Below are positions 1 to 21,918 of a stretch of 21,918 bases of DNA, piece by piece. Origin of the DNA: a virus. The translations under genes and the position numbers were made by a program. Below the pieces are notes generated by a model, which was not told where the DNA came from, ran no database searches, and worked only from the letters and a program-made list of their open reading frames with translations. The stretch is from positions 1 through 21,918 of IMG/VR virus record IMGVR_UViG_3300009601_000013, one strand, 5' to 3'. Positions within the stretch are counted from its first letter, which is position 1. Every line of letters starts with the position of its first letter.

Positions 1-30
1 ATAGAAAACAAAAAAGCAGAAATATTATAA

Positions 31-2976
31 TTTGTAAATAAAAAAACTAATCAAAGTTTACTTAAAAAAATTAATGATATTTTAAGTGGTAAATATGAGG
101 ATATAAGTTCTGGAAAGAAAAAAGCTTATAAAGTAGACGATGACACAAGATTAAGACTTGTAGATATAAAAAACAGAATAGGTAAATTATCACTAAAAAA
201 TGCAACAAAGCTAAAGAAAGAAGGATCAGATATTGAACAAGAAATTACTGATTTAGAATCAGTTACTTTTCAAACACCAGAAAACAGATCAGATATTGCA
301 GATTTAAATGTAGTGTTAGATTATTTAAATTCTGAATTAGGAACTGATATTGACGGAACTAAAACAATTGCATTACAAGGAGTTGTAAGTAATCTTAATG
401 AATTAATTGCAACAGGTAAAACTGTTTTGCAAGCAGAAACATATGCAAAACATTTACAATATGTTGCAGATTTTGAAGCACTTTATTATGATGTAACAGG
501 GAAACGTATTAAAACATACATAGAAAACCCTAACTTTGATGAATTTGAATTAGAATCTAATAAAAATTCACGTTTAATTAAAAATCCTGAAGCAGTTAAA
601 GCTCTTAAACTGGCAACTATAATTTCTCAAGCTAAAATAGATGCTAAAAAGAAAAACGCACTTAGAATATTTAGAAATCTTGCGAGAGGAACGAGAGAAT
701 ATATCTATAGAAATAGTGATTTAGGCACATGGATGGGTATAATTGGAAAAATGCCTGGTGAATTAGTAGGTAATGAAACGCAAATCAGAACACAATACAA
801 AGTAGATGCAGGAACAAGAGAATATAAAGCTCGAAAAATGGCAACTACATTAGCTATAAATGCTAAATTAGAAAATGTTTATGGAAAAAATTGGAAAAAA
901 CTTTCGCAAAAAGATTCAAGTTTACAGCCTATAGGTATTTTCTATGGTGATTCTTTAGATAATTTAGAATTAAATGAAATGAGTCAAAATCAAATGGCTT
1001 ATTTAGTTGCTCAATATAAAGATCCTGCTAACGAATCTTCATTTGCAAAAAAATATGGATCTGATTATATACGTATAATGAGTGAAATGGAATCTAAACT
1101 TAATAAAAATGTTAAGGAAATGTCCAGGTGGCAGGTAGAAGAGTTTTTCCCTTCTTTGTATCAAGATTATAATGATGCATACAAAAAAATATACAGAACA
1201 TCAATGCCATGGAATCAATATTATGCTGGCAGAATATATAGAGAAGGTAGAAATACAGAGCAAGACATAATGCAATTAGTAGTTGATGGTAAAGGTGGTA
1301 TGGATGCATTTGCTTCAGGAGCAGCTCCTGCTTCTACTAAAGTTAGAATATTAAATTCTAATCCAATTGCTGATATGGATCAAATGGGAATGCTAACTTC
1401 TTATGTTAATGACATGAATTATTTTGCAGCTATGGGTGAAACCATAAATGACATGAATAAATTGTTTAGAAATAATGATTTACGATCTCAAATAGAAGCA
1501 AATTTTGGTACATCTGCTTATAAGAGTGTTATGAACATGATAACTAAAATAGGAAACAGAGGAGTAAGTGGTGAGTATAATATGGAGTTTATAAATAACA
1601 TTACTACAAGTTTTGTAATAGGTAAATTGGCAATTAACCCAACAATATATATAAAACAATTAACATCAGCACCTGCATTTGCTGCTTTTATTGGTGTAAG
1701 AAATTGGACAAAAATTGCTGCCATGAACATAACTAAGTTTAGAAGCGAATGGACAGAAATACAAAAAAATTCTGTTTATATTCAGGATAGATATGGGGAA
1801 TCTATATTAAGAACTTTAGAAACTTATTCTAAAAAAAATGTAGAAAGTGTTCTTCCTTCAGGTTTAACAGGTAATGTAATTGATATTTTTATGTATTTAG
1901 TTAAACAAGGAGATAAAGGAGCTATTTTGGCTGGTGGAGTTCCTAATTACATTTTTTATAAAAATCAATATAGAAAAGCTAATCCACAAGCTACTGAGCA
2001 AGAAGTTATTGATTTTGCAATTATAGGTTTTGAAAGAGATACTAAACAAACTCAACAATCAAGTGACTTGCAAGATAAAGATGAATTTCAAACAGGAAGT
2101 CCTTTTGTTAGAGGATTAAATATGTTTCAAACTTCTATAAAACAATATTTCAGACAAGAATTAATGGCTGCAGTAAATTTATATAGAAAAGCAACTACAG
2201 GAAATAAACAAGGAAAAGGCACAGTTTGGGAAAATACAAGAAGATTAATGATATTTCATTCTTTATTACCTTTGGCCTTTCAATTTGCATCTTCTGGTTT
2301 ACCAGGGATATTAGCTCCTTGGGATGATGAAGATTCTGAAGATTTATTAAGAGCTGGAGTTTTAGGAAACTTAAACGCTATATTTCTTATGGGGCAACTA
2401 TTTACTTTTGCAGGAGATTATTTTACAGGTAAGCCATGGACAGGTCAAAGTTCAGGCTCAATTCCTATTTTAGAACTATCAGCTAAGTTTTTTGCTGATA
2501 TGACAAGAGCAGATAAGTATAATACAAGTCCATTTGATAAAAATGGTAAAGCACGTAAACCTGAAGCTGTACAGAAAAGTATAGATGGAAAAGCAAATAG
2601 TCAAAAGAAAGCATTGTATAATCTTGTTAATTCTTTAGGTGTTCCTACAAGACAAGTGGAGAGATTAATAAATAATTCTAAGAAAATATTAAACGATGAT
2701 CTTACTACTGCAGAAATATTATTGTATGTATTACAGTTTTCTGAATATGTTGTTGAAAGCTCTGAGGATAGACAAAATAAAAACAAAAAGAAAAAGAAAG
2801 CAACTAAAATGAGTATAAAGGATATGAAGCGTTATAATCCAGAAGCTTATATGCGATATTTACAACAACAACAAGCAATTAAAAATTCTCCTCGATATAG
2901 AGAACAACAACGACTTAAAGATTTGCAAGAAATGAGGAGACGACAAGCTTTAGACGAATATTATAGTAGACAATAA
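31..2976 (+). CDS. Large polyvalent phage protein, C-terminal portion (LPD38-like), 5' end unresolved
   Basis: The frame is open from base 31 to the TAA at 2974-2976 (about 981 codons), but the first conventional start in it is a GTG at 313 and the first ATG lies beyond 700. The stretch before 313 reads like protein, so this is probably the C-terminal part of a larger product. Residues about 410-460, counted from the GTG, include the segment IGKLAINPTIYIKQLTSAPA, which resembles the hydrophobic core of the large polyvalent protein-associated domains (LPD38 type) of very large phage proteins packaged in the virion and ejected with DNA. The last 75 residues are lysine-, glutamine- and arginine-rich and probably helical. 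Stops fall in all three frames between 28 and 41, so either an unusual start, a broken gene, or a splice or assembly boundary lies there. The assignment to the polyvalent class comes from general similarity, not a database match. The gene is coupled to the next by a TAATG overlap. Confidence 0.6.
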   Translation, partial: FVNKKTNQSLLKKINDILSGKYEDISSGKKKAYKVDDDTRLRLVDIKNRIGKLSLKNATKLKKEGSDIEQEITDLESVTFQTPENRSDIADLNVVLDYLNSELGTDIDGTKTIALQGVVSNLNELIATGKTVLQAETYAKHLQYVADFEALYYDVTGKRIKTYIENPNFDEFELESNKNSRLIKNPEAVKALKLATIISQAKIDAKKKNALRIFRNLARGTREYIYRNSDLGTWMGIIGKMPGELVGNETQIRTQYKVDAGTREYKARKMATTLAINAKLENVYGKNWKKLSQKDSSLQPIGIFYGDSLDNLELNEMSQNQMAYLVAQYKDPANESSFAKKYGSDYIRIMSEMESKLNKNVKEMSRWQVEEFFPSLYQDYNDAYKKIYRTSMPWNQYYAGRIYREGRNTEQDIMQLVVDGKGGMDAFASGAAPASTKVRILNSNPIADMDQMGMLTSYVNDMNYFAAMGETINDMNKLFRNNDLRSQIEANFGTSAYKSVMNMITKIGNRGVSGEYNMEFINNITTSFVIGKLAINPTIYIKQLTSAPAFAAFIGVRNWTKIAAMNITKFRSEWTEIQKNSVYIQDRYGESILRTLETYSKKNVESVLPSGLTGNVIDIFMYLVKQGDKGAILAGGVPNYIFYKNQYRKANPQATEQEVIDFAIIGFERDTKQTQQSSDLQDKDEFQTGSPFVRGLNMFQTSIKQYFRQELMAAVNLYRKATTGNKQGKGTVWENTRRLMIFHSLLPLAFQFASSGLPGILAPWDDEDSEDLLRAGVLGNLNAIFLMGQLFTFAGDYFTGKPWTGQSSGSIPILELSAKFFADMTRADKYNTSPFDKNGKARKPEAVQKSIDGKANSQKKALYNLVNSLGVPTRQVERLINNSKKILNDDLTTAEILLYVLQFSEYVVESSEDRQNKNKKKKKATKMSIKDMKRYNPEAYMRYLQQQQAIKNSPRYREQQRLKDLQEMRRRQALDEYYSRQ

Positions 2977-3221
2977 TGGAGGAAGATAACGAAAGAATTA
3001 TGATGATTGATAGTTATTACCTTATAACAGGGAGGAAATCTTTTGAGGAAATTTTAGAATTTAGAGAGGATGTTGCAGTATTGTTTCATCCTTACAAACC
3101 TATTAAATTAATGAAAGGTGACCCTTATGATTTGCTTATTGATTATTTCGTATCTACTGAAGAGTATGAAAAATGCCAAGACTTAGTAAACGCAAAAACG
3201 ATTGAAAAACTTATTTGTTAA
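2976..3221 (+). CDS. Small acidic hypothetical protein coupled to the polyvalent gene
   Basis: This is an 81-residue protein that I do not recognise. The ATG at 2976-2978 shares one base with the TAA of the preceding gene, a typical translational-coupling arrangement, which supports both its start and co-transcription. The sequence is rich in Asp/Glu and aromatic residues (the start MEEDNERIMMIDSYY is acidic) with no membrane segment or signal peptide, so a soluble cytoplasmic or virion-associated protein is likely. Its 3' end overlaps the converging minus-strand gene by 11 bp with no visible terminator between them. The rightward late-type block and the leftward replication block therefore meet here tail to tail. 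Confidence 0.7.
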   Translation: MEEDNERIMMIDSYYLITGRKSFEEILEFREDVAVLFHPYKPIKLMKGDPYDLLIDYFVSTEEYEKCQDLVNAKTIEKLIC

Positions 3222-3582
3222 TTTTACTTTGATCGACTAAAGGAGTTGGGTTAGACACATCTATAAAGTTTTTACCGTAATTATGTCTCTCAACTTCTAA
3301 CTTATAATAATGAGCAGCCATCATTCCAACAACGTGAGAATCTGTAGGGAAAAAATATTTCCATCCTTTAGACATTCCTTTACTTATGTAATAAAAAAAT
3401 CCCATTCCTAATTTTTCGGTATTTTTATTAAAAAAAACAATAGCAGTTTGATCTGATGTTGGTATAATTTCATATACCTCAAAAGATTCTTTGCTTACAT
3501 TTCCTTCTCTATTTGGTTTTGAAAACCTTCTTGCTACTTCGTGAGCAAATGTTTTTAATTCTTTAGCTAAATGTTTATTCAT
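3211..3582 (-). CDS. Hypothetical protein at the end of the leftward block
   Basis: This 123-residue protein is not recognised. I chose the ATG at 3582-3580 because it forms an ATGA overlap with the TGA of the phosphoesterase gene upstream. A longer reading frame back to 3633 would overlap that gene by 55 bp and starts with an unlikely tryptophan- and cysteine-rich leader. The protein starts MNKHLAKELKTF, is mixed-charge and contains an aromatic core (GMGFFYYISKG, about residues 60-70); no catalytic motif is seen. It is the last gene of the leftward block and its end overlaps the converging plus-strand gene by 11 bp. Confidence 0.7.
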   Translation of the reverse strand: MNKHLAKELKTFAHEVARRFSKPNREGNVSKESFEVYEIIPTSDQTAIVFFNKNTEKLGMGFFYYISKGMSKGWKYFFPTDSHVVGMMAAHYYKLEVERHNYGKNFIDVSNPTPLVDQSKINK

Positions 3583-4304
3583 AATTTCATCATACAATTT
3601 ATAGCAGTGTGACCACCAATTACTACTCCACAAGCTATAGCTTGTTTTTTAAAGTTACGAGCATAAGCTGCAGCATAGCTGGAACTGTCCACACCACACC
3701 CCACCTGCATCGCAAATACTTTTAGTTTTTTTCCGACCAGCCACGAAACGTAAGCCTCGGTATGAGTATGTCCACAAACACTTGACATCATATTATTTTT
3801 CGCTTTGGTTTTTGCTTGTCCTCCTTCTCCATGCTCAAAAAGTACATCGTCATAGACTATAGTTTCACACCAATTCCATTTAGGAGTGCCTAAGACATCG
3901 TTATAAGACTTTATCCACTCCGAAGGTATTCCACCATTCATTGCCTTCCTTGCAGCCATTCTATCGTGATTTCCTATCAAAACATCAGCGACAGGAAAAG
4001 CTTCGTACCATTCTTGTATGTGTTCTTTTGCAAGTAACAGCTCATTCCCTGGTGAAAGACCAGATGGATCTGGCACATGAAAAGAAAATGCATGATTATC
4101 TAAAATATCTCCAATATAAATTACTTGATTGCAATTGTAATTGGAATAAACTTCTTTACAATGTTCTAAATATCCACTTAGCGTGAAAGGAGCATGAAGA
4201 TCTCCTATGACTAAAATTCTACGTTCTTTTTTGTTTAAGTGTTCAAAAGCCTTTCTTTTGTTTCCAGAAAGTCTCGGTCTAATTTCATCTTCGTTATATT
4301 TCAT
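3579..4304 (-). CDS. Calcineurin-like metallophosphoesterase
   Basis: This 241-residue enzyme has the full metal-binding signature of the calcineurin-like phosphoesterase family in order: GDLH at residues 34-37, GDILDNH at 65-71, GNHD at 111-114, EHGEGG near 157-162 and GHTH at 178-181. These residues normally hold two divalent metals and cleave phosphomono- or phosphodiester bonds; the substrate here is unknown. Family members include protein phosphatases, nucleotide and nucleic-acid phosphodiesterases and polynucleotide-end repair enzymes, and lying at the end of a replication operon suggests a nucleic-acid or nucleotide role (inference). The ATG overlaps the end of the upstream 63-residue gene by 11 bp, and its TGA overlaps the next start (ATGA). 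No signal peptide is visible, so it is cytoplasmic. Confidence 0.9.
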   Translation of the reverse strand: MKYNEDEIRPRLSGNKRKAFEHLNKKERRILVIGDLHAPFTLSGYLEHCKEVYSNYNCNQVIYIGDILDNHAFSFHVPDPSGLSPGNELLLAKEHIQEWYEAFPVADVLIGNHDRMAARKAMNGGIPSEWIKSYNDVLGTPKWNWCETIVYDDVLFEHGEGGQAKTKAKNNMMSSVCGHTHTEAYVSWLVGKKLKVFAMQVGCGVDSSSYAAAYARNFKKQAIACGVVIGGHTAINCMMKL

Positions 4305-4485
4305 CTGTTAAGGATTGAATTAAATCAGCAAGAATCTTTATCAAATTTTGAGCTTTCTTTTTTGCCTCTTCGTGGTCTCTCTCCATTAAATCTTCATATA
4401 ACTCATCACCAAAGTCGTGAATACTGTTAGAAACATAATTAATGTGACTAATAGATTGTACGTCTTCTTTAGCAACTCTGGGCAT
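4294..4485 (-). CDS. Small helical hypothetical protein
   Basis: This 63-residue protein is not recognised. Its C-terminal half, rich in Glu, Lys and Ala and then Leu and Ile, should form an amphipathic helix or short coiled coil. It sits directly next to the DnaA domain IV-like gene upstream (0 bp between that stop and this start) and overlaps the phosphoesterase start by 11 bp, so it is translated in the same polycistronic message. No membrane segment or metal-binding motif is seen. Confidence 0.65.
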   Translation of the reverse strand: MPRVAKEDVQSISHINYVSNSIHDFGDELYEDLMERDHEEAKKKAQNLIKILADLIQSLTDEI

Positions 4486-4914
4486 TTATTTTAGATTCTT
4501 TAGTTCTTTCATTTCTTGTTTGAGTTGGGTTACTGTTAAAGATAACAAACTATTTGACTTTTCCAAATCCATTATTGTTTTTTTTATTAACATTAAATCA
4601 ACGACTTCTAAACTATCATCGAACATGATTTCGTTTTTTTTGAACAAGTTTAAACAAGTGTCATATTTTAAACCTATAGCTGGTTTAAATTTAATCATAT
4701 AAGGATATTCTTTTATGCCATGCATAATGGTTGCGTGTTTTTTTAAAAAATGTTTACCAATCTCGGTATAACCCATATGAAATTCTTTGCGCATTATAGT
4801 ATAACATGTAGCTCTTGCTTCTATAGTTTCTGTTTCTCTGTTTTTATTATCTACATTAACACCAAACACATTGTTGGCTATATTTTTTAATCTGTTAACT
4901 TTATTTACACTCAT
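4486..4914 (-). CDS. Stand-alone DnaA domain IV-like DNA-binding protein with C-terminal coiled coil
   Basis: Residues 32-70 match the C-terminal DNA-binding domain of the replication initiator DnaA: an EARATCYTIMRKE helix, then YTEIGKHFLKKHATIMHGIK. The last part corresponds to the DnaA signature where a conserved DHTTVMHA-type helix enters the DnaA box. There is no Walker A or AAA+ region; the protein is only 142 residues and continues into a Leu/Lys/Glu-rich coiled coil (about 103-142) that could dimerise. It therefore cannot be a complete initiator. It may bind phage origin or operator sequences, or compete with host DnaA for its boxes (inference). It lies in the replication operon downstream of the VRR-NUC gene and overlaps the previous gene by 14 bp. 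A second such protein lies at 11542-11838. Confidence 0.8.
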   Translation of the reverse strand: MSVNKVNRLKNIANNVFGVNVDNKNRETETIEARATCYTIMRKEFHMGYTEIGKHFLKKHATIMHGIKEYPYMIKFKPAIGLKYDTCLNLFKKNEIMFDDSLEVVDLMLIKKTIMDLEKSNSLLSLTVTQLKQEMKELKNLK

Positions 4915-5233
4915 GTGATTTTATGTATAAATTTAAATTTATTAAATCTAAGTATTCATCCATTGATATTTCTTTAATATCTGTGAAGGTCATATACTCA
5001 GAATCTGGTCTGACAATTTCAATAGCAAAAAATATAGGATCTTTGTCATACATTATAGTTCCTCCTAAAATATAAGAAACTAAATTGTTAGATGCAACTT
5101 CTATTTTAGTTTCTTCTAAATACTCTGCGATTTTTAAAGCAATTGGTAAATCAAATTCATCTTGTAATGCTTCAAGAAAAAAATCAGCTATATCATATTC
5201 TTTATCCTCTATAAACTTCTGTCTTGACTCCAT
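4901..5233 (-). CDS. Acidic hypothetical protein in replication operon
   Basis: This 110-residue protein is not recognised. It is strongly acidic in its first half and predicted mostly helical, with a central hydrophobic strand region (VSYILGGTIMYD, about residues 53-64). The single plausible ATG at 5233-5231 overlaps the end of the VRR-NUC gene by 32 bp, a longer overlap than usual here but with no better in-frame start soon after it. Its end overlaps the DnaA domain IV-like gene by 14 bp. Acidic phage proteins in replication clusters are sometimes DNA mimics or inhibitors, but nothing specific in the sequence shows this. Confidence 0.65.
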   Translation of the reverse strand: MESRQKFIEDKEYDIADFFLEALQDEFDLPIALKIAEYLEETKIEVASNNLVSYILGGTIMYDKDPIFFAIEIVRPDSEYMTFTDIKEISMDEYLDLINLNLYIKSHECK

Positions 5234-5441
5234 GTTTTTTTAATTCTTTTAATCTATACTCCTGTATAGGAGAAACTTTGCCCTTAGGTTTTTTAACCTC
5301 ACTAAATAAAACACCACAATTAGGTGGAATAGCTACAAGGTCTGGTATACCATTTTTGTTTGTTTTAATTAATTTTATAACATAATACCCTTCAGATTCT
5401 AATTGTTTTATTCTCTTAGCTTGAATTTGTTGTTCTGTCAT
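5202..5441 (-). CDS. VRR-NUC domain nuclease
   Basis: This 79-residue protein is essentially a bare VRR-NUC domain (a PD-(D/E)XK nuclease family). The active-site pattern is clear: GIPDLVAI at 31-38 with catalytic D34, then EVKKPKG at 48-54 with E48 and K50, and the family's downstream glutamine in SPIQEYRL (Q60). Stand-alone VRR-NUC proteins are common in phages, often beside SNF2-type helicases as here, and their family has structure-specific or Holliday-junction nuclease activity in studied members. The start lies 2 bp after the SNF2 helicase stop, so the two are surely co-translated. A role in processing branched replication or recombination intermediates is inferred from this pairing. 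Confidence 0.88.
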   Translation of the reverse strand: MTEQQIQAKRIKQLESEGYYVIKLIKTNKNGIPDLVAIPPNCGVLFSEVKKPKGKVSPIQEYRLKELKKHGVKTEVYRG

Positions 5442-5443
5442 AT

Positions 5444-6676
5444 TTAATTTAAAGTTAATAAATCTCTTTTAAAATGGCTTAGTGTGTAATCTTTTTTCTT
5501 TATAACTGCTTTGTAAATGTCTTTTTCTATACCACCTTCTGCAAATATCCAATAAACATCACTTTCTAACCTTTCTTTAGTAGTCATTCTATCTCTTGAT
5601 TGCCAGTAACTTGTAGCTGAAAAATCTATATTATAATACACCAAAGCTTTAGCATTTTTTAAACTAATTCCTTCTCTTCCACTAACTATTTGTAAAGCAA
5701 TAGTTTTATTTGTAGAGTTAAACTCACTTAATTCTGTACACAATCTATCTCCATAAACTTCTTTTAAAGATTTAAGCTCTTGTTTAAATTTGTAAAAAAT
5801 ACCGATTTTTACATCACCAAAGTTGTCATTAATAAATTGAGCTTTGCTTAAATCTAAGATCATAGAATTACCTGACTCAAACTTTACTGTTCCTGAATAA
5901 ATTTGATGTAATTTCATCATTAGTTTAACTGAAGTATCAGCCAATATAACATCCTCATTACCTTCCACAACTAAATTTTTCTTTAATTTGTTTGCTAACT
6001 CATAAGTAATAGGATTCATTTTTACCTCTAAAACGTGTTCTTTTGTTTCTACTTTAAATCCAGCTTCTTTTTGAGTATACGACAAAGTGTAAGGTTGCAT
6101 TTTATGTGTAATAGATTTAAGACCATCGCTATAATCTCTGACACTAAATCCACCAATTGGCCTAATTTTTACTCTTACGTAATCTTCAGCAAATTTATAA
6201 AAACTTTTGTATAAATTAAACGGATTTCTTGGTATAGCATAAACTTGATGATATAGTTGACTGTAAGACTCAGGAGTTGGCGTACCTGAGAGTAATATTA
6301 CATAACATTTGTTTTTAAGAATAAGACTCTTTACTTGTTTAGCTCTTTTACTTGGTTTAGGAAACGCTCCCATACAATGAGCTTCATCAAGGACAATCAT
6401 ATCCCATCCTTTTTGATCAATTTTGTGTAGAGACTCGTAATTAATAACAGTAATATTGTAAGATGGTTTTAGTAAGTTATAATCCTCTTCAATACTACTT
6501 ATTGCTTTCTTTTTAGTAATAAATAAAAGGTTTGATACTGGCAAAAGCTCACTAACACCCAAGCTCGTGAGAGTTTTACCAGTACGCACCTCCATTGCAA
6601 GATACACAAATTTGTGAGCCTCCAACACAGGTAAAGCTTTATTTATTATTTCTATTTGATAGTTTCTAAGCTTCAT
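5444..6676 (-). CDS. SNF2-type superfamily 2 DNA helicase/translocase
   Basis: This 410-residue protein has the motifs of a compact SF2 helicase. Walker A is MEVRTGKT at residues 28-35, the DEAH box is at 97-100, and SGTPTP (motif III) at 130-135. The C-terminal RecA lobe ends with VSGREGISLKNAKALVYY and YWQSRDRMTTKER (about 355-367, motif VI with its arginines). The order and the QSRDR motif point to the small phage SNF2-like group rather than DEAD RNA helicases. Such proteins use ATP to move along double-stranded DNA and are thought to act in replication restart or recombination. The ATG overlaps the primase-helicase stop (ATGA) and the VRR-NUC gene follows after 2 bp. No nuclease domain is fused, so the neighbouring VRR-NUC may supply it. 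Confidence 0.9.
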   Translation of the reverse strand: MKLRNYQIEIINKALPVLEAHKFVYLAMEVRTGKTLTSLGVSELLPVSNLLFITKKKAISSIEEDYNLLKPSYNITVINYESLHKIDQKGWDMIVLDEAHCMGAFPKPSKRAKQVKSLILKNKCYVILLSGTPTPESYSQLYHQVYAIPRNPFNLYKSFYKFAEDYVRVKIRPIGGFSVRDYSDGLKSITHKMQPYTLSYTQKEAGFKVETKEHVLEVKMNPITYELANKLKKNLVVEGNEDVILADTSVKLMMKLHQIYSGTVKFESGNSMILDLSKAQFINDNFGDVKIGIFYKFKQELKSLKEVYGDRLCTELSEFNSTNKTIALQIVSGREGISLKNAKALVYYNIDFSATSYWQSRDRMTTKERLESDVYWIFAEGGIEKDIYKAVIKKKDYTLSHFKRDLLTLN

Positions 6677-9084
6677 AGTTTTAACATTCCGTTTGACTCT
6701 TTGCTATGTAGGTTAACAAATCTAATCCACTTCCCAACTGTATCTCTTCCCTCTTGTGGCTCACAACTATACTTATACACTGCGTAAGAGTTTAACCATT
6801 TGTAAAACCTTGTTCTACTTATAGTCATTTTACCACGTGTAGACCTATCAGGGTTTTCTTCAACAAAATCATTATACAAATCATTTTTATATATCTTACA
6901 ATCAAATTTTAATTTATCTTGTGGAATTGAAGTTCCAATAATACCACACCATTCAATAAAATCATAACCTGTTTTCGCAGATAGTTTTCTTATTTTTAAA
7001 TTAACAAATTCACTTTTTAATAAACCTTCCTCAAGATACTTTTGCAGGTTGTGTATCATGTAGTTATCAAACTGACACCATTCAGCATCATTCCACTCTC
7101 CAAACATTAATCTTCCAAATTCTACTAAAGGTGTAAATTCTTTTGTGTAATGTTGTGCTAATTCTAATTCCCACTTTCTTCTTTCAAAACTTGTACCTTC
7201 TCCACTTATAGCGTAGTTAGTAGTTATAGCAATCTTAGGAGATTTAGAAAATGGAATTCGTATAGCATCACGATTCTTTTTTTCCAGCATTAAACCCTCT
7301 GTAATTACACTAAACAATCTTTCAAAGTCAAAGTATTTTTTTACATCATCAAAACATAATATTTGAGTATCAGCAGAAACAGTTTGATAAGCAAAACTCT
7401 TTTCAAAATTAAAAGACTTACCATCAATAAATACTAACTTTTTCATATGACTTAATGCATTCATAAATAAACCTTTACCTGTTCCACCTTCAGGATTGTC
7501 AGTTATAACTTCATCATTTAAAATTACTGCTGGACAATAAGCTAAGTTTTTCCATCCATGAAGCATGTATCCAATTGTGGATTCCATAGACTTTATTCTT
7601 GATGAGTCTTTGCCACATATGTTTTCTATAAAAGTTTTGTAATTACATTCGCCTACTTCACATAAGTCAAAATCTCTATCTATAACATGATCTTTCCAAA
7701 CGTATCCTCCTAAATCTATGTAATCAATCGTGCTTATGTTGTTGTACTTGATGGAAACTGCACAATTTCTATAATATAAATATGCAGTATCTTTTGTATC
7801 CTCAATAAAAAACACATTAATTGATGAAAGTAGAGTTAAAAACTCTTCTCTAAAATATCGTGTGCATTCTGCAAAATAATTATAAATGGTATAATCATCA
7901 ATTTCTAATAAATAACTTAAAATATAATCTTTAATTTCTTTTTCAGAAGTGTGATCAATTAAGTTATTGGTTACTCTTACAAAAACATAATTTTTACTTC
8001 CCTCTGGATTAAACTTGTAAAACCCATTGTCTTCAAGAAAGTTCTTAAATAAAATATGAACTATTTTAATTGTTCCTTTTTCATTCTTACTCCAAAAGAT
8101 ATTGTTGTTATGTTCTTCTTCTAATTTGTTTATGACACTTTCAATTACATTGACCTCAATATTATCATCAGCTAATTGAGATCTAATTTCTTTTTTTGTG
8201 ACTCCACTCAATAGTTTATGTTTTATAAGATTTACTTTTTCTTCATCCTCATAAAATTTTGTTCCAAAGTTTTGTTTTTGTGAGTAAGCAGATTTAATAG
8301 TCCTCATAACTTCTGAATTAGGAAAACTTTTTGAAGCAAATGAAGTCATAATATACTTAGCTAAATTTTCATTTACACCAAAATCATTAAATGCTGCTGC
8401 TAAAATGTATGCGTTGTTGTTACGTTCTCCAGCTATCATTCCATATTTTTTCTCCCACCATTTTAATAATATTTCTACTATTTTATTTTCATCCGTTACA
8501 GGTATAGTAACTACACCTTGTGTTTTAGAAACCTCTGTGTACTCTTGTTCAATAATTTTATCCCATAAACTTGCTTGTTCATTGGTATAAATTAAAGGAT
8601 CATAAGATTCATAACATACTCTTGATATATTTTTTGATGTAGTATCAAAGTATTCTGAATCAAAATGCTTTTCTAAAGAATAGAAATAATTTTTGTGGTT
8701 TATTATATCAGTTGGTATTTTAATTAAAACTTTTAAACCTTTACCACTTGGACTTATAAATACTGAATAAACATAATTGTCTTTAGATATTTTTTCTTTT
8801 TCTTGTAGTAAAGCTTTTGTTGTTTTGTACCCATCAAAATCTAAACAAATAAGACCTGAATGTTCTATTAAAGATGTATCGTTTCTTTTTGTAAATTTGC
8901 CACTGAAACAAATTGCTGGTAATGACTGTTTTAAAACATTTCTTTTTGTCTTGTCTGATTCTTTCCTTATGGATTTTACTAACTCTTTTGTTGCACCTTC
9001 TTGAATTCTCGCTAAGACTACTTCAACCTCTCTATAAAAGGGTTGAGAAGTGTTTTTAATGTCTTTAAATATTGTTATTTCCAT
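6673..9084 (-). CDS. Primase-helicase: BT4734-like primase domain plus SF3 (D5-like) helicase
   Basis: This 803-residue protein is the central replication enzyme of the window. The N-terminal domain has LDFDG at 81-85 and SPSGKGLKVLIK at 111-122, the pattern of BT4734/BF3469-type (VirE N-terminal-like) domains related to archaeo-eukaryotic primases. Residues about 215-275 (GERNNNAYILAAAFNDFG) look like the helical PriCT-type linker. The C-terminal part is an SF3 helicase: Walker A NPEGGTGKG near 528-536, Walker B ILCFDDV near 573-579, sensor/motif C IAITTNYA near 617-624, and an arginine-finger segment SFERRKWELEL just after. It should unwind DNA and prime synthesis at the phage replication fork. 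It is the first gene after the iteron region at 9087-9263 and its ATG directly abuts the repeats. Bacteroidota-type primase architecture is one reason for the host assignment. Confidence 0.88.
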   Translation of the reverse strand: MEITIFKDIKNTSQPFYREVEVVLARIQEGATKELVKSIRKESDKTKRNVLKQSLPAICFSGKFTKRNDTSLIEHSGLICLDFDGYKTTKALLQEKEKISKDNYVYSVFISPSGKGLKVLIKIPTDIINHKNYFYSLEKHFDSEYFDTTSKNISRVCYESYDPLIYTNEQASLWDKIIEQEYTEVSKTQGVVTIPVTDENKIVEILLKWWEKKYGMIAGERNNNAYILAAAFNDFGVNENLAKYIMTSFASKSFPNSEVMRTIKSAYSQKQNFGTKFYEDEEKVNLIKHKLLSGVTKKEIRSQLADDNIEVNVIESVINKLEEEHNNNIFWSKNEKGTIKIVHILFKNFLEDNGFYKFNPEGSKNYVFVRVTNNLIDHTSEKEIKDYILSYLLEIDDYTIYNYFAECTRYFREEFLTLLSSINVFFIEDTKDTAYLYYRNCAVSIKYNNISTIDYIDLGGYVWKDHVIDRDFDLCEVGECNYKTFIENICGKDSSRIKSMESTIGYMLHGWKNLAYCPAVILNDEVITDNPEGGTGKGLFMNALSHMKKLVFIDGKSFNFEKSFAYQTVSADTQILCFDDVKKYFDFERLFSVITEGLMLEKKNRDAIRIPFSKSPKIAITTNYAISGEGTSFERRKWELELAQHYTKEFTPLVEFGRLMFGEWNDAEWCQFDNYMIHNLQKYLEEGLLKSEFVNLKIRKLSAKTGYDFIEWCGIIGTSIPQDKLKFDCKIYKNDLYNDFVEENPDRSTRGKMTISRTRFYKWLNSYAVYKYSCEPQEGRDTVGKWIRFVNLHSKESNGMLKL

Positions 9085-9086
9085 TT

Positions 9087-9120
9087 TATGTTGATTTTAT
9101 GTTGATTTTATGTTGATTTA
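9087..9120 (-). repeat. Three tandem iterons TATGTTGATTTT abutting the primase start
   Basis: Three copies of TATGTTGATTTT/A start at 9087, 9098 and 9109, an exact 11-bp period, about one helical turn. In the direction of the primase-helicase gene they read AAAATCAACATA and end 2 bp before its ATG. A fourth, degenerate copy in the same orientation is at 9172-9183 (TATGTTGAAAAT) and an inverted copy at 9252-9263. The same motif with the same period recurs at 16257-16279 upstream of groEL. Phased direct repeats next to a replication gene fit initiator iterons or an operator that autoregulates the replication genes. Confidence 0.75.
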
Positions 9121-9262
9121 ATTTTTAGTAAGTTATTAGTTATTAGTTATTTAACTATATTACTTACTTTTTATGTTGAAAATTAGTTAATATAATTAAT
9201 AAATAAAAATAAAAGAGATAGTAATATTTATATAATATAGTATAAGGCTAAAAAATCAACAT
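9121..9262. other. AT-rich noncoding region upstream of primase-helicase
   Basis: This stretch has no credible gene. It is almost entirely A and T, with runs such as TTAGTTATTAGTTATTTAAC (direct TTATTAGT repeats at 9132-9150) and TATA-rich segments, plus the degenerate and inverted iteron copies at 9172-9183 and 9252-9263. Low duplex stability beside iterons is what a replication origin's unwinding element would look like, but a promoter region is equally possible. I see no clean TAnnTTTG promoter on the minus strand here. Confidence 0.5.
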
Positions 9263-9287
9263 AAAAAAAGAGGCCATTAGCCTCTTT
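9263..9287 (-). terminator. Rho-independent terminator after the recombination genes
   Basis: Read on the minus strand, AAAGAGGC (9287-9280) pairs perfectly with GCCTCTTT (9274-9267) around a 5-nt loop, giving an 8-bp stem that continues into a run of T residues (9269-9263). It lies 53 bp beyond the stop of the SSB-like gene and should end, or partly end, the upstream leftward transcript before the primase-helicase operon. The stem is symmetric, so weak plus-strand activity (TTTCTTAC tail) is possible. Confidence 0.85.
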
Positions 9288-9297
9288 CTTACAATTC

Positions 9298-9328
9298 AGT
9301 ATATAATCCCAAGTCTTTACTATATACT
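9298..9328. repeat. Inverted repeat AGTATATA...TATATACT
   Basis: AGTATATA at 9298-9305 is the exact reverse complement of TATATACT at 9321-9328, with a 15-nt spacer. It sits between the SSB-like stop and the terminator. It could be an additional 3'-end RNA hairpin protecting the message or a protein-binding palindrome; the AT-only stem is weak as RNA. Confidence 0.45.
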
Positions 9329-9339
9329 AAATTTAATTA

Positions 9340-9603
9340 TTAAAATGGTAAATCTGGATCAGAAGCTTCTACATTATCTGAAGCAGTTTCAGTAGCTTGT
9401 TTGTTGTATGGCTCTTGTAATTTACAAGAAAAATACTTTTTCCCAGCTTTGCTTGTTGTTAACCACGCAGACACTTGGAAATCATTTCCATTTAAATCTT
9501 TGCCATTACCATTGTAATGTGGTTGATTGTTTTCTGCATTTTGATTTTCGTTTTTAAACAAAGAAAATGTTCCTGGTTTAATTTCATAGGTTGATTCATT
9601 CAT
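9340..9603 (-). CDS. Small single-stranded DNA-binding-like protein with SSB-type C-terminal tip
   Basis: This 87-residue protein has a single beta-rich core: GTFSLFKNE at 11-19, then NGNGKDLNGNDFQVSAWLTT (about 31-50) and SKAGKKYFSCKLQEPY (51-66). This resembles the short OB-fold-like proteins often annotated as DUF736-type or SSB-like in phages. It ends in an acidic tail, EASDPDLPF, whose DPDLPF closely mimics the DDDIPF tip through which bacterial SSB recruits repair and replication proteins. Following the exonuclease and ERF annealase genes, it probably coats ssDNA for the phage recombination system and may contact host SSB-binding partners. It is the last gene before the terminator at 9263-9287. 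Confidence 0.7.
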   Translation of the reverse strand: MNESTYEIKPGTFSLFKNENQNAENNQPHYNGNGKDLNGNDFQVSAWLTTSKAGKKYFSCKLQEPYNKQATETASDNVEASDPDLPF

Positions 9604-9605
9604 AA

Positions 9606-9773
9606 TTATTCTTTTATTTTAATTGTTTGTTCCAATTCATTTATTGTTGATATGATAATATTTGTTTTATCATTTATACTATTTGCAGACATTGGAACTT
9701 GAATCCACATAGTAGTATTTTTTTCTGTTAAGCTAATTCCTAACTTATTCAAAATTTGTTTAAAGTATTTCAT
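9606..9773 (-). CDS. Small hypothetical protein between exonuclease and SSB-like genes
   Basis: This 55-residue protein is not recognised. I place the start at the ATG 9773-9771 (MKYFKQILNKLGISL), which overlaps the exonuclease end by 14 bp. The open frame extends to 9833, but that leader lies entirely inside the exonuclease gene. The sequence is helical with an isoleucine-rich C-terminal part and no known motif. The 2-bp gap to the SSB-like start shows co-translation with the recombination genes, so it may be an accessory of that module. Confidence 0.6.
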   Translation of the reverse strand: MKYFKQILNKLGISLTEKNTTMWIQVPMSANSINDKTNIIISTINELEQTIKIKE

Positions 9774-10500
9774 AATGAATATATTGGTTAATGTTTTCCT
9801 TAGAGTCCTTTGAAAAGAAGCTGTTGTACACATTTAAGGCTCTTTCTACCTTTTCCCTACCCCTTTGTAGGAATTCAGGAGAAGGTGCGTATATGCCAAG
9901 CTGATGAGTTATTTTGTCTACTACATAGAATTCTAAAGGTTTTCCAAATAACTCTTGATACAAAAACGCTTGTGAATCATAATTATATTTAGATGCTGAA
10001 AATCTAAATTTTCTTATATCCGAACTTGTTTTAATGTCAATAATTTTATCAGGAGTAATAATGTCTGCTTTACCTTTCCAAGTAAATCCCATTATTTCTT
10101 TAATATTTGGAACTTCATATTCATTCTCAAAATTAAAAATACTATTTGCCATTTCTGTGTTGTTCTTCAGAACTGCAATTATTTTATCCAAATTTTCTTT
10201 TTCTTTACTTAACAACATCATTTCGTTGTCGTTTTCCAAAAGCATTTCTTTGTATAACTTAGTATTTCTACTTGATACATCAATAATTTTAAAGTTATCC
10301 AATTTATGTTTTTCTAAGATAGCAGTATGAAAATATCTGCCTTCTAACATTGCTTTGGTTTGTTCTTTGTCTTTTCTAAAAGAAGAAGGATCGTTTAATA
10401 AAGTATATATATCTGAATTTGATAACCATTGTTGGCCAAATTTCCCATAATACAATTTATCATCTTTAAGCTTCTGTATATTTATATTTTTATCTATCAT
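9760..10500 (-). CDS. RecE-like PD-(D/E)XK exonuclease (DUF3799 type)
   Basis: This 246-residue protein has the pattern of the PD-(D/E)XK exonucleases related to RecE/exonuclease VIII. There is an N-terminal GRYFHTAILE motif (54-63, the G...H helix), acidic ENEYEV near 125-130, KADII with D146, DIKTS with D155 and K157, and the later Q177 in YDSQAFLYQ that marks the RecB/lambda-exo-like group. Such enzymes resect double-strand ends to leave ssDNA for an annealase. The ATG overlaps the ERF gene stop (ATGA at 10497-10500), so exonuclease and annealase are made together, as in Red/RecET systems. It is shorter than full RecE and contains only the nuclease domain, as is usual in phages. Confidence 0.87.
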   Translation of the reverse strand: MIDKNINIQKLKDDKLYYGKFGQQWLSNSDIYTLLNDPSSFRKDKEQTKAMLEGRYFHTAILEKHKLDNFKIIDVSSRNTKLYKEMLLENDNEMMLLSKEKENLDKIIAVLKNNTEMANSIFNFENEYEVPNIKEIMGFTWKGKADIITPDKIIDIKTSSDIRKFRFSASKYNYDSQAFLYQELFGKPLEFYVVDKITHQLGIYAPSPEFLQRGREKVERALNVYNSFFSKDSKENINQYIHYEIL

Positions 10501-11141
10501 GATTTTAAGGCTTTAGACAATTGTTTCTTAACATCTGTAGAAATAGTGTACTTAAAGTTTAGTTTTTTCATTATAACACTTAATGACTTTCCTTTAGCAT
10601 CTTCATGGTTGTTCATGTAATCAACTACTTTATTCCAATTTTTATCTTTAAATTCTAAAGGCACTATCTCAGTTTCTGTTATTATAGCTTCAGAAGTATC
10701 TAATTGAAAATCAGTAACAAGTCTTTTAAATTCTTTAGAATCAGGAATTGTTTTCTTTGGTGTAGTTGTATATGCTTTAGCATCTGTATCAGCATCACTT
10801 ATTATACCTAAGATTGAAGACAACATATATCTCCTAAAATATGTAATACCACTTCCTTTTGATTGATGTGCATTCATGCCTTTCATTGGGGATTCTGGAA
10901 TCACTGCGTGTGATTTAAGACTCTCGCCACTTGGATGATGAAACACAATTGTAGTTAATCCATCTTCTTCAATTAATTGTGTAAACCCTAAATTATACTT
11001 TTTTAATAAAGGATTGATTTGTGCAATAATATGGTCAAGTTTGACGTACTTGTACCCATAACCATCTGTTTCTTTTAAAAGAACAGGACAATTTTGCTGA
11101 AAATCAGCAAGTGCTTTAAAAATGTTTTTTTTGTTTTCCAT
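10497..11141 (-). CDS. erf: ERF family ssDNA annealing protein (recombinase)
   Basis: This 214-residue protein has the hallmark of ERF-type single-strand annealing proteins. The N-terminal domain runs to about residue 120 and ends in GSGITYFRRYMLSSILGI followed by DADTDAKAY, the characteristic motif that in the family lies at the end of the core fold. The N-terminal FQQNCPVLLKETDGYGYKYV and the phrase GFTQLIEEDGLTTIVFHHPSGE are also family-like. ERF proteins anneal complementary strands without ATP and help recombine or circularise phage genomes. The C-terminal 90 residues are variable and probably a partner-binding domain. The exonuclease gene overlaps its stop, and the SSB-like protein follows, forming a complete recombination module. 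Confidence 0.9.
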   Translation of the reverse strand: MENKKNIFKALADFQQNCPVLLKETDGYGYKYVKLDHIIAQINPLLKKYNLGFTQLIEEDGLTTIVFHHPSGESLKSHAVIPESPMKGMNAHQSKGSGITYFRRYMLSSILGIISDADTDAKAYTTTPKKTIPDSKEFKRLVTDFQLDTSEAIITETEIVPLEFKDKNWNKVVDYMNNHEDAKGKSLSVIMKKLNFKYTISTDVKKQLSKALKS

Positions 11142-11146
11142 TTGTT

Positions 11147-11545
11147 TTAATTTAATTGATTTAATTTTAATTTATGTTTAGCATATTTATTCATTACATT
11201 ATCTCTACGAGTTTTTAAATTCTGAATATGCTTGTCGTTTTTACGAGTGTTCATCTCTTCCTTCATTCTTATTTCTATAAGATTTAATTTAAAATTACAG
11301 TTATTTAAAGCTATAAGTAAAACTCCTTTTTTCCAACCATTGTTAAAAAAATAGGAGTACTCCATATTATTCATTTCTCTGTAATAATCTCCACCCTTTG
11401 AGCAATTTAATATTTCAGTTTTGCTGGGAAACCTTTGAATTTTTACACCAAGTTTTATTATAAACTCTCCTTTTTCGACTTTACTCTTAGCTGAAGATCT
11501 ATCACTTGATGCTTGTTCAAATATTTCATCTATAGTAAAAATCAT
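11147..11545 (-). CDS. Hypothetical protein with basic C-terminus
   Basis: This 132-residue protein is not recognised. The first half is mixed; the second half (about 90-132) is rich in Lys, Arg and Asn and predicted to form a long basic helix, which would suit nucleic-acid contact. Its ATG overlaps the end of the DnaA domain IV-like gene by 4 bp (ATGA-type) and the ERF start follows 5 bp after its stop, so it belongs to the same polycistron. No catalytic motif is seen. Confidence 0.65.
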   Translation of the reverse strand: MIFTIDEIFEQASSDRSSAKSKVEKGEFIIKLGVKIQRFPSKTEILNCSKGGDYYREMNNMEYSYFFNNGWKKGVLLIALNNCNFKLNLIEIRMKEEMNTRKNDKHIQNLKTRRDNVMNKYAKHKLKLNQLN

Positions 11546-11838
11546 ATTTCTTCATTAATTTTATCGATCATTTGTTCAAAATCTTTATCTGAATCAATTA
11601 ATGCTTTTGCTTGTTTATATCCATGTATAATAGTAGAATGAGCGATTTTACATCCATTATCTTCCATAAACTTCTGGACATAAGACACTCTAATTGGTCT
11701 TTCTAAACACAAATAGTATAACAATTGTCTTGCATCAACTAAATCTCTTCTTCTTGATTTATCAAACATCTCATCTAAATTTAAATGAAATTGTTTTGCT
11801 ATTGCGTGTGCGTACTTATCAAATATTTCTCTCTTCAT
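11542..11838 (-). CDS. Stand-alone DnaA domain IV-like DNA-binding protein
   Basis: This 98-residue protein consists almost only of a DnaA C-terminal-like domain. KSRRRDLVDARQLLYYLC (28-45) matches the first helices after the linker, including the conserved basic turn and the ARQLLYYL helix. IAHSTIIHGYKQAKALI (65-81) matches the signature helix that reads the DnaA box (DHTTVMHA in cellular DnaA). The AAA+ ATPase and domain I are absent. It may recognise a phage-specific box, recruit the primase-helicase, or regulate host or phage initiation; none of this is shown. It differs from the 142-residue protein at 4486-4914, which carries a coiled coil. It overlaps both neighbours by 4 bp. Confidence 0.85.
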   Translation of the reverse strand: MKREIFDKYAHAIAKQFHLNLDEMFDKSRRRDLVDARQLLYYLCLERPIRVSYVQKFMEDNGCKIAHSTIIHGYKQAKALIDSDKDFEQMIDKINEEI

Positions 11839-12071
11839 AATTTGTTTATATTAATTTCATTTAATCTTTCTAATTCAAATCGCAAATGTGCAATTGCTTT
11901 ATGTATATCTTCAATTGGTGTGTTGTGTTTGCGTGAAGCACGTAAACAATATGTAACTGCTGTACCTATATTATATGTACAATCAAAATCGCTTACTACA
12001 TATCTTGCTTGATAATTTCTTTTTTTGTTTGTTCCTATATAATAAGTAGGAATGTTTTTTTCTTTTGGCAT
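11835..12071 (-). CDS. DUF3310-like small protein
   Basis: Residues 26-70 of this 78-residue protein (YNIGTAVTYCLRASRK, then EDIHKAIAHLRFELERL) match the pattern of the DUF3310 family of small phage proteins: a polar-aromatic start, N-x-G-x-A-x-x-Y-x-L-R-A, a variable turn, then E-D-x-x-K-A-x-x-H-L. These are widespread in phage early regions, sometimes annotated as nucleotide kinase-like without biochemical proof. The gene is the first after the terminator at 12190-12215 and is preceded by a 118-bp leader, so a promoter or antitermination signal may lie just upstream. It overlaps the DnaA-like gene by 4 bp. Confidence 0.65.
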   Translation of the reverse strand: MPKEKNIPTYYIGTNKKRNYQARYVVSDFDCTYNIGTAVTYCLRASRKHNTPIEDIHKAIAHLRFELERLNEININKL

Positions 12072-12189
12072 ATTTTATTTTATTTAATTTAATTTATTAA
12101 AAAGAGGCTCTGTGTGAATATTCAAATTAATGTCTTTGTTAACACAGAATTAAGACTGCTACTCTCAGTCACCTTTTTAAAATAGAGGT
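12072..12189 (-). other. Noncoding leader between terminator and DUF3310-like gene
   Basis: No gene is seen. On the minus strand it contains possible RNA pairings: GACTG with CAGTC (about 12168-12152), and TCTGTGT near 12148 with ACACAGA near 12110. A near-consensus -7 box TTAATTTG (one mismatch to TAnnTTTG) lies around 12124-12131, without a clear -33 TTG. It may hold the promoter for the DUF3310/DnaA-like/ERF/exonuclease operon, since a strong terminator stands just upstream. Confidence 0.4.
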
Positions 12190-12215
12190 AAAAAAAGAGG
12201 TAACGTAGTTACCTC
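12190..12215 (-). terminator. Rho-independent terminator on the minus strand
   Basis: On the minus strand GAGGTAAC (12215-12208) pairs perfectly with GTTACCTC (12204-12197) around the loop TAC, followed by seven T residues. This 8-bp stem plus T-tract is a textbook intrinsic terminator. It lies about 40 bp after the last small ORF of the accessory block and separates it from the DUF3310/recombination operon. Confidence 0.9.
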
Positions 12216-12252
12216 CTCCTCATTTAGGCTGTGGTCACAAATAGACCCCCAT

Positions 12253-12381
12253 TTAATAATCCTCTGATGGATTAACCTTACACAAAACAACACTAAAACT
12301 TCTGTAAAAGTAAGGTATTACTTTGTTATAACCAAGTTTTTTTGATATAAAAAACTCTCTAAACTTAATTGTTGTAGCCAT
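12253..12381 (-). CDS. Possible 42-residue small protein
   Basis: This short frame starts MATTIKFREFFISKK and ends VNPSEDY. It is not recognised. Its composition is protein-like (basic and aromatic, balanced). It overlaps the 43-residue frame at 12318-12449 by 64 bp in a different frame, so either both are used through a large overlap, or only one is real, or a frameshift has split one gene. The terminator begins about 40 bp past its stop, which fits a true gene end. Confidence 0.4.
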   Translation of the reverse strand: MATTIKFREFFISKKLGYNKVIPYFYRSFSVVLCKVNPSEDY

Positions 12382-12449
12382 CTTATATAGTCATAATTTG
12401 GATTTTTTCTAAGTTTTTCTTTTAATATTAAATCTTCTAATATATTCAT
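12318..12449 (-). CDS. Possible 43-residue small protein
   Basis: This short frame starts MNILEDLILKEKLRKN and is predicted helical in its first half. It is not recognised. Its ATG lies 52 bp downstream (minus strand) of a conserved hairpin element (12501-12541) that also stands before the 103-residue gene at 12806-13117, which supports a real translation start here. Its 3' part overlaps the 42-residue frame at 12253-12381. Confidence 0.45.
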   Translation of the reverse strand: MNILEDLILKEKLRKNPNYDYIRWLQQLSLESFLYQKNLVITK

Positions 12450-12500
12450 ATATGTGTGATTTTAAGTGTTTGATCAATAAACGACCTCCACAAATGACTT

Positions 12501-12541
12501 CTAAGAGACTTTCTCTTAGTAAGTGATACCTAAGTATCTCC
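12501..12541 (-). repeat. Intergenic hairpin element, copy 1
   Basis: A 22-bp segment (12520-12541) matches 13187-13208 at 21 of 22 positions. Read on the minus strand it contains GATAC-TTAG-GTATC, a 5-bp stem with 4-nt loop. It is followed directly by a second perfect stem, CTAAGAGA (12519-12512) with TCTCTTAG (12508-12501). In the other copy the first stem changes A to G opposite T, keeping pairing as a wobble, which suggests an RNA structure. It stands upstream of a small-protein start; role unknown, possibly a processing, stability or translation-control element. Confidence 0.65.
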
Positions 12542-12570
12542 AACTTTTCATTAAGTTAGTAATTAATTTT

Positions 12571-12663
12571 TTAATGCTGTTTCATTATTAAGTAGATTAA
12601 TATTCCTAATATTCCTAAAAAGGAAAAAAGCGTTACTTTGGAATCGTCTTTGTATTTGCTCAT
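12571..12663 (-). CDS. 30-residue single-pass membrane peptide
   Basis: This tiny protein starts MSKYKDDSK and has one hydrophobic segment (LFSFLGILGILIYLI, residues 12-26) ending in MKQH, so it is very likely a single-pass membrane peptide. The ATG overlaps the upstream 48-residue gene's TGA (ATGA), the coupling used throughout this operon, which argues that it is genuine despite its size. Function is unknown; small phage membrane peptides may act in host takeover, superinfection exclusion or lysis control. Confidence 0.6.
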   Translation of the reverse strand: MSKYKDDSKVTLFSFLGILGILIYLIMKQH

Positions 12664-12806
12664 AATTTTGTTTTGTTTCTGAATTTAAATCCTTTTAATT
12701 CTTGCTCATACATAATAGCATCATACTTTTCGTTATCCTCTAAAGCTATTTTTATTTTTGTATTGTATTGCTTTATTCTACTATTATATTCTTTTTTAGT
12801 TATCAT
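12660..12806 (-). CDS. 48-residue basic small protein
   Basis: This short gene starts MITKKEYNSRIKQYN and is predicted entirely helical with many Lys and Tyr residues. It is not recognised. Its ATG shares one base with the upstream stop (TAATG) and its TGA overlaps the next start (ATGA), so it sits in a chain of translationally coupled genes. A short helical, coiled-coil-like adaptor is the most that can be said. Confidence 0.65.
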   Translation of the reverse strand: MITKKEYNSRIKQYNTKIKIALEDNEKYDAIMYEQELKGFKFRNKTKL

Positions 12807-13117
12807 TATAAATGTCCTCCTTGGTTTAATTTTTTACAGTCGTATCTCCATTCTTCATCTAATTCTGCTTCTTCAAATCCTTCAAGATCATATAGACCTG
12901 TGCCATATACAAACTCTGCCTCGTTTAGTTTCATTTCTATGTCCTCTCCCCATTTATCTTCATTAGCTAAAAGATAATCTACCAGATCTATTTCTTTTAA
13001 AAATGTGCCATCAATAGGTTCTACATACTGATAATCTTTCAAATCTTCATTATTTACTTCTAATTCTACTTCTACGTATTTGTGATAAACTCTGCGTACC
13101 ATTACTTTTACTATCAT
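12806..13117 (-). CDS. Acidic hypothetical protein
   Basis: This 103-residue protein is not recognised. It begins with a beta-type segment (MIVKVMVRRVYHKYVEVELEV) and then is strongly acidic (Asp and Glu dominate residues 20-95), ending KKLNQGGHL. The acidity and the lack of catalytic motifs suggest a binding or DNA-mimic-like protein, but this is only inference. A 147-bp noncoding stretch with two conserved RNA-like elements lies upstream, so it may be expressed or processed separately from the genes before it. Confidence 0.7.
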   Translation of the reverse strand: MIVKVMVRRVYHKYVEVELEVNNEDLKDYQYVEPIDGTFLKEIDLVDYLLANEDKWGEDIEMKLNEAEFVYGTGLYDLEGFEEAELDEEWRYDCKKLNQGGHL

Positions 13118-13164
13118 TTTTCTATGTTTTTAATGTTTTGCAAGAATTTGGACTCTATAGATTC

Positions 13165-13250
13165 GTTCTAAGAGCTTTTCTCACACTAAGTGATACCTAA
13201 GTACCTCCGTTTACCACGAAAACCTCGCATATTTCTATGCAAGGCGTTTG
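13165..13250 (-). repeat. Composite intergenic hairpin element, copy 2
   Basis: Two modules lie here. Module 1 (13187-13208) matches 12520-12541 at 21 of 22 bases and forms GGTAC-TTAG-GTATC on the minus strand. Module 2 (about 13209-13262) resembles 14069-14125. It has a hairpin of nine pairs with one mismatch between CCTCGCATA (13223-13231) and TATGCAAGG (13236-13244), followed on the minus strand by TTTTCGTGGTAAA. In the other copy the stem sequence is CCTCCC/GGGAGG but the flanks (TTCAGAACT, AACGCCT, AGGTTTT, GTGGTAAA) are kept, so the structure is conserved while the stem sequence varies. Module 2 directly follows a gene stop and may act as a weak terminator or processing hairpin. Confidence 0.6.
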
Positions 13251-13264
13251 TGGGTAGTTCTGAA

Positions 13265-13756
13265 TTATATAAACAAGTGAATATTATTGTCTTTCAAAAA
13301 CTCTATCACTTTCGAATCCGTAGTTGCTCTATGAAATATGGAGTTTATTTCCACTTCGTGATTTGGACTTAATTCCGTATCCACAGTAATTTTTAAGAAT
13401 TTAAGTGGGTTTCCTATTTTACTATGTAGAACTCCATCAGATTCTCCAACACATATTATGAACGCATCTTCTTTATTGTCTGCCAAAGCTGTAACTACAG
13501 CTTCTATTTTCTCGACACACTCAAACTGTTGATACCACGTTAATTCACTACCATGATATACAGTTATGCCATCTTGCTCCCACTCTTGATCAAACAATCC
13601 TCTGCCTACTAAACTTCCTTTCTCTATATATCCATTATCAAGAAAATGAGTTAATTCCCCTCCTGTGTATTCATTACGTACTATAAATGTTAAGTCTTCT
13701 AACATTTGTTTTTTCTCTGTTGGTATCCCAACATAAATATCGCTTACATATCCCAT
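13265..13756 (-). CDS. Hypothetical protein of the leftward accessory block
   Basis: This 163-residue protein is not recognised. It looks like a compact alpha/beta soluble protein: MGYVSDIYVGIPTEKK start, a central LTWYQQFECVEKIEAVV segment and an AFIICVGESDGVLH strand-turn (about residues 99-112), with an overall acidic composition. No catalytic set or membrane segment is evident. The 2-bp gap to the preceding 91-residue gene, which also starts MGY, indicates a shared operon. The composite hairpin element follows its stop. Confidence 0.7.
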   Translation of the reverse strand: MGYVSDIYVGIPTEKKQMLEDLTFIVRNEYTGGELTHFLDNGYIEKGSLVGRGLFDQEWEQDGITVYHGSELTWYQQFECVEKIEAVVTALADNKEDAFIICVGESDGVLHSKIGNPLKFLKITVDTELSPNHEVEINSIFHRATTDSKVIEFLKDNNIHLFI

Positions 13757-13758
13757 AA

Positions 13759-14034
13759 TTATTTGGTTTCTAATGTTTCGTTAATAAATAATACTATCTC
13801 ATCTAACTCAAGTATTTCATTCGTTATCTTATCTGAATGCCTTAATAATTTTTCTCCAAATGATAAGGCTACTGGAGTTGCCATCTTGTTTTTAATCATT
13901 GTCTTAATTCTGCTCCTTAACTGTCTTAAGTCTTGTTTACAGCGTTTAACCATTCTTTCAGACTCTAAATAATCTCCCATTAAATCAGTGATCCTGTCAA
14001 AATCTCTGTCTTTTTGTGTTTCTAAATATCCCAT
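13759..14034 (-). CDS. Coiled-coil hypothetical protein
   Basis: This 91-residue protein is nearly all helical: residues 10-55 are rich in Asp, Glu, Arg and Lys with heptad-like spacing (MVKRCKQDLRQLRSRIK) and the C-terminal third is acidic and leucine-rich (ITNEILELDEIVLFI). It is likely a coiled-coil or helical-bundle protein, possibly oligomeric. Function is unknown. A conserved hairpin (14081-14106) lies just upstream of its start. Confidence 0.65.
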   Translation of the reverse strand: MGYLETQKDRDFDRITDLMGDYLESERMVKRCKQDLRQLRSRIKTMIKNKMATPVALSFGEKLLRHSDKITNEILELDEIVLFINETLETK

Positions 14035-14058
14035 GTTGTTTTGTTTTTAATTAAGGCA

Positions 14059-14130
14059 TTATTGCCCTTTACCACCAAAACCTCCCAACCAATGAAGGAA
14101 GGGAGGCGTTGACTTGAGTTCTGAACTCTA
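14059..14130 (-). repeat. Intergenic hairpin element, copy of module 2
   Basis: On the minus strand the segment runs GAGTTCAGAACTC (an inverted repeat), AACGCCTCCC, a loop, GGGAGGTTTTGG, then GTGGTAAAGGGCA. CCTCCC (14081-14086) pairs perfectly with GGGAGG (14101-14106) and is followed by TTTT. A small second stem GGCA/TGCC lies at 14054-14065. The flanks match 13209-13262 while the stem sequence differs, a sign of a conserved structure. It follows the stop of the 38-residue membrane peptide and precedes the 91-residue gene, so terminator-like, processing or leader roles are all possible. Confidence 0.6.
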
Positions 14131-14244
14131 ACCAAATACTGTCAATACAATATTTAATAAGAGCCATAATATAAGGCAGAACATAACGCCTGCGAATGTG
14201 TCAAAAATGTTTTTACGATTGAATAAGTTTAAAATGTTTTTCAT
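14128..14244 (-). CDS. 38-residue single-pass membrane peptide
   Basis: This small protein starts MKNILNLFNRKNIFD, basic and cytoplasm-facing by the positive-inside rule, then has a hydrophobic stretch of about 20 residues (AGVMFCLILWLLLNIVLTVF) and ends in Gly. A single-pass inner-membrane peptide is strongly suggested. It fills an otherwise empty gap 25 bp after the zinc-ribbon-like gene. Function is unknown. Confidence 0.6.
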   Translation of the reverse strand: MKNILNLFNRKNIFDTFAGVMFCLILWLLLNIVLTVFG

Positions 14245-14269
14245 GTGTTTTGTTTTAAGTTGTTAATGT

Positions 14270-14644
14270 TTATATAGTGTTTGTTGATGGGTCTAATATA
14301 TAAAGTCCTTCTTCGCAGTCTTTACATACAGTGCCATATTCGGTATCCTTAACGCTTGTAATTTCATCGCAGCTTTCACAACTAAACTGTTTTTCATCCT
14401 CCTCCTTGGAGAATACATTGACTACAGCTTCCGTTTTAAAGGTTTGTAAATAAGTCTTTAATACATCCTTGATTTGTTTTGGATGAAAGATGTTAATGTT
14501 TTCTGCTCCATTGCTTAATTCTGCAATTCTTCTTGCTACTAAAGATTGAATTTCAATAGTTAAAATAGTACTTGCTACTTGTCCTAACTCACGAACATTC
14601 TTGTTCGCTTTTTTAATTAGTTGATCATTGTTTAAGTGTTTCAT
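14270..14644 (-). CDS. Hypothetical protein with C-terminal zinc ribbon
   Basis: This 124-residue protein has a helical N-terminal domain (1-78) and a short C-terminal treble-clef or zinc-ribbon-like module with two CxxC pairs: C89-x2-C92 and C107-x2-C110, spaced by a TEYGTVCKDC knuckle. Four cysteines in this arrangement normally bind one Zn ion and mediate DNA, RNA or RNA-polymerase contact. That would suit an early phage regulator acting on host transcription, but this is inference. It is the third gene from the leftward promoter and lies 7 bp after the previous stop. Confidence 0.72.
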   Translation of the reverse strand: MKHLNNDQLIKKANKNVRELGQVASTILTIEIQSLVARRIAELSNGAENINIFHPKQIKDVLKTYLQTFKTEAVVNVFSKEEDEKQFSCESCDEITSVKDTEYGTVCKDCEEGLYILDPSTNTI

Positions 14645-14651
14645 GTTTCTT

Positions 14652-15095
14652 TTATTTAGTTATTATTATTTCTGTTAAATATACTTCTGCTTCCGATAAA
14701 TACTTACTATTCTTTTCTCCATATTGAATCATAGCAGTTTCTTTATTTATGTTCCAAATTTTTTGTATTGTATAGTCATTACCATCGATAGGGTCTGGGT
14801 CATTCCATATCATTTTTTGTTGGTTCATTTGTTCAAAATCTGTTGCAGTAATACCCCAATTAGTTGCTGTTAAAGGTCTTTTCATAATGTATTTTTTATT
14901 AAGTTCGTATTTATCAATTAATCTTTCTAATTGGTCTTCAGTCAAATGATGAAATTCATCATTCATATTGTCGTTGTTGAGGTATGTCCCTCCACCTTGT
15001 CCATCATTCCAAATTGAAATACCCTTGACGTTAGTTGTACACTCGTATCCTAAACCTCTGCGAGTTTCAAAATACCTTGTTGATGTTACTTTCAT
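14652..15095 (-). CDS. Hypothetical early protein
   Basis: This 147-residue protein is not recognised. It starts MKVTSTRYFETRRGLGYEC and contains a glycine-rich loop (NDGQGGGTYL, about residues 30-39), then a helical middle (LTEDQLERLIDKYELNKKY) and an acidic C-terminal segment. The loop is not a classical Walker A, and no catalytic set is seen. It is the second gene of the leftward block, 17 bp after the first, and probably an early host-takeover factor (inference from position). Confidence 0.7.
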   Translation of the reverse strand: MKVTSTRYFETRRGLGYECTTNVKGISIWNDGQGGGTYLNNDNMNDEFHHLTEDQLERLIDKYELNKKYIMKRPLTATNWGITATDFEQMNQQKMIWNDPDPIDGNDYTIQKIWNINKETAMIQYGEKNSKYLSEAEVYLTEIIITK

Positions 15096-15112
15096 ATTAT
15101 AGTTGATTTAAA

Positions 15113-15409
15113 TTAGTAGTTGTAATTAGCTTTTATCCATTGAATTAATGTTGTCCTGTGGTCATCTGATAAGTTCATGTATAACTTAAAGAAGTTAGCA
15201 GTCCCACCTTTATCATTACTTCTATTATATCCACACCACTTATCTTGAAGGTGGTTAGCTATACGTGTATCATCGCTCCATACTTCAAGTATCCAATTGT
15301 GAAAATAATTATGTGCGAAATACATAACCTTGTTAGTTGTTTCTAAGTCAATTTTAGCTGTTGCTTCTTGGTAAGCTTTGCTTTGATTTGTGATTGTTCT
15401 TGTTATCAT
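15113..15409 (-). CDS. First gene of the leftward early block, hypothetical
   Basis: I start this at the ATG 15409-15407 (MITRTITNQSKAYQEATAK), giving 98 residues. The open frame extends to 15490, but that leader would run through the -7 and -33 elements of the promoter at 15460-15490 and so cannot be in the message. The protein is rich in aromatic residues and histidine (YFAHNYFHNWILEVW, ANFFKLYMNLSDDHRTTLI) with no known motif. The 5' untranslated region is about 45 nt and contains GGAG/AGGAG tracts and a TGCAC/GTGCA hairpin. Being first after the promoter, it is probably the earliest-expressed protein of this block. Confidence 0.72.
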   Translation of the reverse strand: MITRTITNQSKAYQEATAKIDLETTNKVMYFAHNYFHNWILEVWSDDTRIANHLQDKWCGYNRSNDKGGTANFFKLYMNLSDDHRTTLIQWIKANYNY

Positions 15410-15459
15410 TATGTGTGTTTTTAGTTCATATCTCCTGCACTCCTTGTGCATAAGAAAAT

Positions 15460-15490
15460 CAAATATAGTTAATAAGTATGTATAAAGCAA
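15460..15490 (-). promoter_or_regulatory. Bacteroidota-type promoter for the leftward block
   Basis: On the minus strand a -33 TTG (15490-15488) is followed after exactly 20 bp by TATATTTG (15467-15460), a perfect match to the TAnnTTTG -7 box of Bacteroidota housekeeping promoters. Transcription should start near 15453, about 45 nt before the ATG at 15409. It is the only clean promoter with both boxes on this strand and is well placed to drive the genes leftward to at least the terminator at 12190-12215. Confidence 0.82.
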
Positions 15491-15915
15491 GTTTCTTTGT
15501 CTTTATATGCTTACACACAGTTGAGGACATATAGTAATTAGCTGGGTATCACTTAGTTACGTAGCTTGATTAAAGCTTTACTTTCACAGTCTTTTGTTTA
15601 GGTTTTACCTGGGTCGCACTATGACTAAGGGAAGGCTCTCCCTTTCTCTATATAGTAGAGGGGGGAAGGGATGCGTAGCGATCGTGGATCAATACGTGCA
15701 TTAGGTAGGGATAACAGTACGTATAATACAGAGGTAGCTGTGCTTATAGGTACTGCCAGGCTGCCAGGCTGCCAGCAAATAAAAAAGGTAAAACATTTGC
15801 AGAAAAAAGTTCATGTGTTCCTCTAAAGCTGTCACAATATGACTTTGGAATTTGGGGGGGTCAACCGTATATCCTATAATAACCCTATACCCCTGGGCAT
15901 CTAAAAAAATTTTAT
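15491..15915. other. Divergent noncoding region, GC-enriched and hairpin-rich
   Basis: This 425-bp region between the divergent transcription units has no credible gene. Bases about 15600-15780 are much richer in G and C than the rest of the window. It holds: GGTATCACTTAG at 15545-15556 (an inverted match to the intergenic hairpin elements); AAGGGA/TCCCTT pairing near 15628-15645; a long imperfect hairpin centred on CTCTA-TATAG-TAGAG near 15646-15660; an imperfect ATGCGTA/TACGTGCAT inverted repeat (15671-15701); the CTGCCAGG repeats (15753-15775); and a run of seven G near 15855. It may be a replication origin, a small structured RNA or a control region. No tRNA fold was found. Confidence 0.55.
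15753..15775 (+). repeat. Tandem 8-mer repeat CTGCCAGG (2.9 copies)
   Basis: CTGCCAGG is present at 15753-15760 and 15761-15768 and all but the last base again at 15769-15775. Such GC-rich tandem repeats are striking in an AT-rich genome. They could be protein-binding sites at an origin or a slippage-prone regulatory repeat. Confidence 0.75.
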
Positions 15916-15923
15916 TATCTTTA
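15916..15923 (+). promoter_or_regulatory. Probable promoter -7 box for the 73-residue gene
   Basis: TATCTTTA differs from TAnnTTTG only at the last base and lies 14 bp before the ATG at 15938. The context TTATTATCTTTAC closely resembles the boxes before groEL and the gene at 19694. No clear -33 TTG is seen at the right distance, so this is a moderate call. Confidence 0.5.
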
Positions 15924-15937
15924 CAAAAAATATTAGC

Positions 15938-16159
15938 ATGGACTTAAACAAAGACAAAAAAATTTCTGATAATGTAGAAGGCCTCTACGTACAGAACGGT
16001 AGATTAATTAACGGAAGACCAAATGGTATGTCAGGAATTGAAGAAGCTTCAATGTACAGACAGCAAATGAAAAAACAATATAAGATCGATTGTATCGCTG
16101 ATGGTATTGAAAGAGCTAAGATGAGAATGAGTGGTGACAGGGATATCTTTGAGTATTAA
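15938..16159 (+). CDS. Small hypothetical protein, first rightward gene
   Basis: This 73-residue protein is not recognised. It is charged and probably flexible at the N-terminus (MDLNKDKKISDNVEG), with a short beta-like NGRLINGRPNG turn and a helical C-terminal half containing basic and Met residues (ERAKMRMSGDRDIFEY). It has its own promoter-like box 14 bp upstream and a strong terminator 30 bp downstream, so it forms a monocistronic unit. That separate, probably strong, control suggests that it is needed in quantity or at a different time from its neighbours. Confidence 0.7.
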   Translation: MDLNKDKKISDNVEGLYVQNGRLINGRPNGMSGIEEASMYRQQMKKQYKIDCIADGIERAKMRMSGDRDIFEY

Positions 16160-16189
16160 AAATTCCACATTTTGTTTTGATTTGAAAAG

Positions 16190-16220
16190 TAGGATTCTAT
16201 ATAGAGTCCTATTTTTTTTT
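16190..16220 (+). terminator. Rho-independent terminator after the 73-residue gene
   Basis: TAGGATTC (16190-16197) pairs with GAGTCCTA (16204-16211), with one T-G wobble, around the loop TATATA. It is followed by nine T residues (16212-16220). This is a strong intrinsic terminator on the plus strand, separating the small gene from the groEL operon. Confidence 0.9.
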
Positions 16221-16256
16221 GCTTATGTTTTATAATTACCTGAATAATGTTAATAA

Positions 16257-16342
16257 TATGTTGATTTTATGTTGATTTTTTTTTACTTAACTATTTGATT
16301 ACTATTCTTTTATATACTATTTATTACTTTAATGTTGATTTA
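16257..16342 (+). repeat. Iterons TATGTTGATTTT upstream of groEL
   Basis: Two exact TATGTTGATTTT copies at 16257-16268 and 16268-16279 have the same 11-bp period as the three copies before the primase gene, and a variant AATGTTGATTTA stands at 16331-16342. The rest of 16221-16450 is A/T-only in character, with TAGTATAGTAG-type runs at 16369-16400, and contains no gene. The repeats may be an operator coordinating groEL with replication, or part of an origin. Confidence 0.7.
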
Positions 16343-16450
16343 GTAGTATAATTATAATAATAGAATAATAGTATAGTAGTAAAAAGTATAGTAGTAGTAA
16401 AGTGGAAAGAAAAAACTAACATACTAACATGCATTGTAATATTAATTTAT

Positions 16451-16458
16451 TATATTTG
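16451..16458 (+). promoter_or_regulatory. groEL promoter -7 box
   Basis: TATATTTG exactly matches the TAnnTTTG consensus and lies 25 bp before the groEL ATG. The extended context TTATTATATTTGTT is identical to that before the gene at 19694. The nearest upstream TTG (16434-16436) is only 14 bp away, shorter than the usual spacing, so the -33 element is unclear or replaced by an activator, perhaps acting through the iterons. Confidence 0.68.
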
Positions 16459-16483
16459 TTTAAACAATTAAATTTAATTTACT

Positions 16484-18103
16484 ATGAGTGCAGCAGGATA
16501 CATTCCTAAAGATGTTTGTTTCGATAATGAAGGCAGACAAAAATTAATAGAAGGTATAACAATTATATCTAAAGCAGTTAAAAGTACACTTGGCCCAGCA
16601 GGGCAAACTGTTTTAATTGAATCACCTCAACATACTAATAATATAACAGTAACTAAAGATGGAGTTACAGTAGCTCGTTCTATAGAGCTTCATGATCCTG
16701 TAGCTAACTTGGCTATACAGATGATGAAAGATGCAGCAAACAGAACTGCTAATGCGGCAGGTGATGGAACTACTACAGCTATTGTATTGACAGAAGCTTT
16801 AATAAATGCAGGTCAGGAGTTAATGACAGACGAGCATAATACTACTGAAGTGTTAAGAGCTATAAACAAACACAAGGAAAAAGTTTTAAACCATTTAAAG
16901 GTTAACTCAAAAAAAGTAAGTAAGAAAAAACTATTAGACGTTGCTACTATCTCAGCTAACAACGACAAGGAGTTAGGTAAGATTATAGCAGAGGCTTATA
17001 ACAAAGTAGGGAAAGATGGAGTTGTTACAGTTGAGAAATCTATGACTGCAGATACTTATTCTGAAGTTACGAATGGTATAAAAATAAACAGAGGGTATAC
17101 TTCTAACTTGTTTATTAATGATCAAAAGAAAGACGAGTGTATTTTAGATGACGTAAAAGTTTTAGTGTGCGATACTGAGATAAGTAATATTTTACAAATT
17201 GAAAATATTTTAAAACCAATTATTAATAATAGTCAGAAACTTTTAATTATAGGAACTTGTACTACCAATGTAATAAATACTTTGGCTGCTAACGTAGTTC
17301 GTAATGGATTAAAGTTTTGTAATATACAGCCACCACAGTTTGGTTACAAGCAACATGAGTTAATGCAGGACATCGCCTTGGCAGTTGGAGCAAAGTATTA
17401 TTCTGAAAAGACTGGAGACGATTTGAGTTTAATGAGTTCTCAAGATTTAGGATCTGTAGATAAAATTATAGTAGGACAAAACTCTACTGTTATTTTAAAA
17501 GACAATATTAGAACTGAGGAAATTAATAATCGTATTAAAGAATTAAAATTTCAACAAGATACCACAACAGATGTTTCGCAAAAAACATTTATAAACGAAA
17601 GGATAGCAAGTTTGTCTGGAGGAATAGGATGTATTTATGTTGGAGGTAACTCAGATGTAGAACAAAAAGAAAAATTTGACAGAGTCGATGACTCTGTATG
17701 CGCTGTGCGCAGTGCAATGCAAGAAGGAATTATTGCAGGAGGAGGACAAGCTCTATGGGATGCATCGGATTCTTTACTTGATTGTAATTGTGGAAACAAA
17801 GATGCAAATGAAATTGTAGCAAAAACAATTTTAATACAAGCTTTAAAATCTCCATTAATACAAATAATAAAAAATGCAGGATTAGATTATGAAAAAATCA
17901 CTGACTTAAATAATATTCCTAAAGACATTTTTATGACACAAAAGAATGTAGGGTACGATGTTAAGAATGAAAAATATGGCGATATGTTTAAGATGGGAGT
18001 TATAGATCCATTAAAAGTTACCAAGCATGCATTAAACAATGCTATTAGTGTAGCAACAACTATTCTAAGTACTAACGCAATAATAACTCATAAAAGAATA
18101 TAA
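16484..18103 (+). CDS. groL: Phage-encoded group I chaperonin GroEL (Hsp60)
   Basis: This 539-residue protein is a full-length GroEL homologue. It has STLGPAGQTV (34-43) in the nucleotide pocket, TKDGVTVA (57-64) and AAGDGTTTAIVL (91-102) with the ATPase aspartates D59 and D94, an apical-domain region with PPQFGYKQHELMQDIA in place of the cellular APGFGDRRKAMLEDIA, and RVDDSVCAVRSAMQEGIIAGGG near 401-421 with the conserved aspartate of the intermediate domain. It ends in AIITHKRI and lacks the Gly-Gly-Met tail of bacterial GroEL. It should fold phage proteins in a double-ring chamber with a GroES cap. groES follows with a TAATG overlap, the reverse of the usual host gene order. It has its own promoter and iterons and is codon-wise AT-rich like its neighbours, so it is not a recent host fragment. 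Confidence 0.95.
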   Translation: MSAAGYIPKDVCFDNEGRQKLIEGITIISKAVKSTLGPAGQTVLIESPQHTNNITVTKDGVTVARSIELHDPVANLAIQMMKDAANRTANAAGDGTTTAIVLTEALINAGQELMTDEHNTTEVLRAINKHKEKVLNHLKVNSKKVSKKKLLDVATISANNDKELGKIIAEAYNKVGKDGVVTVEKSMTADTYSEVTNGIKINRGYTSNLFINDQKKDECILDDVKVLVCDTEISNILQIENILKPIINNSQKLLIIGTCTTNVINTLAANVVRNGLKFCNIQPPQFGYKQHELMQDIALAVGAKYYSEKTGDDLSLMSSQDLGSVDKIIVGQNSTVILKDNIRTEEINNRIKELKFQQDTTTDVSQKTFINERIASLSGGIGCIYVGGNSDVEQKEKFDRVDDSVCAVRSAMQEGIIAGGGQALWDASDSLLDCNCGNKDANEIVAKTILIQALKSPLIQIIKNAGLDYEKITDLNNIPKDIFMTQKNVGYDVKNEKYGDMFKMGVIDPLKVTKHALNNAISVATTILSTNAIITHKRI

Positions 18104-18360
18104 TGAAAGCAATAGGTAAGTTTATAGTAATAAAAGCAATAGAGGAAGAACTAAAAACAGATTCAGGTTTATTGTTATCTGCAGAAGATGCTAATAGTTT
18201 TAGATATAGAAAAGGAATTGTTATAACTCCTGGATCAGGAGTTACTGTAATTGAAAAGGATAATGTAATATACTATGATCGTAACGCAGGGCATGATATG
18301 CTATTGAAAAACGAATCAGTTACTATTATTCAAGAAAGAGATGTCGTTGTAGTTTTATAA
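18103..18360 (+). CDS. groS: Phage-encoded co-chaperonin GroES (Cpn10)
   Basis: This 85-residue protein has the Cpn10 pattern: a KAIGKFIVIKAIEEE first strand (like PLGDRVVVKR), a mobile-loop region with DSGLLLSAED (about 21-30) where GLLL stands for the hydrophobic IVL tripeptide that binds GroEL, a VITPGSG turn, DNVIYYDRNAGHDM matching GDKVLFGKYAGTEV, and a final IIQERDVVVVL matching LRESDILAVL. It is shorter than the usual 95 residues, chiefly around the roof loop. The one-base overlap with groEL ensures matched expression. It should cap the phage GroEL, possibly also host GroEL. The last 35 bp are antisense to the end of the minus-strand gene at 18326-18790. Confidence 0.9.
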   Translation: MKAIGKFIVIKAIEEELKTDSGLLLSAEDANSFRYRKGIVITPGSGVTVIEKDNVIYYDRNAGHDMLLKNESVTIIQERDVVVVL

Positions 18361-18790
18361 ATTCGTTCATCTCTATAATTTTTAGACGATAAACTTTGTC
18401 CATGTAGTTGACGTTTTTTTTAAACAAAGGATTGATAGTAGGAGACTCTGCTATTTCTTCTCCATTTAATTTTCTGTATATAGTGTTAATAGCTATTTTA
18501 CCTTTAAACGATAATTCATATAACGTAGCTTCTTTACCTTTTCTTTTTCTCCAAACAGAAATCCATTCATTTTTTAATAAAGAATTAAATCTGTTTACAT
18601 CCCAAGACATTATTTGCTCAAAATCTTTAAACTTTGTTTTGTTAAAATAATCTTCGCTATATAAAAAAAACATCATATCTAAATCTGGAGTAGTCAAACC
18701 ATATTTTGCTTTCGCCCAATACCTAATTACTCTCCAATATTTTAAATAATTGTGAGTAGGAATTTTCCTATCATAATTTTTTCTTCTCAA
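18326..18790 (-). CDS. Winged-helix-like DNA-binding protein, candidate regulator
   Basis: This 154-residue basic protein is the only minus-strand gene within the rightward block. The middle looks like a winged-helix domain: a helix YGLTTPDLDMMFFLYSED, then FEQIMSWDVNRFNSLLKNEW as a recognition-type helix pair, a basic hairpin WRKRKGKEATLYELSF as the wing, and a following KGKIAINTIYRKL helix, as in MarR-type proteins. I therefore propose a phage transcription regulator, with moderate confidence. Its start is 43 bp from the divergent gene at 18833 with overlapping promoter-like boxes, a usual place for an autoregulator that also controls the late genes. Its 3' end overlaps groES by 35 bp in antisense. 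Confidence 0.6.
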   Translation of the reverse strand: MRRKNYDRKIPTHNYLKYWRVIRYWAKAKYGLTTPDLDMMFFLYSEDYFNKTKFKDFEQIMSWDVNRFNSLLKNEWISVWRKRKGKEATLYELSFKGKIAINTIYRKLNGEEIAESPTINPLFKKNVNYMDKVYRLKIIEMNEFIKLQRHLFLE

Positions 18791-18809
18791 TTCTATTAAA
18801 TTAAATTTG

Positions 18810-18833
18810 TATCTTTGCTAAAATACAAAATTA
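18810..18833. promoter_or_regulatory. Overlapping divergent promoter boxes
   Basis: On the plus strand TATCTTTG (18810-18817) matches TAnnTTTG and lies 15 bp before the ATG at 18833. On the minus strand TAATTTTG (18833-18826) also matches and lies about 36 bp before the start of the winged-helix-like gene at 18790. The two boxes nearly overlap, so polymerases would compete and a bound regulator could switch direction. Clear -33 TTG elements are not seen for either. Confidence 0.6.
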
Positions 18834-19129
18834 TGTCGGATAATAAAATGAGTTCTCGTTCTTCACGTAGAGTTAAGAGAAAAAAAGCTAAGATTGTTAT
18901 AAAGACAAATCAAAACAAACAAGATACAGAGTACATAGCTAATCAATCCGCAGCTTTAAGAGAAAGGTTAGGAAACAATTCTTATGAAAAGCTAAGAACA
19001 GGAAAGGTAAAATTATCCAGTAGCGATGCTAAAATAGTAAGCAGAATAAATACTGCTTCTGAAAATATAAAAAGAAATAAAGCGAATATAAAAAGAAAAC
19101 AAGTAAAAATAAATAAACTAAATGGCTAA
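18833..19129 (+). CDS. Basic small protein, probably virion- or DNA-associated
   Basis: I start this at ATG 18833 (MSDNKMSSRSSRRVKRKKAK), giving 98 residues. An upstream TTG at 18815 is part of the -7 box and should be ignored. The protein is very basic, with a Ser/Arg/Lys-rich first 25 residues, a central helix with SAALRERLGNNSYEKLR, and a C-terminal Lys/Asn/Ile-rich helix (ENIKRNKANIKRKQVKINK) likely to form a coiled coil. It resembles small scaffold-like or DNA-binding phage proteins but I do not recognise the family. It heads a chain of small plus-strand genes. Confidence 0.7.
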   Translation: MSDNKMSSRSSRRVKRKKAKIVIKTNQNKQDTEYIANQSAALRERLGNNSYEKLRTGKVKLSSSDAKIVSRINTASENIKRNKANIKRKQVKINKLNG

Positions 19130-19247
19130 ACAAAAACTTGTAGATCTTTCAGGAGATGGCAAAATTACACGAAAAGATGTTTTAATTGGTAGAGGTGTTT
19201 TACCTGGATTGAATCAAAAATTAAGCATGAAAAAAAAGAAAAGGTAA
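19122..19247 (+). CDS. 41-residue microprotein with an EF-hand/dockerin-like calcium loop
   Basis: The start ATG (19122) overlaps the previous stop by 8 bp and the stop forms TAATG with the next gene. The protein contains DLSGDGKITRKD (residues 8-19), which fits the 12-residue calcium-binding EF-hand or dockerin loop: D8, S10 and D12 at positions 1, 3 and 5, G at 6, I at 8, T at 9 and D19 at 12. A helix KDVLIGRGVL follows and the end is a poly-basic KKKKR tail. A single loop cannot form a paired EF-hand by itself, so it may bind Ca in an oligomer or in the virion. Calcium is often needed for tailed-phage stability and adsorption (general knowledge). Confidence 0.65.
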   Translation: MAKQKLVDLSGDGKITRKDVLIGRGVLPGLNQKLSMKKKKR

Positions 19248-19477
19248 TGAGTAAATGTAAAGGATTGACAGGACAAGCTTTAATAGATTGTTATAAAAAA
19301 CCAGGTGGTATAATTTATAATCATGAAAAGTTTTTAAAAAACGTGGAAAAAACAGCGACTGAGCGAGCAAAAAAGGAAAGAGCTAAGCATAAGAAAGATA
19401 CAACAGCTACCACAAAGCAGGGGAAACAATTAGTTAGAATTTCTCAACCTTTAGCACCAACTCAATATAATAAATAA
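19247..19477 (+). CDS. Basic small protein with Cys pair
   Basis: This 76-residue protein is not recognised. It starts MSKCKGLTGQALIDCYKKPGG, with cysteines at 4 and 15 that could form a disulfide or metal site in a small N-terminal motif. A long highly charged helix (FLKNVEKTATERAKKERAKHKK) and a flexible Thr/Gln/Pro tail follow. It belongs to the coupled chain of small rightward genes, with one base shared with the preceding stop. Confidence 0.65.
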   Translation: MSKCKGLTGQALIDCYKKPGGIIYNHEKFLKNVEKTATERAKKERAKHKKDTTATTKQGKQLVRISQPLAPTQYNK

Positions 19478-19496
19478 TAACTAAAAAAAATAAACT

Positions 19497-19655
19497 ATGC
19501 CAACAGTAACAGTACCAGGAATGGGGAAAAGACAATTTCCTTATAATGCAGTAGGAAAAGCGCAAGCTCATTCTTACGCAAAAATGATGGGTGGAAAAGT
19601 AAAAAACAACCCAGGATATCATAGCGAAAAAGCTATGGGGTCTAAAATGTACTAA
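19497..19655 (+). CDS. 52-residue Gly/Lys/Met-rich small protein
   Basis: This protein starts MPTVTVPGMGKRQFPYNAVG and is rich in Gly, Lys, Tyr and Met, with no predicted long helix or membrane segment. It is not recognised. Flexible basic peptides of this kind in a late region may be minor virion components or DNA-condensing factors (inference). A promoter-like box at 19667-19674 starts directly after its stop. Confidence 0.6.
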   Translation: MPTVTVPGMGKRQFPYNAVGKAQAHSYAKMMGGKVKNNPGYHSEKAMGSKMY

Positions 19656-19666
19656 GAAAAAATTAT

Positions 19667-19674
19667 TATATTTG
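19667..19674 (+). promoter_or_regulatory. Promoter -7 box before the 63-residue gene
   Basis: TATATTTG fits TAnnTTTG exactly, lies 19 bp before the ATG at 19694, and shares the extended context TTATTATATTTGTT with the groEL promoter. The region after it is AAAACTATAAATT. A -33 TTG at the usual distance is not evident, as for groEL, so the two may form one promoter class. Confidence 0.62.
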
Positions 19675-19693
19675 TTATTTAAAACTATAAATT

Positions 19694-19885
19694 ATGCAAG
19701 GATACAATTCAAGACTCGATGAATCATTAGGTTCAAGAAACGGAAAAAAATCTCAATCTATGAAATCACGTAGAGATGAGTCAAAAGCAATGTCAAAAAA
19801 AATGTATGGACATTCTTATGGAGCAGATTCAGGTATGTCTTACAGACATTCTCAATCAATAGTTAGACACGATCATTTAAGATAG
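19694..19885 (+). CDS. 63-residue Ser/Arg/His-rich small protein
   Basis: The protein starts MQGYNSRLDESLGSRNGKKS and is unusually rich in Ser, Arg, Lys and His with several Met-Ser-Lys steps. It has few hydrophobic residues and is probably intrinsically disordered. It has its own promoter-like box, which suggests high expression. A nucleic-acid-binding or virion-internal role is inferred; no family is recognised. The next gene follows after 1 bp. Confidence 0.65.
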   Translation: MQGYNSRLDESLGSRNGKKSQSMKSRRDESKAMSKKMYGHSYGADSGMSYRHSQSIVRHDHLR

Positions 19886-19886
19886 T

Positions 19887-20069
19887 ATGGCAGCTTTTCC
19901 TGAAATTAAAAAATCAAGGCAAGGATCTTTTACTAAGTGGGCAAAAAACAACGGATTTAAATCTGCTTGTAGTGCCGCTTCCTCTGTAATGTCTAATAAA
20001 AATAAATACTCTAAAAAAGTAGTGGCTATGGCTAACTACGCTAAAAACTTTGGCTGTAGTAGATCGTAG
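19887..20069 (+). CDS. 60-residue basic small protein with FTKWAKNNGF motif
   Basis: This compact basic protein contains GSFTKWAKNNGFKSACSAAS (residues 13-32), then SVMSNKNKYSKKVVAMANYAKNFGCSRS. The two helices look like a small helical hairpin with conserved-looking aromatic and cysteine positions (C28 and C57). I have a general impression of similar short proteins in other phages, but cannot name a family. It lies 1 bp after the preceding gene, in the chain of small late-type genes. Confidence 0.65.
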   Translation: MAAFPEIKKSRQGSFTKWAKNNGFKSACSAASSVMSNKNKYSKKVVAMANYAKNFGCSRS

Positions 20070-20093
20070 ATAATTTAATCTAAATTCAATTAC

Positions 20094-20234
20094 ATGACAA
20101 AGAAAAAAGAAAAAAAAGTAGCTAAAGCTAAAGTTGAGAAACAAGCTATAGTAGAAATAAACATGGACACATCAACTCAAACAGTTTTTGTAAAGCCTAA
20201 AATAAATTACTTGCGACAAGCAGGTATAAAATAA
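20094..20234 (+). CDS. 46-residue basic small protein
   Basis: This short gene starts with a lysine-rich helix (MTKKKEKKVAKAKVEKQA) and ends with a beta-like VFVKPKINYLRQAGIK. It is not recognised. It lies 24 bp after the preceding stop and 4 bp before the next start, in series with the other micro-genes. It resembles the short basic tails that tether proteins to nucleic acid. Confidence 0.6.
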   Translation: MTKKKEKKVAKAKVEKQAIVEINMDTSTQTVFVKPKINYLRQAGIK

Positions 20235-20238
20235 ATAA

Positions 20239-20379
20239 ATGGGAAAACTATTAATAAGAGCAGGACAATGGATTTCAAAAACTTGGAACAAATATTGTTG
20301 TTTACATAATTCAATTATGTCAAAACTTATTATAAAAGTAGACAGTTGTCCTAATCAATTATGTACTTGTAAGAAATGA
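20239..20379 (+). CDS. 46-residue cysteine-rich small protein
   Basis: The protein starts MGKLLIRAGQWISKTWNKYC and has five cysteines (C20, C21, C37, C42 and C44), the last ending in CTCKK. The N-terminal half could be an amphipathic helix with two tryptophans, and the cysteines may bind metal or form disulfides. It is not recognised. Its TGA overlaps the next start by 4 bp (ATGA). Confidence 0.6.
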   Translation: MGKLLIRAGQWISKTWNKYCCLHNSIMSKLIIKVDSCPNQLCTCKK

Positions 20380-20531
20380 AAAGAACACCATCAAGAGGCT
20401 TAGGTGATTCTATAGAAAGATTTACTACAGCTACAGGAATTAAAAAAATAGTAGACACAGTTACAAAAGGTGGGTGTGGTTGCAACGAAAGAAGAGACAC
20501 TCTTAACAGAGCGTTTCCATATAATAATTAA
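20376..20531 (+). CDS. 51-residue small phage protein with GCGC motif
   Basis: The protein starts MKRTPSRGLGDSIERFTTAT, then has GIKKIVDTVTKGGCGCNERR and ends DTLNRAFPYNN. A helix leading to a Cys-x-Cys knuckle and the LNxxFPY end recurs, to my recollection, in small proteins of other environmental phages, but I cannot assign a function. The preceding gene's stop overlaps its ATG. It is the last of the micro-genes before the structural-type protein. Confidence 0.62.
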   Translation: MKRTPSRGLGDSIERFTTATGIKKIVDTVTKGGCGCNERRDTLNRAFPYNN

Positions 20532-20562
20532 CAAGAGATTTTTAACCCTCTAAAACAAAAAA

Positions 20563-21333
20563 ATGGCATACCCAAAAATTACCGTAAACACTGGTTTAGC
20601 ATTACAAATAATATCCAGTGATACAATCCTAATTCCTTCACCAGACTTAACAACAATTTCAGGTACTGCAACAGGAGTTGCAAGCGGAACAGCAAATGTA
20701 AATACAGCATTTGCATTAGAAGATACAACAGCAACCTTTTTAGCAGCAACACCTCCACTACCAGTAGTAGTAGGGGATTTAGTTATTCAAGTAGCATTAG
20801 GTGCTGGAACAGCTGCAATAGCACCTATTACAGGAACAGTAGTAACTTTAGGAGCAGATATATTTCCATTAGGAACTGAAGCTTATGCTATTGTTAAAAC
20901 AAATCATTTAATTGTAAGTGGAGAAACATTTGTAACTAAAGGAGTTAGTGTAGGAGATGTTGTTTATAATACAACTGCAAATACTACAGCTACTGTTACT
21001 GCAATAAACAATGAAGTAGATTTAACGCTTTCAGCTGATTTATTTGGTGGAAGTGCTACATTCAATGACAACTACAAAATATTTTTAGCAGGTAGTCCAT
21101 TAGGACAAAGAGTTATAAACTCTGCTGAAGGATGTCTTTTATATGTAGGCTCAAAAGAAACTACAATGACAATTGAAAAATCTTATGTAGATGTAAAAGT
21201 TAAAACAACTGCTGGTAGTGATGTAATATTTACTAATTTTCCAGTAGGAGAATATCTACCTATTCAAGTGTTGCAATTGTTCAGTACAGGTACTGATGCA
21301 GAAGCACAAAGTAATTGTATAGCAATCTGGTAA
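20563..21333 (+). CDS. Putative virion structural protein with two internal repeats
   Basis: This 256-residue protein is rich in Thr, Ala, Val and Gly, with few charged residues and no long helix, a composition typical of beta-sandwich virion proteins such as decoration or tail-fibre proteins. Two related units are visible: residues about 55-113 (VVGDLVIQVAL ... LGADIFPLGTEAYAIV) and about 117-175 (VSVGDVVYNTT ... LSADLFGGSATFNDNYKIFL), each with VGDxV near the start and L-x-A-D-x-F before an aromatic strand. The flanks (MAYPKITVNTG and the ending QSNCIAIW) form a separate part, so the repeats look inserted into an N-C core. No signal peptide is seen. The exact virion role is unknown. Confidence 0.68.
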   Translation: MAYPKITVNTGLALQIISSDTILIPSPDLTTISGTATGVASGTANVNTAFALEDTTATFLAATPPLPVVVGDLVIQVALGAGTAAIAPITGTVVTLGADIFPLGTEAYAIVKTNHLIVSGETFVTKGVSVGDVVYNTTANTTATVTAINNEVDLTLSADLFGGSATFNDNYKIFLAGSPLGQRVINSAEGCLLYVGSKETTMTIEKSYVDVKVKTTAGSDVIFTNFPVGEYLPIQVLQLFSTGTDAEAQSNCIAIW

Positions 21334-21334
21334 T

Positions 21335-21619
21335 ATGACGCAAGAAATTGGAGAGCAAACTAAAATTACTCTTGATTTAAAAACTATAGCAATGATAGTG
21401 GGATTTACAGTCTCACTATCTTCTATGTATTTTATCTTACAAGCAGACATTGCTCAAGCTATGATAATGCCAATGCCTGAAGTTACTAAAACTGAATTTA
21501 CATATAAAGATGAGATTATCCGACAAACAATAATGGATACTCAACAAGATGTTTCTGAAATGAAAGAAACTTTAAAATTATTAGAAACTCGAATATTTGA
21601 ATTAACAAAAGACAGATGA
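21335..21619 (+). CDS. Single-pass membrane protein with C-terminal coiled coil
   Basis: This 94-residue protein has one hydrophobic segment (IAMIVGFTVSLSSMYFILQ, about residues 18-36) after a short polar N-terminus, then a Met/Pro-rich hinge (MIMPMPEV) and a C-terminal helical coiled coil (DTQQDVSEMKETLKLLETRI). This layout recalls holin or spanin partners and other phage membrane-tethered coiled-coil proteins. A lysis role is possible but not shown. It lies 1 bp after the structural gene and is followed by an exported protein with an ATGA overlap, which would be a natural pair of membrane- or envelope-acting genes. Confidence 0.68.
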   Translation: MTQEIGEQTKITLDLKTIAMIVGFTVSLSSMYFILQADIAQAMIMPMPEVTKTEFTYKDEIIRQTIMDTQQDVSEMKETLKLLETRIFELTKDR

Positions 21620-21918
21620 AACTATGGTTATTGAGTTTGTTGTTTTTACCCTTAATGGCTAATGCTCAATATAAAGAAGGTATAGTTGTTATACAATATT
21701 CTGCTAATTTTGTTAAATCTTCAGAAATAAATTTAGATAATATAAAAGGAGCTGAACAATTAAAACTATATTTAACTGATCATCCAAAAATATTTGTTAA
21801 AGAAAAAATTAAATATTTGCCAACTGTAATTTTATATCATAATCAAAAAACTATTCTGCGAGTAGAAAGCGATATAAGTTTAAAACTTCCACAAAACACA
21901 TTAGACACAATACAATAT
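21616..21918 (+). CDS. Exported thioredoxin-fold-like protein, 3' end outside window
   Basis: The 101 visible residues start with a clear signal peptide, MKLWLLSLLFLPLMANAQ, probably cleaved after Ala17 or Gln18. The mature part has a strand GIVVIQYSANFVKSSE where thioredoxins have a strand, W-x-W-C-x-x-C and a helix, and later KIKYLPTVILYHNQKTILRVE, which matches the cis-proline strand pair of thioredoxins (Y-L-P-T-V-I-L-Y). The redox cysteines are replaced (SANFVKSS), so it should not be an oxidoreductase. A binding or structural periplasmic role is inferred. The ATG overlaps the previous stop (ATGA). Confidence 0.6.
   Translation, partial: MKLWLLSLLFLPLMANAQYKEGIVVIQYSANFVKSSEINLDNIKGAEQLKLYLTDHPKIFVKEKIKYLPTVILYHNQKTILRVESDISLKLPQNTLDTIQY

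Follow-up and report, generated by a model that had tools for sequence, protein, structure and literature searches.

Paired stand-alone DnaA domain IV proteins and conserved iteron arrays in an aquatic phage family, with a possible reader of altered DnaA boxes

Introduction

Two genes in a stretch of 21,918 bases from a virus record (the whole of the DNA analysed, here called the window) encode proteins that have the fold of DnaA domain IV without the ATPase, an assignment that we regard as confirmed. These proteins, A and B, are encoded on either side of a recombination and replication gene block, and tandem 11-bp iterons bearing the word ATC(A/G)ACA stand in the leaders of the primase-helicase and groEL genes. 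We propose that B may be an origin- or operator-reading protein acting on these iterons, with the SF3-type primase-helicase of the phage, a reading that we hold at slightly less than even confidence. Stand-alone DnaA domain IV proteins have been annotated in phages before; the less ordinary feature is the arrangement, a conserved flanking pair together with iteron arrays.

Gene content and orientation of the window

A minus-strand gene run from ~15.5 to 3.2 kb comprises A, ERF, exonuclease, SSB-like, primase-helicase, SNF2 helicase, VRR nuclease, B and metallophosphatase genes, A preceding the ERF and exonuclease genes and B following those of the primase, helicase and nuclease; groEL and groES lie on the plus strand, opposite to this run (Table 1). 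An earlier note on this DNA, made from the letters alone, had placed two DnaA domain IV-like proteins around recombination and primase genes. That placement is borne out, since the pair flanks the whole ERF/exonuclease/SSB-like/primase/SNF2/VRR-nuclease block and is conserved there in relatives; the note gave its coordinates without a strand, and stop codons interrupt the plus strand throughout both intervals, the open reading frames being those of the minus strand. Distant matches of the primase are mostly from Flavobacteriia phages, which makes a Bacteroidota host likely for the virus of the window.

Several further features were recorded. The groEL and groES genes (16484-18360) are carried by many members of the phage family. 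An 887-aa plus-strand protein (313-2976) is without a Pfam match. The long strand-switch stretch at 15490-15938 has no recognised gene and contains a G-rich run and about three copies of CTGCCAGG (15753-15775). An Rfam scan returned nothing at gathering thresholds.

Table 1. Positions of genes and sequence elements discussed in the text (window coordinates)
Feature	Position	Strand	Basis or remark
Small conserved protein immediately following B; second boundary of the B slot	4294-4485	-	Synteny
Gene B, 142 aa: DnaA domain IV standing alone (residues ~4-96), followed by a C-terminal helix (104-141)	4486-4914	-	Pfam, AlphaFold2, structure match, family profile against PDB
Conserved small protein directly before B; marker of the B slot in relatives	4901-5233	-	Synteny
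VRR-NUC nuclease	5202-5441	-	Pfam, PHROGs
SNF2/DEAD-like helicase	5444-6676	-	Pfam, PHROGs
Primase-helicase: BT4734-like N-terminal domain, PriCT-1-like, DUF5906 (SF3-type, GGTGKG motif)	6673-9084	-	Pfam
Tandem triplet of 11-bp iterons (ATGTTGATTTT, or AAAATCAACAT when read in the primase sense)	9088-9119	+	Triplet stops 3-4 bp short of the primase start codon
Very AT-rich stretch between iterons, AGTTATT x3	9120-9250	.	Sequence, tandem repeat
Partial iteron TTTTTATGTTGA, reading TCAACAT on the opposite strand; lies in AT-rich DNA of the primase leader	9168-9179	+	Sequence
Fourth exact iteron, inverted, just past the terminator T-tail	9253-9262	-	Exact-copy count
Hairpin resembling an intrinsic terminator, at the end of the A-ERF-exonuclease-SSB-like run	9264-9290	-	Sequence
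Small SSB-like protein, acidic DPDLPF C-terminal tail	9340-9603	-	Inferred; no Pfam match above cut-off
PDDEXK/exonuclease VIII-like nuclease	9760-10500	-	Pfam, PHROGs
ERF-family single-strand annealing protein	10497-11141	-	Pfam, PHROGs
Gene A: nearly bare DnaA domain IV, 98 aa	11542-11838	-	Pfam, AlphaFold2, structure match, profile
groEL-leader iterons: ATGTTGATTT at 16258, 16269 (11 bp apart) and 16332	16258-16341	+	Exact-copy count; conserved in relatives
Phage groEL; second iteron array in its leader	16484-18103	+	Pfam
groES-like gene	18103-18360	+	Match to annotated chaperonin 10 kd gene of MW202828

Proteins A and B retain the DnaA box-reading fold without the motor

Both proteins exceed the curated cut-off of the Pfam model Bac_DnaA_C (PF08299; 31.5 bits), B with 34.4 and A with 37.0 bits, and a six-frame scan of the whole record yielded two genes scoring 35.2 and 34.6 bits and no third match to this model. 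AlphaFold2 gave confident models (mean pLDDT 86.1 for B and 92.1 for A), for which the best matches among solved structures were all DnaA: Z-scores of 14.9, 14.1 and 12.6 for B, with the first unrelated row at 6.4, and of 14.8, 14.7 and 14.2 for A, with the first unrelated row at 5.5. The top match superposed at 1.7 Å over 93 residues for B and 1.9 Å over 93 residues for A, DnaA-DNA crystal structures were among the top matches of both (Z ~14-15), and Foldseek likewise placed the two models with DnaA domain IV far above other folds. Profile comparisons concur: the B-family profile matched E. coli domain IV (E=2e-8) and A. aeolicus DnaA (1.2e-8) in the PDB, the A-family profile matched DnaA structures by sequence alone, and the two family profiles aligned with each other at an hhalign probability of 97%. 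A sequence search of the PDB also matched A to PPR proteins, an assignment rejected as a designed-repeat artefact; the top of the fold search was DnaA only.

Scored with the full-length DnaA model TIGR00362, the two proteins reached 24.6 and 38.6 bits, far below its cut-off of 343.9, and AAA+ ATPase domain III is absent from both, the 142- and 98-aa proteins matching domain IV only. The earlier description of two stand-alone DnaA domain IV-like proteins, neither having an AAA+ motor, thus stands after the HMM search and the structure comparison that it had itself suggested; the predicted folds are those of DnaA domain IV, and a helix-turn-helix is present at the two HG segments of A and B. Residues 104-141 of B are modelled as a single 38-residue helix, in keeping with the coiled coil that had been noted there. 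In the models, the turn before the recognition helix is longer in A (residues 61-66) and of normal, short length in B.

Residues of DnaA that contact bases were listed from PMC7561715 and PMC5043019, D433 and L438 being assigned to box position 7 (PMC8235120). When 56 B representatives were aligned to E. coli DnaA numbering, H434 was kept in all 56, R407 in 54/56, R399 in 48/56, T436 in 52/56 (Ser otherwise) and H439 in 47/56, while the equivalent of D433 was mostly Asn and that of T435 mostly Ala. The contact residues of A were judged from alignments alone. Covariation between the variable A/G position of the iterons and residues of B gave no clear rule beyond kinship.

Iterons in the primase and groEL leaders

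Exactly seven copies of ATGTTGATTT occur in the window, four in the primase leader and three in the groEL leader (0.21 expected; seven reached in 0/100 shuffles), and all of them fall within the two repeat regions that the earlier note had named, 9087-9263 and 16257-16342, which are accordingly real. An element TTTTCAACA(T/C) in close relatives corresponds to the partial iteron of the window, and the groEL-leader iterons point the same way along the window as the primase-leader triplet. The layout is that of an iteron-type origin, with several regularly spaced direct repeats adjoining a replication gene and AT-rich DNA, and the AT-rich stretch is a candidate unwinding or promoter region. GC skew singles out no origin; it tracks gene orientation and, as it follows the strand switch of the genes, is confounded for origin placement.

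The window shows no enrichment of canonical DnaA boxes (18 versus 17.4 expected at one mismatch; 0 exact), nor any excess of host-type box clusters (TTWTNCACA or TTATCCACA). By the rule for the unwinding system of DnaA box and DnaA-trios (BUS), a DnaA box is followed within ~16 bp by at least three trios (TAG, on one strand; PMC8287927). TAG/CTA runs that recall such DnaA-trios lie between the iterons and groEL only in the window (16374-16396) and in L065, L070, L071 and L130, where their distance and strand vary.

The wider survey, for which further relatives were gathered via the primase, drew on environmental contigs, many of them incomplete, and on exact-word counts, which miss degenerate sites. 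A count of 7-mers in 41 non-redundant leaders, which assumed nothing about DnaA, returned ATCGACA as the most enriched word (36 versus 1.1 expected), with ATCAACA also in excess (29 versus 3.7); the same leaders contained ATCCACA 0 times and TTWTNCACA once. Each of the two enriched words differs from the DnaA-box core ATCCACA by one mismatch, at the same position in both, and the repeats therefore look like altered DnaA boxes, the likeness being one of a 7-base core with that single mismatch. Among the B-bearing genomes of a larger set, 56 primase leaders held 68 ATC(A/G)ACA sites (3.9 in shuffles) and 22 groEL leaders held 29 (2.0 in shuffles), with no enrichment of ATC(C/T)ACA in either. Site density was 8.5 per kb in the 120 bp nearest the primase start and 4.9 per kb ahead of groEL, compared with 0.41 per kb across the loci; spacing was mostly 11 bp and orientation nearly uniform. 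In 15 long genomes, most clusters of at least three sites lay in or near the primase and groEL leaders, a few others being found elsewhere, at 47.2 kb in G001, 44.6 kb in W01 and 24.9 kb in G033; several B-bearing genomes of this set, and 3/3 of the B-less ones, were without a cluster of three exact sites.

Other elements of the leaders were also considered. The word GATTTACC, enriched in B-less leaders and considered as a replacement iteron, proved to be coding sequence for the SSB-like tail DLPF-stop, and enrichment of ATATATA was attributed to the low complexity of AT-rich leaders. ARAGORN found no tRNA in two B-less leaders where one had been suspected. In several clades an imperfect inverted repeat (AACTnATAATCAnnnAGTTA-like) was seen by eye between two iteron groups, at about -45 to -80 from the primase start.

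An array before the primase start, downstream of a terminator and next to an AT-rich stretch, fits an iteron origin or an operator, and both may be true. The groEL array adds weight to regulation, and we consider operator function nearly as likely as initiation. A stricter form of this alternative, in which A and B would be transcription regulators only, the iterons operators of the primase and groEL operons, and the origin elsewhere, seems to us a genuine but rather doubtful possibility. It is consistent with the location of both arrays in gene leaders, directly before the primase start and ~130-250 bp before groEL, with the terminator just upstream of the primase leader, with the helix-turn-helix fold, and with the second role of DnaA itself as a transcription factor (PMC8203912). 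The densest array, however, marks the primase of the replication operon and adjoins an extended AT-rich tract, in the manner of iteron origins, and the groEL array is oriented the opposite way relative to its gene, so that no one operator geometry suits the two arrays.

Distribution of the gene pair and of the sites among relatives

Two Bac_DnaA_C matches occur in 21 of 36 long records, with gene order kept, and A is present in nearly all genomes of the family. When leader clusters were classified by the B slot, 56 had B, 16 had the slot without B and 9 were not judgeable, the A-B pair thus being kept in 56/72 clusters with a judgeable slot. Most B-less clusters have the slot closed to 20-49 bp, and other small open frames occupy it in L128, L139, L161/L162, L172 and L179; those of L128 (~10989-11340), L161 and L179 encode a different small, possibly HTH protein (sub-threshold HTH_24, E=0.011).

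At least one site stood in the last 120 bp before primase in 33/56 clusters with B versus 2/16 without (Fisher p 0.0014, ignoring kinship), and a site preceded groEL in 13/22 versus 1/10 (Fisher p 0.019, likewise ignoring kinship); exact sites were missing from this 120-bp primase interval in about 40% of the B-bearing clusters. B changes only ~5 times on the primase tree, a number with which an independent-pairs test cannot decide, and since B was lost only about five times the phylogeny does not prove a link between B and the iterons. The tendency of site loss to go with loss of B is nevertheless suggestive of B as the iteron reader.

The iterons might alternatively be read by another protein, namely A, the primase-helicase or the small HTH-like proteins of the B slot, with B directed at something else. 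L128 is without B and retains three sites, its close sister L127 having B, so that B may not be the sole reader; A, moreover, occurs in nearly all genomes and has the same fold, and another small, possibly HTH protein fills the slot in some B-less genomes. We nonetheless judge this alternative unlikely: a ten-member B-less clade keeps A and primase and is devoid of sites in the final 120 bp of the primase leader, which argues that neither suffices to maintain the arrays, and it is B that keeps most DnaA base contacts and the short turn, whereas the turn of A is longer.

Of the two strategies that the earlier note had offered, distinct initiation remains plausible, whereas interference with host DnaA has no support, canonical boxes not being enriched in the window and ATCCACA being absent from the 41 leaders. 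That A and B might occupy DnaA boxes of the host oriC and stop host replication is conceivable insofar as a protein with the fold of the host box reader and no motor could be a dominant-negative binder, but we consider it very improbable, because the host box core and the repeats disagree at a fixed position, most B members have other residues in place of D433 and T435, and the arrays lie in the phage genome, nothing in the sequence pointing to a host origin.

A possible mechanism

Taking B as the reader of the iterons, we envisage that it would bind the tandem 11-bp altered DnaA boxes in the primase and groEL leaders and, having no motor, would mark the site only, possibly oligomerising through its C-terminal helix. 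Opening and unwinding of the strands would then fall to the primase-helicase, encoded directly downstream of the iterons; the GGTGKG residues of its DUF5906 region, which we take to be an SF3-type motor, are invariant in 13 relatives. As arrays stand at two gene leaders, the same binding would probably also regulate expression of primase and groEL. A, the more divergent relative, probably has a different target. The folds, the conserved gene order, the excess and placement of the iterons and the retention of most contact residues are observed; we infer three steps in this scheme: that B is the reader, that its binding starts replication, and that it recruits the primase-helicase.

A motorless reader beside a motor with no obvious reader suggests a split initiator. 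The DnaA box-reading domain would here have become a separate phage protein acting on re-specified boxes and passing the site to the SF3 primase-helicase, with no need of a DnaA- or Rep-type ATPase initiator, and the second DnaA domain IV protein, encoded at the operon's opposite end, would have a separate role. We put this forward tentatively, as somewhat improbable in its full form.

Comparison with known systems

With DnaA domain IV (Bac_DnaA_C, PF08299; structures 1J1V, 3PVP and 8BTG), A and B share the fold, Arg/Lys residues of the basic loop and the His of the recognition helix; they differ from DnaA in being without domains I-III and in the repeats linked to them, ATC(A/G)ACA rather than ATCCACA. 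Proteins of the same kind occur in the Flavobacteriia phages hattifnatt, tooticki, snusmum and mumin, Olleya Harreka_1 and Cellulophaga phi19:3, cultured phages of Flavobacterium, Olleya and Cellulophaga being among their carriers; the existing annotation there reads "DnaA protein" or "bacterial DnaA helix-turn-helix protein", and stand-alone DnaA domain IV proteins are also found among many viral models of BFVD. These Flavobacteriia phages differ in having one such gene annotated per stretch read, and scans of four of these unrelated genomes (hattifnatt, tooticki, Harreka_1 and phi19:3) found no ATC(A/G)ACA clusters, so that the pattern does not carry over to them.

The nearest annotated genome is that of Podoviridae sp. 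ctfjg026 (MW202828), a 60,850-bp circular genome from Manatee Spring with a primase 66.5% identical to that of the window. It shares two DnaA domain IV genes flanking an exonuclease/primase/helicase block, groEL/ES, and TC(A/G)ACA in both leaders; it differs in that its A is 37% identical, its B is longer (189 aa) and far diverged, and a thymidylate synthase gene lies near B.

At the iteron origins of plasmids and lambda-type phages, an initiator protein binds tandem repeats. The arrays described here resemble them in the spacing of their tandem repeats, about one turn of the helix, and in their location next to a replication gene and AT-rich DNA; they differ in that the candidate reader has a DnaA domain IV rather than a Rep or lambda O fold. 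Primase-helicases of the P4 alpha type carry an origin-binding domain of their own. The present system resembles these in joining a phage primase to an SF3-type helicase, and would differ in having the origin read by a separate protein.

Biological significance

Small "DnaA C-terminal" proteins without a known job occur in many phages, and a search of the open-licence literature turned up no study devoted to stand-alone DnaA domain IV proteins of phages. This family offers them a concrete target that can be tested, a short array of altered boxes standing at a set position before primase and groEL. If the binding is true, it would give these proteins a function, define the origin or a master operator of a widespread aquatic phage group, and provide an example from nature of a DnaA reader whose specificity has moved off the host box. 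The gene pair and its associated iterons thus suggest that a family of aquatic phages may start or control its replication with a motorless, DnaA-like reader.

Follow-up and report, generated by a model that had tools for sequence, protein, structure and literature searches.

A divergent phage GroEL-GroES pair with altered lid-contact and presumed inter-ring positions

The window analyzed here is a 21,918-base virus record with ~30% G+C, considered over its whole length, and a tRNA search of all 21,918 bases found none. Two overlapping plus-strand genes, groEL (16484..18103) and groES (18103..18360), sit close to where a region mostly on the plus strand begins. The block to the left of the pair is on the minus strand and, by Pfam and PHROG matches, contains genes of replication and recombination among others, with genes for a metallophosphoesterase, a DnaA-C-terminal-like protein, a VRR nuclease, an SNF2-type helicase, a primase-like protein, an exonuclease-like protein and an ERF recombinase. 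Directly upstream of groEL is a plus-strand gene of 73 codons with no assigned function (15938..16159), which is kept in the close relatives L002, L070, L003, L024 and L056 (45-83% in tblastn) and gave no tblastn match at E 1e-3 in L082 and L083. It is followed by an AT-rich intergenic region (16160..16483, plus strand) that is likely a promoter/operator region and that carries two exact copies of an 11-nt repeat, TATGTTGATTT, at 16257-16278; the window holds 6 exact copies of this repeat against 0.09 expected, and none of 100 shuffles reached 6. At the other end of the pair, a minus-strand gene (18326..18790) shares 35 nt with the 3' end of groES and is a conserved neighbor of the cassette. 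It matches a phage transcriptional regulator family weakly (phrog_17028, 1.6e-5; phrog_12817, 0.0011), was found by tblastn beside groES in all seven relatives that hold the region (L002, L003, L024, L056, L070, L082 and L083), among which the Flavobacterium phages vB_FspP_elemo (Elemovirus) show 28% identity, and its counterpart in MW202828.1 is annotated 'repressor protein'. The latter record (Caudoviricetes sp., 'Podoviridae sp.', Manatee Spring; circular, 60,850 bp) is the closest named genome and a phage of the same kind, sharing with the window both the groEL-groES order and the antisense neighbor; its identity to the window is 54.5% for groEL, 49.4% for groES and 66.5% for the primase, which marks a clearly different phage, and its annotation says merely groeL and chaperonin 10 kd subunit.

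The groEL gene encodes a protein of 539 residues. Pfam Cpn60_TCP1 (PF00118) spans residues 28-537 over profile positions 1-489 of 490 with an E value of 2.2e-61, above the curated cut-off, and phrog_5725 is matched at E 7.8e-133. The protein passes the broader NCBI GroEL subfamily models NF009487 (492.2 against a cut-off of 352) and NF000592 (467.9 against 397), fails the others, and fails the NCBI GroEL equivalog TIGR02348 (454.7 bits against 582.1). It is a group I chaperonin and not a strict GroEL equivalog. The clade to which it was compared is represented by an alignment of 84 GroELs, 73 of them distinct (79 from IMG/VR, three from genome-bin contigs, MW202828 and the window), leaving out L079, whose contig ends inside groEL, L088, with groEL in two frames, and the partial L093; clade counts thereby concern the best 80 of 480 IMG/VR relatives. 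The cellular comparison comprised 30 Bacteroidota loci, among the best-scoring of 118 genomes rather than a random sample of them; these genomes represent the phylum of the Flavobacteriaceae bin containing L088, from which the label 'Bacteroidota' is inferred.

Loss of key ATPase residues, which the earlier note named among the findings that would refute it, was not seen: D52, D87, D398, D495, K51 and the GDGTTT motif (G86-T91) of the ATP and catalytic site are invariant in all 84 clade GroELs, including that of the window. The same note was right that the Gly-Gly-Met tail is missing, and it is missing from all 84 sequences, whereas most of the 30 Bacteroidota proteins have a glycine/methionine-rich tail. 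Since E. coli is reported to tolerate its loss, the tail not being essential (PMC10723157), this absence carries little information. Between the window and three relatives, dN/dS (NG86) was 0.08-0.12 for groEL and 0.08-0.21 for groES, at dS values of 1-2 that are near saturation; in four closer relative-relative pairs it was 0.04-0.17 and 0.02-0.08, respectively. Both genes are intact and under purifying selection, and both proteins are full-length and above their Pfam cut-offs, in agreement with the original description of a complete pair at 16484-18360.

The co-chaperonin has 85 residues and a deleted roof hairpin. Pfam Cpn10 (PF00166) matches it over nearly the whole profile (35.1 bits against 21.1, E 1.4e-8), a phage GroES family of PHROG is matched at E 2.2e-11, and none of the NCBI GroES models is passed (best 31.6 against a cut-off of 120), so that GroES, like GroEL, is a clear yet divergent member of its family. 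Its AlphaFold model (pLDDT 92.6) has the Cpn10 beta-barrel fold, with Thermus Cpn10 (4v4o_P) aligned over 83 residues at Z 11.4 and rmsd 2.0, and T4 gp31 shares the fold at Z 8.7. The mobile loop, K-T-D-S-G-L-L-L-S, retains the hydrophobic triplet within SGLLLS. Among 49 non-redundant phage GroES sequences this triplet is L/I-L/I-L in 48 and has M at its third position in one, while G22, R34 and Y35 are kept in all 49, the latter two lying just past the mobile loop. The roof hairpin that the phage GroES has lost is present in E. coli and in most aligned Bacteroidota GroES. This hairpin is a usual rather than a defining GroES feature. One aligned Bacteroidota GroES (L196) is likewise partly shortened there.

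Sequence identity sets the window GroEL well apart from cellular chaperonins. It is 83% and 82% identical to its relatives L002 and L070, compared with 39% for the best of the 30 Bacteroidota GroELs, 36.5% for E. coli and ~37% for each of the GroELs of elemo, Maribacter phage Panino and Cellulophaga phage Calle. By sequence, its best PDB relative is a reconstructed ancestral Fibrobacteres-Chlorobi-Bacteroidetes chaperonin. A GroEL phylogeny with phage and Bacteroidota homologues, of the kind the earlier note had proposed, separates a group of 41 phage rows, the window among them, by a long-stemmed branch with SH-aLRT 99, and cells and several other phages fall outside this group; the tree has 64 rows and was made by a quick method, and its long branches leave the placement of elemo and Panino unsure. 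These data bear on the idea that the pair is a recently captured host groEL-groES operon whose order was scrambled and which has no selected phage role. In its favor, nearly all members of the presumed host phylum have a group I chaperonin, with a Cpn60 match in 117 of the 118 sampled genomes. However, identity to the 30 Bacteroidota GroELs does not exceed 39%, the window lies in one phage clade with strong support and a long stem, the gene order is opposite in 30 of 30 cells and dN/dS is far below 1. We therefore reject host capture as extremely improbable; the close host match in the same gene order that had been suggested as a refutation was not found among the 30 Bacteroidota loci.

The order in question, groEL followed by groES on the same strand, is present at 78 of the 80 loci nearest to the window in IMG/VR (best 80 of 480). 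At the remaining two, the contig stops inside groEL (L079) or groES was not found in the ~1.5 kb available downstream of groEL (L078). Five related genome-bin contigs (L086-L089 and L093) show the same order, as does elemo, whereas groES precedes groEL at all 30 Bacteroidota loci and in E. coli. The groEL-first order is thus a lineage trait and not a peculiarity of the window phage. The reversal recognized earlier is real with respect to cells, yet it is clade-wide, and uniqueness of the pair or of its order has to be rejected, as MW202828 and elemo are already annotated in this way. Outside the clade, Panino has groEL first with a GroES-like ORF downstream, and in Immuto and Calle groES comes first, in Calle with one gene between the two. 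Elemo and Panino group near the window clade in the tree with support of 89-91, joining through long branches, and it is plausible on this topology that the groEL-first order arose once for elemo, Panino and the window clade. The TAATG stop/start overlap of the two genes (18101..18105, plus strand), proposed to couple their translation, is present in the window and, as a 1-base overlap, in elemo, but it is not a conserved trait. Among 85 pairs a 1-base overlap occurs in 7 and any overlap in 22, the spacing being 0-20 nt in 17, 21-150 nt in 19 and >150 nt in 27, with small ORFs between the genes in many of the spaced pairs; tight translational coupling as a clade-wide property was accordingly rejected.

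For the lid-contact and substrate face, part of the list of substrate-site positions is presumed by us; L234, L237, V264, N265 and Y203 are backed by published work. In E. coli, the IVL triplet of GroES is reported to contact GroEL L234, L237 and V264, mutation of N265 to Ala to abolish GroES binding (PMC3514286), and Y203 to contact substrate (PMC10723157). Two of these positions are maintained in the clade, N265 being invariant in 84 of 84 GroELs and position 237 being Leu in 83 of 84 as in 30 of 30 Bacteroidota. The others are replaced across the clade: position 234 is Glu in all 84 sequences (Leu in 30/30 Bacteroidota), position 264 Ala in all 84 (Val in 30/30), position 263 Ala in 83 and Ser in one (Val in 30/30), and position 203 Leu or Met in all 84 (Tyr in 30/30), and E238 has become Lys in all 84. 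On the side of the lid, L/I-L/I-L replaces IVL and the roof hairpin is gone. The differences from cellular proteins in the substrate-binding and roof-loop segments pointed out previously therefore hold (positions 234, 263, 264 and 203; hairpin deleted). Since L234 has changed to Glu, V264 to Ala and Y203 to Leu or Met throughout the clade, the GroES-contact face appears to have been re-specified as a set, and because of this we would expect the phage pair to work mutually rather than exchange with that of the host. Altered contacts alone are no proof of orthogonality, as an exchange of two contact residues in mitochondrial Hsp60 is reported to have left co-chaperonin specificity unchanged (PMC3514286).

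The same positions weigh on two other readings. The pair might be a general booster of host folding that serves many late or host proteins and is neither dedicated nor orthogonal. Such a role would fit its standard ATP machinery, the occurrence of GroELs in many phages with differing neighbors and the reported ability of bacterial GroEL to function with a co-chaperonin from any source (PMC3514286). Against it, the substrate and GroES face is altered uniformly in 84 of 84 sequences (at position 263, 83 Ala and one Ser), and the uniformity of L234, V263, V264 and Y203 in 30 of 30 cells argues for specific change rather than drift; we consider a general booster unlikely, if still a serious contender. 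The second reading is a hybrid machine in which phage GroEL subunits or rings use the host GroES, or the phage GroES caps the host GroEL, the partner gene being accessory. T4 gp31 offers a precedent for it (PMC9598537), and the phage GroES does retain the basic mobile loop and fold; yet groEL and groES are kept together at 78 of 80 loci, and the GroES-contact positions 234 and 264 are changed in 84 of 84 phage GroELs, and we regard a hybrid as distinctly improbable.

A further departure from cellular GroEL concerns the interface between rings, which we take to involve nine positions (105, 108, 109, 434, 452, 461, 463, 464 and 467); support for this list was sought in papers and not found. The mean variability percentile of these positions is 91 in the clade (49 non-redundant rows) as compared with 54 in the 30 cells. 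Against random equatorial positions, the clade percentile gave p 5e-5 and the clade-minus-cell difference p 0.008. Equatorial positions matched for cellular conservation averaged the 51st percentile, and matched controls limited to residues that are polar or small in E. coli the 55th, the observed value being reached in 0 of 50,000 draws in either case; position 109 had few controls in these draws, 15 overall and 3 in the polar subset. R452, which is Arg in 30 of 30 Bacteroidota, is Arg in 6 of 84 clade GroELs. Such high variability at the presumed ring contacts suggests rings that are single or loosely paired, and it speaks, at the level of sequence, against two stacked seven-membered rings. 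In the simplest reading, the ring-ring interface has been freed from its usual constraint, as it would be in single rings; alternatively, it may have been re-specified rather than relaxed.

Taken with moderate confidence, we propose that the phage carries a self-contained group I folding machine, made of its own GroEL and GroES with a re-specified contact, probably a single ring, and acting on phage clients. The two proteins, their families, the intact ATP site, the selection on both genes, the conserved order and the altered positions are direct observations; the pairing, single ring, lid geometry, client and timing of the machine are predicted. ATP would cycle GroEL between an open state, in which the apical face holds non-native protein, and a closed state with a cap formed by the phage GroES, which is encoded next to groEL. 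In the closed state, E234, A263, A264 and L/M203 of GroEL would face the L/I-L/I-L mobile loop of the roofless GroES, and the two phage proteins are expected to partner each other and not to swap freely with the host pair. When at work, it would probably consist of one heptameric ring, or of rings that come apart easily, with GroES as the cap. Clients would most likely be phage proteins, virion proteins foremost, and the earlier note had likewise proposed a machine dedicated to a virion protein. In MW202828, the pair shares its strand with the virion genes and precedes them, the strand running on into the terminase, a P22-like portal and structural proteins. The elemo pair, in contrast, lies on the strand opposite terminase and tail genes, and the Calle GroEL is placed among replication genes. 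A virion protein is perhaps the client, with the MW202828 position and precedent speaking for it and the elemo strand and the Calle neighborhood against, and the opposite strand of the elemo pair reduces our confidence in the proposed self-contained machine as a whole.

Several known systems are close to the pair. With bacterial and mitochondrial GroEL-GroES it shares the fold, the ATP site and the two-protein organization, and it differs from them in gene order, roof hairpin, GGM tail, L234/V263/V264/Y203 and inter-ring contacts. T4 gp31 and RB49 CocO have a role with the capsid protein. They are also phage-encoded GroES-type lids, which cap the host GroEL (PMC9598537), unlike the pair described here, in which GroEL is phage-encoded as well and the lid is shorter (85 residues). 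The chaperonins OBP gp246 and AR9 gp228 are described as single rings, and EL gp146 as separating into single rings with ATP, all three co-chaperonin-free (PMC7185714, PMC9598537), whereas the window has a GroES next door. Jumbo-phage GroELs are 24-28% identical to the window GroEL among the matches listed (best 60 of 239), which do not include EL, OBP and AR9. Among Bacteroidota phages, the elemo GroEL retains L234 and R452, and the Panino GroEL has E234.

Phage GroELs are uncommon, as the earlier note held: tblastn matched 239 of 50,697 phage records. Its statement that even fewer phages also carry GroES did not stand, since the literature describes many phages with GroES alone, some with both and few with GroEL alone, as far as the account in PMC7185714 goes. 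The GroES tblastn against isolate phages returned one record only, though elemo, Panino and Calle have GroES, and this count is uninformative on rarity because the search is too insensitive for a short divergent protein. Marine et al. 2017 reportedly dealt with virioplankton chaperonins. GroEL has been reported in 36 of 78 uncultured Flavobacteriaceae phage genomes of the phi38:1 group (PMC5332604), both GroEL and GroES in Panino (PMC11590407), and viral chaperonins in soil in a study that cites a marine survey (PMC8390657); the phi38:1 GroEL, gp054, appears among the methylated proteins that an infection study tabulated by mass spectrometry (PMC13288928). In a literature search of titles and abstract openings, outside most subscription journals, we found no account of the interface changes, roof loss, relaxed ring contacts or tandem GroES (see below) in these phages. 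Whereas the phage GroEL-GroES pair and its order were already known, the altered anatomy of lid contact, roof and ring contact looks new. It defines a large natural GroEL-GroES family with an unchanged ATP engine but a changed roof and changed contacts between lid and chamber and between rings. This family could be used to learn which contacts determine the specificity of a chaperonin for its lid, and whether single rings with a lid are enough.

Most long relatives of the window phage encode another protein related to GroES. When eight phage records that carry this GroEL were searched with a Cpn10 profile, 6 gave a second match, which fell short of the family cut-off (E 2e-5 to 0.011) and lay inside an ORF of ~191 codons. 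The 187-residue product, a tandem GroES-like protein, matches phrog_13932 (four proteins tested), a family already named co-chaperonin GroES in PHROG. Its model (pLDDT 89) aligns over the whole length with 7ekq chain R, a subunit of the Cpn20 co-chaperonin by its listing (Foldseek E 3.5e-5, TM 0.56; Z 10.3, rmsd 4.7, 159 aligned), a resemblance to chloroplast Cpn20. By eye, the N-terminal half has a segment like a mobile loop, which contains conserved residues and is modelled with low confidence (pLDDT 62 near residues 31-40), and the C-terminal half is without a comparable segment. An 85-residue GroES profile misses the tandem protein in elemo, and the window was therefore rescanned with a tandem-protein profile, which gave no match up to the window's end 3.6 kb past groES. 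Because the gene lies 7.8-9.6 kb downstream of groES in nine relatives (L012, L015, L017-L019, L055, L057, L060 and L082), the window phage may still have it past that end.

In the relatives, this tandem protein could be the actual lid, which would count against the pairing proposed above. Tandem (Cpn20) lids are best known from plastids, and our search of titles and abstract openings for Cpn20-like or tandem co-chaperonins in phages found no paper on them. As a tentative and somewhat doubtful extension, we consider a three-part chaperonin composed of a single-ring GroEL, the short roofless GroES and the 187-residue protein with the tandem GroES fold, which would form mixed or alternative lids for one virion client; such a machine, if real, would give phages an equivalent of the Cpn10/Cpn20 lid of chloroplasts. 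Of 27 records with the phage GroEL, 23 have the tandem protein and the four that lack it are records of 42-56 kb, and conversely the phage GroEL is present in 7 of 11 long records picked for the tandem protein, the four misses being of 37-45 kb. It occurs in 77 isolate records, all of them Flavobacterium, Cellulophaga and Maribacter phages except MW202828; elemo and Panino both carry it, as do phi38:1 and Calle (Callevirus, Pervagoviridae; Cellulophaga phages), which combine it with GroEL, in Calle together with Cpn10. In elemo the tandem gene adjoins the terminase gene, and in MW202828 it precedes terminase, from which a single small gene separates it.

The 11-nt sequence TATGTTGATTT occurs in the window in six exact copies (9087-9119 (+), 9253-9263 (-) and 16257-16278 (+)), against 0.09 expected, and these copies are located directly upstream of the minus-strand primase gene, which starts at 9084, and upstream of groEL. 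Close relatives, among them the loci L002, L003, L007 and L070, also have the 9-nt core of the repeat upstream of groEL, but of the 78 loci inspected most lack it at that position. The repeats might possibly constitute a shared operator or iteron.

On its downstream side, the groEL-groES pair (16484-18103 and 18103-18360, both (+)) is followed by a conserved antisense gene (18326-18790 (-)), which overlaps the 3' end of groES and whose product is weakly similar to a phage transcriptional regulator. This gene adjoins the pair in all seven relatives covering the region. In eight further loci (L065-L069 and L071-L073), groEL and groES are separated by a 74-aa ORF (70 aa in L073, where it lies at the edge of the gap between the two genes). 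Since this ORF, judged by eye, resembles the product of window 11835-12071 (-), the corresponding gene may have moved. Other relatives carry different small ORFs at this position.

Apart from the groES product, relatives encode a second, tandem GroES-fold protein (family phrog_13932; 187 aa, or 180 aa in Flavobacterium phage elemo), which is present in 23 of the 27 GroEL-bearing records. Its predicted fold comes nearest to that of the chloroplast co-chaperonin Cpn20. Its gene, located near the terminase in elemo and in MW202828, the closest named phage genome, was identified at L101:4822-5382 (-), L102:6381-6941 (+), L108:31785-32345 (-) and L083:2300-2839 (-), all outside the window; it was not found in the window, which stops short of its site in relatives.

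GroEL of the window's phage clade is also encoded by L086 and L087. These contigs come from bins assigned to Aliivibrio and Chthoniobacterales, but they are probably viral and were misplaced in binning. At L088:2630-4331, a groEL of the same clade spans two reading frames, reflecting a frameshift or an assembly error; relatives have intact copies.

Elsewhere in the window, the 887-aa protein encoded at 313-2976 (+) matched no Pfam or PHROG family at E 0.01, nor did tblastn at E 1e-3 give a hit in any of nine relative loci, for none of which coverage of the equivalent region was demonstrated. Two small DnaA-related proteins are encoded at 4486-4914 (-), matching the DnaA C-terminal domain, and at 11542-11838 (-), aligning with a MW202828 gene annotated dnaA. 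Finally, a pair of 56-nt repeats (12486-12541 and 13153-13208; 79% identity, 667 nt apart) falls between ORFs taken as genes.
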